DNA of 64,000 nucleotides. Source: Taibaiella soli (GTDB lineage Bacteria; Bacteroidota; Bacteroidia; Chitinophagales; Chitinophagaceae). The stretch lies in NCBI RefSeq assembly GCF_003236175.1, contig NZ_QKTW01000017.1:136304-200303 (forward strand), written 5' to 3'. Shown here piece by piece: positions 1 through 64,000 of this stretch. Position numbers and translations under genes: made by a program. The notes under the pieces were generated by a model, which did no database searches, was not told the DNA's origin, and saw only the letters and a program-made list of their open reading frames with translations. Positions within the stretch are counted from its first letter, which is position 1. Every line of letters starts with the position of its first letter.

Positions 1-1
1 T

Positions 2-262
2 TTGATAAAAAGCGCATTTCAAAATGCAGGTGGAATACTCGACGGCAGCAATTGGTATGTTCTCGAAGGCCATGTTGTATTAAACGAATTCCGGATTACA
101 AAACTGGATGACTTTTACATCAATAACCTTGTTGCCTTCAAACATGGAGAGGACCACGGTTATGTAATGCTCGGTATATTTAATTCTATCGAAGCTGCCG
201 AAGAGTATCAAATACACATAAGGACGATTGGAAGAGATGAAAAAGGAAATTTTATCAAATAG
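2..262 (+). CDS. Small tandem paralog A (5' end outside window)
   Basis: Unrecognised small protein, about 86 residues visible. It aligns over nearly its whole length with the next gene: both share a GGIL-(D/N)GS core, a (Y/L)WVLEG-like stretch, NEFRI, and an EAAE near the end. The second copy starts a few residues earlier relative to this alignment, so the true start of this one very probably lies upstream of the window and the TTG at position 2 is not the real start. The stop is 3 bp before the next ATG, so the two are co-transcribed. No signal peptide, membrane segment or known motif is visible. Function unknown; an immunity-protein or nuclease-inhibitor type of role is only a guess from size and tandem duplication. 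Confidence 0.7.
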   Translation: MIKSAFQNAGGILDGSNWYVLEGHVVLNEFRITKLDDFYINNLVAFKHGEDHGYVMLGIFNSIEAAEEYQIHIRTIGRDEKGNFIK

Positions 263-265
263 GAT

Positions 266-526
266 ATGAACACAGACGATATCATAAATAATGCATTAAG
301 TAACGGTGGAGGAATATTGAATGGTTCTGGCCTTTGGGTGCTTGAAGGCAATGTAAATAGGAATGAATTCCGAATCATCCCTTTGAAAGAAGCTTATATC
401 GATGGCTTCATGGTCTTTAAATTTGGGATTGAGACCGGCAATATCATCCTTGGAGTTTTTGATAAACCTGAAGCTGCGGAGTATTATCGAGACTGGATCA
501 GATCAGTAGTACGTAGCGAAGATTGA
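266..526 (+). CDS. Small tandem paralog B
   Basis: Unrecognised acidic 86-residue protein, paralogous to the gene immediately upstream: the GGGILNGSG, VLEGNV, NEFRI and EAAEYY stretches align without large gaps. It starts 3 bp after its neighbour ends and finishes just before a strong bidirectional terminator hairpin, so the pair forms the end of a transcription unit. No transmembrane segment or signal peptide. Tandem duplication followed by divergence (roughly half of positions identical by eye) is typical of immunity or accessory genes in conflict islands, but nothing in the sequence proves this. Confidence 0.75.
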   Translation: MNTDDIINNALSNGGGILNGSGLWVLEGNVNRNEFRIIPLKEAYIDGFMVFKFGIETGNIILGVFDKPEAAEYYRDWIRSVVRSED

Positions 527-552
527 TTTTTTTGAATTACCGTATAGTTTAT

Positions 553-582
553 AAAGAGCAGTGATCACTGCTCTTTATTTTT
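553..582. terminator. Bidirectional rho-independent terminator
   Basis: A perfect 24-bp palindrome (553-576, arms AAAGAGCAGTGA/TCACTGCTCTTT) is followed by a T-run on the plus strand and preceded by A-rich sequence. It lies between a plus-strand gene ending at 526 and a minus-strand gene ending at 590, so it can serve both. Confidence 0.85.
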
Positions 583-589
583 TTGCTGA

Positions 590-895
590 TTATTGTTTCT
601 CTTCGTTTTTTGAAGCGATTAAATACACGTTGTCTGCAATGTTTTGGATGTTGTCGGCTGAGTTGATCACTAACTTGATCAATTGAGAAATTGCAAAGGT
701 TCCTATTATAGACACAATTAAGAGTACCAAATAGCCGAGCATGAGGTATGCACCGGTGGGATTGGAGTCGAACATGTCCATCCAGGTCCTTAAGCCAACG
801 AGCACTACAATCGCAGTAGAAAGCGTTTCAATGATCCCAATAGCAATAAAAATTGCCGATAGCGTTCTTAAGAATGGATAAGATTTGTCGCGCAT
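590..895 (-). CDS. Small two-helix membrane protein
   Basis: About 101 residues from the chosen ATG at 895. A longer in-frame start exists at 1060, but it would overlap the divergent neighbour at 1050 and adds a non-hydrophobic, unlikely-looking N-terminus. Two long hydrophobic helices are visible (roughly residues 10-36 and 47-72 of the short form), joined by a short WMDMFDSNP loop and followed by a polar tail rich in N and D. Function unknown. The gene is divergently transcribed from the winged-helix gene at 1050 and converges on the terminator at 553-582. Confidence 0.6.
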   Translation of the reverse strand: MRDKSYPFLRTLSAIFIAIGIIETLSTAIVVLVGLRTWMDMFDSNPTGAYLMLGYLVLLIVSIIGTFAISQLIKLVINSADNIQNIADNVYLIASKNEEKQ

Positions 896-1049
896 GTTTG
901 TGATGTTTTTAAAATAGTGTTTAATGGTTGAATTAATCTTAAAGTAGCAAAACGTTTTGAATTTTGCAATTGCAAGCATAATGCTAAACCCTTCCAATTT
1001 GTTCCCGTTGTCGTGATTTGCCGGTAAACTCGCTGGAAAGAAATCAGCA

Positions 1050-1640
1050 ATGGAAAACAAATCAGAGATTATTCTCGCTTACCTCAAATCAAATCCAGGA
1101 GCGACCAAAGTTCAAATCAGCCAAGCCACAGCAATCAAAGGACTGGAGCTATTCAACCTGCTACGCATGTTGACACGTGAGCGAATCATTCAAGAAGACA
1201 GTTCTGGAAACGAGCCAGTTTATACTGTCTTTTCAGAAATGCCGGAACCAAAAGAAGAAACTCCAGAGGAAGTTGAACTGAAAAAGAGAATAAAAGCTGG
1301 CAGAGACGTATCTCAATATACTTTTAATGGCAGATCATACGGCAAAGGTCCTTTGGTTAGAGCGGTGGTTGCTCAGTATGTGTTGGATCATCCGGAGATC
1401 ACTTACAAAGAACTGAAAGAAGTGTTTCCTGATGATCTTCTGAAACGATTCGGCATCTTTCAGGATCAAAAGACGGCGAAAGAAATTGCACCGAAAGGAA
1501 ATCGGTATTTCACAAAACCTGAACAGGTCATCAAATTGAAGGACAGGGAAGTTGTGGTATGCAGTCAGTTTACTTTGGAAAACCTGCAACCGTTTTTGAA
1601 AGTGGCACGAGCATTGGGATATGAGATTGTAGAATCATGA
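1050..1640 (+). CDS. Winged-helix protein with conserved C-terminal domain
   Basis: 196 residues. Residues about 5-60 have the pattern of a winged helix-turn-helix (an ILAYLKSNPGATKVQISQAT helix pair, then a LTRERII-type wing), suggesting DNA binding. A charged linker (residues 66-82) leads to a C-terminal domain with YTFNGRSYGKGPLV, an HPEITYKELKEVFP helix and a final LGYEI. I have seen this type of domain in uncharacterised proteins of conflict islands but cannot name it. The gene ends before a bidirectional terminator (1661-1692). It could be an accessory regulator for the DUF262 nuclease that converges from the other side. Confidence 0.65.
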   Translation: MENKSEIILAYLKSNPGATKVQISQATAIKGLELFNLLRMLTRERIIQEDSSGNEPVYTVFSEMPEPKEETPEEVELKKRIKAGRDVSQYTFNGRSYGKGPLVRAVVAQYVLDHPEITYKELKEVFPDDLLKRFGIFQDQKTAKEIAPKGNRYFTKPEQVIKLKDREVVVCSQFTLENLQPFLKVARALGYEIVES

Positions 1641-1660
1641 TCCCATTAATTTAGTATTGA

Positions 1661-1692
1661 AAAGAAGACTGCTTAAAATGGCAGTCTTCTTT
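1661..1692. terminator. Bidirectional terminator
   Basis: Arms AAAGAAGACTGC (1661-1672) and GCAGTCTTCTTT (1681-1692) pair perfectly around an 8-nt loop. It separates the convergent genes ending at 1640 and 1727. Confidence 0.85.
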
Positions 1693-1726
1693 ATTAAGTT
1701 CCGTTTTTTGTACCAGTTTTGTATGG

Positions 1727-3430
1727 TTAGAATGTTTCCACAAGGAATTGGGTTATTTTCATTTTCCGGGCTGCAATCAAATCTTTAGTCCAAATAATAT
1801 CGTCTTTTGTCATTTCCTGGATTTCTCTTTGCTGAGCTAAATGAGTGTATGAGTTGCGTTTTTCAACAAAAGGTTTATTGCCGACTGAACAGTTATGCGA
1901 TTTCGAAAGCAGAAGATAATTGCCTAAGCAGTCAATGTATTGATCCTTGAATTCTTCGTCATATTCACAGTAGCCAGCGGCGAGTGGTTTGCCATCCGTA
2001 GGTGTTTGTGGTGCGATATGCTCTAATTCAGGCTTGACAATTTTGTCAAAGCGTGTAGCTGTGTAGCCGCGTTTGCCCTGCGACTCCAAATGATTTTCAT
2101 ATTTCCATAAGAGGTACTTTGCGATTCCATGGCTGATTGGACCTTGTATTGCGTTTTTAAATTCGTCGTTATTCCAATAACTCCACCACCATGACTGAGA
2201 ACTAACATTCCTCATCCAGTTTATGTGCTTGATTATTGATTCCGCATCAGGATTGTTCGCTGTGAATTTTCGGAATGCTTCGTTAAGTCGAGAAGTAATT
2301 TCAGCTCTCGTTCCAATAAGCCTATTCCTTATGATAATTGATTCAAATTTGGAGCAAAGGAGGCAGATTTTATCGATTGATAAGCCAAACGTGTAAGCTT
2401 TAATGATAAATGGGATCGCGATGCCAATCCCGCCTAATTTAATAAGTGAATGAATTTCGATTCGCTCTTTTTCGTGTTTTGAAAAGAACGTCGTTAAATG
2501 CTCAAAGCTTGTTGCCAGGGAGTGTGTAAAGGATTTGATGAAAGATATCGGGTTTCCCGTCGACAACACTTCATTTATACGATCAACGGCGTCGGTTTCC
2601 CAAAGGGAATTGAAATGAACGCGTAGCGTATACACAAGGACATCGTCTTCATCTATATCATACTCAATGGATGATATAGACTTGTAAATTTTCTCAAAGC
2701 GATTCTTTATTTCCTCTATTAACGCGTCTTTGTCGTCTGTGGCAAAAAGATGCACATTGAACATAAATTGCGCTTTGATAATTTCGAGGTCTGTTGGTTT
2801 TTTTCCACGATTATTCTGAAAAATGAACATTTGAATCGCTTCAGATTCGTTCTGTACCGGGTGGGTTGTACAGGTAGCATTCTGTACTGTGTCCAACATC
2901 TTGATTAGGTATGCCTCGTCTTTTTCACTCAAATGCTTACTAAAAAAATCAAAAGCATCAGCAATTCTTTTTGCCGATTGGGTTTCGAGTGCGTTTTTAT
3001 CCTTTTTTACCTGCTCGATCACATAATCTTTAAAGAATTGACGATCGTAATCAACGGTTTCAAAGCGGTATGTCGAATTGCGTTTGATGATATCTTCAAA
3101 GGCCTCTTGCTCAAGTTCTGTTAGTTGGCGGAATTGTTTTAAGCGAGTAAACAGCGCGGACAGGAAAATGACTATTGTGGTTAAGCGCTGTTGTCCATCA
3201 ATTATGCCATACATGTTGCCACTCTGTTCTTCGAAAAGAAAATGTCCGAAATAGTAAGGCGACTTTGTTGCGCTTTTATTATAGGCATCAAGGTCTGATA
3301 GGAAAGTATTTACCTGCTTGTTTGAAGTGTCGTCACTTGAATCTGTGTCCCATGTGTACGCCCGCTGATAAGTTGGAACAAAAATCCGGTTGCCGGCCTG
3401 CATTTGCTTGATAGTAGTAGAAGCTTCCAT
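1727..3430 (-). CDS. DUF262/DUF1524 (GmrSD-type) nuclease
   Basis: 567 residues. The N-terminus has the DUF262 (ParB/sulfiredoxin-fold) signature: FVPTYQRAYTW at residues 18-28 and the DGQQRLTT nucleotide-binding motif at 78-85. The C-terminus is a DUF1524 HNH-like nuclease domain: the ELEHIAP motif with catalytic His near residue 471, then GNYLLLS with Asn near 504 and NKPF near 518. This is the fused architecture of the GmrSD type IV restriction family, which restricts modified phage DNA, and of several broader defence proteins. All key residues look intact and the length is normal for the family. It has its own promoter region upstream (3431-3600) and shares a terminator with the convergent winged-helix gene. 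Confidence 0.88.
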   Translation of the reverse strand: MEASTTIKQMQAGNRIFVPTYQRAYTWDTDSSDDTSNKQVNTFLSDLDAYNKSATKSPYYFGHFLFEEQSGNMYGIIDGQQRLTTIVIFLSALFTRLKQFRQLTELEQEAFEDIIKRNSTYRFETVDYDRQFFKDYVIEQVKKDKNALETQSAKRIADAFDFFSKHLSEKDEAYLIKMLDTVQNATCTTHPVQNESEAIQMFIFQNNRGKKPTDLEIIKAQFMFNVHLFATDDKDALIEEIKNRFEKIYKSISSIEYDIDEDDVLVYTLRVHFNSLWETDAVDRINEVLSTGNPISFIKSFTHSLATSFEHLTTFFSKHEKERIEIHSLIKLGGIGIAIPFIIKAYTFGLSIDKICLLCSKFESIIIRNRLIGTRAEITSRLNEAFRKFTANNPDAESIIKHINWMRNVSSQSWWWSYWNNDEFKNAIQGPISHGIAKYLLWKYENHLESQGKRGYTATRFDKIVKPELEHIAPQTPTDGKPLAAGYCEYDEEFKDQYIDCLGNYLLLSKSHNCSVGNKPFVEKRNSYTHLAQQREIQEMTKDDIIWTKDLIAARKMKITQFLVETF

Positions 3431-3602
3431 TAATAAAAGTCGTTAAAAGTGTTTAAGGTAAATGATGCGACAAATTATGATTATTATTTTATTCTGCGTA
3501 TTTGTGATAAGACGATTGCCTTGCAGATTCCATATGGTGGCTTATATTTATAGAGAAGTTCAGTGTGGGTCCTCACGCTATCAAGATCCCGAAAACATAA
3601 AT

Positions 3603-4190
3603 ATGAAAACGGACGTTAAGTTTAGTAGAATAAAAGATGTTATTACAGATAACCTTAAACGCGCCACCAAGGAAATAAAGGCGGCTAACGAAATTCTCTT
3701 TTGAATTACTTATTACGACTTGAACCTTTACTCCCTTTTCAGCTTTCTGTGTAAGCGCTCGAATGATATCTTCATCGGTAAGCCAAGCTACTGTAAGGTT
3801 GGAAAATTCAAGGACTTCCTGCGTTTCGGAGGACAGCTATTTGTTTCGCCGATGCCATTACCAGGCAAGAAGTAGTGAAGAGAACGTTGTCGTGTTTGGC
3901 CTGGATGATGATGATGCGGAAGATGTACGATTCCTAAAGCAATTTGTTGAGAAGCATAAATTCCTCTGTTTAAACGAGGGTTTGCCATCGTAGACATAAA
4001 TAATTTGAAGGCATTTCAAACGATGGGCAAAGATATGTCCTTATTAATTTCGCAATCTGACGAAAGCGAGATACTTCTACGTGCCGAGTTCGAGGATGCG
4101 GTAAGGGACTCATTTGAACAATCGAAAAAGGCGAAAATCAGGTTGATCGAAATCTATAACGATATCGCTACAAGGGCGGTGAGTTTGTTC
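3603..4190 (+). pseudogene. Broken phospholipase-D-like nuclease gene
   Basis: The ATG at 3603 opens 28 codons (KFSRIKDVITDNLKRATKEI) that look like the start of a PLD-like domain, then the frame closes at once. Reading the next 108 bp (3687-3794) on the opposite strand gives the expected continuation (VAWLTDEDIIRAL, then GVKVQVVISNS). After 3794 the plus strand carries on with KFKDFLRFGG. Later fragments (ENVVVFGLDDDD, RFLKQFVEKH near 3878-3960 and AEFEDAVRDSFEQSKK near 4085-4130) look like further decayed parts in other frames. No HKD catalytic motif is visible. So this is a remnant broken by an inversion, stops and frameshifts. The family name is inferred from the first two fragments. Confidence 0.6.
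3687..3794. other. 108-bp internal inversion in PLD-like pseudogene
   Basis: If this segment is flipped, the reading frame from 3603 runs without interruption through 28 + 36 + 26 codons to a stop at 3873-3875, and the joined protein is a sensible domain. The segment length is exactly 36 codons. No long inverted repeats are seen at the edges; only a TA dinucleotide is shared by both borders. Confidence 0.65.
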
Positions 4191-4255
4191 CAAATGTGTT
4201 CTCGTTGTCCGTCTAATTTACTTCTTCCAAAATCTAATCAATTCAAATCTTTTCG

Positions 4256-5398
4256 TTATCCATGCATTCGAAAAAGAATACTGCTGAATCCCCATACCCA
4301 ATAATCCTGCAAAGATTTGCCGTGGAGTTTTCCATCTTGTCTAAAACACTTCAAAACGGTTTTACTATTCATATCAACATATACAACCCAAGCAGATGCT
4401 ACGTCAGCCTCAACGTCTACACCTTCTGCAAAGAAAATAAGACCAAGGCCATTTTTGTTGCCAAAGTTGTATTTCCTAACTAAAGTATTAATTACGGATT
4501 CGTCCCATTTCTTTTTCACGGCTGATAAATAGTTTGGATTCTGTTGGTGCGAATTGGCTTTTTGGGTGGGTTCAAGAAAGTATTCAACATTTTTCGAATC
4601 TCTATGCAATGCCCAATGGAAGTTATGGTCAGCACCTTTGGCTACAAAAATGTGGTCGATAGTCACTTCTGAATTCCAAATTGGCACATAGGAATTTTGT
4701 ATCATTTCATTAGTTATTTTAATTGTTTTTGAGCTGAAATCTTCGCCTGAAAATGTAGCTTGGGTAAAATCAATACCCAACATCGTAATTGGGATGTCCG
4801 TATTGTTGATATCGCCAATGTTGTATTCTTGTTTTCTCGAAGTGTTCGCATTATTACTGGACTCGCTTGTTCCGATGCCAACGTCCCAAACATATGGATT
4901 GCCTGTTAGTTTTGTATAGACTTTCTGAAGTTCACTGCTGTGCGAAGATTGGGGGTACTGATTTAGGAAAGATTCCATTTCGGTCAGATCGTTTGTTTTT
5001 TGAATTTGGGCAAAATCGTCATCGTATTTCTCTTGCTTTTCTTTCTCATCTATAGAGATGTTGACGATGTCGATATACTTATCCCGTGGATATGTTTCTT
5101 TATCGGTAACCGCAAAAAATTGTTTTAGTGACCCATTTAGGCTATCATGATATTTCCACGTTTTTTGTTCTAACTTATAAAGAGTATTGATTTTTAGATA
5201 CAGGGTTTTCGAGTTTGGACCGCCAAGTCGACTTTCTGCTCCGGCTATTTTAGCTAATGCTTCTTCGTATTTGGAATCATTGTACATTGTCTCCGCTTTT
5301 GTGTAAAGTGCAATAGCTTCCATTTCTGCGTCTTGCCCGATGGAGAAAAGTGATGGCAAAATGAATGCCGTGGTTAAAATAAAAAATCGAGAGAACAT
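4256..5398 (-). CDS. Secreted TPR-like protein of unknown function
   Basis: 380 residues. The N-terminus is a clear signal peptide (residues 1-21, hydrophobic core then SIGQD), so the protein is exported. Residues about 25-75 look like one or two TPR-type helix pairs (ALYTKAETMYNDSKYEEALA pattern). The C-terminal 200 residues hold no motif I know; they contain a WALHRDSKNVEYF stretch and end in a W/F-rich region. The gene lies 18 bp downstream of another secreted gene (5417-7018), so both are probably one operon acting in the periplasm or outer membrane. The function cannot be named. Confidence 0.7.
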   Translation of the reverse strand: MFSRFFILTTAFILPSLFSIGQDAEMEAIALYTKAETMYNDSKYEEALAKIAGAESRLGGPNSKTLYLKINTLYKLEQKTWKYHDSLNGSLKQFFAVTDKETYPRDKYIDIVNISIDEKEKQEKYDDDFAQIQKTNDLTEMESFLNQYPQSSHSSELQKVYTKLTGNPYVWDVGIGTSESSNNANTSRKQEYNIGDINNTDIPITMLGIDFTQATFSGEDFSSKTIKITNEMIQNSYVPIWNSEVTIDHIFVAKGADHNFHWALHRDSKNVEYFLEPTQKANSHQQNPNYLSAVKKKWDESVINTLVRKYNFGNKNGLGLIFFAEGVDVEADVASAWVVYVDMNSKTVLKCFRQDGKLHGKSLQDYWVWGFSSILFRMHG

Positions 5399-5416
5399 AA
5401 CTTTTGATATTTAGGT

Positions 5417-7018
5417 TTATTTATTCCAAAAATCCTTGGTAGGATCATCGTTTTGTTTATTTACGGAAAGCGTAAGAATTCTGATGGTCGCCCCAAGCTC
5501 CTTTAGTTGGTCAACAATTTCCGCTTGTTGCGCCTCGCAAATCGTTGTCTGTTCGAAATATCCCAGAAATTTAACCGTCTTGAAGTGTAGCTGCTTTCCG
5601 TAGTGTTCCGTGAGGTTGGAAACTAATGGCCAGGTGCCGTCTGAAAGTTGCTTTACTGCAAGAGGTTCGCTTACTGCCACTGTAAAGTTGGAAAATGAAA
5701 TTTCGTCCCACCCTAATGCGTAGATATAGATTGTCGAATCCTTGAAATTTGAGAATGGTGATGGCACTGAAAATCCCGGAATTGCATTCATAAATGCTTT
5801 CCGCTCATTTACAGTTCTCTGTTCTAATTCTTGTTGTTCTGTTTGTTGTCTAATTTGTTCCGCAGCTGCCGCTTTCTCTGCCTGCCGCCGCCTAATCATA
5901 TCTTCAATTCCCGATGCAATTACGGCGGTACCCGCCGCTATATTTAATGTGTTTTGTTCATAGGTTGTTGTGGCAATCGATGCTTGTTGTTGTAATCCAA
6001 TTGCAATTTGATAGGAAATATTTTGTTCCTTATTTTGCAATAGTTCTCCCATTTCTTGGGAGGATGTCTTTAATTCAGTCGCTAAATTTGTTGAAACAGT
6101 TGATTGTGGGTTTGTGCTATTGTTGCGCATCCCAGATGAATTATTCTTGACAGTGGAAGGTTCATCCCAAAATTTTGAATGGGAATTCGAATCGTTGGGT
6201 TTTGCGAATGGAGAATGTTTTATTGTTTTCTCGAAGCCATCTGGGTCTATTTGAAGTTCATAATAATTACCAGCGTGTTCTGTACTTCCATGGCCGGTTT
6301 TTGATTGATTTTTTGGTGGAACTGGAGTCTTTGATGACTGAGGCGGAATTTGATAGTCACAAATTTGATCTTTTAAAACAAGTAATAAATCGAGACCTTG
6401 CTTGAGGCTCGGCGCCGTTTGATCAGAGGCGACGGCTGCAGCAAAGTTTTGATGCAAGCTATTTAGTCGAGTCACAAAATCGTTTAACGCATTTCCTGGT
6501 GCATTTTCCGATTTTAAAAATCTCCAGCATGCAACTGCAGCATCGTACTCATTGTTGAATGAATTGATAACGGGTGTTCTTTCGGCATTATGACACTCGT
6601 TATATATTTTTTCCAGCTCTGCTTGTCTTGCATATTTTACTCGCCTGCATATTTCTAAGAATTTTTCCCAAGATCCTGTTTCTTGATGCCAGTGTTGAAC
6701 AGGGCAGCATGGAGGAGGGCCTCCGGCCTGACATTCACCTTCGTTGTTTTCAACCCATCCGCTTTGATATGAACAGGCTACTTTATGTAAGTATTTCCAA
6801 TTGCTCTTGTCATCGTCTATGTATTCTTGGCGTTTTTTATCAATTCTTTTTCTACATTCATCGCTTATATTGACCCGTGTCCACAAAGGATTTCTTTCAT
6901 TTCGCACCATTTCCCACGAAATATTACAATTAGGAAAGCAGTCCTTTTCTTGCGCCATCAGGCAAAAAGATTTGACAATTAGCATCGTTAAGAAAATACT
7001 TCTGAATGTAAACTTCAT
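5417..7018 (-). CDS. Secreted protein, unknown, Gln/Glu-rich middle
   Basis: 533 residues with a signal peptide (about 1-23, ending in CLMAQ). Residues 25-140 carry several cysteines (KDCFPNC, GPPPCCP and others), which suggests disulfides in the periplasm. A low-complexity S/N/T-rich linker lies in the middle, followed by a hydrophobic AAGTAVIASGI segment and a charged Q/E/R-rich helix around residues 375-400 that may form a coiled coil. The last 130 residues look like a compact alpha/beta domain. It is the first gene of a two-gene minus-strand unit with the TPR-like gene. I recognise no family. Confidence 0.65.
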   Translation of the reverse strand: MKFTFRSIFLTMLIVKSFCLMAQEKDCFPNCNISWEMVRNERNPLWTRVNISDECRKRIDKKRQEYIDDDKSNWKYLHKVACSYQSGWVENNEGECQAGGPPPCCPVQHWHQETGSWEKFLEICRRVKYARQAELEKIYNECHNAERTPVINSFNNEYDAAVACWRFLKSENAPGNALNDFVTRLNSLHQNFAAAVASDQTAPSLKQGLDLLLVLKDQICDYQIPPQSSKTPVPPKNQSKTGHGSTEHAGNYYELQIDPDGFEKTIKHSPFAKPNDSNSHSKFWDEPSTVKNNSSGMRNNSTNPQSTVSTNLATELKTSSQEMGELLQNKEQNISYQIAIGLQQQASIATTTYEQNTLNIAAGTAVIASGIEDMIRRRQAEKAAAAEQIRQQTEQQELEQRTVNERKAFMNAIPGFSVPSPFSNFKDSTIYIYALGWDEISFSNFTVAVSEPLAVKQLSDGTWPLVSNLTEHYGKQLHFKTVKFLGYFEQTTICEAQQAEIVDQLKELGATIRILTLSVNKQNDDPTKDFWNK

Positions 7019-7409
7019 TGTAGGGGAAATGGATATACGAATTTAATATATTTTATTCAAATAATGTGTATCGTTAATGTTGACAGTTTTCATATGTTAA
7101 TATTAATCAGGCTAAACCTCTTTTTTATTTTATTCTGTATGTTGGTGGCTCATCACCCTTCATCTGGCATTTCGTTACGCATCGAACGAGTGATTGGAAA
7201 TTTCGATAAAATCGAATCTTTTCAATTTTTGCGACCGTCTGGTTTGGATCAAACGGATCTGCTGGTGGCAGCTGCCAACAATTGACTTTTGAATGGTCCT
7301 GGTAAAAGTTTCCATACGTGGTCGGGGCCCCCTTTTTAGATATTACTCAGTTTTCCGTACAGAAGGGAATGCAAGAAATAGGCAGGCAGCATTCAAAATT
7401 GTGAGTGAA

Positions 7410-8300
7410 AATTGATGAAAAACCTAAGGCAATCCCGCCACAAGTAGACGATGAGGATTACAGTATTGAATACAGTTATGCAATTTTTACAATATAAATC
7501 CATTAATAGAAATGTATCGTCAATTGATGTCATGTGTAGGGGTTCGAATTAGACACCTGGACAGTAAGTTCGTACCGCGGTAGAGCTATTTTCAGAATCA
7601 AATTTGATTCAAGCTTGCCGACATGTCCAACAGGATTTCAAAGTCTCAATTTGGATAGATTTGAAAGGACGGTAAGTTTGTACCAGGTTTGTTTATTCTT
7701 CAATTTGAATATCGTCGACAAGCCGGTTAGGTTGTTCAGAGTCAATTCTAATCTGTTCAATTCTTCCTTCTGACTCTTTCCGATTCTTTCTTCTGATTGT
7801 TCAATTTGTCCTTCTTCTAACCTTTCTAACTAAATTCTCTTAATAATTACCTGTTCATATGTACTAAGGTTTTCAGCTTCTCTTTATTGATTAATTCAAA
7901 GAGGTTCTATCGAGTTTATGCATATTAGTACTGAGGTTTTCAAAGATTATTTTGTTGTACTCGTTCTTTGGTAATATGCATATAAGTACTGAGGTTTTTG
8001 AAGAGATGAGATATGTCAATTGAACAGGTATCAGGCACTTTCCGAAACAAGTCATAACAGAGTTTTAGATACTCGAATTCTTGATAAAACTGGAAAAGAA
8101 TATCAATGTCAAGCGGAACAAATCGGGATTGATATCGGAGATATAAACGACAAACGAATAAAACGGCAAAACGACATTGAATTCTTCGCTTGATATGGAA
8201 TCAGTGTATCAATATTGAATCTCGCAAAGACGGTAAGAATGGTACTATGCTTATCTTCATTTCAAACTCTGCAAAGGACGGTAAGTTCGTAGTGGGCATT
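7410..8300 (+). repeat. Non-coding repeat module 1
   Basis: No credible gene lies between 7019 and 8403. The stretch holds, in order: an alpha block (about 7430-7560, with AATATAAATCCA and TTCGAATTAGACACCTGG, matched at 9598-9727); beta motifs at 7559-7577 and 7667-7684; a pyrimidine-rich tract (about 7740-7840); the repeat cluster at 7853-7999; an epsilon block (about 8053-8190); and two more beta motifs (8228-8245, 8276-8295). The same order of parts recurs three more times up to 12.8 kb. Confidence 0.75.
7853..7999 (+). repeat. Repeat cluster 1 (three R repeats)
   Basis: Three related repeats lie at 7854-7876 (type 1, CATATGTACTAAGGTTTTC, preceded by AATAATTACCTG), 7918-7941 (type 2, ATGCATATTAGTACTGAGG) and 7976-7999 (type 3, ATGCATATAAGTACTGAGG). 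All keep the ScaI-like palindrome AGTACT or a GTACT core and end in GGTTTT. Types 2 and 3 would read Met-His-Ile-Ser-Thr-Glu-Val-Phe but are followed by stops within 20 codons here. Confidence 0.85.
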
Positions 8301-8340
8301 TTTTCCTTTCGGTGAATCGGCATTTCTCTCCCATTTTCAC

Positions 8341-8383
8341 GTAAATTAATTTACAAAAAGTGTAAACTTTTATTTAAATTTAC
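8341..8383 (+). promoter_or_regulatory. Palindromic operator-like region before TA pair
   Basis: GTAAATTAATTTAC (8341-8354) is a perfect 14-bp palindrome. GTAAA/TTTAC half-sites recur at 8341, 8350, 8362 and 8379 in alternating orientation. The site lies 20-60 bp before the first gene of a toxin-antitoxin-like pair whose second gene encodes an Xre-type DNA-binding protein, as expected for autoregulation. Confidence 0.55.
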
Positions 8384-8403
8384 CTGTTCTATATAATGAA
8401 TCG

Positions 8404-8874
8404 ATGAAGATAGAAGATGTAAAATCAGGTAACAGGCATGATGCGGTGATTGTAGAGTTGGAAGCCAAAGACTATGAAATAATTAAAAAAAGCAAACGTT
8501 TCTATTTTACATGGAAACAGGAAGACGGCAAAGTTATATACAAATTATGCAGGAAAGGGGACGATACGATATTGGGATTGATGTCTCTGATTGATCATCC
8601 CGAAAATTTCGCGTTGGAGATTGGACATTTATGTGCTTCTAAAGAGAATGTCGGCAAGAACAAGCAGTATTCATTAATTACAGGGTGCCTTATTGCATAT
8701 GCATGCAGGGAAGCTTTTAAGAAAGGATACGGTGGTTATGTTTATTTAAAGCCAAAAGATCAATTGAAGAAACACTATCACGAATTATATGGCATGGATT
8801 TTACAGGTATCTATATGGTAACAGAGGAACAGAATTCAGCAAGATTGATAAAGAAATATATTGAAGGTAAGTAG
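8404..8874 (+). CDS. GNAT-like acetyltransferase (putative toxin)
   Basis: 156 residues. The C-terminal half (about 75-150) follows the GNAT fold pattern: a beta strand NFALEIGHLCA, a loop VGKNKQYS in the position of the acetyl-CoA loop, a helix ITGCLIAYACREAFKKG, a strand GYVYL and a helix/strand HELYGMDFTGIYMV. The classical Q/R-x-x-G-x-G/A loop is not exact, so catalysis is uncertain. It lies 53 bp upstream of an Xre-type gene and behind a palindromic operator, which suggests a GNAT/Xre toxin-antitoxin-like module with this protein as the toxin, acting by acetylation. The pair sits between two copies of the repeat module, like a cargo cassette. Confidence 0.6.
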   Translation: MKIEDVKSGNRHDAVIVELEAKDYEIIKKSKRFYFTWKQEDGKVIYKLCRKGDDTILGLMSLIDHPENFALEIGHLCASKENVGKNKQYSLITGCLIAYACREAFKKGYGGYVYLKPKDQLKKHYHELYGMDFTGIYMVTEEQNSARLIKKYIEGK

Positions 8875-8927
8875 GGAGTCTTTATAATAAACAATTGAAG
8901 TAGCATTAGTAAAAAACTGGAAGTAGC

Positions 8928-9479
8928 ATGAAACGTCAAACACAAAAAATAAAAGAACAGTCCGTCAATTCGGATTTAGATAAGTACACCAATAAAGAAC
9001 TTGCCGAATCTTTTGTTTTCCCATCTAAGAAAAGCGCAAAACAAACGGAGGAGGAAAAGGAATTCTGGGAAAAAAGAAGAACTGCTTTTGAAAATAGAAG
9101 TTCTGCAAAAAAAATATATTCAAGGCTCTTGCAATTAAAATATCAGATCGAGGATTATATCAAAAGCGACGACTATGATGAAAGAACAACATTCGGTTAT
9201 TTTCTAAAAGAGTATATCCATATCCTCGATAAAAAGAATAATCAATTTGCAAGTGAAATAGATATTACGCCGACGGAATTAAGTCAAATAATCAACAGTC
9301 ATCGAAAGCCAAAAGAAAATATAATAATCCGACTTGAGATACATTCGAATGAGAACATTCCGGCAATTACATGGTACAGACTTTTAGAAAAGGAAAAAGA
9401 ACACGAAATCATCACTGATAAGATCATGCGGAAAAGTGAAAAGGCGCATGTAAAAAGAATTGCAGAATTTTCGTTGTAA
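8928..9479 (+). CDS. Xre/HigA-like HTH protein (putative antitoxin)
   Basis: 183 residues. The N-terminal 60 residues are highly charged and probably flexible or coiled. Residues about 95-145 form an HTH_3-type DNA-binding domain: GYFLKEYIHILDKKNNQFAS, then the recognition region ITPTELSQIINSHRKP, then IIIRLEIHSNENIPA. This is close to HigA/Xre antitoxins. The gene is the second of a two-gene unit with the GNAT-like protein, ends before a terminator hairpin (9494-9522), and probably represses the operon through the palindromes at 8341-8383. Confidence 0.7.
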   Translation: MKRQTQKIKEQSVNSDLDKYTNKELAESFVFPSKKSAKQTEEEKEFWEKRRTAFENRSSAKKIYSRLLQLKYQIEDYIKSDDYDERTTFGYFLKEYIHILDKKNNQFASEIDITPTELSQIINSHRKPKENIIIRLEIHSNENIPAITWYRLLEKEKEHEIITDKIMRKSEKAHVKRIAEFSL

Positions 9480-9493
9480 CAATTTATCGATAA

Positions 9494-9522
9494 AGTGCCT
9501 TCCAGAGTGAGGGCATTTTTTT
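9494..9522 (+). terminator. Terminator of the GNAT/Xre unit
   Basis: A short hairpin (AAGTGCC pairing with GGGCATT, one G-T pair) is followed by seven T residues, 15 bp after the stop codon of the Xre gene. Confidence 0.6.
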
Positions 9523-9597
9523 ATAGGATCCGTCAATCTTTTCCAACTTTTCCGATCAGTGAGCATGGTATGTTTGTACCAGGTATTTCCAACTTAC

Positions 9598-10500
9598 GGC
9601 AATTCCGCGGCAAGTTGATACCAGAAAACGGCCTCTTGCATACAGTTTGATTATTTTCGTAATATAAATCCACTATTGTATTTGAATTAAAAATAGTTTT
9701 CATGTCTGGGTTCTAATTAGACACCTGATTGAAGCTTGATACATCAAAGTTCTATTTTCAGAAACTATCACTATTGATACACATTGGCGAGTATATGTCG
9801 GCAAATTCAACGATCAATGTCTCAAATCTGAGAAATCTGCAAGGACGGTAATTTCGTTCCTTGTATTTTCTTTCTTCATTTCTTTCGTCGAAGATCTACT
9901 GAGCTGGTAGTTCATTCTAATCTATTCAATTCGTCTGTTCAATTCTTCCAGATCCTCTGTTATTCTCCATTTCTGATCTTTGAAGATTCAATGGTCAACC
10001 TATCTTTTTGCATTGAGATTTCTGTATTCTTTTGCTGATCTATTGGTTGTGATTCCTTTGTCATTTGTTCTTCCTAAAGATAAATCTGATGATCTCTCTA
10101 TTAGTTTCTTCTGAATAATTACCTGCATATATGTACTAAGGTTTTCAGAGTCTCTTTATCGATATACTCTTCGGATTCTTTCTGATTTCTCTGTTGAGTT
10201 AAATCTAATAAGATCTGCTATGCATATTAGTACTGAGGTTTTCTGATTTGTTTCAGTTGATTCATTTAGGAGATTCTTTTCTTTACTTGTTAACGGGATA
10301 GTTCTTCGGTTGTATGCATATAAGTACTGAGGTTTTCTGAGAGGATGAAATATATCAATTGAGATAGGGATCAGGGTACTTTCTAAAACGATTCACAACG
10401 GAGTTTGGAGTATTCAAATTCTCAATCAAACATGAAAAGAATATCAATGCCAAGGATAAGTCAATCGGGGATGATGTCGGAGACGTAAACGACAAATCTT
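9598..10500 (+). repeat. Non-coding repeat module 2
   Basis: Between the Xre gene and the DUF4265 gene (9480-10578) there is no credible gene. The stretch repeats the parts of module 1 in the same order: alpha block (9598-9727, with AATATAAATCCAC and TTCTAATTAGACACCTG), beta motifs (9564-9583 and 9843-9860), pyrimidine-rich tract (about 9905-10110), R cluster (10123-10337) and epsilon block (about 10392-10500). Similarity to module 1 is patchy, with many small indels. Confidence 0.75.
10123..10337 (+). repeat. Repeat cluster 2 (three R repeats)
   Basis: Type 1 at 10124-10146 (TGCATATATGTACTAAGG, preceded by AATAATTACC), type 2 at 10220-10243 (ATGCATATTAGTACTGAGG) and type 3 at 10314-10337 (ATGCATATAAGTACTGAGG). 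The order is the same as in cluster 1. After types 2 and 3 the reading frame closes immediately with TGA, yet the sequence beyond (ATCAATTGAGAT... and the epsilon block) still matches cluster 1, so conservation is at nucleic-acid level. Confidence 0.85.
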
Positions 10501-10578
10501 TCAGGCATTCTCAAAGTTATTTTATACGCACCACAAACCTTATGAATCTGTCGGCGAGAAAGTTAAAGTTGAATCGGA

Positions 10579-11013
10579 TCAATGGGCCAGACAAGCTTCC
10601 TGATAATCCCATTTTTCGTTTTCAAAACCTTCGTCCAGGAACGGTTTTATCACTCCAAAATAGTCCACCGTTGCCGGAATATTTACCGCAATCAAGGATG
10701 GGATGTTGCTGATCTCCGATTGACACTGTAATTCCTCTAACGTTTTCATCGTTGTCCTAATAATCTCCTTGTCATAAAAAACGATTTGAATTGTACTGTT
10801 TCCAGATTCCGTTATCAAATCTTTCACGACTAAATTCCCATCTTCGATTGTTCCGCTTACGACATCTCCCAGTGAATAGTTTTTGACGTAAAAAGGGATA
10901 TTGTCGATTTCATAATTATTGCCAACCGACTTTACCCACATACGTTCGGTCATAGTTTCACCGTCATTTAAATACGTGAAATGCATTTTTAAATAGCTAT
11001 CGCTTTTTGACAT
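10579..11013 (-). CDS. DUF4265 family protein
   Basis: About 144 residues from the ATG at 11013; a TTG start at 11052 would add 13 residues. The sequence fits DUF4265: TERMWVKSVGNNYEIDNIPF near residues 21-40, then YSLGDVVSGTIEDG, then SGNSTIQIVF. The family is of unknown function and often appears in accessory regions and near toxin or immunity genes. Here it is a lone gene opposite in strand to all its neighbours and lies between repeat modules 2 and 3, splitting or duplicating the epsilon block (copies on both sides). That suggests it arrived as an inserted cargo gene. No signal peptide is seen. Confidence 0.7.
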   Translation of the reverse strand: MSKSDSYLKMHFTYLNDGETMTERMWVKSVGNNYEIDNIPFYVKNYSLGDVVSGTIEDGNLVVKDLITESGNSTIQIVFYDKEIIRTTMKTLEELQCQSEISNIPSLIAVNIPATVDYFGVIKPFLDEGFENEKWDYQEACLAH

Positions 11014-11217
11014 AGATGCTTCAATTATGGTATCCTTTGACTGGATAGGCAAGTTATCATTTTATCACTATCTATTTATCCTGCTACCTCTTTCTAAATT
11101 CCTCGTTCTTGAATCTCTTCTGCCGGTTTTCTCTTTACTTCATTTTAGATCTTGCTTCTGAACGGGTTGGCCAAATGACCGGATGTTTGGTATGACAAGT
11201 GGCACTGTTGAATTACA

Positions 11218-11936
11218 CCCGGCGGAGTTTTGGAGTATCGTCATCGTGGTGAAACGGGAAAAGAATATCAATGCCAAGGCACAGTCAACCGAGGACGATA
11301 TAGGAGATATAAATGACAAATGAATAAAGCGACAAAACGACATCGAAATATTCCTGTGAAACCAATTTGGAAACAGGGGCGGTAAGTTCGTACCAGGCAC
11401 TCATCTTCAGTTCAAACTTATGGGATCAAATGACCGGCTTGTTCCGATATTGGAAATGAAAACATCAAATCGGAAAGATCTGCAAGGACGGTAAGATCGT
11501 TCCTCAATCCAAAAGTCTGTTCTCTTTGAAAGAAATCTCCCGGCAAGTTCTTTACAAAGTTCTTGTTCTTTCGTATTCTCAATCCCGATTCTAAGGTTTC
11601 TGATTCTCTAATTTGCTCTTCTTCTGTAAAATTCTATCTAATCCTTGACTCTAAGTGAAGAGTGAATCTCCAATGATTGTAAGCATATAAGTACTGACGT
11701 TTTTCCAAGATCTGTTTATGAATATCCTTGAAAGACTTTTCTGATCTGAATTGATTCTTCTTTGATAAATCTTCTAAGATAGATCTTCAAGATTTCAACT
11801 GACTCTATGCATATAAGTACTGAGGTTTTCTTAGAAGCTATTTGTGATTCTTGTTTGATAAATCTTGAATGATTCTTCCAATAAATTTTAGAATGAATTT
11901 CTCAATAATTATTTGCATATAAGTACTAAGGTTCGG
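11218..11936 (+). repeat. Non-coding repeat module 3
   Basis: The stretch 11053-12847 has no credible gene. This part holds an epsilon block (11218-11350, with AAAAGAATATCAATGCCAAG and GGAGATATAAATGACAAA), beta motifs at 11377-11394 and 11486-11503, a pyrimidine-rich tract (about 11505-11660) and R cluster 3 (11682-11936). The order matches modules 1 and 2, with a gene-free spacing to the next R cluster of about 1.07 kb, which may be the true module length. Confidence 0.75.
11682..11936 (+). repeat. Repeat cluster 3 (variant order)
   Basis: Repeats at 11682-11704 (AGCATATAAGTACTGACG, type 3 with one change), 11807-11830 (ATGCATATAAGTACTGAGG, type 3) and 11913-11936 (TTGCATATAAGTACTAAGG preceded by AATAATTA, a type-1-like copy). 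Unlike the other clusters, the type-1-like copy is last. The spacers are rich in GATCTT/AGATTC words. Confidence 0.8.
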
Positions 11937-12042
11937 GGAAGAACGTTACTGACTTGTTGGCAAGGAAAGAAAGACGTAAGAACTTGTCGGCAACAAGATG
12001 AATGAATATGTCGGTGATAGGGACCTGACAAATGAAAGATAT

Positions 12043-12847
12043 CAACGGCGGAGTTTCGGATATTCAAATTCTCGACGAAACAGAAAAATAGTATAAATGC
12101 ATTACAAGAAATCAGAGGTTGGTGGTGAGAGAATAAACAGCCTTTAAGCTTGGCTGAAGTGATAACAATTGAATGGAAATATCGGCAGCATTGACCACCA
12201 TTATTTTGGATTTGAACCTTGAATGAAAACTGATGAGAACTTACATCTATCTTGTCTCAAGTCTTAAGATTTGATCAAATTTCCAGGACGGTGACTTCGT
12301 ACCATTGAAGATGGCCGGTTTGAAATCGAATTGACAGGAACTTACGTTTCATTTTACCACAAGTTGATTTGCCACAAATATCAATTTCTGCGAACATTTA
12401 CAGGACGGTGACTTCGTACCTCAAGATTCATTTCTGATATGTAAGAGACAAATGAGATCTAAATGACCTATCACTATTGATATGAGATGGTAAGATGGTA
12501 CCAAAGTAGGAGACATTCCAGTTTCTTTTCAAGAAGGTTATCAAATCTGTAAAGTCATTCCTGCTCAATTCCTCTTTCTTGATTAAAACTCCAGATCAAT
12601 TTATTTTCAGATTGTATTTGTTTGTTCTTTCTACTTGCTGATTCTCTTTTGTGATTTATTCTTTTCGGATTCTAACAGCTCATTCAATTATTCTGGAGAT
12701 TCTAACTTTTCTAAATAACTCTAAAGTTTGACTCTATCAATAATTACCTGCTTATATGTACTAAGGTTTTCCGATTCTCTATTTCTGATCGATTCTTGTC
12801 GGTTCTTTCTGTTCATTCAATAGTTCTTAGATAATTCTATCGGCGGT
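12043..12847 (+). repeat. Non-coding repeat module 4, leader of polymerase-like gene
   Basis: It contains a partial epsilon block (12043-12110), three beta motifs (12286-12303, 12403-12420, 12486-12502) and a pyrimidine-rich tract (about 12540-12720). It leads into R cluster 4, which overlaps the start of the polymerase-like gene. The two beta copies at 12286 and 12403 are identical over 18 bp and 117 bp apart. Confidence 0.75.
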
Positions 12848-13039
12848 ATGCATATTAGTACTGAGGTTTTCGGAGATGTCAATTCTGTAACAGATATCAA
12901 TATTTCTGAAGAGGAATATCAAGTAGTTTCTTCTAAGATTATTTCAAATTCTGGAACTGGTATAAGTACTGAATCAATTGATGAATATAATTCTGTCGAT
13001 TCTTCTTTGTACTCTATGCATATTAGTACTGAGGTTTTC
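12751..13039 (+). repeat. Repeat cluster 4, overlapping the polymerase-like gene
   Basis: Type 1 at 12752-12773 (preceded by AATAATTACCTG), type 2 at 12848-12871, a degenerate copy at about 12956-12972 (GGTATAAGTACTGAA), and a second type 2 at 13016-13039. The last three are all in frame with the downstream coding sequence; the degenerate one still reads Ile-Ser-Thr-Glu. This is the only cluster whose repeats lead into a long open reading frame. Confidence 0.85.
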
Positions 13040-13996
13040 GATAAGTCTCTTTTGATTGAAGATTTGAAGATGTTGGTGTATGATGAACTGAGATTGTTGG
13101 ATGCTGCAAAGAAAAAGATTGACTCGATCCGTTCCACCAGCTTTCAAATAGGAATGGAGATCGAAGAGATATCTTTTGAAGTCAACAACCGTGTCAGCAA
13201 AAAGGAAAATTATTACGTGAACAAATCTCGTGCAGTTGCTTATTGTAAAAGACGCGGCCTGACACTGATCAAAGATGGCAGGAATTTTTACATCGATGAC
13301 CTGGACCGATACGTTGCAATGAAAAAGAAGAGCATGGAAATTTATTACGGCGGAATAATATCAAAGTTGATCAAAGGGATATTCTATGCTGGCCGAAATA
13401 GTAGTAATGGAAGGTTAGATCACAATTTGACCGCGATGTCTAAATGCTTGGTGGAAATAATAAGGGAGGATAATGGTCTTGTCGAAATTGATCTGAAGAA
13501 TTCCCAGTTTGCGATTCACGCATATTGGTTGAAACAGGAAGGTTTGTGTGACCTGGAGGACGTTGGCGTTTACTACGATCTATGTTCAAATGGAAAATTG
13601 TACGAGGAACTGGGAAAGATGCTGCAGCTTAAGAGAGAGGATGCCAAACAGCTAATGATGGAACTGGCATTCTCAAGCGAGAAAAACCATACAGCAGCGA
13701 AAAAGAAGTTCAAAGAAAGATTTCCCAATGTCGTCGCGCATATTGATGGAGTAAAGAAGGAAGGCGAATCACGTGATTTTTCGATCACTTTACAAAAAAG
13801 AGAAGCCGAAATTTTTGTTGATAATTTATACCCTTCAATCAAAGACGCGGGATTGTTTTGTCTCACCAAACATGACTCATTGATCGTAAAGAGAACGGAG
13901 GTGAATCAGGTGCTTGAAATTGTAAGAGAATATTTCAACTATCTGGAATTTGAATGTACACTGGATGTTGACGGTGAAATTGTGAAAATTTCATAG
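12848..13996 (+). CDS. Compact family-A polymerase-like protein (HDS motif C)
   Basis: 382 residues from 12848, or 326 if translation starts at the second repeat ATG (13016); both starts read MHISTEVF. Residues 115-200 are a basic, mostly helical region containing GRLDHNLTAMSK. Motif A: LVEIDLKNSQFAI with Asp215. Motif B: R263, K267, M271, F275 spaced exactly i, i+4, i+8, i+12 as in the O-helix of Pol I and T7 RNA polymerase. A LQKREAEIF helix (315-323) precedes motif C, KHDSLIV, with His342, Asp343, Ser344. The A-to-B spacing (48) is Pol I-like, while HDS and Met at +8 are as in T7-type RNA polymerases. No exonuclease or thumb domain of normal size is present. The product could be DNA or RNA. 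The family assignment is from motifs; the function is unknown. Confidence 0.7.
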   Translation: MHISTEVFGDVNSVTDINISEEEYQVVSSKIISNSGTGISTESIDEYNSVDSSLYSMHISTEVFDKSLLIEDLKMLVYDELRLLDAAKKKIDSIRSTSFQIGMEIEEISFEVNNRVSKKENYYVNKSRAVAYCKRRGLTLIKDGRNFYIDDLDRYVAMKKKSMEIYYGGIISKLIKGIFYAGRNSSNGRLDHNLTAMSKCLVEIIREDNGLVEIDLKNSQFAIHAYWLKQEGLCDLEDVGVYYDLCSNGKLYEELGKMLQLKREDAKQLMMELAFSSEKNHTAAKKKFKERFPNVVAHIDGVKKEGESRDFSITLQKREAEIFVDNLYPSIKDAGLFCLTKHDSLIVKRTEVNQVLEIVREYFNYLEFECTLDVDGEIVKIS

Positions 13997-14164
13997 GCAC
14001 TTCGAATCTTTACAATTGGATTCAAGATTTTTTAATCGGAAACTGCAGTCGCAAAAAATAATTAACTAATAATTGTGGTATTCGGGGGTGTGATTTCCTT
14101 GCCCGTTTTGTGGTTGTCGGTTTAGGTGGCTTTCGTACATTCGGGAAACAATCATAGTACTGTG

Positions 14165-16156
14165 ATGCCCTTAATATTCTTACTTATCCCTACTGTTTTC
14201 CTGCAGCCAGCTTCAAATGATGGGTCTGCTGCGTTATTTATTTTAGTACTGTTTGCTTTGATGTTCTGGTATATCGTTCGCGGTCGCAGGAGGTCAGTTG
14301 ACGGTTCGAAGAAATCGGACAATTTTCAACAGTCGAGAAAGGCTGAGCCAGATAAATATGGAACAGGCAGCGCATCTACCGCAGCGAATAAAAGTGAGTC
14401 AGACATTCAATTACTAAAAGATAATTCTCAAAAGCAAAAGAAGTTAAACAGTGATGATGCGTTTTGGGATAATCCATTGGTGAAACCCGCAGTTAAACGC
14501 AATGTTCAATTCAGCTATTTGACAATAGCTGCTTTCAAAGAAAAACTCGGGATTGCCAGTTTCGATGTTGTCAGAAATCCCAACACGGGAAAGCTCTTCG
14601 TTAGTACATCCAAAGGTTATTATCGTTGCCAACGGGACATTGACCTTACCAATCCTGCCAACCTCAAGTTCCTCATCGTAAACGGTGATTTCAACGAGTG
14701 TTGTCTTGTGAATGTTGACGACACGGGTAAAAATCGGCAGAGCATGCGTTCTGTCGAACTTGAAGAACAGCCGGATTACTTTCAGTTGCTAAAAGACAAT
14801 CCTCAATGGCAAGACCAATTAAACCTGGAGCATACCCATCTCGATAATATTATTGAGAAATCTTTCGAGGTACCGGCAGCCGAAGTGGCTAAGAATCGAA
14901 CGGATGAGGTGCCAGTTCCAGCCGATGAACATATTTTCCCTAAGGACCTGACGAAAAAGAAATGGTGTTTAATAACCCCATCAGTTGGCTCAGTTGATGT
15001 AGAATTCAAGGAAAATGGAAACTTTTATTTTTTCGCGGAATTGACGGGTAATACATGGAGAATTGTTGACGATAAACTATTTCTTGATTTCGACGGAATT
15101 GGGATTGGCATTGGACATGTATTCAATCTCGACAGAATTGGCGGTTTTATTTTTGGAAAAAAAGGACGCCCCGAGCATTTTCAGTTAAAGAAAAAGAGCT
15201 GTGATGAGTTAGAACGAACCTCAACCATCCCAGAAAATAGCCAAGGTACTAATTCAACTAATCTGGAATTTGAGTTTGTCGGAACTAAATGGAAAATAAG
15301 GAACCATGATGTTGATATTCGGGACGGTATCCTTGAGTTCCTTCCTGACGGCGTATTGAAATATGGGAACATTTTAAAGAGCGGTTGGTCATTTGCTGCC
15401 GGTATTCTTGCTCTGACGGTAAATAGCGGGTACTGCGCCTATCTCGGCGTTCTTAAAAACGAATCAGTAATAACAGGGACGGCAAAAAATATAAAAGGAG
15501 AAACGTGGAAGTTTGATATCGAGAAAATAATATCAGAAAAAGATCCTTTGCCAACCATTGGGTCAGCCAGTCAAACGAGAGTGGAAACGTCAGTCCTGTC
15601 AGCTTTTGCTGTTGAAAGTAATAGCGCACACGGATACAATTGGCGCGCACTTTGGCATTATTATCCTGTAAATAAATTCCATTACGCCAGTTTAGGTAGT
15701 AGTGATTTAGAGAATCGGAACCATGTGTTTAAATTTAAAGACGGCGAGGCTCCTGGAATGTATGCAACAAAGATGTCAAAAGCCTTATTGAGTACTTACG
15801 GTAAAGATTATTTGAAAACGAAAACTCTGCTTATTGTCCCGGCATCTTCAAAAGATAAAACAGAAAGAAGATTTAAGTTGTTTTGTTCAAAACTATGCGA
15901 ACTGACTGGTTTGATAAACGGATACGAGATTTTGACAAATAATGACAAGGAGAAAAAGCCTAAACACCTGGGGGGGGATGGTGGGATCATCCCTTACGTT
16001 AAATTGACAGAATCGATCTCTGGAAGGAAAATTTTAGTGATCGATGACGTAAGGACATCCGGCCGGAGTTCAAACGATATTTATAATTTACTCAAGAGCA
16101 ATGGCGCCAGCGAAATTGAATTTATTTATTTTGCAAGAACCGTATCGACACTTTAA
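14165..16156 (+). CDS. Membrane-anchored protein with C-terminal phosphoribosyltransferase domain
   Basis: 663 residues from the ATG at 14165; a GTG at 14126 would add 13. Two hydrophobic helices lie at the N-terminus (about 1-16 and 22-41), followed by basic RGRRR, so the rest is likely cytoplasmic. Two similar beta-rich domains follow in the middle (about 265-345 and 365-470, each with a KW-type start and a GN/GxxWxF pattern). The last 170 residues are a PRTase-fold domain ending with the PRPP-loop signature VIDDVRTSGRS (about 625-635). The stop codon overlaps the next start (TAATG), so it is translationally coupled to the DprA-like gene. The gene set suggests a nucleotide-linked defence or stress system. 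Substrate unknown. Confidence 0.7.
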   Translation: MPLIFLLIPTVFLQPASNDGSAALFILVLFALMFWYIVRGRRRSVDGSKKSDNFQQSRKAEPDKYGTGSASTAANKSESDIQLLKDNSQKQKKLNSDDAFWDNPLVKPAVKRNVQFSYLTIAAFKEKLGIASFDVVRNPNTGKLFVSTSKGYYRCQRDIDLTNPANLKFLIVNGDFNECCLVNVDDTGKNRQSMRSVELEEQPDYFQLLKDNPQWQDQLNLEHTHLDNIIEKSFEVPAAEVAKNRTDEVPVPADEHIFPKDLTKKKWCLITPSVGSVDVEFKENGNFYFFAELTGNTWRIVDDKLFLDFDGIGIGIGHVFNLDRIGGFIFGKKGRPEHFQLKKKSCDELERTSTIPENSQGTNSTNLEFEFVGTKWKIRNHDVDIRDGILEFLPDGVLKYGNILKSGWSFAAGILALTVNSGYCAYLGVLKNESVITGTAKNIKGETWKFDIEKIISEKDPLPTIGSASQTRVETSVLSAFAVESNSAHGYNWRALWHYYPVNKFHYASLGSSDLENRNHVFKFKDGEAPGMYATKMSKALLSTYGKDYLKTKTLLIVPASSKDKTERRFKLFCSKLCELTGLINGYEILTNNDKEKKPKHLGGDGGIIPYVKLTESISGRKILVIDDVRTSGRSSNDIYNLLKSNGASEIEFIYFARTVSTL

Positions 16157-17124
16157 TGGATAAACAATTCATATTAACGCTTCTTAATACCAAGGATATT
16201 GGAAAGGGTACTGTGCGCAAGCTTCTCGATAAGTCAATAAAACCATCGAGTACCAAAGACTTGATCGATTATCTCGAAGATTTGCGCGCGGAAAACAAAC
16301 GGGTTAAAGTCCCAACATTGGATAACTTGAATATAGGCGAGGAAAAGGCGGAACAGATTTTGAGCCTGTCTGAAAACAACAGTATCAGAATTCTATCAGT
16401 GAACGACGCACAATTTCCCGAACGATATAGAAGGATGCCTGACGGTCCGGTAATGATACATGTAAAGGGTAACTTGGAATGCCTGAATGAACAGACGTCT
16501 GTAGCAATTATAGGAACGAGAGAACCGAGTGATTATGGCGTGAACATAGGCAAGAGATACGGTCAAGTCTTCGCAGAAAAGAAGATTGCTGTAATTAGTG
16601 GGCTGGCTAAGGGGTGCGATACTGCAGGACATGAAGGATGTTTAGCAGGAAATGGCACCACCATTGCAATACTTGCTGGCGGACTCGATAAAATTTATCC
16701 TAAAGAAAATACTCAACTGGCGGACCGAATATTGGCTTCTGGCGGTGCACTCATTTCAGAGTATCAAATTGGCACGCCTGCACAGGGTAATTTCTTCGTT
16801 GAGCGAGACAGACTACAAAGCGGACTTAGTAAAGCGCTTTTGGTCATCGAAACAGACATTAAAGGAGGTTCAATGCACACAGTAGGATTTGCTCAGAAGC
16901 AAGGTGTTCCGGTATATTTCGATTACACCAGAGTCGCAGAAGAAAACCGGATGGACTTTCATAAATTCCAAGGTAACAGGGATATGATCGAAGGGAATAA
17001 GGCGAAGGCAATTAAAAATGGAAGCGATTTAAACGAACTGATAGATTTTATTATATCAACACCCTCCAACATTGGAAATGGGGGTATCATTGATAGTCAC
17101 AATAACCAAATGACGATGTTTTAA
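16156..17124 (+). CDS. DprA/Smf-like Rossmann protein
   Basis: 322 residues. All DprA signatures are present in order: IGTREPSDYG (119-128), SGLAKGCDTAGH (148-159), GGLDKIYP (175-182), ERDRLQSGLS (216-225) and GSMHTVGFA (238-246). In transformation DprA binds ssDNA and loads RecA. Accessory paralogs located in conflict islands are thought to sense or handle nucleic acids or nucleotides through the same Rossmann-like (LOG-related) fold. The normal DprA C-terminal winged helix is missing or very short. It overlaps the PRTase gene and is 4 bp from the HAD gene, so it is the middle of a tight three-gene operon. It is probably not the housekeeping dprA. Confidence 0.85.
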   Translation: MDKQFILTLLNTKDIGKGTVRKLLDKSIKPSSTKDLIDYLEDLRAENKRVKVPTLDNLNIGEEKAEQILSLSENNSIRILSVNDAQFPERYRRMPDGPVMIHVKGNLECLNEQTSVAIIGTREPSDYGVNIGKRYGQVFAEKKIAVISGLAKGCDTAGHEGCLAGNGTTIAILAGGLDKIYPKENTQLADRILASGGALISEYQIGTPAQGNFFVERDRLQSGLSKALLVIETDIKGGSMHTVGFAQKQGVPVYFDYTRVAEENRMDFHKFQGNRDMIEGNKAKAIKNGSDLNELIDFIISTPSNIGNGGIIDSHNNQMTMF

Positions 17125-17128
17125 GTTT

Positions 17129-17647
17129 ATGGGTGGGTTCATTTTCGATTTGGATCAGACGTTAGTCGATAGTTCTGTCGCCGAGATGCATCGGCAAGCC
17201 CGGGACTGGTCAAAAGTATATGAGTTGATTCCTGAATTTCATATTTATGATGGGATGTTGGAGTTGTTGAACAAAATAGTGGCCAAGGGATATGCATTAT
17301 CGATTGTTACAGCATCTCCATCGACATATTGTCAACGGGTAATCGAACACTTCAGGCTGCCATTTACGGTAGCTGTCTGTTACCACGATACTCAGAAGCG
17401 AAAACCTCATCCGGAACCAATACTTCTTGCATGTGAGCGAATGGCGATTAGTCCTTCGAAAGTGATATCTATTGGAGATCGAGATATTGACATTGTTGCT
17501 TCTCGCTCTGCCAATGTTTTTTCAATCGGCGCGTTGTGGGGAAGCTCAATATCGGATCGGCAGAAATTAATCGAGTCAAAACCCAATTTGATATTTACCA
17601 GTCCTGCAGAATTGATGGATTTCTTGGTACTCAAAGGAAAGATATAA
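17129..17647 (+). CDS. HAD-superfamily hydrolase
   Basis: 172 residues. HAD motif I FDLDQTLVDS with Asp7 and Asp9, motif II Thr61 in IVTASPS, motif III Lys92 in KRKPHPEP, and motif IV GDRDID (116-121) are all intact, so it should be an active phosphatase, perhaps of a phosphosugar or nucleotide. The cap is small and helical between residues 15 and 50. It is the third gene of the PRTase-DprA-HAD operon. A phosphatase next to a PRPP-using domain suggests synthesis or removal of a nucleotide-like compound, though that is inference. Confidence 0.85.
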   Translation: MGGFIFDLDQTLVDSSVAEMHRQARDWSKVYELIPEFHIYDGMLELLNKIVAKGYALSIVTASPSTYCQRVIEHFRLPFTVAVCYHDTQKRKPHPEPILLACERMAISPSKVISIGDRDIDIVASRSANVFSIGALWGSSISDRQKLIESKPNLIFTSPAELMDFLVLKGKI

Positions 17648-17734
17648 GTGCTTACGAGCGTAAAAGGGCTATTTGAAACGTTATAGGAGTGATTTGACAG
17701 ATATTGTTTGTATGCATCCTTGAACAATATAAAT

Positions 17735-18263
17735 ATGAAAACATTTACCGACCTTATTTCTTCTGTCTTGCATTTTGTGCTTATATGCCCAGGTTAAAAA
17801 GGAGGTTGACAATGGTATTTTTGTTTTATTTCCTTCTGCCTCGGAATACAAAACAACGACGTCAACGTCTACTTACTTAGCGAAAACTCAAAACTGCATT
17901 TTTATGGTACTAATCCAAAGAAATGCAATCCCGAATTACCCGGAGTATGTAAAAGCGAAACAAAAATGGACGGCCTCAGAGATCGAAAAAGTTGAAAGTT
18001 CGTTTTTGGATAATATTGCCAAGGGTAAGCTTGAGTATACCGGAAACCAAGGTGTCGTTACTCCGATAAAAATAGGAGGCTATAGAGGTCGAAACATCGA
18101 ATATTCAGCAATAAACCCTGCAACCGGCGAGCGAGGAAAGCGGTTTACTAAAGTTTTTTTAGTTAGGGATAAAGCTATAAACTTTGATGTTTGGTTTTTA
18201 AATGATAGTCAAACGGCAATTCGAGAAAAGGACAAATTCCTTAATTCAATCCAAGTTCAGTAA
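17735..18263 (+). pseudogene. Secreted protein gene with 5' frameshift
   Basis: The ATG at 17735 runs into a stop after 20 codons. The adjacent frame is open from about 17739 to 18263. Removing one A from the AAAA run at 17738-17741 would give a perfect signal peptide (MKHLPTLFLLSCILCLYA) joined to a protein of about 175 residues. The mature part is basic, with KQKWTASEIEKVE, GGYRGRNIEY and KVFLVRDKAINFDVW stretches, and ends in a FLNSIQVQ helix typical of small exported proteins. So it is either a recently dead gene or a single-base sequencing error. It lies 87 bp after the HAD gene. Function unknown. Confidence 0.6.
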
Positions 18264-18391
18264 TTAAAAGTGTCGGTAGAATAGTGAGGAGACAGATCGA
18301 TGTGGAATAGTGAATTGTTAGAATTTCCGCCACTTGATGCGAATTTCAGTCCTTAAATTTTTTGAGCTGCGACCAGTCGTTATTTTAGTAG

Positions 18392-18676
18392 CTTGCCAAA
18401 CAAGTACAGGAAAATGTTGTAAAACAAATCAACAATGAGCGAGACCAATCACTAAACGACAGCAAGAAGGACGACGTCCTAATGAAACTAATGCTGGTAA
18501 GTCATGCAGCGGAGGATCTGCCACAGATAATTCGGTCCATGGAGACACTTGCATCGGTCTTCGAGGGCCGCGGCAGAGAACTGTTGCAGCAGGCAGAAAA
18601 GATGCGAGAGGACAAGGCAGTGCTCGAAAAACGGCTGCAAACCGAAAAAGGAGACCAACAATCCGATCTGAAATGA
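18392..18676 (+). pseudogene. Coiled-coil protein fragment
   Basis: An open frame of about 94 codons follows two TAG stops at 18386-18391 without a good start; the first ATG is at 18482 and would leave 64 residues. The translation (AKQVQENVVKQINNERDQ, later MRED-AVLEKRLQTEKG) is strongly helical and charged like a coiled coil. The codons upstream of 18482 continue the same character, so the gene probably lost its 5' part by a frameshift. An ATG at 18337 in another frame opens a short hydrophobic stretch (FFELRPVVILVA) that may belong to it. No family recognised. Confidence 0.4.
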
Positions 18677-18832
18677 TTTGACTCTGGGCTTCAAAAATGA
18701 AAACGGGACTTTGACTGAATTCCAATACTCTATACAAAAACGACCATCAGATAAACATCCGGCAAGTATTTGTATAATGAAATAAAATATAACTTTCCGG
18801 ATGTTTATTAATATTTCCATTAGTCACCCACC

Positions 18833-18858
18833 GGCAATGTTTCCACATTGCCTTTTTT
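18833..18858 (+). terminator. Terminator hairpin
   Basis: GGCAATGT (18833-18840) and ACATTGCC (18845-18852) pair perfectly around TTCC and are followed by six T residues. It ends plus-strand transcription after the 17735-18676 remnants. Confidence 0.8.
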
Positions 18859-18916
18859 ATTGATGTCAAGGCAGAAATGATCTTGTAAAAGTTCTACTGA
18901 ATGATTTGCAGCAAGA

Positions 18917-18943
18917 TAAAAAAGACGAGGTTGAAACCCCGTC
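18917..18943 (-). terminator. Minus-strand terminator hairpin
   Basis: On the minus strand GACGGGGTT pairs with AACCTCGTC (one G-T pair) and is followed by TTTTTT. No intact minus-strand gene lies upstream of it in 18944-19739, so it may be left over from a lost gene. The rest of 18944-19195 shows nothing I can identify. Confidence 0.55.
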
Positions 18944-19198
18944 ACTACTTTCTTAGTTTAAACGTATAAATAATCTTATGCAAAGATAATGTATAATTAT
19001 AATATTTAATGTATTTGGTGGAACAAATCACCTTTTCAAATCCACTGATTAAATGACTTGCATCAGGATTGCCGTAAGTGATCTTGATTATAGCTCTTGA
19101 TTATTTGCAATGTAAATATTGGACTTATATCGTCCAATTGTAACCTGGCATGAAGATTTTAGGTGTCAAAATAGAACCTTGAACAGAATAAATGAATC

Positions 19199-19531
19199 TT
19201 CACTTTTAAATTTTTCTTTGACCTGTACGATGTCATTGACAATATCAAATCCAAAGACCATTCTCAATTTGCAATCAAATGTTAACACCTGGTAGCATCC
19301 GTGATGATTGACACTGTACTCAAGAAGTTCATGGAACTTGGCATTTGTGCATTGTCCCTGCATGATTCAATTTTCGTGAATAACGAATCTGATTTGAATC
19401 ATGCCGAAGAATTGATAACTCAAGCGATGAGTGAAAAGCACGGTGTGAAAGTGTCATTCAAAAGGAATCAATTCATGAGGTCAAAGAAGAAAAATGTATT
19501 GAAGAAAGGATTGAGGAAATGGCTGAATTGA
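19199..19531 (+). pseudogene. Decayed second copy of the polymerase-like gene
   Basis: In one frame 19238-19282 reads DNIKSKDHSQFAIKC, which resembles motif A of the intact gene (IDLKNSQFAI). A TAA at 19283 follows, and the same frame then reads MIDTVLKKFMELGICALSLHDSIFV, matching the motif C region (DNLYPSIKDAGLFCLTKHDSLIV), including the HDS triplet. About 110 codons, including motif B, are missing between them. Beyond motif C the frame continues to 19531 with a basic tail not seen in the intact copy. So this is an internally deleted, stop-containing relative rather than a recent duplicate. None of the R or beta repeats occurs near it. Confidence 0.55.
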
Positions 19532-19739
19532 TGATTGAATGTCATCCTACTTTTGAAGAAGATAAATGGATGAGGAAACAGTTGAAGATCGCCCGGAAGA
19601 GAGAACGGAAAGTGATGCAGCGAACTTGTGTCGATGGTGGAATGTGATGGGGGCTTAACATTCCAAATCAGTTGAATAATGGGATAAAGCATAGTATTTG
19701 ATAGAAATAATTAGTTTTAGGGATTGAATCATCCGCATT

Positions 19740-22274
19740 ATGGCCCAAAAACCATTTAAAGTTTCTGCACGTACGGCCAGGCTAATTGGTCGAGAAAACG
19801 TGTCAAATGTTGACGGAGCAATAATAGAATTGGTGAAAAATTGCTTCGATGCAGATTCTCCGATTTGCATTCTATATTTTGACATACAGTTTGAATTTAT
19901 CCCCGAAACAATAAGCCTCAAAGAATATCAAAGATTTGTTGATGAAAATCCTATATTAAATCAGGGATATTCATTAAATAGAGAATCGAAGTTTTATTTT
20001 CTTGACAACGATTGTTCGGATGACGTGCTAAAGGACATAGAGTTTTTTTTCAAAAGTAAAAACCAACTCTTTATAATAGATCAAGGGGACGGAATGACAG
20101 AAGAGGTTATCGATAAGCATTGGATGACGATAGGAACAAACAATAAATTATCTGATGTTTTTACCGGTGGCGGGCGGGTAAAAGTTGGTGCAAAAGGTAT
20201 AGGGCGTTTTGCGCTGGACAGACTTGGAAGTACTTGTCACATGATAACCTTACCCAAGGGGAAAAAGAACGGATTTAATTGGCTCGTCAATTGGGAGGAC
20301 TTTGAAAAAGATGGCGCCATAATTGGAGATATCAATGCTGATTTTACTGTGGTTCGGAACCTTAATTTGAGAAAAACAGTTGTAGATCTAACTGGTGACG
20401 CAAGAATAGCTAAAATTATAACCTCGTCTAAACTTAATTTTGATCAAGGAACGTGTTTGCATATTGGGAATTTAAGAGATTGGTGGACTGAAAAAACTTT
20501 AAGTGAACTTTTTGAAAATTTAGAGACGCTATCTCCTCCTGGTAATAAACAAAAGTTTCAAATTGAGCTAATAAGTAGAAATTATCCTGTCAAATTTGGT
20601 CGTGTTGCAAATGAAACGTATTCTGATTTTGATTACCGAATTTTTGCAAAGGTTAACTCTGACAAATCGATTGAAATAAAAGTTGATAGAAACGAATTAC
20701 AGGTAAACAAAATAGATAAAGACCTTTTCAAACGTAAGGCGATGTTGCAGCCGCCATACGATTACCAAACGTTTAAAAAAGGTAGCTTCGAAATAAAAAC
20801 CTCCATAAACGACCTTCTACCTTGGTTAGCAAATAGCTCTTTTGCTAAGGAGGCAAACAATTTAAAGAATTTCGATTTTCTCTTTTACTTTATAAAGCAG
20901 GCAAGTACTCAAAATGATAAAGAACGCTTTGGCTATAGAAGCTTTAATAGAACAGACAGAGCTTCATGGTTTAGGAAATTTGGTGGAATAAAGGTTTTTA
21001 GAGACAATTTTAGAGTTCGTCCATATGGAGAATTTGAAAATGCATCTTTTGATTGGTTGTTGCTTGGAGATCGCCAGGCAAAAAGCCCTGCCGGTATAAC
21101 CAAGCACGGGGGGGGCTGGAGAGTTGCGCCCAATCAAGTTGCCGGGATTGTAAATATTTCCAGGATTTCTAATTTAAATTTTGAGGACAAGTCAAGTCGC
21201 GAAGGTTTTCAGGAAAATGACACTTTCTATATTTTCAAACTGTTACTTTTAGAGATAATTCATGTCTTCGAAATTGATAGGCATGACGTGATGCGTGAGA
21301 TAGATTTATTAAAGCGAGAGAAGAAAGACGCTGATGACGCAAAAAGAAAGGCAGAAGAATTGATAGAAGAAGGGGAAGATCATGAAATTAATGAGGAAAG
21401 TAAAACTAAAGATGATTTCAAAGAGGAAAGGGATACATTTAAATCTGCCTTTAGCTCTATAAAAGCTGATCTTGATGACGCGGAAGAACAGATTCGCATT
21501 CTTAGTGCTTTGGCTACAACAGGACTTATAATAACCAGTTTTGCACATGAGTTTCCATCTTTTAAAAATAAACTTATTAGAAGTACAAATAATCTTTCCA
21601 ACTCTTTAGACAAAGAATTAAATAGGAGCAGATTAGAAAAAAAATTGGATGCGAAGCATAATCCATTTAATCATCTCGACAACCTTAAAAAAGCACACGA
21701 AGGTATTACACACTGGTTAGATTTGTCTTTGGCAGCAGTCAGAAAAGATAAACGAGCATTAAAAAACATTGATTTGAAATCTTACCTGTCAGATTTTAAA
21801 AATGAAACATGGAAGGAGGTTCTGATAGCAAGGAAAACCACTTTGTTAATTGATTCGGATAATGTTGCAGACCTTACAATTAAGGGATTTTTGATAGATG
21901 TCGATAGCATTTTCAATAATCTTTTAATTAATTCGTTTGATGCGTTTGATAGAAAAGGCTTTTCGGGAGAGCGAACCGTACGCATTTCAATTGACCTGAT
22001 TGTACCTTCGGAAGACGAAAAAGAATATATACTGATTCACTATAAAGATTCAGGCCCCGGTCTCTTGAAAAGTATAGAGAATCCATACAATATCCTTAGA
22101 CGCGGTTATACTACGAAAGTAAATTCTGAAAACGAACAAATTGGTACTGGCTTAGGGATGTGGATAATAAGCGAAGCAGTCTCATTCTATGGCGGAATTA
22201 TCGAATTATTAAGTTCCAAAACAGGATTCGAGTTGAAAATTTTAATACCATATAAAAAAGCGTCTAATGAGTAG
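19740..22274 (+). CDS. Dual-GHKL ATPase, histidine-kinase-like
   Basis: 844 residues with two GHKL modules. The N-terminal one is Hsp90/MORC/MutL-like: N-box IIELVKNCFDADS with Glu30 and Asn34, G1 DQGDGM (115-120), G2 GAKGIGRFAL (151-160). Residues 180-480 should be its S5-type transducer and linker. A charged coiled coil (about 515-590) leads to an H-box-like SFAHEF with His604. The C-terminal module is an ordinary HATPase_c: NNLLINSFDAFD near 718-728, then SGPGL, then GTGLGM (802-807). The stop overlaps the start of a receiver gene, so a His-Asp relay is likely. It heads a four-gene operon with an HNH nuclease and a methylase; MORC/MutL-like ATPases are known partners of restriction systems. 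Confidence 0.82.
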   Translation: MAQKPFKVSARTARLIGRENVSNVDGAIIELVKNCFDADSPICILYFDIQFEFIPETISLKEYQRFVDENPILNQGYSLNRESKFYFLDNDCSDDVLKDIEFFFKSKNQLFIIDQGDGMTEEVIDKHWMTIGTNNKLSDVFTGGGRVKVGAKGIGRFALDRLGSTCHMITLPKGKKNGFNWLVNWEDFEKDGAIIGDINADFTVVRNLNLRKTVVDLTGDARIAKIITSSKLNFDQGTCLHIGNLRDWWTEKTLSELFENLETLSPPGNKQKFQIELISRNYPVKFGRVANETYSDFDYRIFAKVNSDKSIEIKVDRNELQVNKIDKDLFKRKAMLQPPYDYQTFKKGSFEIKTSINDLLPWLANSSFAKEANNLKNFDFLFYFIKQASTQNDKERFGYRSFNRTDRASWFRKFGGIKVFRDNFRVRPYGEFENASFDWLLLGDRQAKSPAGITKHGGGWRVAPNQVAGIVNISRISNLNFEDKSSREGFQENDTFYIFKLLLLEIIHVFEIDRHDVMREIDLLKREKKDADDAKRKAEELIEEGEDHEINEESKTKDDFKEERDTFKSAFSSIKADLDDAEEQIRILSALATTGLIITSFAHEFPSFKNKLIRSTNNLSNSLDKELNRSRLEKKLDAKHNPFNHLDNLKKAHEGITHWLDLSLAAVRKDKRALKNIDLKSYLSDFKNETWKEVLIARKTTLLIDSDNVADLTIKGFLIDVDSIFNNLLINSFDAFDRKGFSGERTVRISIDLIVPSEDEKEYILIHYKDSGPGLLKSIENPYNILRRGYTTKVNSENEQIGTGLGMWIISEAVSFYGGIIELLSSKTGFELKILIPYKKASNE

Positions 22275-22923
22275 ATATTTGATTGCTTATATCGATGAGG
22301 ATCAGGGAGATCGTGAACAATTTGAAATATATTTTGATGAATATAAGGAAGATTTTCAGGTGACTAATTTATTTCCAGGTAAAAAATCTCTGGAGGAATT
22401 GGTTGAGGAAGTAGTGGAAACTGCACCGGATATTGTCGTTCTTGATTTCAATCTTAAGTATTCGGATGATACCGTTCCAGATAATGGGGACGTCGTAATG
22501 CAAAGAATTTCAGATAGAAAACCTTTACTTCCCGTTGTTTTAATGACATCGTATAAAAATTTTGCTGAAAAGAGTTTTATTTCTCCTGAAAAGAGAAAAA
22601 GTATCCTCGAAAAATCGATGCTAAATGATGCTAAGGATAAAGGTTTCAGGGATGAATTGCTTGTATATATCACTTATTATAAAGACTTGCTTCAGAAATA
22701 CAAAGATGAGTTTGCCGGGTTACAACATAAAGGACAATTAAGTGATGTTGAGCAAGCACGGCTTTTAGAACTTGATAGTATCTTGGAAGAAGCAGTAGAT
22801 CGACAATCTGCAATTAAGTCGGAACATAAGACAGACGAGAATTTATCAGATTTACAAAATCTTATAAGCAGTACAAAAGAATTAATTAAGGACCTAAAGA
22901 ATAAACCCAATGCCTCAGTTTAG
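22267..22923 (+). CDS. Receiver-domain protein with helical tail
   Basis: 218 residues. A response-regulator receiver is visible: acidic pair in YIDED (9-12), phosphoacceptor Asp60 in VVLDFNLKY, Thr94 in VLMTS, and the conserved Lys near 116 in ILEKSML. The rest (about 125-218) is helical and charged, with no DNA-binding domain seen, so it probably acts by protein-protein contact. It overlaps the ATPase gene by 8 bp and the HNH gene by 14 bp, which implies strict co-expression. Its most likely partner is His604 of the upstream kinase-like ATPase, and its output may be the nuclease. Confidence 0.78.
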   Translation: MSRYLIAYIDEDQGDREQFEIYFDEYKEDFQVTNLFPGKKSLEELVEEVVETAPDIVVLDFNLKYSDDTVPDNGDVVMQRISDRKPLLPVVLMTSYKNFAEKSFISPEKRKSILEKSMLNDAKDKGFRDELLVYITYYKDLLQKYKDEFAGLQHKGQLSDVEQARLLELDSILEEAVDRQSAIKSEHKTDENLSDLQNLISSTKELIKDLKNKPNASV

Positions 22924-23515
22924 AATCCTAACCCCAGGAAATAGTTGTAACGTCATTAGAGCAAATTATCGTGATTACAAGAGACCGTGGTTAGTTAATG
23001 ATTTTTCGCAAAAATGTGGTTATTGTGGGGACCACGACATGTGGGCTGGCGGTTGGAGAGGAATGCAAATTGATCATTTCGCTCCAAAAAAAAAATTTCC
23101 TGACCTCAAGAGTACCTATTCAAATTTGGTTTATTCATGTTTCTATTGTAATAACAATAAATCAGATGACTGGGTTACGAATTCTCCTGATCCCAGCATT
23201 TCAGAGGATAACAGCAGAGGATACATACATCCGAGGCTGGAGTTATATAATGAGATTTTTGAAAGGGATGTTTCGGGAAAAATAATAGCACTAACTGATG
23301 TCGCAAAATACATGCATAAGCAATTGTGTCTGGGACTTGCGAGACACAGAATGATCTTTGTCCTTGAGGAACTTTATAACCTCTGGCGGGAGTTAAATCA
23401 AATTGTTTTATCAGAGGAAATAGACGAGGATAAACGGATGCAATTTGAAGAAAATAAATCCAATATTTCAAAAAAATTTATGGAATATTTTAGTCATTAC
23501 CGGTCTGTAGTTTAA
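22910..23515 (+). CDS. HNH endonuclease
   Basis: 201 residues. Zinc-binding HNH layout: CGYC (Cys36, Cys39), the catalytic region MQIDHFAPK with Asp55-His56, then SNLVYSCFYCNNNKSD with Cys77, Cys80 and Asn residues 81-83. The fold matches HNH nucleases of restriction-type systems. The C-terminal 110 residues are helical. It overlaps the receiver gene and is followed after 29 bp by an N6-adenine methylase, so it is probably the cutting subunit of a restriction system controlled by the upstream two-component-like pair. Confidence 0.85.
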   Translation: MPQFRILTPGNSCNVIRANYRDYKRPWLVNDFSQKCGYCGDHDMWAGGWRGMQIDHFAPKKKFPDLKSTYSNLVYSCFYCNNNKSDDWVTNSPDPSISEDNSRGYIHPRLELYNEIFERDVSGKIIALTDVAKYMHKQLCLGLARHRMIFVLEELYNLWRELNQIVLSEEIDEDKRMQFEENKSNISKKFMEYFSHYRSVV

Positions 23516-23544
23516 AGTAACGTGCAAGCTTTATTGAAGTACAA

Positions 23545-25377
23545 ATGAAAATTGAAGTTTTTAAATTTTTAAACAGTTATTCTACAAATACACTTGAAAT
23601 TGATAGAATAATAGTTTCAACTTTTTTATATGAAAACGGACTTGACAATACGCGTAATAACCTACTGCGTAGTTATTTGATTCAAGCCGGGGATGATGAT
23701 TATGACGCACTGCTTTCATTTCAAAAAATATGTAGTCTAAGAGATCTTGAGGAATTAATTAAAGTTTTTGAATTTGTTATTTCGCCTTCGGACAAAATTG
23801 TTAATGGTGCAGTCTATACTCCCGAATTTATAAGAGAGTATATCGTTAAGAGTTGTTTAGAACAATTTCAAGGGGACATCAATTCAATGTCCATTGCCGA
23901 TTTGGCGTGTGGATGTGGAGGATTTCTTTTGTCAGTCGCACGCCAGCTTTATAACTTAACAGATTCCTCTTACTACGATATTTTCAAACACAATATTTTT
24001 GGTGTAGATATAGCAGACTATAGCATTGAAAGAACCAAAATCTTATTGTCGCTATTTGCTGTAAAAAATGGAGAAGAAAGGGAGATATTTGAATTTAATT
24101 TATGTCAAGGTAATTCTCTGGAGCTAAATTGGACTTCAAATTTTCGAAGGTATGATGAACTTGGTGGTTTCGATATCGTTGTTGGAAATCCTCCGTATGT
24201 GTGTTCAAGGAATATGTCTGAAGAAACTTTACTTTCGATAAGTAATTGGGAAGTTTCAAAAACTGGGCACCCCGATCTTTATATTCCTTTCTTTCAGTTA
24301 GGATATGAATGTCTAACGAAAAATGGAGTGTTAGGATTTATCACAGTAAATACTTTCACTAAGAGTATTAATGGTCGTGCGCTGCGTAAATATTTTAGTG
24401 ACAAAAATGTTGATTTAAAAATAATCAGCTTTGGTGGAGAACAATTATTCCCTGATAGGAACACATATACGTGTATATGCTTTCTGAGTAATAATGATCC
24501 GGCAGTGAAGTATATCAGAATAGCCAGTAAAAATATTATATCTCTTCAATTAGAAACCCTCGTAAGGTTTCCATATAGTGAATTGAATAATTTCGACGGG
24601 TGGAACTTGACAAATGATAGGTCTACTTCGGAGTTTCTTAAGACAATCGAATCTGTCGGAAAGCCATTCAAGGATGTTTTTAAAACAAAAAATGGAATCG
24701 CAACATTAAAGAATGATGTTTTTAAATTTACTCCTTTGGCTGAAGACGGTCAATTTTACTATTTCGTAGAAGATAGTCAAGAGTACGCTATAGAACGTAA
24801 CATCTGCCGGGATATAATTAATGCAAATAAAATAAGGAATCCAGAAGACATTAATCTTTTACGGGAAAAGATTATTTTTCCTTATGATCAGGAGATCAAA
24901 ATTCTCGCTGAAATGGAGATGCGTGAAAGGTTTCCGAATGCTTTTAAATATCTGAAATCAAAAAAGTCCATTTTGTCAACAAGGGATAAAGGGCAAAGAG
25001 AGTATGAAAAATGGTACGCATTCGGCAGACGTCAATCAATGGATATTAGGCAATACAAGCTTTTCTTTCCCCACATATGTGACAAACCTGTTTTTACTCT
25101 CTGTTCGGATCGAGAATTGCTTTTTTATAACGGACTGGCCATTGTGTCAGATGACATGGAGGAATTAAAGGCTGTTCAAATAATACTTAGTTCTCAACTT
25201 TTCCTGAAGTATATAAAAAATAACACAAAGGATTATGCTTCAGGATATATATCTATGAGTAGGAATTATCTCAAAAATTTTGGGGTTCCACACTTTACTC
25301 AATCCTTTATTAAACGACTTTTAAACAATGATAACGTCGAGGAGTTTTTAGCTCATACTTATAACATTGAACTGTAA
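23545..25377 (+). CDS. N6-adenine DNA methyltransferase (Eco57I/TaqI-like)
   Basis: 610 residues. SAM-binding motif X/I: GAVYTPEFI (88-96) and ADLACGCGGFLL (118-129); acidic motif II in GVDIADYS; catalytic motif IV GNPPYV (about 214-219). The C-terminal half resembles the target-recognition domain of Eco57I/TaqI-type enzymes, ending with YASGYISMSRNYLKNFGVP, a pattern common at their end. No nuclease domain is fused, so cleavage must come from another protein, most likely the HNH enzyme next to it. It is the last gene of the four-gene operon and probably protects host DNA or marks targets. Confidence 0.88.
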   Translation: MKIEVFKFLNSYSTNTLEIDRIIVSTFLYENGLDNTRNNLLRSYLIQAGDDDYDALLSFQKICSLRDLEELIKVFEFVISPSDKIVNGAVYTPEFIREYIVKSCLEQFQGDINSMSIADLACGCGGFLLSVARQLYNLTDSSYYDIFKHNIFGVDIADYSIERTKILLSLFAVKNGEEREIFEFNLCQGNSLELNWTSNFRRYDELGGFDIVVGNPPYVCSRNMSEETLLSISNWEVSKTGHPDLYIPFFQLGYECLTKNGVLGFITVNTFTKSINGRALRKYFSDKNVDLKIISFGGEQLFPDRNTYTCICFLSNNDPAVKYIRIASKNIISLQLETLVRFPYSELNNFDGWNLTNDRSTSEFLKTIESVGKPFKDVFKTKNGIATLKNDVFKFTPLAEDGQFYYFVEDSQEYAIERNICRDIINANKIRNPEDINLLREKIIFPYDQEIKILAEMEMRERFPNAFKYLKSKKSILSTRDKGQREYEKWYAFGRRQSMDIRQYKLFFPHICDKPVFTLCSDRELLFYNGLAIVSDDMEELKAVQIILSSQLFLKYIKNNTKDYASGYISMSRNYLKNFGVPHFTQSFIKRLLNNDNVEEFLAHTYNIEL

Positions 25378-25531
25378 GCGCGGTTTCATATTGAGTGACA
25401 CTATGACGAGCTTGTAAGAAAATAGAAGATCAGTCAATTGTATTTATCAGACAGTAAGGCAATGATTTTACAAGATTACGTCTGATTTTTTTGAAAAAAT
25501 GATGGAACAGTGCCTTTGTTTAATCTTAATG

Positions 25532-25798
25532 TCATAAGAAGTTTATTCGAAGAAGCGGATTCAATTGACTGGTAGAAGTACCATGAGAAATTTCAGAAGG
25601 GATTTTGAGTATATCTGTTGAAGACAGGAAACGTTTTTTGGAATTTTTACTTGCTTCTGACGCCAAAGGGATATTCATTTTCTCGCAAATTTTCTTGAAC
25701 TCTGGATACGGCACCTGATACTTTTTCGACAAACTGGTTAGTGATTCAGACCAGACAAGGTCATAGCGTTCTTCGCGACTAATATTTACTTGTTCCAT
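25532..25798 (-). CDS. Truncated DNA-binding-domain protein
   Basis: 88 residues. Residues 1-45 (ISREERYDLVWSE, LSKKYQVPYPEFKKICEKMN, IPL) closely resemble a small N-terminal helix-turn-helix domain found in longer proteins, where it normally continues with a GYW-type motif. Here that continuation is absent and the tail (SKNSKKRFLSSTDILKIPSE) is unrelated. So the gene is a remnant of a longer one, broken just after the HTH. Whether the short protein is made is unclear. Confidence 0.5.
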   Translation of the reverse strand: MEQVNISREERYDLVWSESLTSLSKKYQVPYPEFKKICEKMNIPLASEASKNSKKRFLSSTDILKIPSEISHGTSTSQLNPLLRINFL

Positions 25799-26224
25799 GG
25801 TTGACTTTTACTTGGGGTCAATTTAGACACATTTCAAATGCCCAAGTTGCCAATTAGTCTAAGGTTCAATCGGTTCTTCAAATTTTTCCTTTTCGTTTAT
25901 TCCGAGTCATTTCAATTTATCAATACTGACACTGGGATTTAATCAATCGCGAGGGCTTAAGAAAAACTGCAGGACAACCTGTGGCGATACGGATGCAAGT
26001 GGTTTGTGAAGTTTTTATAAGTGACGCGAGAGAACCGACATCATTTGTGGGTGTAACAATAAATGATTAGGCAAGAAATGTGAGGCGAAACACGTGAAAA
26101 ATGCCCCCTGTTCAAATGATTTTTTTCTTGCTAAATTCGATCTATTATAATGCGTGATTTTTGTATATATAATGACCCATTAGGCAATAATCGTGTTGAT
26201 TTCCAAGATATTATCTATTACACC
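25799..26224. other. Gene-free stretch
   Basis: About 425 bp with no credible gene, RNA or repeat on either strand. A short GGGGTCAATTTAGACAC near 25816 resembles the end of some insertion sequences, but no transposase or second end was found. Confidence 0.5.
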
Positions 26225-26896
26225 ATGAAGAATTATCTTAACCTTTTGTTCGGCGCTTCCATTGGCCTTTCGCTTGGATTAATACTGGGGCTTTCCATAT
26301 CCCCGGTTGCTCAGGCGTTTTTAGGCGTATTTTCTTCAATCATAGCAGTCATTTTAGGAGTTCAAAAGCCCATTGCCTTGTCGACCGAAAGTGCATCATC
26401 TTCATTGGGTAGTGTTGCAAAAACATACACAGTCATTGGTTTTGGGTTTGCTTTATCCATAGGAATCATCTTAGGTATACTGCTGCGAACACATGAAGTG
26501 CTCGAAGTGTCTTTGGACAAACGGGTAAATAATTGGGTTAGAGCAGGATATTCCCAAAAAGATGCTTTAGAATATGCAGCTTTTGAAAAATTAGGTTTCA
26601 GACCAGACCATGGCCAGCAATGGGATACCTCAAAAAAGGCAAATTTGTTCGGTTCAGACGCGAGGGCAGGCGTTCTCTTCGATGACCAAGTAAAGACCGC
26701 ACTTTGCAACTTTACTACTTTGCAGAGTAATGTTTCAGACGAGGTGTTTGTAGGTAACCTCAGATCAGTTTATCAAAATTATCCTATGCCTAAATTGAAC
26801 GCGCTCTCAGATTCTATCCAAAGTTTACATCTTCCCGTTGCAATTGAAAAAAAATTACTAATTGCTTTAAACAGATTTATATGCACAGGAGATTAG
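26225..26896 (+). CDS. Membrane protein, partner of trypsin-like protease
   Basis: About 223 residues from the ATG at 26225; an upstream in-frame ATG at 26150 adds a polar 25-residue stretch in front of the first membrane helix and is less likely. Hydrophobic segments lie at about 5-25, 27-47 and 78-98 (GLILGLSISPVAQAFLGVF, IGFGFALSIGIILGILL). The C-terminal 120 residues are soluble, with a GYSQKDALEYAAFEKLGF helix. The gene overlaps the start of the protease gene by 16 bp, so the two are coupled. Family not recognised. A membrane platform paired with a protease is reminiscent of effector modules in defence islands, but this is inference. Confidence 0.65.
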   Translation: MKNYLNLLFGASIGLSLGLILGLSISPVAQAFLGVFSSIIAVILGVQKPIALSTESASSSLGSVAKTYTVIGFGFALSIGIILGILLRTHEVLEVSLDKRVNNWVRAGYSQKDALEYAAFEKLGFRPDHGQQWDTSKKANLFGSDARAGVLFDDQVKTALCNFTTLQSNVSDEVFVGNLRSVYQNYPMPKLNALSDSIQSLHLPVAIEKKLLIALNRFICTGD

Positions 26897-28296
26897 CGTA
26901 CCAAATTCTGCTTATTCTTTTCATTTCCATTACAAGGGTGTGTGCCGCTGACGAGAATTATGCAAGATCAGTTGTAAAGGTTATGGCATTCTACGGTAAG
27001 GATAAACAAGGTAAAGATTTATGTGGTCTCTCTACTGGATTCGTTTATAACCAGGCCAATACAGTTGTCACTACATTACATTCCATTGCTGGAGCAAATA
27101 GTATTATCGTGCGTAGTGAGATTACAGGAATAATGTTTCGGGCGAAACCTCTTAAAGTTTTAAAAAATGCTGATTTAGTTCTTTTACAGTTAAACACTGA
27201 TTCTCGATTACCTGCACTCCACTCTGCGAATGTATCGTCCAATTCTCATGAAACGTTCAGGATATGGGGCTATCCTCTTGACGTTGCTACAATGCAAGGT
27301 GATAATATCACATTTTTAAGTTCCTTAAATAATGCTCCAGTTTTAAATGAGATAATTGGGACGAGTACTTACCAGAATCTTATCAAAGAAATAAACGCAG
27401 AAGGTTATCCTGCGCTAAATACCCAGATAGAACGAGTAAGTGCTATACAACCAGGTCATTCGGGTTCTCCGATATTTAATTCACTTGGACAAGTGATTGG
27501 TATTGCCGATGGAGGGATTGCTGGTGGTTATGCCCGGATCAATTGGGCTATCAAAGCGGAACCATACCTAAATGATTTATTAGCATCGAATCAAAATGTA
27601 ACAGGGATTTCCAAATCTTCCCTAAACGAATTGTATAGCATGGAGTTGACAAATAAACCAGACGATGTTTTTACACCCAATATTGTAATCCGAGATAGGT
27701 ATAATCAGAAAATGGTGAAGACTTGGGTTAAGAGTTTAGCTGAACTGATCAATTCATTGCCAACGAATGAAGATGATGCTCGCAATGCTTTTAAACATTA
27801 TCAGAATGACTACAAGTTAGATATAGAAGACATCCAGATCCAGGTTTATGAAAATTTTGAAACAGGTTTTACTCTTGCTGTCCCCGTAGGTAGTAAGTTT
27901 TATTTGGATGATAAAAGCGGATATTTTGTTATTGAGTCCGATTATGAGAAAGAATATTACTTGATGAACACGAGTAAAAATTTTGACAGTCTTGTTAACC
28001 GAGCGGATGCATTCGATAAATATTTTGAACTGCTGGACGATTGGATACTCCCTGCGGGAGCCTATTCTGAGTATACAAAAAAAGAGGACTATTATCGCAT
28101 TGGCAGGGATTTACGTTCCTCCGACAACAAGGTGCTTTTGAATGTACGTGCGGATGTCTATCATAATTTTTTAGACGCGAGGGCAACGATCAGGGATTCT
28201 AAACTTAGAAATGGTGCAAATCCAAACACAAGCTATGTTCTCGATGTTTTGGATAGGATAAATAAGAGTAATCTGCCTAAACTAATTCAACAATAG
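26881..28296 (+). CDS. Exported trypsin-like serine protease
   Basis: 471 residues with a signal peptide (about 1-22, ending CAADE). Chymotrypsin-fold catalytic triad: His67 in TTLHSIAG, Asp98 in NADLVLLQL, and Ser194 in PGHSGSPIF. The oxyanion and substrate regions IGIADGG and INWAIKAEP follow as in Trypsin_2/DegP-like proteases. No PDZ domain is evident; the C-terminal 230 residues are a distinct mostly helical domain of unknown type. The gene overlaps the upstream membrane protein gene, so the two probably work together at the envelope. It is the last island gene before the tRNA. Confidence 0.82.
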   Translation: MHRRLAYQILLILFISITRVCAADENYARSVVKVMAFYGKDKQGKDLCGLSTGFVYNQANTVVTTLHSIAGANSIIVRSEITGIMFRAKPLKVLKNADLVLLQLNTDSRLPALHSANVSSNSHETFRIWGYPLDVATMQGDNITFLSSLNNAPVLNEIIGTSTYQNLIKEINAEGYPALNTQIERVSAIQPGHSGSPIFNSLGQVIGIADGGIAGGYARINWAIKAEPYLNDLLASNQNVTGISKSSLNELYSMELTNKPDDVFTPNIVIRDRYNQKMVKTWVKSLAELINSLPTNEDDARNAFKHYQNDYKLDIEDIQIQVYENFETGFTLAVPVGSKFYLDDKSGYFVIESDYEKEYYLMNTSKNFDSLVNRADAFDKYFELLDDWILPAGAYSEYTKKEDYYRIGRDLRSSDNKVLLNVRADVYHNFLDARATIRDSKLRNGANPNTSYVLDVLDRINKSNLPKLIQQ

Positions 28297-28533
28297 CTTT
28301 TGTATTTTCGTTTGTCACATCCCGCCAAAAGCAAGACGATGCGATGAGAAGAAAGCTTGGGAACGTGCAAATTCGTATGTCAGCGGAATTGGGAGACGCG
28401 ATAGACAATATGATCGCTATACGATTTCAATCGTTCAAGTTTTTGTCCAAAGTTGACCAGGATGATTAGAAACTTAGGTCCATTTGACCATCGAAATAGT
28501 GCAAATTTTAGTGCAAGCCGATAAAAAGAAGGT

Positions 28534-28568
28534 AATAAAAAAAGGAGTTACGTTTATCGTAACTCCTT
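28534..28568 (-). terminator. Terminator of tRNA-Leu transcript
   Basis: AAGGAGTTACG (28542-28552) and CGTAACTCCTT (28558-28568) pair perfectly around a 5-nt loop. On the minus strand the hairpin is followed by TTTTTTT. It lies 14 bp beyond the tRNA 3' end. Confidence 0.88.
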
Positions 28569-28582
28569 ATAGACCAATGGTG

Positions 28583-28666
28583 TGCCCAGAACAGGAATCG
28601 AACCTGCACTACCTTGCGATAACCAGATTTTGAGTCTAGCGCGTCTACCAATTCCGCCATCTGGGC
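28583..28666 (-). tRNA. tRNA-Leu (anticodon CAA)
   Basis: On the minus strand an 84-nt cloverleaf starts GCCCAGA and ends TCTGGGC plus discriminator A. The D-loop region GGCGGAATTGGTAGACGC, the anticodon loop CTCAAAA (CAA, reading UUG), a long class II variable arm and the T-loop GGTTCGATTCC are all present. CCA is not encoded directly. Its 3' end faces the AT-rich accessory part, the usual side for island integration. Confidence 0.93.
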
Positions 28667-28727
28667 TTTTTAACTCACTTGATCATCTCAGCGTTATAAC
28701 TAACTCTTTATGAAGACCGTTTGTGTG

Positions 28728-29258
28728 TTAATGGGCAGCAAAAATAAGTACTCTTTGTTGAATTCGCAAGAGGTATTTTCTCCGAAAGTAAAAATCTTTG
28801 ATTTTTGGCAGCAAATCGGGTGTTTGTTCACCATTGTCAAATTGGCTTAAAAGCGGTGCCACGACTGTATCCCAGCCACTCATTTGTTCTTCTAAAGCGG
28901 CCAACGCATTTTTTTTTGCAGATTCGTTTTCTTCGTCCATTTCATACTCAGTAATGGCTTCATTGAGTTCCATCATCTCCATTAAGAACGCTGGCGGCAG
29001 GTTGTATTTCTCATCTTGTTCCAACAGGCCGTTTAATTGAAGGACATAAGCCATCGTTGCGTCAAGATTATTTAATGTCTTGTATGCATCGTTATTAATG
29101 GCGGCCATTCTGAGTGCCTCTGCACGGTGCGCATGATCAGCCATGGTAAAACGGTCGGGATGATACTTGCGGCTTAACTCATAAAATTTCGATTTCACTT
29201 TCGCGGAATCAGGCTTGAATTGCGGCTTCAAGTCATATAGTTCAAAGTAGTTTATCAT
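28728..29258 (-). CDS. hscB: Fe-S cluster co-chaperone HscB-like
   Basis: 176 residues from the internal ATG at 29258; an upstream ATG at 29288 adds ten unlikely residues. N-terminal J-domain with the HPD motif at 33-35 in SRKYHPDRF, and the C-terminal three-helix HscB domain with LLEQDEKYNLPPAFLMEMMELNE, which binds IscU. The protein delivers the Fe-S scaffold to an Hsp70 partner. No isc or suf genes are seen beside it, as is common in Bacteroidota. It is a single gene on the minus strand beyond the tRNA. Confidence 0.88.
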   Translation of the reverse strand: MINYFELYDLKPQFKPDSAKVKSKFYELSRKYHPDRFTMADHAHRAEALRMAAINNDAYKTLNNLDATMAYVLQLNGLLEQDEKYNLPPAFLMEMMELNEAITEYEMDEENESAKKNALAALEEQMSGWDTVVAPLLSQFDNGEQTPDLLPKIKDFYFRRKYLLRIQQRVLIFAAH

Positions 29259-29573
29259 CGTTGCTGAATTAGCGCATTCTATTTGCACGCAAAAATAGCG
29301 AAGATGGTTATGCCTCCAAGTAAGCGTTAAAAGGAAATGTTCAATTTTTATTGATGATTGCAGCTTTAATCAGTCGTCTGGTGTATTTGCGGTGCATTGC
29401 AAATGGATCATTATAGGACGCTGTTGCAGCTTGTATTTGGGCATGGTGATAATAATTTCATATTTAACTTTCTCCGAATCTGGCCAGAGTGGCGGCTTCT
29501 ACTCATATTGATAAATACGTTTGTCATTAAATCATCGATTGTAGGCGTTATATTTGTTTACAAAATCTAGAAC

Positions 29574-30779
29574 ATGATGCGTATCGGATTGATCCGCGAA
29601 AGAAAAACACCACCAGATACTCGTGTAGCGCTTACTCCCAAACAATGTGCCAACCTCATGCAGCAGTATCCCGGTATGACAATCGTTGTAGAACCGTCTC
29701 CAAACAGATGCTACACCGACGACGAATACAGGGCCGAAGGAATCACGATTCAGGAAGACCTGAGTGATTGCGATGTGTTGCTTGGCATCAAAGAAGTAAA
29801 AATTGACTATCTGATTCCTGGAAAAACATATTTCTTCTTCTCGCACACTAAAAAGAAACAACCATACAACCAGAAGCTGATGCAGGCGCTGATCGAAAAA
29901 AAGATCCGCATGATCGACTATGAATGCCTGACGCATATCGATGAACAGCGCATTCTGGGTTTTGGCCTGTACGCCGGTATTGTCGGCGCACATAATGGCT
30001 TGCTGACTTACGGTAAAAAAACCGGCACTTATCAACTGCCTGCAGCGCATGAAGTGGGCAGCTATGAAGACATGCTCAAAGCTTACGAACAAGCCATCAT
30101 CCCGAATATCAAAATTGTGGTGACGGGTTCCGGCAAAGTAGCCGCAGGTATTTTGGATGTAATGACGCAACTAGATATTGAATCTGTAGAACCGGAAGAT
30201 TTCCTCACACACCAATACGACTATCCCGTATATACGCACCTGAAAGGCGCGGCGTTGTATGCAAGAAAGGACAATGATCTTTTTCACCGCGACGATTTTC
30301 ATGCCAATCCGGAAGCGTACAAATGCTTGTTCTCCCAATATGTGTCACAGACTGATATTTTAATGAACGGTATTTACTGGGATGAAAAAATTGCGCGTCT
30401 GTTCGAGAAGCAGGACATCCTGCGCAATGACTGGCGCATCAGCGTCATTTCAGATATTACCTGTGACGTGGATGGTTCCGTGCCGATTAATGTTGGCGCA
30501 TCTACTATTGCAGATCCTGTGTACGGCATCAATCGCAAAACACAGGAAAAAGAAGTAGCATTCCAACCCAATAAAGAAGTGATCGATGTAATGGCGGTTG
30601 ATAATCTGCCTAATGAATTACCGCGTGATGCATCTCAATATTTCGGAGTGCATTTCGAGAAATTTGTACTCAGCGAATTACTGAAAGAAGAGAGCGATAT
30701 TATCCGCAGAGCAACTATCTGCGAAGATGGAAAACTCACTTCGCATTATGAATACCTCAGCGATTACGCATACGCTTAA
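29574..30779 (+). CDS. Alanine dehydrogenase/saccharopine dehydrogenase-like enzyme
   Basis: 401 residues. The N-terminus MRIGLIRERKTPPDTRVALTP is the AlaDh/PNT substrate-domain start, and VVTGSGKVAAG (about residues 182-192) is the dinucleotide-binding loop. The C-terminal region DITCDVDGSVPIN, VMAVDNLPNELPRDAS is characteristic of the branch that includes lysine-forming saccharopine dehydrogenase (LYS1-like). An NAD-dependent amino-acid dehydrogenase acting in the cytoplasm is likely. The exact substrate (lysine/saccharopine or alanine) cannot be decided. A second ATG lies directly after the first. Confidence 0.8.
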   Translation: MMRIGLIRERKTPPDTRVALTPKQCANLMQQYPGMTIVVEPSPNRCYTDDEYRAEGITIQEDLSDCDVLLGIKEVKIDYLIPGKTYFFFSHTKKKQPYNQKLMQALIEKKIRMIDYECLTHIDEQRILGFGLYAGIVGAHNGLLTYGKKTGTYQLPAAHEVGSYEDMLKAYEQAIIPNIKIVVTGSGKVAAGILDVMTQLDIESVEPEDFLTHQYDYPVYTHLKGAALYARKDNDLFHRDDFHANPEAYKCLFSQYVSQTDILMNGIYWDEKIARLFEKQDILRNDWRISVISDITCDVDGSVPINVGASTIADPVYGINRKTQEKEVAFQPNKEVIDVMAVDNLPNELPRDASQYFGVHFEKFVLSELLKEESDIIRRATICEDGKLTSHYEYLSDYAYA

Positions 30780-30797
30780 AAATCTAGCTGAAAACAT

Positions 30798-30877
30798 AAA
30801 GCTCAAAGCCTAAAGCCGTGGAGAAATTCACAAGCCCATTTCATGAATGCGGGCAAGCTTTAAGCTTTGAGCTTTTG
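30798..30877. terminator. Bidirectional terminator region
   Basis: Inverted repeats AAAGCTCAAAGC near 30798-30809 and GCTTTGAGCTTTT near 30864-30877, with inner TAAAGC/GCTTTA arms, form a long hairpin between two convergent genes. Confidence 0.65.
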
Positions 30878-30884
30878 ATTTATT

Positions 30885-32342
30885 TCATTTGCTACAATAG
30901 CCATCATCACCTACAGTAGCTAAATATCGCACTGCCGTAAGTGAAGGGAAAAAGAAATAACCAGCGCCTTTTACGGTAACAAAACGTTCCAGACCTTCTA
31001 TCTGCGTACCAACGGGTTCGCCGGGTATTGTAAATACACGATCCTTATCTTCATGTTTGACACCAATTATCGGATCTGGATCTGAACACAACTGACCATC
31101 GTTCGGATAATTACACCAGGTGTATTGTATGAATTCAAACTGGCGGGAAATGTCTGCATTGAAGCACATGAAATGCAGACCATGTTCTTCTGGATTTTCG
31201 ATAACATATGGCCGTGCTCTTCTGACTATCCGATGTTTCTTGGTTAACTGAATGGACCGTTCGGGCGTATTGTCCTCAAAATGATCGCGTGGATTTGCAC
31301 GTCGTACATGTGAGCCGTATGGGCATTTCAAACCATCAGGGTCGCCAGCATAGCTGATTTTGTCATCCAACATTACCTTTTCACTGTAACTATTACCTGG
31401 ATCGTTATCCGGATATTCAATAAGCGATGCCCCACTCGGCCACCTGCCCATCATCTTTGCCGCAAGTCTGTTGCGTCGCTCTTCATCTGTTCCTTTATCC
31501 AGGATGGATTTTTCATCTATAAACTTCCAGAAGCGATCTACATGTTGTTCTAACTGACGGTACACAAGAAAAGTACCATTACGCCCAAGATCCTTGCAAC
31601 CGCTACCGGCTGCATCTGCGGGCAGTAAATTCATATTGCCCTGTGGCGTCGTAATAATCGGCGTCTCCGGATAAACACCGTATTCATTTTTATACCCAAG
31701 AATAAATTCACCCGTTGCAATTGTGTTGGAAGGATCTCCGGGTCTGCCGCTTCCGGCAATTACCGGTTGTGAAATACCGTCTCTGAATCCGAAATGCTCC
31801 CGGTTGTGTGGCAAGCTGTAACCATCTAACACAGCAACTTCCTTAAGTTCAAATTGCACCAGATTCCTATTTAATTCTGCAAGATATCCATTTAGTATCT
31901 CCTCCGTTTCGCCAAAGACCATCAGCAGCGCATGCCCTACTCTTTCCGATTCCATTGGGTCTTTGTCGTTCGTTTCCGGACTGCCCCACCGCCATTTGCC
32001 AGGCGCACTCTCATCTTCGTCACCCAACAAACGTTGCCGGTGCGGTGTAAAAATGCCTTCCCTGAATTCGCGGTTGAAATTTTTCATGTTGTCATCAGAG
32101 AGTCCCAGTGATTTTAATCCCCAAGGTGTAAAAGCAATATTAAGACAACGATGGATTCCTCTGTTTTCCAAACCGGCGCTTGTCAGCTGCGGATAAACAG
32201 TTTTAAGCCATCCATACGCATATTCCCGAGATGAAGGAAAATTGAGCAATAGCATCCGGGATGCCTTCATGTTTTTGTATGCATAAAGCAGATATCCCTG
32301 CACATCGTCCAGCTCCACTGTTATATCATTGTCTGGTATCAT
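30885..32342 (-). CDS. Dyp-type heme peroxidase
   Basis: 485 residues. The GxxDG-type distal motif FGFRDGISQP (near residue 185-195) with the catalytic Asp, and YGSHVRRANPRD (near 338) holding the proximal heme His, identify a dye-decolourising peroxidase of the larger type. No signal peptide is seen, so it is probably cytoplasmic or delivered by its partner. It lies 9 bp downstream of a membrane-protein gene, forming a two-gene operon that is likely to act in peroxide handling or oxidation of bulky substrates. Confidence 0.88.
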   Translation of the reverse strand: MIPDNDITVELDDVQGYLLYAYKNMKASRMLLLNFPSSREYAYGWLKTVYPQLTSAGLENRGIHRCLNIAFTPWGLKSLGLSDDNMKNFNREFREGIFTPHRQRLLGDEDESAPGKWRWGSPETNDKDPMESERVGHALLMVFGETEEILNGYLAELNRNLVQFELKEVAVLDGYSLPHNREHFGFRDGISQPVIAGSGRPGDPSNTIATGEFILGYKNEYGVYPETPIITTPQGNMNLLPADAAGSGCKDLGRNGTFLVYRQLEQHVDRFWKFIDEKSILDKGTDEERRNRLAAKMMGRWPSGASLIEYPDNDPGNSYSEKVMLDDKISYAGDPDGLKCPYGSHVRRANPRDHFEDNTPERSIQLTKKHRIVRRARPYVIENPEEHGLHFMCFNADISRQFEFIQYTWCNYPNDGQLCSDPDPIIGVKHEDKDRVFTIPGEPVGTQIEGLERFVTVKGAGYFFFPSLTAVRYLATVGDDGYCSK

Positions 32343-32351
32343 AAATAAGAA

Positions 32352-33701
32352 TTAGAATCGTTTCAAAAATGCTTTCGCTTTGTTTTCGTCCAGATCGCGC
32401 ATCAGCTCTGCGTAGATGTGCCCGTTATTGTTGATATTCTTGATGGAGAGATTAGGGTAAGCGCTGTACCAGACTTGTGTATCTATTTCGGTAAGACGGC
32501 TCCAGGCTAAAAAATGTTCTTCATCATAAGCACCTTCAAAAATCAACATCCAGGTTTTGGGAAACAGTTGTGTGTTGCTAAATACGGCCGACAATCCTTT
32601 ACCGCATTTATCGATAAAGTCACAGAGATACTGTTGCCAGCTACCATCAAAATTGCTGGAGAAAAACACTCTTTTATTATCGTCGATAAAAATCCATTTC
32701 GCAAAATGTATAGTAGGAATACCCATCAGCTTGCCTTTTACAAAATGAATCCTGGAGAGGAAATTGGTTACAAAAAGCAAAAACTTGAGTGTTACAAGCC
32801 GCATCCAGCCTGGCTTTACGGCGAGCACCTGTGAAAACTGATTTTGAAAATAGTAGTCTTCATATGTTTCCAGGGTGGCCATGTGTGCTTCATCCAGCTG
32901 ACTCCGCATCAGCGTAATCGGCCGATCACGGCGCTCATGAAACAACTGCAACCATATAGCCCACATCAACATCGCGACGGCAAGAATAATTGCAGGTCCA
33001 ATCAAAATGGGCAAAAGCGGGATGACGATGTAAGGCCATTTGCGGGTAGGCATACTTGTTTTTTTCAACCAGGGAAACAACGGCTGCTTGTCCTCACCAG
33101 TGGCTGACTGAGCTGCGTTACGCAATGATTGATGCACCTCGCGCGCGGACCGGCCTTTGAAATCATGACTATTCAGGTGCTTTCGCAAAAAATCCCGTAA
33201 GCCTTCTTGTTGTTTGATATCAACGACTGTTCGGCCCGGCGACCCGATATAGTAAGCCGCGCTTTTTACAGCATTTTGTTTTAGGTAATCAAAGATTTTA
33301 TGAACGTGCAGGTCTGTGTTTACTGTCTCATCACTACTGCTGCTTGCTCTCTGCGGAAAATCAATACAGTAATCATAAATCGCGACCAATGGTTCATACA
33401 GATCGGCAATCAACCGCAGCAATAAAGAATCCGGCGATTCATCAAAATTGGAAGTAAAAACTAATTGCGGCGGGGTCAAATCTCCATTCACCGAGCTTTC
33501 ATCAAGAATAGTCCACCGAAAATAATGCACGGTGTCTGCAAGTTGCTGAAACGCTTCAATTGCCTTCAAAGATGTGGCATCGGGTTGCGTTCCATTTGCT
33601 GATCGCGTATCGTTTCTTAATCTCAGAAGGTGCTTTCGCAGGTCATCTACTTTCGACGGTTTGATAGGAACGATGACCGTAACCGATTTCTGTGTCGACA
33701 T
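32352..33701 (-). CDS. Membrane-associated partner of Dyp peroxidase
   Basis: 449 residues. The N-terminus resembles a ferredoxin-like fold repeat (VTVIVPIKPSKVDDLRKHL, and a matching stretch with DESSVNGDLTPPQLVFTSNFD). A hydrophobic segment YIVIPLLPILIGPAIILAVAMLMWAI (about 220-248) is the only membrane helix pair. The C-terminal part repeats the pattern (IHFAKWIFIDDNKRVFFSSNFDGSW), so the protein may be an internal duplication of one domain around a membrane anchor. First gene of the operon with the peroxidase. Similar genes beside Dyp peroxidases occur in other bacteria; their role is unknown. Confidence 0.65.
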   Translation of the reverse strand: MSTQKSVTVIVPIKPSKVDDLRKHLLRLRNDTRSANGTQPDATSLKAIEAFQQLADTVHYFRWTILDESSVNGDLTPPQLVFTSNFDESPDSLLLRLIADLYEPLVAIYDYCIDFPQRASSSSDETVNTDLHVHKIFDYLKQNAVKSAAYYIGSPGRTVVDIKQQEGLRDFLRKHLNSHDFKGRSAREVHQSLRNAAQSATGEDKQPLFPWLKKTSMPTRKWPYIVIPLLPILIGPAIILAVAMLMWAIWLQLFHERRDRPITLMRSQLDEAHMATLETYEDYYFQNQFSQVLAVKPGWMRLVTLKFLLFVTNFLSRIHFVKGKLMGIPTIHFAKWIFIDDNKRVFFSSNFDGSWQQYLCDFIDKCGKGLSAVFSNTQLFPKTWMLIFEGAYDEEHFLAWSRLTEIDTQVWYSAYPNLSIKNINNNGHIYAELMRDLDENKAKAFLKRF

Positions 33702-33859
33702 TGGATAATTTATTTATAAACTATATCAAAATCAATACCAATAATCTATTTATATATATTTTTCGTAAATTCAAAGTACGAATAATTTCGCCGACGAGCA
33801 AAAAACAGTAGCGAAGCCTATCCTGAAAATGCCATGAGACTAATTTTTAAAGCAAGTTT

Positions 33860-36800
33860 ATGTTCAGGATATTTAACGCCGAGCGACTCGTTCACAGTGG
33901 AGCGCAGACCACCATCATCAAAAACGACGAACAGCCATCATCGGCTGCAACCTGTGTAAAGATTACCAATTCTGAATTTCCATCGAAGGAAGTATTAAGC
34001 TATCTTGAAAATGAACTGACATTATCTGCAGTCGGATGTACATCGGTACGGAATGCATTACAGCTCACTACTGTTGAAAATCACCCCGCGCTTTCACTGG
34101 AATATATAGCGGGAAGTAGCCTGAGAGAATACATGGAGCCCGCATCGGCAAGCATTACTGACAAGATATCCGTAAGCTTAAACATCTGCAATGCGTTGGT
34201 CGATTTACATCGGCATAAAATTTTACACAACAACATTTGCCCCGAACACATCATCCTCAACGAACAATCCGGAAATGCTGTTTTTATTGATCTCGGCATT
34301 GCTCATGTTCTGGAAAAAAAAGCGGGCAGACACTTTGATATTCACCTGGCCGAAAAAATGTCCCCGTATTATATATCACCCGAAAATACCGGACGCATTA
34401 ACCGGAATATCGATTTACGAAGTGATATTTATTGCACCGGATTAGTGCTCTACGAACTGTTTACGGGTGAAAAGCCGTTTGAACTCAAAGACAAATCCGA
34501 ACTTATTTACGCGCACATCGCTAAAAAGCCGGTTCCACCTGCATTAATACGCACAAAAATTCCGCTGATCATTTCAGACATCATTATGAAGATGCTGGAA
34601 AAAAATCCCGAAGACCGCTATCAGTCCGCATCTGGCGTGCTGTACGATCTTGAAGAATATCATACGAGGCAGGCAGAAGGCAATGAAACAAACTTCCCGC
34701 TTGGCAGTCGTGATTTTTCCAGCCGGTTTATCCTTCCATCAAAAATTTATGGTAAAGAAAGAGAACGGGAAACCTTGCTCGAAAAATTTGAGACATGTGC
34801 AAACGGCGCGAAGGATTTCTTATTGTTATCTGGTGTGCCCGGCGCGGGGAAAAGCACCCTTGTGGCTGGCATCCAAAAATCTGTGATTGCTGCGAATGGA
34901 TTTTTTGTAACGGGCAAATTTGACCAGCTGCAGCACAGCGGCCCCTACTCTGGTTTTATACAAGCCTTTCGCGAAGTCATCGATTTAATATTGACCAAAA
35001 ATGACCAGACAAAAACAGAGTGGCGCCATCGCATTCTGCAATATGCCGGGGAATCGGGCCGCGTACTGACCGATCTCATTCCAGATATGGAAAACCTGAT
35101 TGGCAGCCAGCCGCAACTTCCTGAGCTCTCTGCTGTCGAATTGCAAAACCGGTTTAATTACATCCTCGCCGGCTTTATTAAAGCTATTGCTTACGAAGGC
35201 CATCCACTGGTGTTGTTTATCGACGATATACAATGGGCCGATACCTCGTCAGCCTATCTTTTCGATCTAATTTTTAATGATAAAGACATCCGTTACTTGT
35301 TGGTGATCTGCGCTTACCGGAACAATGAAATCGATGAGGCTAATTCCGTAAAACAACTGCTGGCACGGCTGGAAGATGAAAATGCGCCATGCACTGAAAT
35401 AGAAATGAGTCCGCTGACATTGGCACACACGGAAGAATTGGTTAAAGACTTGTTCCGTACCGGACAAGATGACAACGCAGCATTTGCACAACTGGTTTAC
35501 GATAAAACTAAAGGCAATCCTTTTTATACCAGAAGATTTCTGCAGTCGGTCTACGATGAAGGTTTTCTTTTTTTTGATGATGAATCCTGTAAATGGCAAT
35601 GGAATAAGGCAGACATCGAGCAGATGAATGTATCGGGTAACGTGGCTGACCTTATGATTCTTGCGCTCAAAAAATACCCGGCGACAACATTGCGGATTCT
35701 GCAGATCGCTTCTTGCATTGGAAACAGGTTTGACCTGAATCTCGCTGCAACCGTTTTAGCTACCGGTACGCTGTCACTGCAAGAACAATTGCGTGGGCCA
35801 CTCGCCGATGAAATCATTATAGACATTGGTGGTGTGTTTATGTTTGCGCACGACCGGATTCAACAAACAGTCAACTCGTTGATACCAGAAAATGAAAGGC
35901 AGGAAATTCATCTCCGCATTGGCAAGGCCTTATCAGATCAGTCGAATGAATCAAAAAGCGTAGCTGATATTTTCACCATTACCAATCAATGGAATGCTGG
36001 CATTGATTTAGTAATCGACGAACAGGACAAGCTGCTCGCTGCCGGTTTAAATACAGAAGCAGGAAAAAAAGCAAAATCATCAGCAGCCTACAATCAGGCG
36101 CTCGGTTATTTCGATACTGCAATCACTTTGCTTGGCAATAATTGGACGCAGCAATACGACCGGCTCTTGCAGACCTATGAACAAGCCGCAGAATCTGCAT
36201 TTCTCGCTGCCGAAATGGAACGCGCCAACGAATTGGTACAGATTATTGAAACCAATGCAAGAACACCCATCGAGGCACTCAAAGCCTATGAAGTCAAAAT
36301 ACAAAAACTGATCGCGGGCCATGAATACAAAGAAGCCGTAGAATTTGCCATCAGCATACTCAGCCGTTTTGATGTCAGGATTCCGTTACATCCGCACAAA
36401 CTGGCAGTAGTAATGCGTTTGCTCTTTACCACTTTTATTACGGGACGCAAATCACCTGCTTTTTTTGAAAAGCTACCGCAGATGACCGATCGCAATAAGC
36501 TGGCAGCGGTGCGGCTTTTATCTGTTGTTACCTCTGCTATCGTACTCACCTATCCGGATCTGTTGCCGCTCGTTGTTTTCAAAAACATCGAGCTGTCGAT
36601 GAAGTATGGCTTATCGCCCAAATCGCCTTTTTCATTTATGGGCATCGGCTACATTATGAGCGTTTACATGCAGCAGATAGAAAAAGGTATCGCATATGGA
36701 AAAATTGCGCTGAGCCTGAGCAGAAAGCTGCGCACCAAAGAGCTGGACGCATCGCTGCTAATGACTTATTACGTATACCTTGCCCATTGGACAATGCCTT

Positions 36801-38980
36801 TGGCAGATACAATTCCTGAACTGGAAAAAGCATTTATAACCGGCGCAGAAACGGGTGATTTTGAATTCACCTCCTACCTCGCACACAACATCACATACCA
36901 TTCATTTTTCGCAGGATTGCCTTTAGATAAACTCGCCGACCGCAGCGAAGAGCTCAACAATCAGATCGAAAAATACAAGCAGGAGTTTACCATTACCCGA
37001 CTAAAAGTTTTCCGGCAGGCAATTGCGCAATTCATTGTAAAAACGCCACAGCCGCATATCCTGGCGGGTGAAATATTGGATGAAAATCTTATCCGGTTAC
37101 CAGAAAGCGAACAAAACTTCGGATACTTTCAAAACCTGTATCTCGTAAAAACGGTGCTGGCACTGTATTTCAATAAAAGCGAAGAGGCATTTGATTATGC
37201 GGTCAAATGCGAAAAATATCAGGAAGTTGTAAAAGGCTCTGTGGTGTACCTTGGTTTTTATTACTACGAAGCGCTGGCAATCACCGCTGGCATTGCAGGA
37301 AAAGAAGAAACCGAACAAAAGAGATTACAGAAGAAGCTACATAAAAACCTCAGTCTTATCCGGCAATATGAACGGTATTGTCCGCAGAATTATGCACACA
37401 GACGACTACTCATTGAAGCAGAAATAGCACGTCTCGAAGACAGGAAAGAAGACGCCCGGCTTTTGTACGACAAATCAATCAGACAGGCCGTTGAAAACAA
37501 AATGTTGCATGATGAAGCGCTGGCCTGGGAACTTGCCGGGAAATTCCATATCCAGACAGCCATCGAACAGATTGGCGTCTTTTACATCAACAATGCCCTG
37601 CTCGCCTACAGACGCTGGGGCGCCTCCGCAAAAATAGAAGACCTCGCAGCCAGATATAGCCATTTGGACATTCGACTACCGGAAGAACCGGGGCAGACAG
37701 CAATAGCACGCGACACAGACATTGATCTGGGAACGCTACTGAAAGCATCTACTGCGCTATCGGGAGAGCTGGTACTTTCCAGTCTGCTGGAACAACTGAT
37801 GCATTTACTGGCCGAAAACGCAGGCGCACAAAGCGGTTTTATTATGGTTGAAAAAGCCGGGCATCTTAACGTAGAAGCCGAACTGGTGCCAGCAACCGGA
37901 CAGATCAGCACATTACAATCCAGGTCGCTCGATGAAATAAAAACCGCACCATTATCGGTCATCAACTATGTGATTGCGAAGCGGGAAACCGTGCTGCTCG
38001 ACAACGCCGCGGAAAGTGCGCTATTCAGAGACGATCCGTTTATAGTAAATCATGCACCGAAATCAATTCTTTGCATGCCGCTGATCAGGCAGGGTAAGCT
38101 GCAAGGCGTCATCTACCTGGCGAATGAAATTACCATCGGCGCATTTACAGAAAGCCGAGTCAGCTTCCTGAAATTACTTAGCACACAAATTGCCATTTCC
38201 CTTGAAAATGCACTTTTCTACAGTGATATGGAACACAGGGTCAGCGAACGCACCCACGAACTGAATCTGGAAAAACAAAAATCAGAAAATCTGCTGCTGA
38301 ATATATTACCCGGAGAAATTGCCAAAGAGCTGAAAGAAACGGGAGAAGCCAGAGCGCGCCGTTTCGACAACGTCAGCATTCTGTTTACAGACTTTAAAGA
38401 TTTCACGAAAAAAAGCGAGCTGCTTACACCGGAAGAACTGGTATCCATACTCGATATATACTTCCGGCATTTTGACAGCATCATATCCAAATATGGAATT
38501 GAAAAAATAAAGACGATCGGTGATGCGTATTTATGTGTGGGCGGCATGCTTTATTCCGATGCCGAAAGCGCACTCAATATTGTAAAAGCTGCGCTGGAAA
38601 TACTGGTATTCGTAGAACAATTGCAACAAGCACGGGAAGCTGCAGGTTTGGTCTCATTCAGCATCAGAATGGGCATTCATGTTGGACCGGTCGTAGCAGG
38701 AATCGTCGGCGAGAAAAAATTTGCCTACGACATTTGGGGCGATGCAGTCAATACAGCAGCGCGTATGGAGCAAGCCAGCGAACCCGGCAGATTGAATATT
38801 TCGCACGATACCTGGCTGCTGGTTAAAGACCACGTGATTTGCACGCACCGCGGTAAGATCGAAGCCAAAAACAAAGGCATGATCGATATGTATTTCGTAG
38901 ACGGACTGAAAGAAAACGATACACAACAATGGACTGTAGCAAGCGATGAGATTGCTCTTTTAAAATCGCCGGTGCGCTAG
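33860..38980 (+). CDS. Giant kinase-like/AAA/GAF/adenylate cyclase signalling protein
   Basis: 1706 residues. Residues about 15-270: protein-kinase fold, but the catalytic loop reads ILHNNICPEHI where HKD/HRD and Asn are expected, and DFG is DLG, so it may be a pseudokinase. Residues about 295-580: AAA-type ATPase with Walker A SGVPGAGKST (near 325-332) and LVLFIDDIQWAD as Walker B. About 700-1270: helical TPR-like repeats. About 1290-1450: GAF domain. About 1500-1690: class III cyclase with metal-binding Asp in FTDFKDFT and TIGDAY, Lys in KIKTIGD and Asp in WGDAVNTAARM, the adenylate-type pair. It probably senses a cytoplasmic signal and makes cAMP. A short coiled coil precedes the cyclase. 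Confidence 0.85.
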   Translation: MFRIFNAERLVHSGAQTTIIKNDEQPSSAATCVKITNSEFPSKEVLSYLENELTLSAVGCTSVRNALQLTTVENHPALSLEYIAGSSLREYMEPASASITDKISVSLNICNALVDLHRHKILHNNICPEHIILNEQSGNAVFIDLGIAHVLEKKAGRHFDIHLAEKMSPYYISPENTGRINRNIDLRSDIYCTGLVLYELFTGEKPFELKDKSELIYAHIAKKPVPPALIRTKIPLIISDIIMKMLEKNPEDRYQSASGVLYDLEEYHTRQAEGNETNFPLGSRDFSSRFILPSKIYGKERERETLLEKFETCANGAKDFLLLSGVPGAGKSTLVAGIQKSVIAANGFFVTGKFDQLQHSGPYSGFIQAFREVIDLILTKNDQTKTEWRHRILQYAGESGRVLTDLIPDMENLIGSQPQLPELSAVELQNRFNYILAGFIKAIAYEGHPLVLFIDDIQWADTSSAYLFDLIFNDKDIRYLLVICAYRNNEIDEANSVKQLLARLEDENAPCTEIEMSPLTLAHTEELVKDLFRTGQDDNAAFAQLVYDKTKGNPFYTRRFLQSVYDEGFLFFDDESCKWQWNKADIEQMNVSGNVADLMILALKKYPATTLRILQIASCIGNRFDLNLAATVLATGTLSLQEQLRGPLADEIIIDIGGVFMFAHDRIQQTVNSLIPENERQEIHLRIGKALSDQSNESKSVADIFTITNQWNAGIDLVIDEQDKLLAAGLNTEAGKKAKSSAAYNQALGYFDTAITLLGNNWTQQYDRLLQTYEQAAESAFLAAEMERANELVQIIETNARTPIEALKAYEVKIQKLIAGHEYKEAVEFAISILSRFDVRIPLHPHKLAVVMRLLFTTFITGRKSPAFFEKLPQMTDRNKLAAVRLLSVVTSAIVLTYPDLLPLVVFKNIELSMKYGLSPKSPFSFMGIGYIMSVYMQQIEKGIAYGKIALSLSRKLRTKELDASLLMTYYVYLAHWTMPLADTIPELEKAFITGAETGDFEFTSYLAHNITYHSFFAGLPLDKLADRSEELNNQIEKYKQEFTITRLKVFRQAIAQFIVKTPQPHILAGEILDENLIRLPESEQNFGYFQNLYLVKTVLALYFNKSEEAFDYAVKCEKYQEVVKGSVVYLGFYYYEALAITAGIAGKEETEQKRLQKKLHKNLSLIRQYERYCPQNYAHRRLLIEAEIARLEDRKEDARLLYDKSIRQAVENKMLHDEALAWELAGKFHIQTAIEQIGVFYINNALLAYRRWGASAKIEDLAARYSHLDIRLPEEPGQTAIARDTDIDLGTLLKASTALSGELVLSSLLEQLMHLLAENAGAQSGFIMVEKAGHLNVEAELVPATGQISTLQSRSLDEIKTAPLSVINYVIAKRETVLLDNAAESALFRDDPFIVNHAPKSILCMPLIRQGKLQGVIYLANEITIGAFTESRVSFLKLLSTQIAISLENALFYSDMEHRVSERTHELNLEKQKSENLLLNILPGEIAKELKETGEARARRFDNVSILFTDFKDFTKKSELLTPEELVSILDIYFRHFDSIISKYGIEKIKTIGDAYLCVGGMLYSDAESALNIVKAALEILVFVEQLQQAREAAGLVSFSIRMGIHVGPVVAGIVGEKKFAYDIWGDAVNTAARMEQASEPGRLNISHDTWLLVKDHVICTHRGKIEAKNKGMIDMYFVDGLKENDTQQWTVASDEIALLKSPVR

Positions 38981-39071
38981 AAAATCAGTCCCAACCAAAA
39001 GATTCGCATCAAGCAGACATTAAATTATTAAAATATTATTTATTATATTGTATTAACATATTCAGCCTACC

Positions 39072-39653
39072 ATGCAATTTGAGAAGGTTAAGAAATTTGT
39101 TTTGGAAAGACTTCTTGAAGTGTTGCCACCGAACCTCACATATCACTCACTGGAACACACGAAGGATGTTTACCATTCGGCCGAGCGGCTGGCCGGCCTT
39201 GAAAACATATCAGGTGAAGATTTGCAGATACTGCTTACGGCAGTATTGTTTCATGACGCGGGCTTTTTGCAGCAGCAAAAAAATCATGAACTGATCGGAT
39301 GCGATCTGGCGCGAAAATATTTACCCGACTATGATTACAACCAGGATCAGATTGAACGGATTTGCGGGATGATTATGGCGACAAAGATTCCGCAGACGCC
39401 GGCCAACAAACTGGAGATGATTATCTGCGATGCAGACCTCGATTACTTTGGCAGAGATGATTTTTTTACAGTCGGTAACCGGTTGTTTGACGAACTGCGC
39501 ACATTGGGCACCATTCACAGCGAGAACGAATGGAACCTCTTGCAGGAAGATTTTCTGGAACATCACAGATATTTTACAGAATCAGCGAAAGCACTCAGAG
39601 GAGACCGTAAAGCAGAACACCTCGCCGTCATAAAATCCAAAATAATAAAATAA
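39072..39653 (+). CDS. HD-domain phosphohydrolase
   Basis: 193 residues. HD-superfamily metal ligands are visible: YHSLEHTKDVYHSAE (His near 29), LLTAVLFHDAGFLQ with the HD doublet near 61-62, NHELIGCDLA with His near 70, and the second Asp in IICDADLDYFG. The length and layout are those of small HD hydrolases acting on nucleotides or cyclic nucleotides. It is 90 bp downstream of the adenylate cyclase gene, so turnover of a cyclic nucleotide is an attractive but unproven role. It is followed after 8 bp by the YitT gene. Confidence 0.8.
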   Translation: MQFEKVKKFVLERLLEVLPPNLTYHSLEHTKDVYHSAERLAGLENISGEDLQILLTAVLFHDAGFLQQQKNHELIGCDLARKYLPDYDYNQDQIERICGMIMATKIPQTPANKLEMIICDADLDYFGRDDFFTVGNRLFDELRTLGTIHSENEWNLLQEDFLEHHRYFTESAKALRGDRKAEHLAVIKSKIIK

Positions 39654-39661
39654 CTATTGAG

Positions 39662-40534
39662 ATGAAACTGGCCAACAACTTCCCTTCCCTGATACAGGAC
39701 ACCGTACACACAGTTGCCGGAGTGGTGATTGCGGGATTTGCATTGAAAAGCTTTCTGGTACCCAATCAATTTCTGGATGGCGGTGTTACCGGCGTTTCAC
39801 TGCTGCTGCATGAAATGTTTCACTGGAACCTGGCCATGCTGATTATTCTCGTAAATCTTCCGTTCATTATCATTGGCTCATTTCTGGTAAATAGAAAATT
39901 TGCCCTCAAAACATTGGCCTGCGTAGTGCTGCTCTCCCTCTGTCTTGAGTTTTTACCATATCCTGTGGTGACATCAGAAAAAATACTCGTATCCATGTTC
40001 GGCGGTTTGTTCCTCGGCATCGGTATCGGTCTGGCAATGCGCGGCGGTTGCGCGATTGACGGCCTGGAGATTCTGGCATTGTACACCATGCGCCGTAGCA
40101 GCTTTACCATCAGCGAAATTATACTGGGACTAAACGTCATTATCTTTTTACTCGCAGCGATGCACTTCGGACTGGAACGGGCACTATTTGCAATGCTCAC
40201 CTATTTTGTTGCCAGTCGTACGATACATTATGTAATTGAAGGTCTGGAAGAATATACCGGCGTTACTATTATCTCCGGAAGAAGTCAGGAAATAAAAGAA
40301 GCATTGGTATTACAAACCGGCAGAGGCATTACCGTATATAAAGGCGAAAGAGGATTTCTGAAAGATAGCTTTGAAATAAGCACAGATTGTGATATTGTAT
40401 TTACAGTCGTTACCCGGCTTGAAGTGAGAAGACTAAAAAATCTCGTGCACAGCATCGATCCGAACTCCTTTATTTTTACCCACCGGATTAAAGAAGCAGC
40501 CGGCGGTGTTTTAAAACGCCGTGCCAGCCATTGA
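39662..40534 (+). CDS. YitT family membrane protein
   Basis: 290 residues. Five or six membrane helices in the first 190 residues (TVHTVAGVVIAGFALKSFLV, LNVIIFLLAAMHFG and others) with the DUF161-type GGVTGVSLLL loop and GGCAIDGLEIL. The last 80 residues are a cytoplasmic DUF2179 domain (VTIISGRSQEIKEALV, GRGITVYKGERGF, DIVFTVVTRLEVRRLK). The family is of uncertain transport function. It lies in a probable operon behind the HD hydrolase. Confidence 0.88.
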   Translation: MKLANNFPSLIQDTVHTVAGVVIAGFALKSFLVPNQFLDGGVTGVSLLLHEMFHWNLAMLIILVNLPFIIIGSFLVNRKFALKTLACVVLLSLCLEFLPYPVVTSEKILVSMFGGLFLGIGIGLAMRGGCAIDGLEILALYTMRRSSFTISEIILGLNVIIFLLAAMHFGLERALFAMLTYFVASRTIHYVIEGLEEYTGVTIISGRSQEIKEALVLQTGRGITVYKGERGFLKDSFEISTDCDIVFTVVTRLEVRRLKNLVHSIDPNSFIFTHRIKEAAGGVLKRRASH

Positions 40535-40543
40535 TGCGGCCGG

Positions 40544-40819
40544 CTACAATTCACAACTCGCCTTCTTATCAACTTTCCGCGATTGCTGAAAAAGCACCGC
40601 AACATCGCCCGAAACGATCATCGCGTCGGTCACTGCGCTGGACAAACGCGACAACTGCTGATAAATGCGAAACAGATCATGAATATCCATGCTATCATCA
40701 AACGCAAAACCAGAAGCGAGCATATGCTCCAGTGCTGCTGAAATAGCATCAAGATTGCGCTCAACGCCGCTTTTACGTTCATTTGAAATAGCTAAAAAAG
40801 TACGAGCTGACTGTATCAT
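40544..40819 (-). CDS. Small helical hypothetical protein
   Basis: 91 residues, mostly helical and without signal peptide or membrane segment (KSGVERNLDAISAALEHM, IHDLFRIYQQLSRLSSAVTDAM). The composition is normal for the surrounding genome and the frame is clean, so it is probably real. It converges on the YitT gene, with 9 bp between the stops. No family recognised. Confidence 0.5.
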   Translation of the reverse strand: MIQSARTFLAISNERKSGVERNLDAISAALEHMLASGFAFDDSMDIHDLFRIYQQLSRLSSAVTDAMIVSGDVAVLFQQSRKVDKKASCEL

Positions 40820-40997
40820 ATCTAATAAACTTTAAAGATGCAAAGGTCTTGTAAGCCAACTTATTCAAAATGCCCAAAGAGACACAGTTTCTGCCCAAAA
40901 GGACTTTTCGGTTATACAATACCATTTTAGTGGCTTCTCGTCAATTGCTGATATATTTACCGTCCGTTTCCCAAAGCACCCAAACGGAATAACAGCT

Positions 40998-41579
40998 ATG
41001 AATGAAGACCAAGCGACAATAATCCACCGGAGAACACCAGAATCTGCAGCGATGGTTGAAAATACCAGACGCGCCATGGCGATCACCACCAAACTAAATC
41101 ATCTGACGTTTAACGACCCTGCGGAAGTTCGCGTTTTGTTTAGCGAACTCATTGGAAAACCAGTAGATGAAAATTTTATCCTGATCCCTCCGTTCTACAC
41201 CGCAGGCGGTACTGAAATCACCGTAGGCAAGAATGTGTTCATCAATCAAAACTGCACACTCTATGATCTTGGCGGACTTACGATTGAAGACGATGTAATG
41301 ATCGGACCTAATGTAAATATCATTACCACCGGTCATTCGCTTGATCCCGTACAACGCCGCACAGTGACTATTGGAAAGCCAATCATAATCAAACGTAATG
41401 TCTGGATCGCAGCAGGTGTAACCGTTATCGGTGGTGTAACGATTGGAGAAAACGCTGTCGTCGCAGCAGGATCTGTAGTAACAAAAAATGTGCCCGCTAA
41501 TACTTTAGTCGGCGGTAATCCGGCGAAGGTGATTCGAATGATAGAAACAGCATTGAATGAAACAATCAAAGAAAGTTAG
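40998..41579 (+). CDS. Sugar O-acetyltransferase (hexapeptide repeat)
   Basis: 193 residues. N-terminal Mac-type helical region, then left-handed beta-helix repeats (FINQNCTLYDLGGLTIEDDVMIGPNV and GVTVIGGVTIGENAVVAAGSVV) and the GNPAKVIR end typical of maltose/galactoside acetyltransferases. The catalytic His is visible in TTGHSLD. It probably acetylates a sugar using acetyl-CoA, as a trimer. The stop codon directly abuts the ATG of the next gene, so the two are co-transcribed. Confidence 0.87.
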   Translation: MNEDQATIIHRRTPESAAMVENTRRAMAITTKLNHLTFNDPAEVRVLFSELIGKPVDENFILIPPFYTAGGTEITVGKNVFINQNCTLYDLGGLTIEDDVMIGPNVNIITTGHSLDPVQRRTVTIGKPIIIKRNVWIAAGVTVIGGVTIGENAVVAAGSVVTKNVPANTLVGGNPAKVIRMIETALNETIKES

Positions 41580-42686
41580 ATGAAACAAGGAATGATCTGG
41601 TTATTGTTGCTCGCAGCCGCAGTGCAAACAAATGCACAAACATTTGAACAGCGCATCCAACATTTTGTAGATTCTGTTTACAACAAAAATCCCGAAGCCG
41701 TTGGTTTTCTGTTGCACGTAGAAGCGCCAGACAAACACATCTCCTGGGATTATGCCGTTGGGTATGCCAATCGTACAACCAAACAAAAACTCAGTGCCAA
41801 CCAGCCGGTTTTGATAGCCAGCAATACCAAACCTTATGTTGCAGCTACGATCTTAAAACTGATGGAAGCGGGCGAGCTTGATATCAATCAGCCGATTCAT
41901 TCTTTGCTTAAAACGCACACCGATAGTTTACTGCGAAGCGCGGGCTACCAAACAGAAAGCATCACGGTAAAACATCTGATGTCTCACACTTCGGGTATTA
42001 GAGATTATGTGGATGAAGATTATTTTGCTTTCGAAAACGCGCACAAAAAACACACATGGACCAGAAACGAACAGATACAACGTGCCGTGAAAGCAGGTCC
42101 GCCGTTAAAAGCTGCTGGTGATACTTTTCGCTACGCGGATATCAATTATATTTTATTAACGGAAATCATCGAACAAAAAACAAAGCAGCCTTATTACCGC
42201 GCCATGCGGTCCCTACTCGACTACAAGCAACTGCATTTGAACAATACCTGGTTTGCCAAATTCGAGAAAGCTCCGGCTAGCGCAAAGCCACAAGCGCATC
42301 AATACTGGGATGAATTCGGCTGGGACACTTATGATCTCGATCCATCCTGGGATCTGTACGGTGGCGGCGGTATGATCGCCACAGTAAGTGACATGGCGAA
42401 ATTCTTTCAATACCTCTTCAACGGCAAAGTCATCCACAACCAAAATATCCTTGCCTTAATGACGACCGACGTACCGCCCAATCTCCAAATCAACTATTGC
42501 CTCGGCATACGCAAGGTCACCTACGCCAACCAAAAAGGCTATAACCACGGCGGCGGGTTGGGCACTGATGTCATTTATATCCCTGCACTAAACGCCACGA
42601 TTGCAGTGGCCGCATTGGAGACTTCACACAGACCGGTGGCATTAGAGATTAGTAAGGGAGTGGTGAGGGAGCTGGGGAGGAAATGA
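41580..42686 (+). CDS. Beta-lactamase-fold serine hydrolase
   Basis: 368 residues with a signal peptide (1-20, ending TNAQT), so it is exported. The class C-like SxxK motif is in IASNTKPY (Ser and Lys near 75-78). The second motif is FRYADINYILL, a variant of the usual YSN, and the third is NHGGGLG replacing KTG. This fits serine hydrolases of the AmpC/EstB type (peptidase S12) rather than a resistance enzyme. It is coupled to the acetyltransferase gene in front of it. A cell-wall or ester substrate is possible. Confidence 0.85.
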   Translation: MKQGMIWLLLLAAAVQTNAQTFEQRIQHFVDSVYNKNPEAVGFLLHVEAPDKHISWDYAVGYANRTTKQKLSANQPVLIASNTKPYVAATILKLMEAGELDINQPIHSLLKTHTDSLLRSAGYQTESITVKHLMSHTSGIRDYVDEDYFAFENAHKKHTWTRNEQIQRAVKAGPPLKAAGDTFRYADINYILLTEIIEQKTKQPYYRAMRSLLDYKQLHLNNTWFAKFEKAPASAKPQAHQYWDEFGWDTYDLDPSWDLYGGGGMIATVSDMAKFFQYLFNGKVIHNQNILALMTTDVPPNLQINYCLGIRKVTYANQKGYNHGGGLGTDVIYIPALNATIAVAALETSHRPVALEISKGVVRELGRK

Positions 42687-42713
42687 AGAACTGCAAATGT
42701 TTCGCGTTCGCCT

Positions 42714-43205
42714 TTAAAAGCGAACACCCAGCTGACGAAACATCTGTATCGGATTGCAAAATTGAATCGAAAAATGATCGCAGGGTTCCGGAATAGCGAT
42801 TCTTGATTTCATTCGGGGATTGCTGATTTCGTGCGTTACAATAGTATTGCCAAGCTCTGATGCGGCCGCAATAAGCCATGCATCAGCTTCATCAGCATCC
42901 AAAAATTCATTAATAGCTCCGGGAGAATAATGAAATGCCCGTTCAGCAGCCCATTGCGCGATTCGACTATAAGCGACTATGTGTCTGGAACTATCCTCAA
43001 AAAAATCAGCAGGTAATTCGGCATCAGCCCAATCTTTGAGATGGTCGTTGCCTTTTCTGATTTCCGCCCCTACCTTGTCAAGACTTCTTATAATGCCCTG
43101 CCCTGCTAATTCTTTAACCTTATTCCAAAACGAGGGAACGACGTCAAACGGATAATGTGCCCGATGTGCTGTTATAAAAAAGTTTGCATCTAACAAATAA
43201 GCCAT
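42714..43205 (-). CDS. DUF4411 PIN-like toxin
   Basis: 163 residues. PIN-like acidic residues: Asp in MAYLLDANFFI, Glu in KVGAEIRKGND, Asp residues in DADEADAWLIAAA, and a final VTHEI strand. This is the DUF4411 family, thought to be ribonuclease toxins. Its start is 3 bp downstream of the ImmA/IrrE-Xre gene, a known partner of DUF4411, so the pair is a toxin-antitoxin-type module. All the acidic positions look intact. Confidence 0.8.
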   Translation of the reverse strand: MAYLLDANFFITAHRAHYPFDVVPSFWNKVKELAGQGIIRSLDKVGAEIRKGNDHLKDWADAELPADFFEDSSRHIVAYSRIAQWAAERAFHYSPGAINEFLDADEADAWLIAAASELGNTIVTHEISNPRMKSRIAIPEPCDHFSIQFCNPIQMFRQLGVRF

Positions 43206-43208
43206 TCT

Positions 43209-44342
43209 CTATTTCAACTTAGCGTTTATAAAATGATGATAGGTATCTCCACTAAGCCCCGTCAGCTTATAAGCTTCACGATGAGAAAGTTTACCCTGCT
43301 GAACAGCCTGATCAATAAATGCAGCGAAACGAAGACTAACACGATTTATTTGATTATTATAGTAATCTCCGCCACCGTTTGATTCTTCTTTTTTCTGCTG
43401 AGCCTGAAATTGCCATTGGCTATACCAGCTAAAAAATTGCCCTTTTGTAATAAACCCCAGATCCAGTGCACGCCTTGCTATTACAATACGACTTACCTTA
43501 AAATAACGGGCGACATAGCCAAGATCAGAACGTTGCTGCCATACATTTTTGAATATAGTTCCCGGCACTAAAAATTCTGCGGCAACCTTATCACAAAGCT
43601 GCTCGACCGGATCATTCGCCGGCATAAACTGATTAGTATCAAAACCTGCGCTTTTACCTAGCCAAACATGCGCCAATTCGTGAATCAACGTAAATAATTT
43701 AGCTGATTCTGCATCGCTGTTGTTGATGAATAAAAATGGACAATACTCGTTGACTAATATAAATCCCCGGCATTCAGCGGCATCAATTTTTCGCTTTGTA
43801 TTATTCCCAACAATCCCGTTCACAACGACAATAATTCCAATTTCCTCAATTTGGTTGACGAGAAAACGGAAAGCGCTGGGCGCATCCTTAACATCAGAAG
43901 CCCAGTCCAATGCTAACCCCAGCGTATTGCGAATATCCTCAACAATATCTTCAATTCCATTCTTTGTAGAAAATCTTCCAATAAAAGACAACGGTTGATG
44001 TCCGTCCTCCTGCAAATACTCGCTCAGCCACTGCTGACGTTGCTGTAAGCTTCTTACCGTATCCGCAATATTTAAACTTATATCACTGTTTACAATTTTA
44101 CTACCATGTCGAAAATAAGGGAATGGCAATGTTTCTTTAGGTGGCTCAGGCAAAAATAAATAGCCGAACGGCAAATGAACACGCTTTGAAAAAACCTCCA
44201 GCTGCTTGACGGTTGGTTCTGCTTCTTGCTTGAGCCATTCAGGCAATCTGGGCAACGCCTTTACTAAATCATCCACCGTTTTCCCAGACCTCTTTAAAGC
44301 CCAGAAAAGCATTTCAGGATTTATTTTTACCGTGGTACTCAT
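43209..44342 (-). CDS. ImmA/IrrE metalloprotease-HTH protein (antitoxin partner)
   Basis: About 377 residues from the ATG at 44342; an earlier ATG at 44369 adds nine residues. The N-terminus contains an Xre-like helix-turn-helix region (ALKRSGKTVDDLVKALPRL, VKQLEVFSKRVHLPFGYLF). The middle has the zinc-protease motif LIHELAHVW (HExxH) with a later Glu in CDKVAAEFLVP, as in ImmA/IrrE. The combination is typical of the antitoxin or regulator partner of DUF4411 toxins. It is the first gene of the two-gene unit. Confidence 0.85.
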   Translation of the reverse strand: MSTTVKINPEMLFWALKRSGKTVDDLVKALPRLPEWLKQEAEPTVKQLEVFSKRVHLPFGYLFLPEPPKETLPFPYFRHGSKIVNSDISLNIADTVRSLQQRQQWLSEYLQEDGHQPLSFIGRFSTKNGIEDIVEDIRNTLGLALDWASDVKDAPSAFRFLVNQIEEIGIIVVVNGIVGNNTKRKIDAAECRGFILVNEYCPFLFINNSDAESAKLFTLIHELAHVWLGKSAGFDTNQFMPANDPVEQLCDKVAAEFLVPGTIFKNVWQQRSDLGYVARYFKVSRIVIARRALDLGFITKGQFFSWYSQWQFQAQQKKEESNGGGDYYNNQINRVSLRFAAFIDQAVQQGKLSHREAYKLTGLSGDTYHHFINAKLK

Positions 44343-44400
44343 ATTTTCACGAAAATAATTAATTAGCACATTCAGAAATCAGAGACCCAAAAAATCCTCA

Positions 44401-44482
44401 CCCCTACTTTACATTCACTCCAAACTGCATCATCACACTCAATATTCTTTGCATCGCCAACAGACCACGTTCAAGATCTCGG
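44401..44482 (-). pseudogene. Duplicated 3' end of the cupin gene
   Basis: The stretch from CCCCTAC to TCTCGGCGATC matches the 3' end of the nearby cupin gene (about 44854-44943) in the same orientation: CCAAACTGCATCATCAC against CCAAACTGCTTCATCAC, AATATTCTTTGCAT identical, and GATCTCGGCGAT identical. It is a partial, diverged duplicate about 450 bp away. Confidence 0.7.
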
Positions 44483-44856
44483 CGATCCGTGTCGTTGTGC
44501 CATCGTGAGTGCGTTCTTTTTCGTCAGACTTTTTCCAGTGCGAAATCAGATTCATACTTCCTCATACCTCGTCATCGGGAAGACCCGCGTGGTGTGTTTT
44601 TCCCCATGTCACGTCGACCCTAAGGAGACGTCCCGCTAAACATGCAAACCCACAACACGCGGGATCCCTCTTTCATCGGGACAAACACGAGTAAATCATT
44701 CGATGGCAAACATAGGATACCCCATCACGAGCACCATCGACTTCCGACATAATTCAATGGAATTACCAAAGACAAGCGCGAATACAAATTATCTCCTCCG
44801 CGCAATTGCGTGGGCAGCATATTCCGCAGATTTCCCACATTCACCACATTCCCGCC
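44483..44856. other. Gene-free stretch
   Basis: About 370 bp between the cupin remnant and the cupin gene. I see no credible gene. It contains loosely palindromic CGCGTGGTGTG/CACAACACGCG sequence near 44588-44662, which may fold, but nothing I can name. Confidence 0.45.
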
Positions 44857-45288
44857 CTACTTCACTTCCAAACCAAACTGCTTCATCACTCCCAATATTC
44901 TTTGCATATCCGGTGGACCACCAGCATTGATGATCTCGGCGATTGCTCTGAAATATTCCGGGCCGATGCTTGCTTGCGATAAAGAACAAAGTACGCGTGT
45001 CGGCACCGTTCCGGTATTATTAAAGCCGTGCACAATGCCGCGTTTAATAAACAATGTATCACCGGGATTCAACACTCGGATTTCATCGCCATAAATCTGG
45101 TGCAGCGTGCCTTCCATCACATGAAGCGTTTCATCAACGTCGACATGGTAATGCGGTGCAGGCACTTTTATATTCGGTGGCACCAGCATTTCAAATACCA
45201 CCAATGTGCCGTCGGTATCCTGGCCATCGAACAGGAACTTGAGCTTTAGCTCGCCAATAGAGATCTCTTCTTTAAATACGGGGAACAT
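44857..45288 (-). CDS. Cupin-domain protein
   Basis: 143 residues. Cupin motif 1 is PHYHVDVDETLHVMEG (HxH with Glu) and motif 2 is PGDTLFIKRGIVHGFNN with the third His, forming a metal site in a beta barrel. C-terminal helices contain PEYFRAIAEIINAGGPPD. It is a small mononuclear-metal cupin of unknown substrate. It is a single gene with a diverged duplicate of its 3' end downstream. Confidence 0.85.
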   Translation of the reverse strand: MFPVFKEEISIGELKLKFLFDGQDTDGTLVVFEMLVPPNIKVPAPHYHVDVDETLHVMEGTLHQIYGDEIRVLNPGDTLFIKRGIVHGFNNTGTVPTRVLCSLSQASIGPEYFRAIAEIINAGGPPDMQRILGVMKQFGLEVK

Positions 45289-45511
45289 GTGTGTGAATTT
45301 TCATATAAGATAAAATAAATCGCTGATATCTGATTTCCCTGATCACTGATTTTTGCGAATGGTCAGTTGTCAGTTGTGAGCTAACCAAGATGTCCACTTT
45401 TTAAGGTTTTAACCATTTAACTTTTTAGCTATTTAACTTTTCCCCCAGAAATGATGGCACAAATCTTTTATAGTTAAACTGATATCAATAAAGTAACCAA
45501 AAACATTAATT

Positions 45512-45811
45512 ATGAAACCAATAATCAGCTTGCTAGTCTTGGCACTCATGACCGGGTCTGCATCAGTTAATGCGCAGAGTACCACTAAAAAAGCGGAAAA
45601 AGAAGTGTCAAAAGATGCTACAAAAGCCGCAGATAAAACTGCGGAAGTTGCGTCTAAGGGCAAATCCTCCGTTGTCGATAAAGTTTACAAAGACAAAGAA
45701 GGGCCAAACGGTGAAACGATCTACATCGACGCCCACTCAAAATACTATTGGGTCGACAAGAAAGGACATAAGGAATACATCGCCAAGGATAAGCTCAAGA
45801 ATAAGAAATAA
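45512..45811 (+). CDS. Small lysine-rich exported protein
   Basis: 99 residues with a signal peptide (1-21, ending VNAQS). The mature protein is extremely rich in Lys, Ala and Glu (KKAEKEVSKDATKAADKTAE), followed by GPNGETIYIDAHSKYYWVDKKGHK, a short beta-type motif seen in small Bacteroidota surface proteins. A perfect terminator follows 8 bp after the stop. Function unknown; an envelope or stress role is possible. Confidence 0.75.
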   Translation: MKPIISLLVLALMTGSASVNAQSTTKKAEKEVSKDATKAADKTAEVASKGKSSVVDKVYKDKEGPNGETIYIDAHSKYYWVDKKGHKEYIAKDKLKNKK

Positions 45812-45818
45812 TACCAGC

Positions 45819-45854
45819 AATCCGGCAAGACGCTCTTCTTGCCGGATTTTTTTT
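45819..45854 (+). terminator. Terminator of the lysine-rich protein gene
   Basis: AATCCGGCAAGA (45819-45830) and TCTTGCCGGATT (45837-45848) pair perfectly and are followed by a T-run. Confidence 0.9.
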
Positions 45855-45894
45855 GCCCTAAAAGATTGTGACACAGAGCAATCTGCATTTCTTG

Positions 45895-46181
45895 TCGTCG
45901 ACCTATTGATTTACCAGGCAGACCTACTTTAAAACGAGGTGGACCTTGTTCAGGTACAAGGTCCACCTACTTTTTTACTAGGTCCACTTACTTCACCTAC
46001 CAGCTCGACCTAATTCAGAACGAGGTCTACCTGCTGCTGCAAAAGGTCGACCTCGTTTACCTACAAGCCCGACCTAGTTTCAAACAAGGTCCACCTACTT
46101 TTTTACTAGGTCCACTTACTTCACCTACAAGGTCGACCTACTTCCGAACGAGGTCTACTTACCTCCATACAAGGTCAACCT
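45895..46181. repeat. 14-unit array of near-palindromic decamers, 21-bp period
   Basis: Decamers close to AGGTCGACCT begin at 45895, 45916, 45937, 45959, 45980, 46002, 46023, 46044, 46066, 46087, 46108, 46130, 46151 and 46172; every step is 21 or 22 bp. The central bases vary (GG, CC, CG, CT, CA), while A-G-G-T and A-C-C/T-T are mostly kept. A higher-order repeat of 128 bp also exists (45956-46000 equals 46084-46128 over 45 bp). Some neighbours can form hairpins, for example 45937-45949 with 45956-45968, a perfect 13-bp stem. It occupies most of the 440-bp gap between the lysine-rich protein gene and the aldo/keto reductase gene. Confidence 0.9.
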
Positions 46182-46279
46182 TATAATTGAGCCATCCAGA
46201 CAACTAAATTGAGCCCGTCAGACATCCTGTCGTCTATCCAAAACAAGGAGCTTTGTGTCTTCAAAATCTATTATCAGTC

Positions 46280-47251
46280 ATGACAGGAATAACAAAAATA
46301 AAACTGGGCAATAACGGTCCTGAAGTATCAAAACTGGGACTCGGCTGTATGCGCATGTCGCCGGTATGGGGATCTGCAAAACCGGATGAAGCGGAAAGCG
46401 TTGCTACGATTCAGCAGGCACTGGACAACGGCATTAATTTTTTAAACACAGGTGATTTCTATGGCGCCGGTCATAATGAAATGCTTGTCGGCAAAGCGAT
46501 CAAAGGCAGACGCGACGATGCATTTATCAGCGTAAAATTTGGCGCCATTTTTTATGGCAAACAAATGCTGGGCCTCGACCTTCGTCCAATAGCCATCAAG
46601 AACTTTATCAATTATTCACTGGTTCGTCTGGGCGTTGATGTGATCGATCTTTATCAACCCTGCCGTTTAGACAACAGCGTGCCTATAGCGGATGTAATTG
46701 GCACCGTCGCAGATCTGATTACAGAAGGAAAAGTCCGTCACCTCGGCGTATCGGAAATAACCGCAGAACAACTTCGTCAGGTACACGCGATCCATCCCGT
46801 AGCAGCGCTGGAAATTGGCTATTCGCTGGCGGATCGTCAGATAGAAAACGAGTTGCTGCCTGCTGCAAAAGAACTGGGTATTGGCGTGGTTGCTTTTGCA
46901 AATACAGCAGAAGGCTTACTGACCGGCGACCTTAAAGCGCCATTAGCTGAAAATGATCATCGTCTGCACTTCTCTCGTTTTCAGGGCGACAACCTCAAAC
47001 AAAATCTGGAGAAAGTAGAAATTCTGAAGCAACTGGCAAAAGACAAAGGCACTACCACAACACAGCTTGCAATTGCATGGGTCAATCAGCAGGGCGAGCA
47101 CATCATGCCTTTGGTGAGTATGAGCAAAAGATCGAGACTGCCGGAGAATATGGCAGCTATGGAGATCCATTTTACGCCGGAAGAAACCGCATTACTAAAT
47201 ACAAATTTTGCACCGGGCGCAATGCTGGGTGGTACCTACCTGCAGCGTTAG
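46280..47251 (+). CDS. Aldo/keto reductase
   Basis: 323 residues from the ATG at 46280; an ATG at 46253 is in frame but adds a stretch not seen in the family. The LGLGCMRMS start, the catalytic Asp and Tyr in NTGDFYG, and Lys in SVKFG are present. The usual His of the tetrad (DLYQxHR) is replaced: the sequence is DLYQPCRLD. A clade of NADPH-dependent reductases with altered sequence at this place exists, so activity is still likely. It is followed after 24 bp by an AraC-type regulator and lies downstream of the 21-bp periodic array. Confidence 0.85.
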   Translation: MTGITKIKLGNNGPEVSKLGLGCMRMSPVWGSAKPDEAESVATIQQALDNGINFLNTGDFYGAGHNEMLVGKAIKGRRDDAFISVKFGAIFYGKQMLGLDLRPIAIKNFINYSLVRLGVDVIDLYQPCRLDNSVPIADVIGTVADLITEGKVRHLGVSEITAEQLRQVHAIHPVAALEIGYSLADRQIENELLPAAKELGIGVVAFANTAEGLLTGDLKAPLAENDHRLHFSRFQGDNLKQNLEKVEILKQLAKDKGTTTTQLAIAWVNQQGEHIMPLVSMSKRSRLPENMAAMEIHFTPEETALLNTNFAPGAMLGGTYLQR

Positions 47252-47275
47252 GCTGCAATTAAATAACTTTGCGCT

Positions 47276-48088
47276 GTGACGAATCCAAGCGAAATCATTC
47301 CGGGCCTTATTTTTTATGCCTATCTCTCTGCACAACGGAAAGACAAAGTAAGCTTCCTCGAGCACAACACCCTGGTGTTGGTGGCCTCGGGGCAGTTTAC
47401 TTTAGAGACATCCGGCCAGAAAGTAACCATGCGAAAAGGCGAAATGCTGCTGATCGGCAAAAATCAACTCGCTACAATTACAAAGACGCCATTACCCGGC
47501 GAAGATTACGAGACTATTGTGATCTCACTACAGGAGGAAATGCTGCGCCAGATTGTGCTGGAAGAACAATTGACGATGCAGGAGAAATATAGTGGTCCGC
47601 GTAATGTGCTCATACCGCCAACGGATTTTTTACGTGGTTATTTTCAGTCAGTGCTACCCTATGTCCGCAATCCGGAAGCGACCTTAACTGATGCGATGGG
47701 CATGCTCAAAGTAAAGGAAGGCGTAAAACTAATACTCCATGCAATGCCCGGACTTCGTTCTTTGTTGTTCGATTTTTCGGAGCCGCATAAGATCGATCTG
47801 GAAAAATTTATGCTGGGTAATTTTCATTTCAATATTCCCCTTGAAAAATTTGCACAGCTGACTGGTAGAAGTCTCGCGGGATTTAAGCGTGATTTCAAGA
47901 AGGTATTTGACGCGGCACCTAAGCAATGGCTAATGGAACGACGCTTAACGGAGGCACGTTATCTGATTGAGAAAAGTCGCAAGCCATCTGATATTTATCT
48001 GGATCTTGGCTTTGAAAGTTTGTCACATTTCTCTCGTTCCTTTAGCAGAAAATACGGTAAGGCACCTTCGGAATGGAAAGCTGCGTAA
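47276..48088 (+). CDS. AraC-family transcriptional regulator
   Basis: 270 residues, GTG start at 47276. The N-terminal region is a cupin-like sensor (LVLVASGQFTLETSGQKVTMRKGEMLLIG), and the C-terminal 100 residues carry two HTH motifs (LEKFAQLTGRSLAGFKRDFK and YLDLGFESLSHFSRSFSRKYG) as in AraC/XylS proteins. It probably controls the reductase gene next to it, as this pairing is very common. No other targets can be deduced. Confidence 0.87.
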   Translation: MTNPSEIIPGLIFYAYLSAQRKDKVSFLEHNTLVLVASGQFTLETSGQKVTMRKGEMLLIGKNQLATITKTPLPGEDYETIVISLQEEMLRQIVLEEQLTMQEKYSGPRNVLIPPTDFLRGYFQSVLPYVRNPEATLTDAMGMLKVKEGVKLILHAMPGLRSLLFDFSEPHKIDLEKFMLGNFHFNIPLEKFAQLTGRSLAGFKRDFKKVFDAAPKQWLMERRLTEARYLIEKSRKPSDIYLDLGFESLSHFSRSFSRKYGKAPSEWKAA

Positions 48089-48146
48089 GCGAAGGCAAAC
48101 GTGAAATGTCAAACGTGAAATGATTGTGCCAGCTTTTCTTTGGTTT

Positions 48147-48599
48147 TTAAACACCAAATTGCCTCAAATGGTGGTCTGTATGATTATAGAATAGTTTGCC
48201 CCAGTCTTGTCTGTTGAATTTACCCGCCAGTTTATTTTCCGGCACCAGATCTGTTGCGTTGTAAAACTTTTCGATGTTGTGCTTGAGCTGCTGCCGTTCG
48301 GCTTCAAAATCCGGGGGATTGATGCCCTGCTTCACCATATTCATTTCCACGAAAGTCTGAACTTTTTCCTTGGGCGGTTTCGTGTTCAGAAAGAAGAATT
48401 TAATTAGCCACTTTGGCATCGGCAATCTCTGAGCAACGGTTGGATCCAGTTCGCCGGTTGCAGTATCGAAAGCCATTGCCATGTGCCGGAGTCCCTGATT
48501 CACATTCATTTTGCCCCATAAAGCCTTTGATTCAGGCGAGAGGTTGTCGATCCGGGCGAGCACCTCATTCTTTACATCGGGCGTTAGCAAATTTTTCAT
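48147..48599 (-). CDS. DUF1569 (DinB-like) protein
   Basis: About 150 residues from the ATG at 48599; an earlier ATG at 48653 adds 18 unlikely residues. It is a four-helix DinB-superfamily protein: RIDNLSPESKALWGKMNVNQGLRHMAMAF near the start, and YNHTDHHLRQFGV at the end with the HxxxH-type metal ligands. This is DUF1569, a family of unknown function related to metal-dependent thiol transferases. Single gene on the minus strand. Confidence 0.82.
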   Translation of the reverse strand: MKNLLTPDVKNEVLARIDNLSPESKALWGKMNVNQGLRHMAMAFDTATGELDPTVAQRLPMPKWLIKFFFLNTKPPKEKVQTFVEMNMVKQGINPPDFEAERQQLKHNIEKFYNATDLVPENKLAGKFNRQDWGKLFYNHTDHHLRQFGV

Positions 48600-48709
48600 A
48601 TACCTGGTATTTAAAAAATTTCGACCGTGGTATAAAGTTACGAAAAACCGCACAGGATAAGGGATCTCACGCTAACACCAAGGTTATTGCTCTGAGCCGT
48701 GCCAGCCAA

Positions 48710-48994
48710 TCAGATAGCGCCGGCAAACTTCCTTTTGACAACGATTGTCTCGTCTCCGGACTCCGCCCATGACTGTATAATCGGGCTTTCAATGGATTCA
48801 TACACTTCAATTAATCCGGGTCCTTCGGGAAGCTGATAAAAAGGTGTAAGCACAATGTAATTGCCAATAATATGGTCTACATAACCAGTGCTGGTAATGC
48901 CTTCTACCTGTATAAACTGATAACCTTTGGCCTTCAGATTTTGCAATACAGAAACGGTAAACGCAGGCATCCCTACCTCCTTTTTCTCCTTCAT
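48710..48994 (-). CDS. Small hypothetical protein
   Basis: 94 residues with a clean beta-rich sequence (VLQNLKAKGYQFIQVEG, DHIIGNYIVLTPFYQLPEGPGLIEVYES, ETIVVKRKFAG). No signal peptide or membrane segment. I do not recognise the family; it may be a small cytoplasmic alpha/beta protein. Single gene. Confidence 0.55.
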   Translation of the reverse strand: MKEKKEVGMPAFTVSVLQNLKAKGYQFIQVEGITSTGYVDHIIGNYIVLTPFYQLPEGPGLIEVYESIESPIIQSWAESGDETIVVKRKFAGAI

Positions 48995-49170
48995 AAACAG
49001 CGCAAAGCTACCTACTACGATGGCTCGCGGCGGTGAGCATTGTTACTGAAAACAGTGATTTAATTTACTTTTTGAGGGAATTCACAAGCAATGCAGACTT
49101 ATATTTTCGTGGATCACCTCGACTACCAGCAAGCTGCAATGCTTCAAATTTGGCTTCGAACCAACCTAAT

Positions 49171-49199
49171 CTTACTTTTTTTATGCCAAAAAAAGTAAG
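49171..49199. repeat. Perfect 12-bp inverted repeat in gene-free region
   Basis: CTTACTTTTTTT and AAAAAAAGTAAG flank ATGCC. It lies in a 395-bp gene-free stretch (48995-49389). Similar A/T-stretch hairpins with a GC loop recur as dispersed repeats in Bacteroidota genomes. It could act as a terminator or be a MITE-like remnant. Confidence 0.65.
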
Positions 49200-49389
49200 C
49201 AAAAAAGGGCAGTCTTCACCCGACCATGTCAGGGTTCAGACGATCGCTCGATTAAACTTCGTTACTACTGTGCTGCCGAGTCTGAGCGCCTTGAATTTAA
49301 ACTCACTTTTTAAAATGCGTGATAGACACATAGAATCATTTCATTGACTACGCACTCATATCCGGATTGATCATTGCATCAGTCTGTCA

Positions 49390-49893
49390 TTATGGTACCA
49401 GACGTTTTCCCATAATGATGAGGCCGCGTTCTTCCCCATCGAGAATCGCAATGTTCGGGAAATTACCCCATTCCTCAAATCCAAAATGCTTAAACAATTT
49501 CAGGCTTGGCTCGTTGTGCGCAAAAATAAAACCGAGCAATGTTTTTATCTGAAAATCGGGCGCAATGTTTAAACAGTATTCAAGAATCCTTTTGCCGAAA
49601 CCCTGGCCTCTATATTGCTCGTCCATATAAATACTCACCTCTACGGTTGCATTATACGCCGGCCGGCCGTAAAACGGTTGAAAACTCACCCATCCCACAA
49701 TCTCATTATCTTCATTTTCCACCATCCACAACGGCCTGTTGCCTTGATGTTCGTCAAACCAGCGCTCGCGGCTTTCTACCGACACAGGCTCCGTATCTGC
49801 GGTTACCATGCGTGATGGTATCGTTGAATTGTATATCTCTACAATTTTCGGAAGATCTGCTTTGGTAGCGTCTCTGTATTTAAGTGTGCTCAT
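49390..49893 (-). CDS. GNAT acetyltransferase (phosphinothricin acetyltransferase-like)
   Basis: 167 residues from the ATG at 49893; an earlier start at 49938 adds 15. The acetyl-CoA loop YRGQGFGKRIL (R-x-x-G-x-G) is intact, and the layout IVEIYNSTIPSRMVTADTE near the start, VSFQPFYGRPAYNATVEVSIYM in the middle and FIFAHNEPSLKLFKHFGFEEWG near the end is that of Pat/Bar-like N-acetyltransferases. Here it probably acetylates a small amine such as an amino acid analogue. Confidence 0.87.
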   Translation of the reverse strand: MSTLKYRDATKADLPKIVEIYNSTIPSRMVTADTEPVSVESRERWFDEHQGNRPLWMVENEDNEIVGWVSFQPFYGRPAYNATVEVSIYMDEQYRGQGFGKRILEYCLNIAPDFQIKTLLGFIFAHNEPSLKLFKHFGFEEWGNFPNIAILDGEERGLIIMGKRLVP

Positions 49894-50003
49894 TCGTGTT
49901 CTTTTAAAATTCCCGGGCTGACGGCTACAAAAGTACATCTTAAACCAGTTTAAGTTTTATACCATTACCAGAGAATACATTTGTCGTAAAATCTTTTACA
50001 GCG

Positions 50004-50438
50004 ATGAATACAAACAGAGCGACATTGGTTCAGCTTTTTCTAAGACTGGCGCTTTCCGTTTCCTTTCTATCAGCCGTTGCCGACCGGCTGGGCTTTTGGG
50101 GCACGGAACATGTAAGCTGGGGCAACTGGGAAAATTTTGTCGCTTATTCGCAGCGTGTCAATTCTTTTGCGAATGCACAAATAAACATCGTACTCGCCAT
50201 TGTTGCCACAACGCTCGAAATTTTACTGCCGGTATTATTCCTGATTGGTTACAAAATAAAAATTGCGGCCACCGTTTCCGCCGTGTTATTACTCTGTTTT
50301 GCGCTTGCAATGACTTATAGTTTTGGCCTCAAACCCAGTCTCGATTACTCTGTCTGGACCGCAGCAGCAGCAAGCTTTGCACTTGCAGCGCTTGGAGATT
50401 ACCGCTATAGCATTGATCAGCTACTTGCAGAAAAGTAG
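50004..50438 (+). CDS. DoxX-like membrane protein
   Basis: 144 residues with four membrane helices (about 8-28, 58-80, 84-104, 115-135) and the DoxX pattern LFLRLALSVSFLSAVADRLG near the start. Family members are linked to redox or thiosulfate metabolism, but function is mostly unknown. It lies upstream of a small cysteine-rich protein gene, with a gap of 67 bp. Confidence 0.75.
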   Translation: MNTNRATLVQLFLRLALSVSFLSAVADRLGFWGTEHVSWGNWENFVAYSQRVNSFANAQINIVLAIVATTLEILLPVLFLIGYKIKIAATVSAVLLLCFALAMTYSFGLKPSLDYSVWTAAAASFALAALGDYRYSIDQLLAEK

Positions 50439-50505
50439 CGCTGCCGGACTATTTGACGGGCGTATAAAAAATATTATTTTTAAAAATCACCCTAAAAATA
50501 GAACC

Positions 50506-50736
50506 ATGAAACAACTTACCCTTCTACTATCTATTGCACTACTGGCCATTGCAGACACACCGACCTATGCCGGAAAATGCAGCGGAGATAAATATTGCAC
50601 AGCGTGTAAAAATTGTAAGTATTGCAAAAACTGTTCTCAGAACGGTGGTACCTGTGGTGTTTGCCGGCCGTCGAAAAGTAAAAGGGTTGTAAAAAATAAA
50701 CCGGTGAAATCAGCGTCTGTATACAGGGCGAGCTAA
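50506..50736 (+). CDS. Small cysteine-rich exported protein
   Basis: 76 residues from the ATG at 50506, with a signal peptide (1-22, ending TYAGK). The mature part has nine closely spaced cysteines (KCSGDKYCTACKNCKYCKNC, then GGTCGVC), followed by a lysine-rich tail. The spacing could bind metal or form several disulfides. Similar short proteins are common in Bacteroidota but have no known function. Confidence 0.75.
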   Translation: MKQLTLLLSIALLAIADTPTYAGKCSGDKYCTACKNCKYCKNCSQNGGTCGVCRPSKSKRVVKNKPVKSASVYRAS

Positions 50737-50748
50737 AATGAATTTTAT

Positions 50749-51174
50749 ATGGACGTACAGAAACAAATCAAAGCCTTAATTGCGAGTCAGCCGGAGCCGA
50801 AACGCAACGACATGCAGACGTTGCACGAACGTATACTTGAGATGAAGCCAGAAATTAAACTATGGTTTGACGAAGGCAAAAACGAGGAAGGTAAAGTTGT
50901 CGCTAACCCTACGATTGGGTACGGCTTTCAGGTTATAAAATACGCCAACGGCAAAACCAGGGACTTCTTTCAAATCGGGATGAGTGCCAATACAACCGGA
51001 ATCTCCGTTTATATTCTCGGCATCGAAGACAAAAAATACTTACAGGAAACCTTCGGCAAACAACTGGACAAAGCGAGCGTAACGGGCTATTGCATCAAGT
51101 TCAAAGCGCTGAAAGATATTAACCTGGATGTACTTGCAGCAGCAATCGGGTTTGGGTTTGAAGCTACGAAATGA
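50749..51174 (+). CDS. DUF1801-like protein
   Basis: 141 residues. IKALIASQPEPKRNDMQTLHERILEM near the start and PTIGYGFQVIKYANGKTRDFFQIGMSANTTGISVYI in the middle match DUF1801 (YdhG/PF08818-type, an SufE-like small alpha/beta fold). It is cytoplasmic and the function is unknown. It starts 13 bp after the cysteine-rich gene, so probably the same transcript. Confidence 0.75.
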   Translation: MDVQKQIKALIASQPEPKRNDMQTLHERILEMKPEIKLWFDEGKNEEGKVVANPTIGYGFQVIKYANGKTRDFFQIGMSANTTGISVYILGIEDKKYLQETFGKQLDKASVTGYCIKFKALKDINLDVLAAAIGFGFEATK

Positions 51175-51207
51175 AAATAAGCAGCAAAATACCTCTCACA
51201 CAATTCT

Positions 51208-52662
51208 CTAAAAACTGATCTTCATATACCGCTCGCCATCCAGTACAATCGCCGCACCTTTGGGCTCCTTAATTTCCGAAACATGCCGCATGGCACTATC
51301 CGCAGCCGGGATAGGATATATCTCCAACGGGATATTCACTTTATACCCGGGAAGCGTACGTATGATCCAGTCGCCCTGCCAGCGATCATCAAACGGATAA
51401 GCAGCGGCCGGCGTAACAAACACGGGCAAATGCTCCTTTTGCGCAGCAGTCAATGCGTTATTGCAACTGTTATAAATTCTTATCTTTTTTGCGTGATCTT
51501 CGGTTGCCAGTTCACCGACAGTGGTATATACAGTAGCGGTCGCACCCAGAAAAACCAAGAGATAAACCGCTGTTACCACCACCTTTTGCTTTTTCAGGAG
51601 ACTCCATCCGTTCAGCAGATTAATGATCATCAATCCCAGTACTGGCACCAGGAAGCAATTAAGCCTGAACGTACCCAGCGGTAATTTACCGGCAACAAAC
51701 AATGCCAGCGTCACCCAGAGGAGCACGCAACTATAAACAGCGAGCATACTGGTTTCATCTTCTCTGCGGAAGAAATTTTTTATTGCGACAACATTGCAAT
51801 AGATAAATGCCGCGTATCCCAACACACCGAAAACATTTGCCAGCAAATCGCCCGAACCGAGAACGCCGAACATGGCATAAGTATTGACGAAAAATGTCTT
51901 GACACTAAATTTCTTCATCAACAGATCTTGCCAGAAATCCTGCATTCCCTGGTCAGCAAGTACATGCCGGACATCAAGCAAATAGAATACAGCCACAGCG
52001 ACCATGCCGATGCACAGCGGCAACCAGACAGCAGGACGCCACTGTCTGAATTTCACCGCGCGGAGTCCGGCTATGATATAAACCGGCGCCATAACGATCG
52101 GATAAGTATAACTGAAAAACGGACAGATGACAAAGCTGGCACAGAGCAGCAAGTAGCGGGAAGTCTTCAGCTGTTTCGTCTCCAGCCCGATTATCTCCAA
52201 AAACTGCCAGATAGCAACCAGACTGAGCGCCATTTCCATCGTGTATTGTTTTACCTGCGCAAAATAATGGATGGATGTATTGAACGAGATGTACAGCATG
52301 ATCCACAGAAAGCGCGACAGAACATCCTTCTTGAATATCCTGCCGGAGAGCTTGTACAGAAACGCGACACCTGCGCAATGCATCAGAAAAGATGGCAGGC
52401 GCAGTGAAGTATAACTGTAATCGTTTGCTGAAGCAAACGCTTTTATAAGCTCGAGATAAACCCTCGGAAACTGCTGCAGCCTGTCAAGGTTATGCCACAA
52501 CTGTGCTGCTGATTTGAATTTTATATTTTCCAGCAAGAACCATTCATCAACCCAAAAGGGAAGAATAGGAAAAATGGTAATTGCCAGTCCATATGCAATG
52601 AATATAATGAGCGTAATGATGCTAATGATCCTTACGGGCTTATTAAACAAGGGCTGTTGCAT
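51208..52662 (-). CDS. Polytopic glycosyltransferase-like membrane protein (GT39/ArnT type)
   Basis: 484 residues with about ten membrane helices. The first loop contains FPFWVDEWFLLENI, with the acidic pair expected in GT-C glycosyltransferases (a DE motif), and later loops include PIVMAPVYIIAGL. The C-terminal soluble region holds VFVTPAAAYPFDDRWQGDW. It probably transfers a sugar from a polyprenyl-linked donor at the membrane. The acceptor is unknown. No other envelope-sugar genes are next to it. Confidence 0.7.
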   Translation of the reverse strand: MQQPLFNKPVRIISIITLIIFIAYGLAITIFPILPFWVDEWFLLENIKFKSAAQLWHNLDRLQQFPRVYLELIKAFASANDYSYTSLRLPSFLMHCAGVAFLYKLSGRIFKKDVLSRFLWIMLYISFNTSIHYFAQVKQYTMEMALSLVAIWQFLEIIGLETKQLKTSRYLLLCASFVICPFFSYTYPIVMAPVYIIAGLRAVKFRQWRPAVWLPLCIGMVAVAVFYLLDVRHVLADQGMQDFWQDLLMKKFSVKTFFVNTYAMFGVLGSGDLLANVFGVLGYAAFIYCNVVAIKNFFRREDETSMLAVYSCVLLWVTLALFVAGKLPLGTFRLNCFLVPVLGLMIINLLNGWSLLKKQKVVVTAVYLLVFLGATATVYTTVGELATEDHAKKIRIYNSCNNALTAAQKEHLPVFVTPAAAYPFDDRWQGDWIIRTLPGYKVNIPLEIYPIPAADSAMRHVSEIKEPKGAAIVLDGERYMKISF

Positions 52663-52772
52663 TATGTCTACAGGTAAAAGGCCGCAAGATACGGCAAGAT
52701 AGCCGATTGATCAACCAGCTTAGTCGTACTATCAATGAAGGAGATTTTTACTTTGCCGCAACGGATTACAAT

Positions 52773-53243
52773 TTATCTGCCAACACGGTTTACAATGGTT
52801 GCAGCGATAAACGATACAAAACAGCCCAACGCAGCCATTGATCGCAGGAGGTTAAAATGATCCCAGGCACGCAGGATATCAGCCCAATTCGCAGGTATAT
52901 CGCCTGACGACCAGCGCCTTATCAACTGATTGATCGGTACATTTCCAAAACGCGTTACCAACAGACTTGTGAGCGCCAATAACCCGGAAATTACGGCAAA
53001 CACTGTGGCCGGCACTGACAAACGAACAACAATTGCATACCAGAAAGGAGTTATAACAGAAGCGATCATCACCGATTGCATCGTAATGCTATTGTGCTTC
53101 ATCAACTGCGTGCGGTAAGCGAGATGTACGTTTAGCGGTACTTCGTAAAACGTTGGCACCACATTCAGCAGGCCATAAATAAACGCGCCTGCCAACAAGC
53201 CTGTGGCCACCAGCGCAACAAACTGAGGGATCATAATTCTCAT
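52773..53243 (-). CDS. DUF1772 membrane protein
   Basis: 156 residues with four membrane helices. The sequence pattern VATGLLAGAFIYGLLNVVPTFYEVPLNVHLAYRTQ, followed by NVPINQLIRRW, fits DUF1772 (anthrone oxygenase-like). It is the last gene of a minus-strand group of three small membrane proteins divergent from a TetR regulator, and so is probably under its control. Confidence 0.75.
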   Translation of the reverse strand: MRIMIPQFVALVATGLLAGAFIYGLLNVVPTFYEVPLNVHLAYRTQLMKHNSITMQSVMIASVITPFWYAIVVRLSVPATVFAVISGLLALTSLLVTRFGNVPINQLIRRWSSGDIPANWADILRAWDHFNLLRSMAALGCFVSFIAATIVNRVGR

Positions 53244-53255
53244 GGTGTTTTAGTA

Positions 53256-53726
53256 TTATTTTTTACCGGGTCGGACTATACTCACAAAGATAATCAAGAT
53301 AAAAAGGGTCAGCTGAGCCAGATAAAAACGGTTTAGCTGCATGCTGATATGACGCTCCTGCCCTCCGGGAATAAAATTACCCGATGCCATTTTCCGAAAC
53401 TTCATACCTAAGCTGTTGCCGATAAAAACGCCATTTAACACGAGCAAAATGGCCAGCGCTAATTTGATCTTAAACCAAATTTCATCCCATAAACTATTGT
53501 TTATCGTCACCATGATTATACCGGTAAAAATAAGTATCACAGCACCTGTACGCACTAATCCACCGTATCGTCCCATCAACGGCAACAGACCTTGAGCGTG
53601 ACTATCACCCGCTGCGCTCATGCTGCAAAAAGTTTTAAAACTAATATAGTCTGTTACCGTAGCACCTGCCATAAGCACCAATCCGCAAAGATGTAAAGCG
53701 AGCAACAAACGCGACAATAGGCTCAT
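53256..53726 (-). CDS. Four-helix membrane protein
   Basis: About 156 residues from the ATG at 53726 (an earlier ATG at 53765 would overlap the upstream gene). Helices lie at about 3-28, 52-72, 83-105 and 130-150, with the conserved-looking LLLALHLCGLVLMAGATVTDY at the start. It resembles DUF2269/CopD-like small membrane proteins. It lies between two other membrane-protein genes with gaps of 12 bp and 4 bp, in an operon probably regulated by the divergent TetR protein. Confidence 0.65.
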   Translation of the reverse strand: MSLLSRLLLALHLCGLVLMAGATVTDYISFKTFCSMSAAGDSHAQGLLPLMGRYGGLVRTGAVILIFTGIIMVTINNSLWDEIWFKIKLALAILLVLNGVFIGNSLGMKFRKMASGNFIPGGQERHISMQLNRFYLAQLTLFILIIFVSIVRPGKK

Positions 53727-53730
53727 CGTT

Positions 53731-54195
53731 CTATTTTTTAAAGGATTGATATGTTTTGTATACACTGCGAATCTGTCCTATCCCAACTACAAACTGTAGC
53801 ACACCTGAGGCTTCAAACAGAAAGTTTTCAGGCACTTCATAAGCCGGTGCGGGAAACATAATACGCCAGCTGTCACGGTTCATGCCTGCGAAGTACAGCA
53901 GATTTTTCACCACGTGATTATACAAACCTTCAAACAATCCAATGCCTGTCCCAAACATAAGCACGGCAATGATGAGATAACTATACAGCCATAATTTCTT
54001 ACCCGATCTGCGATACTGCCAGGCCAACAACAGGCAAAGCAAGAAGGTCATTCCACCGAGCAATACGACATGCGCTCTCCAGGGTGTGCCATATACTACA
54101 GAGCCGTAATAATGATGAAAGGCCGTAAGCAGATATAGCCCGCCTGTCCAATACAGTGATTTATCCAGCGCTTTAAATCCGTTTTTCTGTTCCAT
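53731..54195 (-). CDS. Four-helix membrane protein, first in operon
   Basis: 154 residues with four membrane helices and a HHYYGSVVYGTPWRAHVV loop rich in histidine and tyrosine. Family not recognised. It is the first gene of the three-gene minus-strand unit and its start lies 133 bp from the divergent TetR gene. The AT-rich gap is the likely promoter and operator region for both. Confidence 0.6.
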   Translation of the reverse strand: MEQKNGFKALDKSLYWTGGLYLLTAFHHYYGSVVYGTPWRAHVVLLGGMTFLLCLLLAWQYRRSGKKLWLYSYLIIAVLMFGTGIGLFEGLYNHVVKNLLYFAGMNRDSWRIMFPAPAYEVPENFLFEASGVLQFVVGIGQIRSVYKTYQSFKK

Positions 54196-54328
54196 ACTAA
54201 TTTTATACTATTGTCAGATACCGAACATTTGTTTCGTTTTACAAATTTAAATGGGTATCGACCGCTCGGCCTAGGTACAATTCCTGTTAAATGACCAATA
54301 CTGAACAAATCACTTAAAAAGTCCAGAA

Positions 54329-54907
54329 ATGAAAACTGAATTAAAGAATGACCGTCGGACGCAGAAAACAAAAAAGCAGCTTGCCGCAGCACTTATAGAA
54401 TTGATAATGGAGAAAGGCTATGACGCCATCACCATTCGGGAGATCATTGACCGGGCGAATGTAGGACGCAGTACCTTTTACAGTCACTATGAAAGCAAGG
54501 AGCAACTGCTGGTCGGCAACATTAACTTTCAGCAGGCATTGATAGAGATGCCAGATGACGATCCTGACAATTATCCATGGGGTGTGAACGTATCTTATCT
54601 GTTCCAGCACACGAAAGAACATCTCGCGCTTGCAAAAGCCCTGGCAAGAACAAAAAGCATTGAACTAATAAGCAATCATTTCGCAGAATTGTGTGCCGCA
54701 CAGATTTATGAACGGCTGAAAAAACAATTGCCGCGCCGTGCCAGTCGCGCGGAGCTGCAAACAGCCCGTTATAAAGCAGAAGCCGCTGCCGGTGCTGTCG
54801 TGCGGATGCTCTTCAAATGGCTGGCGGACGGTGCTTCAACGTCTGTCGAGAAAATGACTGATTATGCCACACATATTCTGAAGAGTTGCTGTGACTACAC
54901 AAGATAA
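54329..54907 (+). CDS. TetR-family transcriptional regulator
   Basis: 192 residues. The TetR N-terminal HTH is clear at about 12-58: QLAAALIELIMEKGYDAITI, then IIDRANVGRSTFYSHYESKEQL. The C-terminal domain is helical and of the type often called TetR_C_7-like. It probably represses the divergent operon of membrane proteins until a ligand is bound. A strong terminator follows directly. Confidence 0.87.
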   Translation: MKTELKNDRRTQKTKKQLAAALIELIMEKGYDAITIREIIDRANVGRSTFYSHYESKEQLLVGNINFQQALIEMPDDDPDNYPWGVNVSYLFQHTKEHLALAKALARTKSIELISNHFAELCAAQIYERLKKQLPRRASRAELQTARYKAEAAAGAVVRMLFKWLADGASTSVEKMTDYATHILKSCCDYTR

Positions 54908-54909
54908 AA

Positions 54910-54950
54910 AACAACAAGGATCACGCAACGGTGATCCTTGTTGTTTTAAG
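54910..54950. terminator. Bidirectional terminator
   Basis: AACAACAAGGATCAC (54910-54924) and GTGATCCTTGTTGTT (54931-54945) pair perfectly, with A- and T-rich flanks. It separates the TetR gene from the convergent large Hint-domain gene. Confidence 0.9.
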
Positions 54951-54981
54951 CAGCGATGATGCTGATTCATTTTAGTGGAGC

Positions 54982-57900
54982 CTATACATTACCTGCAACC
55001 GCAGCATCCACAACCGGTACCGCTTTCAGCTTTGGCTTGTTGTTCAGGTGCTCCGTCAGCTTTTTCTGTTCTGCAAGCCACTCAGTCGTTGGCATCTTCA
55101 ATGCATTGATAAACGATTTGCAATGATTTTCCACAAAATCCTCTTCCGGCGTTGGCGGTGGTGTACGGTGAATAAATATCAGTGCAATTGCAACACCTAT
55201 ACCGACTACGGCCGCAACGACGCCTACCACCGGTATCGCCGAGCAAACTTCAATACCGGCCAGTGCGGCAATACCCGCGCCTGCTTCAGCAAGGAAAGCA
55301 ACACCGTTAGCGACCACCGAAAGTATATCCAGCACTTTGATAGAAACCGGCTGGCCAGATGCAAAATCTTTAGCCACTTCAAATCCGGAAACGACACAGG
55401 CCGCCCCCAATGCGATAATCGTCATACCTCTTGCAAAACCACTGGCTACTTTCGAAATTTTTGTCCAGCGCACAGACGCCGCAGCAATATCCTCCGCTTC
55501 TGCCACCGCTTCGCCGGCCGCAATACCACCGCGCGACAATGCCGGAGATTCCATGCCTGCAACTGCAGGATCATAACTTGCTACCCTGTTTGCAAAACTC
55601 ATGTATTTCACTTCGCTTTGCGCACCGTCCAGAATTCTGATTGCCTCTACCACTTCTGAAATTTCTGCATCAGCTTTGCTGATTAATTGTGCAGCTCTAT
55701 AAGATGCCAAATCACTAAACATGGAGAAGGAAGTATCCAATACCGTAGTAATGCTGAGTGTTTTTTGTTCTGGCGTCAGCGCTTCCCATTTCAGGAAAGA
55801 CTGTATGGATTCAACGATCGCGAAGCCATAAACAGCCATAGTAAGCGCTGTACCGATGGCGCGGACTTTAGGATTATCATTTGCCCACTGATTGATACGG
55901 GCTGCTATCGGCAGATCTGAAAATTTGCGCATTGCAGTTACCGCATCAGTAATAACAGTCCCCATTGCACTCACCAGCGCATTGACATTGTCTACTTCAA
56001 ACTGGTCCATGAGCTCCTTCAGATCTTTCAAGGCTTCTGCCCTGATGTTATCCGCCCATTTATCGCCCGCCAATAATGCATTGAAATACTGTCTGAAATA
56101 TTCGGTAAGGAAGCTTACAAAATCTTTGTTGGTGCTTGCGGTAGCACGCGTGGTCACAAAATTCAACCGGGTCGACACGATTTTTTCGTACAGCGCCGTG
56201 CTGTAAGAAACTTTAGTATCGCCACCCACGTCTACTTTAGTGGAAGGATCCAGTGCATACAACAGTGAGGAAAGATGCGTGATACGTGCACGGCCGTCGA
56301 GTGTATTCTGAATAGCCAACCCGGTCAGTGTAGGTTCAGCCGTACAAAACTCATATAGCTTTTTAGCCCAGCCCGCAGCATCCTTCGCGAGATACGGCTG
56401 CAGTCCCGGCACACTTTGTGCATAGGTATTGCTCATCAGTCTGGACGTAGCAATGTTGTAGCCTTTCTCTTTTGGAAAACTACTATTATCCGTGCCTTTC
56501 CAGAAATAATTCATCTTGGTATCTACATTTGCCAACTGCTTAAATTTGGCTTCGATATTCGGATCTTTACTCTGAGCGAAAGCCTGCGTAAGGTAACCCA
56601 CAGCAAATCTGTTGACCAGAAACGGCTTTACGTCGGGGTCTTTCAGTACGTCTACATCTGCCTGCGTCAGCGTTATACCATCCACTTTTGGTCTTGACTG
56701 GCCAAACCATTTCAGCCACTGATCATCTACAGAATACAGCATCAGATTTTTCAGCTTCGCAAAACTTTCTTCGTGCACGGTCTGCAAATCTGGCGTTGGC
56801 AATGTAAACAACTCATTTATGGAAAGACCAATGCTGGCTGACAAAGCTTTCGCCTCGCTTAACTGCTGAGACAATACTTGTGCATTCTGCTTGAGCAGTG
56901 GTGTTTCGTTCGTATGATTTTGCTGCTGCCATATGTTTTCAAGCATTGTCTGCAGTGCGGCGAAATTGTTGCAGGCGCCGGATAATTCATACGCTGTACC
57001 ACGATTATTGGTTTCAGACGAATCATAATCATACAGGAAACCGTTGAAACCCCGATAATCGAGTGAAAAATCAAATTCTGCGGCGACAAATTGAGATTGA
57101 CGCAACGCACAGTAATTTGGATCAATTTCTATCGTAGCATGCAACACGTTGGCTGTTTTATCCTGCACAATAGAAAATGCAATCTTAGAGGCTTTATTGA
57201 GCGCGGTTGTTTTCTTTTCATCACCCGGAGCAATCAGTTTACCAACTGTATGAAAACCTCCTTTCCCGTCTTCCACAAAGCCCATGTCAAAATGAAACCA
57301 GTTTTTTGATTCTGCTTCATCCTTATAAGTGGTGGTGTAATCGATGAGGCCAGTTGCGTTAAAACTAATTTGTTTCCCTTCAAACTGAACGGTGCCTTTT
57401 CCCACCAGACCGTTATGCATTAATTTAATGCTTCCGATCTCATCCTGTCCGTCTGCATGCGTTCTGTGCCAGTGGATGAACTTCCCGTCGATATGGGAAT
57501 CTGTCGGTTCGCCGTTAATAAACAGATGACCGTTGATCAGTGTCATCTTTTCGAAAGCTGGTGGCAGCTCCTGCGCATCACTTGTGCTGATGACAAGCTG
57601 CGGAACAATTTTTTCTTTTGTAGACATGAATTGGTGATTTATTTTTCCAAGGTTATTTGTATGAGCTGATCTTGACGCTATGGCAGCGGGTTGTTTTAAA
57701 ACCCGGAGGAATGCATCCATCACATTTGTTCCCAGCGCTTTTTTAAATAATGATTCGTTAGTGCGGATCAGTGTAGTAAATGCTTCCTGTTCCTGATGAT
57801 TCATATTCGAAAGCATATTGCTGGTCACGAAACCAGTTGTTATTTGCGGATAGCCTGCCAGGCAACAATACCCATTGGCATGATAAGAGCGGTGTCCGTT

Positions 57901-59235
57901 GCGGATATGAAATACAAAACCCGGGGGTGCTTCACCCATTTTAAATTTCCGTGTTTCTATTTTCGTTACCACTTCTTTCCGGTAAGTGACCTGTCCATCT
58001 TCAACTGAATCAATTTTCCAGATCACATCGCCGGTGCGCAGAAACCCGATTTCAAGATCAGGATTCAATGCCATAGACATCCGCGGTGCAAGGCTGCGCC
58101 ATCCGTTATCGGTGTATACAGCGTGCTCGAACGTCATAAACGGCTCGTCATCATTGATAGCATAAAGCTCTGTGATCTCGTTGCTGCACAATAACTCAGC
58201 CGAACATTCTGCAACGCTGCCATCAATTGCATAAAGTCTGTCGCGCTCAGCGATGGCTTCAATAGCACCGTATGTACCATCCGCATACAATATTTGTGTG
58301 CCACGGATCATACAACCGCCACCGCTTTCGCCGCTGCCACCCGCATCGGTACAGGTTTCTACTGTATTGTTAGGACCCGAAGACGTTTTGATGTTATACT
58401 TAGAAGGACCATTAGCAGAATTCAGCCAGTTGCTTACAGAAACTCCGTATACCGTGCGTTTCCAATGTTCTTCATAGCTGGAGCCTCGTGAACCACCGGA
58501 GCCTCCCTGACTGGGATAATGTTTGATTTTGGTAAAATAAGTATCTGACGCTACGTTACATGCCTGTACCAAAGGTTCATTAATGACATTGAATATAGTA
58601 CCATTCTGCGCGAAAGAAGGCTTGATGCCATCAAACCATTTATACTCACCAAAGCGTTCAAATTCCGACCAGCGATTGCTTTTGCTCCATTCAGCAGTCA
58701 AACGCCGGAAACGTGCATCGCCATTCGTCATAGAACCGAATACTTGTAAAAAAACGTACACAGGAAGACTGGATCCTGCGGTCTGGCATTGCAGCACAAA
58801 CCCCGTAAAGAATGTTTCAGAAGCAGCACCTGCAAGGATAATATCGGCCGCTGTCTTTGTGTCTGCGAAAAATGGCGCCAGCTTGTCGGGCTTATTCAAA
58901 TAATCAACTACCAGATTTGCGCCGATAGTCTTGCCATTTGTATCTAGCCATTGCACCATCTGCCCACTGCTGGCAGAAGAAACGGTTGCGTTAAACGACC
59001 AGCTGGAAATGGTTGACAGCACAAAACTGATGTACTTTACGGAGAATTCGGAGAAAGCGGTTCCATAAACTGTTTTTGACGCGGTAACGTAAGCGGACTC
59101 TGGAACGGAATTAAAAAAACTGGTCTTGACGCCGGAATCGCCTGCCTGGATAATGTTTTGCAGCGTTGACCGGAAATGATCATTGGGTGGTGCTGTAACG
59201 CCGTTAATGACGCTCATGAATTTAGCGAAGTCCAT
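54982..59235 (-). CDS. Large protein with internal Hint domain
   Basis: 1417 residues. A Hint (hedgehog/intein-type) autoprocessing domain sits inside at about 308-455. It begins after a Gly/Ser-rich linker at Cys308 (GGGCMIRGTQI), has a TxxH-like MTFEH block with His371, and ends YHANGYC with His452 and Asn454. The N-terminal 300 residues include YGVSVSNWL. The middle 450-1150 is a large region of unknown fold, and a long stretch near the C-terminus (about 1255-1385) carries several hydrophobic segments that could enter a membrane. No signal peptide is visible. Hint domains are common in toxins and secreted proteins that cut themselves. It could be a self-processing toxin, but nothing identifies the warhead. 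It is a single gene. Confidence 0.65.
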   Translation of the reverse strand: MDFAKFMSVINGVTAPPNDHFRSTLQNIIQAGDSGVKTSFFNSVPESAYVTASKTVYGTAFSEFSVKYISFVLSTISSWSFNATVSSASSGQMVQWLDTNGKTIGANLVVDYLNKPDKLAPFFADTKTAADIILAGAASETFFTGFVLQCQTAGSSLPVYVFLQVFGSMTNGDARFRRLTAEWSKSNRWSEFERFGEYKWFDGIKPSFAQNGTIFNVINEPLVQACNVASDTYFTKIKHYPSQGGSGGSRGSSYEEHWKRTVYGVSVSNWLNSANGPSKYNIKTSSGPNNTVETCTDAGGSGESGGGCMIRGTQILYADGTYGAIEAIAERDRLYAIDGSVAECSAELLCSNEITELYAINDDEPFMTFEHAVYTDNGWRSLAPRMSMALNPDLEIGFLRTGDVIWKIDSVEDGQVTYRKEVVTKIETRKFKMGEAPPGFVFHIRNGHRSYHANGYCCLAGYPQITTGFVTSNMLSNMNHQEQEAFTTLIRTNESLFKKALGTNVMDAFLRVLKQPAAIASRSAHTNNLGKINHQFMSTKEKIVPQLVISTSDAQELPPAFEKMTLINGHLFINGEPTDSHIDGKFIHWHRTHADGQDEIGSIKLMHNGLVGKGTVQFEGKQISFNATGLIDYTTTYKDEAESKNWFHFDMGFVEDGKGGFHTVGKLIAPGDEKKTTALNKASKIAFSIVQDKTANVLHATIEIDPNYCALRQSQFVAAEFDFSLDYRGFNGFLYDYDSSETNNRGTAYELSGACNNFAALQTMLENIWQQQNHTNETPLLKQNAQVLSQQLSEAKALSASIGLSINELFTLPTPDLQTVHEESFAKLKNLMLYSVDDQWLKWFGQSRPKVDGITLTQADVDVLKDPDVKPFLVNRFAVGYLTQAFAQSKDPNIEAKFKQLANVDTKMNYFWKGTDNSSFPKEKGYNIATSRLMSNTYAQSVPGLQPYLAKDAAGWAKKLYEFCTAEPTLTGLAIQNTLDGRARITHLSSLLYALDPSTKVDVGGDTKVSYSTALYEKIVSTRLNFVTTRATASTNKDFVSFLTEYFRQYFNALLAGDKWADNIRAEALKDLKELMDQFEVDNVNALVSAMGTVITDAVTAMRKFSDLPIAARINQWANDNPKVRAIGTALTMAVYGFAIVESIQSFLKWEALTPEQKTLSITTVLDTSFSMFSDLASYRAAQLISKADAEISEVVEAIRILDGAQSEVKYMSFANRVASYDPAVAGMESPALSRGGIAAGEAVAEAEDIAAASVRWTKISKVASGFARGMTIIALGAACVVSGFEVAKDFASGQPVSIKVLDILSVVANGVAFLAEAGAGIAALAGIEVCSAIPVVGVVAAVVGIGVAIALIFIHRTPPPTPEEDFVENHCKSFINALKMPTTEWLAEQKKLTEHLNNKPKLKAVPVVDAAVAGNV

Positions 59236-59617
59236 ATGGATGTTTAAAATGGTGTGTTTGTGCTTGAATAGGATCCACAGAACTGTGGCTCAATGTTGCC
59301 GACTGCGAGACATCTTCACTTCCTTTGTCATGAGCACAGAAAAAATTTCCTGCGAAATAAAAGTACTGTGCGGGCAATCCCAATGCAACGGGTAGTTTTC
59401 ACGTTTTTTGCACGGGTGATAATGACGCCTGGATCAGGTACTAGTACTTAATCTACAAACAAGCCTGATCATTTCTGATAACGGAATATCGCCCGGGAAG
59501 CCAAAAGTTAAACATCAGACCATTTTCAAGCCTACGGATTTTATTGATGCAGCCAAATTTCAATAGGCGATTTAGCCGTAATTTTATAACGAAATAGCAA
59601 AGGCTATAGCTCAAAAT
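59236..59617. other. Gene-free stretch
   Basis: About 380 bp between two divergent genes with no credible gene or RNA. It probably holds their promoters. No repeat seen. Confidence 0.5.
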
Positions 59618-60364
59618 ATGCCCGTAAGCAATTTACCACGATTCGTTATTTATCAGGCCAATCAAAAGGAGTTTCATATCTGCATGGAAGCAGACGGCCA
59701 ATTCATCCGGTGGACGAGCAACTATGCGCCCACACTGGATGTACGCTTTGCCCGCGAGGTAAAAAGAATTGATGATATTCCGGTTAAAAAACTTCCGAAA
59801 AAAACTGTTTTCGATGAAGGGACTTATGAGATAACCAAATCAGACACTAAAGAATCGGCGGAACAAAAGTTTATTGAAAGCATCGACCAAAAAACATTTT
59901 CGTTTATACTGCATGGTGAAAAACTAAAAGGACGATTTGCATTTAAAAAAGTTGTGGGTGGAACTGTGTTGCAAAAATACAAGGATAAATACGCGATTGA
60001 AGAAGATGTGCTGATGGGCGATTTATCGAGAACCATCAATACAATGATCCCCGACTATGATGAAAAAAAGGTAAAACTGCCGGGTAAAAAACAAACGAGA
60101 AAAGCCGTACCGCACGAAGCGCCACCAACTCCGGAACTACCAACGCCGGGCAATGGCATAGAAAATGAATACGATTTCACATTCTATCGCTCCAACAATG
60201 AACCTGATATTTGTGTGGTTACCGATGAATCCGGAGCTGTCTGCTTATTAAAAAAAGAAAACGACAACTGGGTGCTGCTGCAGCCGATAACCCGCATTTC
60301 GCCGAAAAAACAAGAAGCTCTAACAGCATACATCGGGTCACTGCCCAACCGGAAAAAGAAATGA
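59618..60364 (+). CDS. Hypothetical basic protein
   Basis: 248 residues. No signal peptide or membrane segment. Residues 5-145 form a compact region with LPRFVIYQANQKEFHIC, then KKTVFDEGTYEITKSDTKES and FSFILHGEKLKGRFAFKKV, recalling the small ligase-associated 3'-phosphoesterase (LigD N-terminal) fold, though its catalytic His motifs are not evident. A linker with KKQTRKAVPHEAPPTPELP leads to a short C-terminal domain. Uncertain; divergent from the Hint gene. Confidence 0.5.
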   Translation: MPVSNLPRFVIYQANQKEFHICMEADGQFIRWTSNYAPTLDVRFAREVKRIDDIPVKKLPKKTVFDEGTYEITKSDTKESAEQKFIESIDQKTFSFILHGEKLKGRFAFKKVVGGTVLQKYKDKYAIEEDVLMGDLSRTINTMIPDYDEKKVKLPGKKQTRKAVPHEAPPTPELPTPGNGIENEYDFTFYRSNNEPDICVVTDESGAVCLLKKENDNWVLLQPITRISPKKQEALTAYIGSLPNRKKK

Positions 60365-60410
60365 TCAATGTTGCGAGATCTTACATCCGGGGCACAAAAG
60401 AGAATTAAAG

Positions 60411-60437
60411 AGGAACGGTCGCTCAACCGTTCCTTTT
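60411..60437. terminator. Bidirectional terminator
   Basis: AGGAACGG (60411-60418) pairs with CCGTTCCT (60427-60434), followed by a T-run on the plus strand and by A-rich sequence on the other side. It overlaps the 3' end of the minus-strand receiver gene. Confidence 0.75.
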
Positions 60438-60848
60438 TAACTCACGGGCCAGTAATATTCCGTTCCGCAATAGTATATCGTTGAGCATTTCTATATTGAG
60501 CGGATTGATTAAATATCCGCAAACATTTTTATACTGTGATGCCTTCATTACATCGCTAGAACTAACGGACGAGGACAACATAACCACTTTAAACTTTGAC
60601 ATCGCCGGATCATTTATCCGCTCCAATTCTTCGAGAAATGTCCAGCCCACCATTGCCGGCATATTTATATCGAGCAGAATAACGCACGGTCCCGGAAATA
60701 CCGCTTCCCGCACAAACATCAATGCTTCGCGGGCGTTTGTAAATTCCTCTACCTGCAGTGTATAACGGTATTCCGCCAGGGTCTTTTTATGCGAATAATT
60801 AAACATCGCGTCATCATTGATCAACATAAGTCTGGTACAGGTTTCCAT
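60423..60848 (-). CDS. Single-domain response regulator
   Basis: 141 residues, receiver domain only. Acidic pair at about 12-13 (INDDAMF), phosphoacceptor Asp60 in VILLDINMPAM, Ser cluster VMLSSSV in the Thr/Ser position. The normally conserved Lys near the end (YLxKP) reads YLINPLN, so it is replaced by Asn and the phosphorylation response may be altered. No kinase gene is adjacent. Such stand-alone receivers act by protein contact. Confidence 0.82.
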   Translation of the reverse strand: METCTRLMLINDDAMFNYSHKKTLAEYRYTLQVEEFTNAREALMFVREAVFPGPCVILLDINMPAMVGWTFLEELERINDPAMSKFKVVMLSSSVSSSDVMKASQYKNVCGYLINPLNIEMLNDILLRNGILLARELKRNG

Positions 60849-60982
60849 CGGCTATTTTGCTATTTACGGGTTCTGATTTAATAATAATATCGGTATTAAT
60901 TCTATCAAGTTCCCTGATCATGATAAAAAAACATGCCAACGAACGAACGCGCGAAAAGAATAATAAAACTGAAGGCAACCAT

Positions 60983-61858
60983 TTATAAATTATTCTCCGC
61001 CTTCAGCAGTTTCAAAAATGCGAGCATCGCTTTTTTAGGATAAGCATCATTTAACCAGATGGCCATTGCACTTCGTGACATCTTTTTTCCCTCAATCGGA
61101 ATCGTGATCAAGTCCTGATCCACTACGCTGACCTTCGTCAATATGGTATGCCAGCTGCCTGTCTTCACAATGGCCAACAATGTCGGAATATCATTGATCT
61201 CAATAGAGACATCCGGGTGCAGACCTTTACGTTTAAACGCTTCTGTGATAAATCGTGTGGTACTGTATCCCGTGGCTGGCAAGGCCAATGGCAAACGGGT
61301 AATTTCTTCCAGCGAAATGGAACGGCGGGACGCTAGTCCTGTCCGCTCAGCGGCGACCAGCGTCAAGGGCGAACTAAACAGCAGTTCTTGCCTGAACTGA
61401 GTATCCTTGCTATCTTCTTTAAACGTCAATACGAGATCAAGCTCTGCTGCACTCAGCTTTTCAATCAGTTCGTCTGAAGTGCCAAATACAATGCAAACTT
61501 TCACTTTAGGATATTGCTGCGCAAAAAGAATCAGCGTTTTGGTCAACACATTGCGCAGCGCAAAAGTGACTCCGATATTGATCTTGCCCGTTTTTAGATT
61601 ATTGAGATCCTCCAGCAGCAATAAACCGTCATCTGCCCTATTTACACTTTGCAACGCATATTCTGCAAATAAAGTACCTGCTTCTGTCAGTGAAATCCGC
61701 TTTCCTATCCGGTTAAACAAGGGAACCCTGATCTGATCTTCTAGTTGTTTGATCTGCTGAGACAACGTACTCTGGCTGATATTCAACGCATGTGCTGCCT
61801 CTGTAAAATTCAGCAACTCTTTAGCTTTCAGAAAATAACGTAATTGTCTTAGCTCCAT
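60983..61858 (-). CDS. LysR-family transcriptional regulator
   Basis: 291 residues. N-terminal LysR HTH with the typical MELRQLRYFLKAKELLNFTEAAHALNISQSTLSQQIKQLE start, and a periplasmic-binding-protein-like effector domain (GVTFALRNVLTKTLILFAQQYPKVKV). It is divergent from the MFS transporter gene with 119 bp between them, the classical arrangement for LysR control of that operon. Confidence 0.88.
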   Translation of the reverse strand: MELRQLRYFLKAKELLNFTEAAHALNISQSTLSQQIKQLEDQIRVPLFNRIGKRISLTEAGTLFAEYALQSVNRADDGLLLLEDLNNLKTGKINIGVTFALRNVLTKTLILFAQQYPKVKVCIVFGTSDELIEKLSAAELDLVLTFKEDSKDTQFRQELLFSSPLTLVAAERTGLASRRSISLEEITRLPLALPATGYSTTRFITEAFKRKGLHPDVSIEINDIPTLLAIVKTGSWHTILTKVSVVDQDLITIPIEGKKMSRSAMAIWLNDAYPKKAMLAFLKLLKAENNL

Positions 61859-61977
61859 CTCAAATCGTTTTTACCGATGATTACGATCGAAAAATACCGT
61901 TTTTCAAATTTAGGATTTAGATGGAATTTTGTGTTGTCGATTATCCGGAACTTATTCCGAAGGGTTGACCACATAAC

Positions 61978-63210
61978 ATGAGCAATTTAACGGTCGATAT
62001 AACCAAAGACAAACCGGACATACGTATTACAACTGAGCGAGCTACCAGACAAAGCGCACGTTTCAAAAAAATCAAGTTTTGCATTTTCCTGTCGGGCCTT
62101 TCTGTATTCGCGCAGCTTTATCTTTTTCAGCCATTGCTGCCAACCGTTGCCCAACATTTTGGTACCAGCGTAGGTAATAGTTCGTTACTGGTTTCCTCTG
62201 CAACGATTGGTATGGCACTCGGCCTTTTCTTTTTCGGACTAAAAGCGGACAGTTTCTCCCGAAAGAAACAAATGTCTTTTGCACTGATCGCTTCTGCAAT
62301 CCTGACGATTATTTCCTTTCAAATTCAGAGTTTGTCCCTGCTGATTACACTCGGACTTATGAAAGGCTTTGTGCTTGCCGGCGTTTCCTCTGTGGCGTTG
62401 GCTTATCTCACTGAAGAAGTAGAATTCTCTGTAATAGGCCTGGCGATCAGCATGTATTTAAACGGCAATACCATTGGCGGCATGAGCGGCAGAATATTAG
62501 CGATCATCTTTGCCGGTGCTTTCGGCTGGCGGAATGCCGTTTTGCTGATTGGTATCGAAAGTCTGTTTCTCGGACTCTTGTTCTGGAAGTTTTTTCCCGA
62601 AAGCCAACTCTTTCAGCCGCAATCAATACCGGTGCGTTTTAAGCTGAAACAAATGAAAGGATTTATCAGCAACTCTTTGATGTTGCCGCTTTTCATTATC
62701 GGCGGACTAATGGTCGGCACCTTCGTAAGCGTCTACAACTATCTTACATTCCGGCTGGAAGCAAAACCATTTTCATTAAATCATTACTGGATTGCCTTTA
62801 TCTTTTTGATGTACGCATTTGGTGTCGTTGGCGCCATCATCGCCCGCAAACTTTCAGAGCATTATAAACTACGACAGGTCTTACGCGGATTTTTACTGTT
62901 ATTTCTATTGGGCGTTGGCCTGATGATCTTTGACAATCTCGCGCTTACCATCACCGGACTTGGCCTGCTCACAACTGCGTTTTTTGCAGCGCACACCATG
63001 GCCAGTCGTATGGTTGCAATCTACGCAGTAGAAGGAAAAAGTGCGGCCACTTCGTTATACTGGTTGTTTTATTACACCGGTTCTGGTATTGTGGGCAGTA
63101 GCTCTGGCTATTTGCTGCACGCAACAAACTGGTCGGTTTATACCATTTCGCTGATGGCATTGATCGCGGTAGCCTGTTTACTGACCATCTCTAAAGAACA
63201 AAAATTATGA
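61978..63210 (+). CDS. MFS transporter
   Basis: 410 residues with twelve membrane helices and a 35-residue cytoplasmic N-terminus. The motif GLKADSFSRKKQ between helices 2 and 3 is a variant of the MFS loop G-x-x-D-R-x-x-R-R. It belongs to the drug/proton efflux-type group (YnfM-like). The gene overlaps the next gene (ATGA) and is divergent from a LysR regulator, so efflux and the hydrolase are probably induced together by a small molecule. Confidence 0.85.
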   Translation: MSNLTVDITKDKPDIRITTERATRQSARFKKIKFCIFLSGLSVFAQLYLFQPLLPTVAQHFGTSVGNSSLLVSSATIGMALGLFFFGLKADSFSRKKQMSFALIASAILTIISFQIQSLSLLITLGLMKGFVLAGVSSVALAYLTEEVEFSVIGLAISMYLNGNTIGGMSGRILAIIFAGAFGWRNAVLLIGIESLFLGLLFWKFFPESQLFQPQSIPVRFKLKQMKGFISNSLMLPLFIIGGLMVGTFVSVYNYLTFRLEAKPFSLNHYWIAFIFLMYAFGVVGAIIARKLSEHYKLRQVLRGFLLLFLLGVGLMIFDNLALTITGLGLLTTAFFAAHTMASRMVAIYAVEGKSAATSLYWLFYYTGSGIVGSSSGYLLHATNWSVYTISLMALIAVACLLTISKEQKL

Positions 63211-63929
63211 GGATCATTCCGCTGAAAGAAGGAAACTTTCTGGTGAGCAAAACCAAAGAGTTTAGTGTGCTGGAGGACAATGACGAATCTGAAGGTATTC
63301 GTATGGCAGTACAGCCGTTTTTAGTAATGACCAATGATGAAAACATCTTGCTCGATGCAGGTGTCGGCTGGCTGGAAAACGGACATTTAAAATTGTTCGA
63401 CAATCTGAAAGAAGCACATGTTTCACCCGAGTCAATCAGTAAAGTATTGCTTTCACACCTGCACAAAGATCACATAAACGGACTGGTCATTGATGATGAA
63501 AACGGACTGCGACTTGCCTTTCCACAGAGCAAAATCTATATACAACGCAGAGAATATGAATATGCATTGACCAAAACAGATAGTCCGTCGTTTGACTTTG
63601 TGCGACTAAATTTTCTCATCAATTATGCAGACATCGTCTGGATGGATGCAAATGAAGGTGCTATCACTCCGGAGATCAATTATGTGGTAACAGGGGGCCA
63701 CACGCCATTTCATCAGGTCTTCCGGATACAATCAGAAGGGAAAATCATTTTCTATGGCGCTGACAATCTGCCGCAAAGCAGATACTTCGATATGCATGTA
63801 GCCTACAAAACGGACTATGATGGTAAAAAAGCCATGCAGTGGCGGATACAATGGGAAGCGCAGGCAAAAGCGGAACACTGGCAGATTCTCTTATATCATG
63901 ATTTATCCGAACCGGTGATTCAGTTTTGA
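63207..63929 (+). CDS. Metallo-beta-lactamase-fold hydrolase
   Basis: 240 residues. The zinc motif HxHxDH is clear (LLSHLHKDHINGLV), the second His is in VTGGHTPFHQV, and the third ligand Asp is in FYGADNLPQS. The protein resembles AHL-lactonase/glyoxalase II-like enzymes. No signal peptide. Its ATG overlaps the stop of the MFS gene, so the two form an operon controlled by the LysR regulator. The substrate may be the compound that the transporter exports. The last 71 bp of the window hold nothing identifiable. Confidence 0.85.
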   Translation: MRIIPLKEGNFLVSKTKEFSVLEDNDESEGIRMAVQPFLVMTNDENILLDAGVGWLENGHLKLFDNLKEAHVSPESISKVLLSHLHKDHINGLVIDDENGLRLAFPQSKIYIQRREYEYALTKTDSPSFDFVRLNFLINYADIVWMDANEGAITPEINYVVTGGHTPFHQVFRIQSEGKIIFYGADNLPQSRYFDMHVAYKTDYDGKKAMQWRIQWEAQAKAEHWQILLYHDLSEPVIQF

Positions 63930-64000
63930 AAATCCCGGTTTGTAAATGGAAAAATAGCCGTACTTCGCGGGCAAAAGAATTTATATTGCCGCTTATGACC

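Follow-up and report, generated by a model that had tools for sequence, protein, structure and literature searches.

What is a series of fourteen short palindromes, repeated at an almost constant spacing, doing in an intergenic region of the Taibaiella soli chromosome? The first-pass annotation of this locus offered a cooperative protein-binding array, a nucleoid- or partition-like site, or an RNA with serial hairpins. The explanation preferred here, to which we give about an even chance, is that the array is an orphan of a dispersed intergenic family of short DNA palindromes placed two helical turns apart, and that it represents a putative multivalent binding or bridging site, which would be read in trans by a class-specific factor.

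Structure and surroundings of the array

The window, i.e. the whole stretch of 64,000 nucleotides that was analysed, corresponds to C10:136304-200303 in a 5.38-Mb assembly (G000). Its array consists of 14 decamers resembling AGGTNNACCT, starting at positions 45895, 45916, 45937, 45959, 45980, 46002, 46023, 46044, 46066, 46087, 46108, 46130, 46151 and 46172, with steps of 21, 21, 22, 21, 22, 21, 21, 22, 21, 21, 22, 21 and 21 bp; starts and steps agree exactly with those first annotated. The column counts over the 14 units (A13 G13 G12 T12 / N N / A14 C14 C11 T14) show the decamer to be palindromic apart from its 2-bp centre, which varies. The palindrome-chain score of the array is 18.6, compared with 3.0 in 20 base shuffles (shuffle maximum 6.1). 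Since the 13 steps span 277 bp, or 21.31 bp per step, neighbouring units are nearly co-facial at 10.5 bp per turn and the two ends of the array lie ~137 degrees apart; the original statement that all units share one face of the DNA thus holds for neighbours, and is approximate for the array as a whole.

The 45-bp exact repeat reported at the outset was recovered (Table 1). Its offset equals 2 x 64 bp, the basic block being a three-unit, 64-bp higher-order repeat, and TRF calls the array at periods of 21, 43 and 64. Three-unit repeats of 64 bp, found in this and in sister arrays, bear out the proposed growth by duplication. A coding repeat was considered and rejected, given stops in two of the three frames and the mixture of 21- and 22-bp steps; across arrays, periods of 22, 43, 64 and 65 bp are incompatible with a reading-frame constraint.

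The ORF upstream of the array gave no match in a Pfam search. The order of ORF, terminator and array is that seen at most arrays linked to the DUFx gene family described below, to which this ORF is unrelated. No partner gene was found near the window array, which is therefore classed as an orphan: its sequence is of class I, and the ORF whose terminator it follows is unrelated. Its annotated position upstream of an aldo/keto reductase/AraC gene pair is right; a functional link to the pair was not found. On the other side, a DUF4411 (PIN-like) gene adjoins one for an IrrE/M78-peptidase protein with distant similarity to RmrA, and the two look like a toxin-antitoxin or defence pair. The array region has no match to an Rfam covariance model.

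Related arrays in the same genome

Nine or more arrays with this class of sequence are present in the genome, at C10:182k (the window array), C10:34k, C11, C13, C14, C16, C17, C18 and C29. Many others are unrelated in sequence, e.g. CCTGTACAGG at C13:125k and a GTATAC-type array at C21. The sister arrays of the window array are spaced strictly by 21 bp, strictly by 22 bp, or by a mixture: spacing is strictly 22 bp in the C11 and C16 arrays and mostly so at C10:34k, the C29 array alternates between 21 and 22 bp with a 43-bp block, and other class members are built of 64-65-bp blocks. In 788 kb scanned without preselection for arrays (contig C13 plus the larger part of C16, with one array already known in each), about seven or eight 21/22-bp arrays were convincing; coding repeats and simple runs of heptamers were set aside. 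Extrapolated from these 788 kb, the genome total would be ~45-60 arrays.

Assignment by 6-mer content gives several classes, three of which are listed in Table 1; class I conserves AGGTNNACCT. All three include arrays directly 3' of DUFx genes as well as members that stand alone, and each corresponds to one DUFx subclade. The arrays were also considered as markers of defence islands; several in this genome lie by AbiL-, Shedu- or AbiJ-like genes, most do not, and the idea was dropped.

A neutral minisatellite grown by slippage would account for the 64-bp block duplications, and arrays with periods of 14 and 7 bp are present in the genome too. This reading is very improbable and already disfavoured by three observations, namely a period of 21-22 bp that is fixed over unrelated sequences, the retention of palindromic symmetry, and the association of the arrays with two gene families.

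Table 1. Location and composition of the features discussed (window coordinates, unless another locus is named)
Feature	Position or members	Strand	Remarks
Window array	45895..46181	.	14 palindromic AGGTNNACCT decamers; period 21/22 bp; 64-bp higher-order repeat; class-I orphan
45-bp exact repeat, first copy	45956..46000	+	
45-bp exact repeat, second copy	46084..46128	+	Offset 128 bp
Intrinsic terminator	45819..45856	+	12-bp perfect stem AATCCGGCAAGA/TCTTGCCGGATT, then T-run; between upstream ORF and array
99-aa ORF	45512..45811	+	Signal-peptide-like N terminus; its terminator precedes the array; not DUFx
Aldo/keto reductase gene	46253/46280-47251		Downstream of array
AraC gene	47276-48088		Downstream of array
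DUF4411 and IrrE/M78-peptidase pair	42714-44369	-	~1.5 kb before array
tRNA gene	28583-28666	-	Sole Rfam match in window
Array class I	DUFx-side: C10.34, C13, C18		Orphans: window array, C29, C16.168; also three HTH-side arrays
Array class II	DUFx-side: C4, C9		Orphan: C16.199 (C16:199k)
Array class III	DUFx-side: C1a, C1b		Orphans: C16.328 (C16:328k), C16.374 (C16:374k)
XRE/HTH_3 paralogues with defence-like cargo	L169:3013-5533; L171:3110-4324; L172:757-2142; L168:3879-5886		Cargo: AbiLi+AbiLii, Shedu (SduA), AbiJ_NTD4 (PDC-S32), KAP NTPase (weak PDC-S20 match)
22-bp-period repeat, Parabacteroides distasonis	L183:5542-5613		TTAGGCAACACAACCGTATGTA, 3.3 copies; 3' of HTH relative

Gene families adjoining the arrays

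Each of the arrays at C13, C18 and C10:34k follows directly on the 3' side of a gene for an unannotated protein of ~160 aa, here termed DUFx; the three genes are paralogues. Relatives of DUFx occur in 5 of 197 genomes of the family, and a profile search of 395 Bacteroidota genomes finds them in 22. The set examined comprises 38 DUFx loci, 35 found by protein alone and three seeds found via arrays (L173, L178 and L181). When periods of 13-40 bp were compared over the 500 bp 3' of each gene, 20 loci had their best value at 21 bp and seven at 22 bp, together 27/38 compared with 4/37 of the 5' control flanks; without the array-found seeds, the count is 24/35. Blocks of 42-43 bp are found at L216, L221 and L223, the array at L225 lies further off, and a clear array is missing at about a quarter of the loci.

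Array sequence varies among these loci, from GACTNNAGTC (L229) and CGACTC.GAGTCG (L219) to a GAACCGGTTC-like form (L236) and a GCTATC-type one (L174). In the comparison of period with sequence proposed by the first-pass annotation, it is the 21-22 bp period that is kept across Bacteroidota, and the sequence that changes. The exact sequence of the window array is absent from 148 other genomes of the family. Its architecture recurs in many relatives, and the outcome that had been named as speaking against a functional reading, a plain minisatellite lacking in all relatives, does not apply.

Each of the seven DUFx genes of the T. soli genome has an array, in most cases placed behind an intrinsic terminator. 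Over the full set of loci, a terminator-like hairpin lies no more than 150 nt from the DUFx stop in 22/38 cases (3/38 in a control window), and many arrays are thus situated beyond the end of the gene's transcript. A relative with three DUFx genes (G175) has three 21/22-bp arrays in the 400 kb sampled, one of them an orphan with the motif of one of that genome's own DUFx arrays; in 400 kb sampled from a DUFx-less relative, no clear 21/22-bp array was seen. Across genomes, the higher the identity of two DUFx proteins, the more alike their arrays tend to be (Spearman 0.35, Mantel p 0.001), a correlation that partly reflects plain shared descent.

A second, unrelated family (DUFy; ~245 aa with two internal repeats) was first met beside an array on C13. 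Arrays with a period of 21 bp are present at 5/5 DUFy loci, three of which are in T. soli (one being the starting point) and two in other families. In 4/5 cases the array lies 5' of the gene, and several of these arrays are weakly palindromic. One DUFy member is basic (+8).

Whether DUFx itself contacts the DNA is doubtful. It has no consistent family match in Pfam, NCBIfam or PHROGs and no recognisable DNA-binding domain. The AlphaFold2 model (pLDDT 88, pTM 0.66) is all helical, with one helix of 54 residues, and a Foldseek search of the PDB with this model gave nothing with E < 0.001. The mean net charge is -2.6 (+1.6 for the last 25 residues), and an acidic protein lends no support to direct DNA binding.

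HTH proteins are candidate binders, and the arrays might serve XRE/HTH_3 paralogues as operators in the control of neighbouring defence genes (AbiL, Shedu, AbiJ-like). In T. soli, class-I arrays have five close HTH paralogues in their vicinity, and a further three paralogues, which have diverged, are found near other 22-bp arrays. As a universal partner, the HTH protein fails outside this genome: its relatives in other genera are almost without arrays within 1.5 kb, whereas DUFx relatives have them. Orphan arrays with no HTH gene beside them, and HTH-array distances of up to 3 kb, also make the operator reading quite improbable. The XRE/HTH_3 loci adjoin defence-like cargo (Table 1), and are possible defence cassettes sharing a regulator.

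DNA or RNA

Whenever a repeat of fixed period contains one dyad, it must contain another half a period away. The symmetry of a consensus can therefore not separate a decamer operator from a hairpin; covariation at the level of single units can. An earlier, stronger-looking covariation test was biased, as its centres had been picked by palindromicity. Decamer-anchored parsing was applied to 18 AGGT-type arrays, a number of tests that leaves the weaker p values marginal. Three of the 18 show clear compensatory change across the spacer, namely L156 (p 0.002), L019 (p 0.0005) and L017 (p 0.015), and changes are compensated around the decamer in L007 (p 0.024) and L154. The window array has no spacer covariation (p 0.38), and the remaining arrays of the 18 gave no significant signal.

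These data bear on the possibility that the arrays are non-coding RNAs with serial 7-bp hairpins (ACCTA...TAGGT, with a 5-6-nt loop and a 2-nt linker) bound by the partner protein. The perfect 7-bp stems of L156, with double compensatory changes (ACCTAGC-TAAAT-GCTAGGT vs ACCTAAT-CTATGT-ATTAGGT), are what such an RNA would produce, as are those of L019 and, more weakly, L017. Most arrays behave otherwise. No preference for G.U (G.T) over A.C mismatches is seen in gene orientation (271 vs 255 expected; 13 arrays above, 11 below), the arrays commonly follow terminators, and the one Rfam match in the window is a tRNA. Serial hairpins, as suggested by the first-pass annotation, are not generally supported and were rejected as a general rule; overall, the RNA reading is improbable. 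Judging from sequence, it is more likely that the arrays act as DNA, with a role as RNA possible for some of them.

A putative mode of action

In the preferred explanation, the arrays would work as double-stranded DNA. A class-specific dimeric factor would bind each palindrome, and bound neighbours would stack along one face of the DNA. The filled array would then be a multivalent platform able to join distant arrays of the same class, thereby bridging parts of the chromosome, or to act as a roadblock or insulator between genes. The factor may be the product of the partner gene, or a DNA-binding protein acting with that product. The arrays would grow via unequal crossing-over of blocks of two to three units, the specificity of the factor and the sequence of the array drifting together.

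Support comes from the dispersal of class-I arrays in one genome, the periodicity of DUFx 3' flanks relative to 5' flanks, the match between array classes (each with orphans) and DUFx subclades, the arrays at every DUFy locus, the terminators near DUFx stops, the lack of a G.U bias, and the genome sampling. A number of points argue against it: the acidic nature of DUFx, with neither a DNA-binding domain nor a PDB match for its model; the HTH_3 genes beside class-I arrays, whose products could be the binders; the hairpin-like spacer changes in L156, L019 and L017; the DUFx loci that lack a clear array; and the share of common descent in the Mantel correlation. In addition, strictly 22-bp arrays require ~11 bp per turn for their units to be co-facial. 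Of the initial proposals, a protein-binding or nucleoid-like site fits best, given a period that stays at 21-22 bp over unrelated sequences, palindromic units, a location after terminators and dispersed class members; as a whole, the initial interpretation is partly supported.

The arrays and their partner genes point to an undescribed DNA element. More tentatively, and somewhat short of an even chance, they may constitute a new genetic system, composed of a small helical protein (DUFx or DUFy), its own sequence-specific array of palindromes phased by two turns, and orphans. One genome would then hold several mutually independent protein-array "channels", which would either serve to organise or insulate the chromosome or spread as selfish modules. 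A period that is conserved while the sequence is free to change marks a structural constraint on the DNA, and a gene family usually adjoined by an array provides a handle on the reader of that array. If the cognate proteins do bind, a single genome would have several orthogonal systems of sequence-specific chromosome organisation, a situation that to our knowledge is not known in Bacteroidota; the pairs of protein subclade and array class would then be testable specificity pairs, perhaps usable as tools. If the arrays move instead, they would make up a new type of mobile repeat.

Comparison with known systems

Mobility is the basis of another alternative, in which the arrays are REP/RAYT-like or MITE-like repeats, copied to intergenic sites by the partner product or by an unseen enzyme, with the window array as a non-autonomous copy. 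REP/BIME elements are dispersed intergenic palindromes, some beside a RAYT (TnpA_REP) gene and others orphan; REPs are single or paired palindromes of 20-40 bp, and RAYTs are Y1 HUH transposases (PMC2817692, PMC3116915, PMC8266576). In the present arrays, too, palindromes are dispersed in intergenic DNA, a partner gene lies next to some of them, and partner and palindrome sequences diverge together. Autonomous-looking pairs of gene and array coexist with orphans of the same class in one genome, and the arrays often lie right behind terminators, like REPs and BrickBuilt of P. gingivalis (PMC4596501). Unlike REPs, however, they form tandem arrays of 10-20 units with a fixed 21-22-bp period, a constancy amid sequence turnover that mobility leaves unexplained. 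DUFx is an unannotated helical protein with no match to a Y1 (HUH) or other transposase; neither the PDB nor, consistently, Pfam, NCBIfam or PHROGs provided a fold or family for it. Neither terminal inverted repeats nor target-site duplications were noticed at the arrays on unsystematic inspection. A mobile origin is rated as rather unlikely.

BrickBuilt is a minisatellite-MITE of Porphyromonas gingivalis with a 23-nt unit, a leader and tail with inverted ends, and ~20 copies per genome (PMC4596501). Both are dispersed, intergenic, short tandem repeats of Bacteroidota; BrickBuilt is one sequence in one species, with no partner protein family reported (PMC4596501).

Plasmid iterons and centromere repeats share the ~22-bp period; iterons bind protein cooperatively, and one iteron-like set matches AGGTNNACCT. 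Acinetobacter and Psychrobacter contigs (L068, L074, L084, L098, L111, L122 and others) carry four exact 22-bp direct repeats of AGGTTTACCT, which are probably plasmid iterons with a convergent motif. Whereas these loci consist of four near-identical direct repeats, the arrays described here are chromosomal, numerous in each genome and built of diverged palindromes. DUFx is not a Rep protein, the neighbours of the arrays are ordinary genes and not a replication origin or rep, and the window array has no plasmid match.

The matches listed for the decamer pattern across GTDB are a mixture of plasmid iterons, arrays from termite guts and coding repeats, so the decamer recurs and homology is not implied. 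The termite-gut Spirochaetaceae MAG Pc512_bin84 has many contigs with 21-bp arrays of AGGTATACCTTTTGTCGTAAA (L054, L061, L064, L072, L083 and other JAITHR contigs), and a related form, AGGTGTACCTTTTGAGTTAAA, is found in a gut Planctomycetaceae MAG; these may be another instance of the phenomenon, or else an in-frame heptapeptide repeat. No description of arrays such as those of T. soli was found in the open-access literature. On the features tested, they are a member of none of REP/RAYT, BrickBuilt or iterons, each of which they resemble in single respects.
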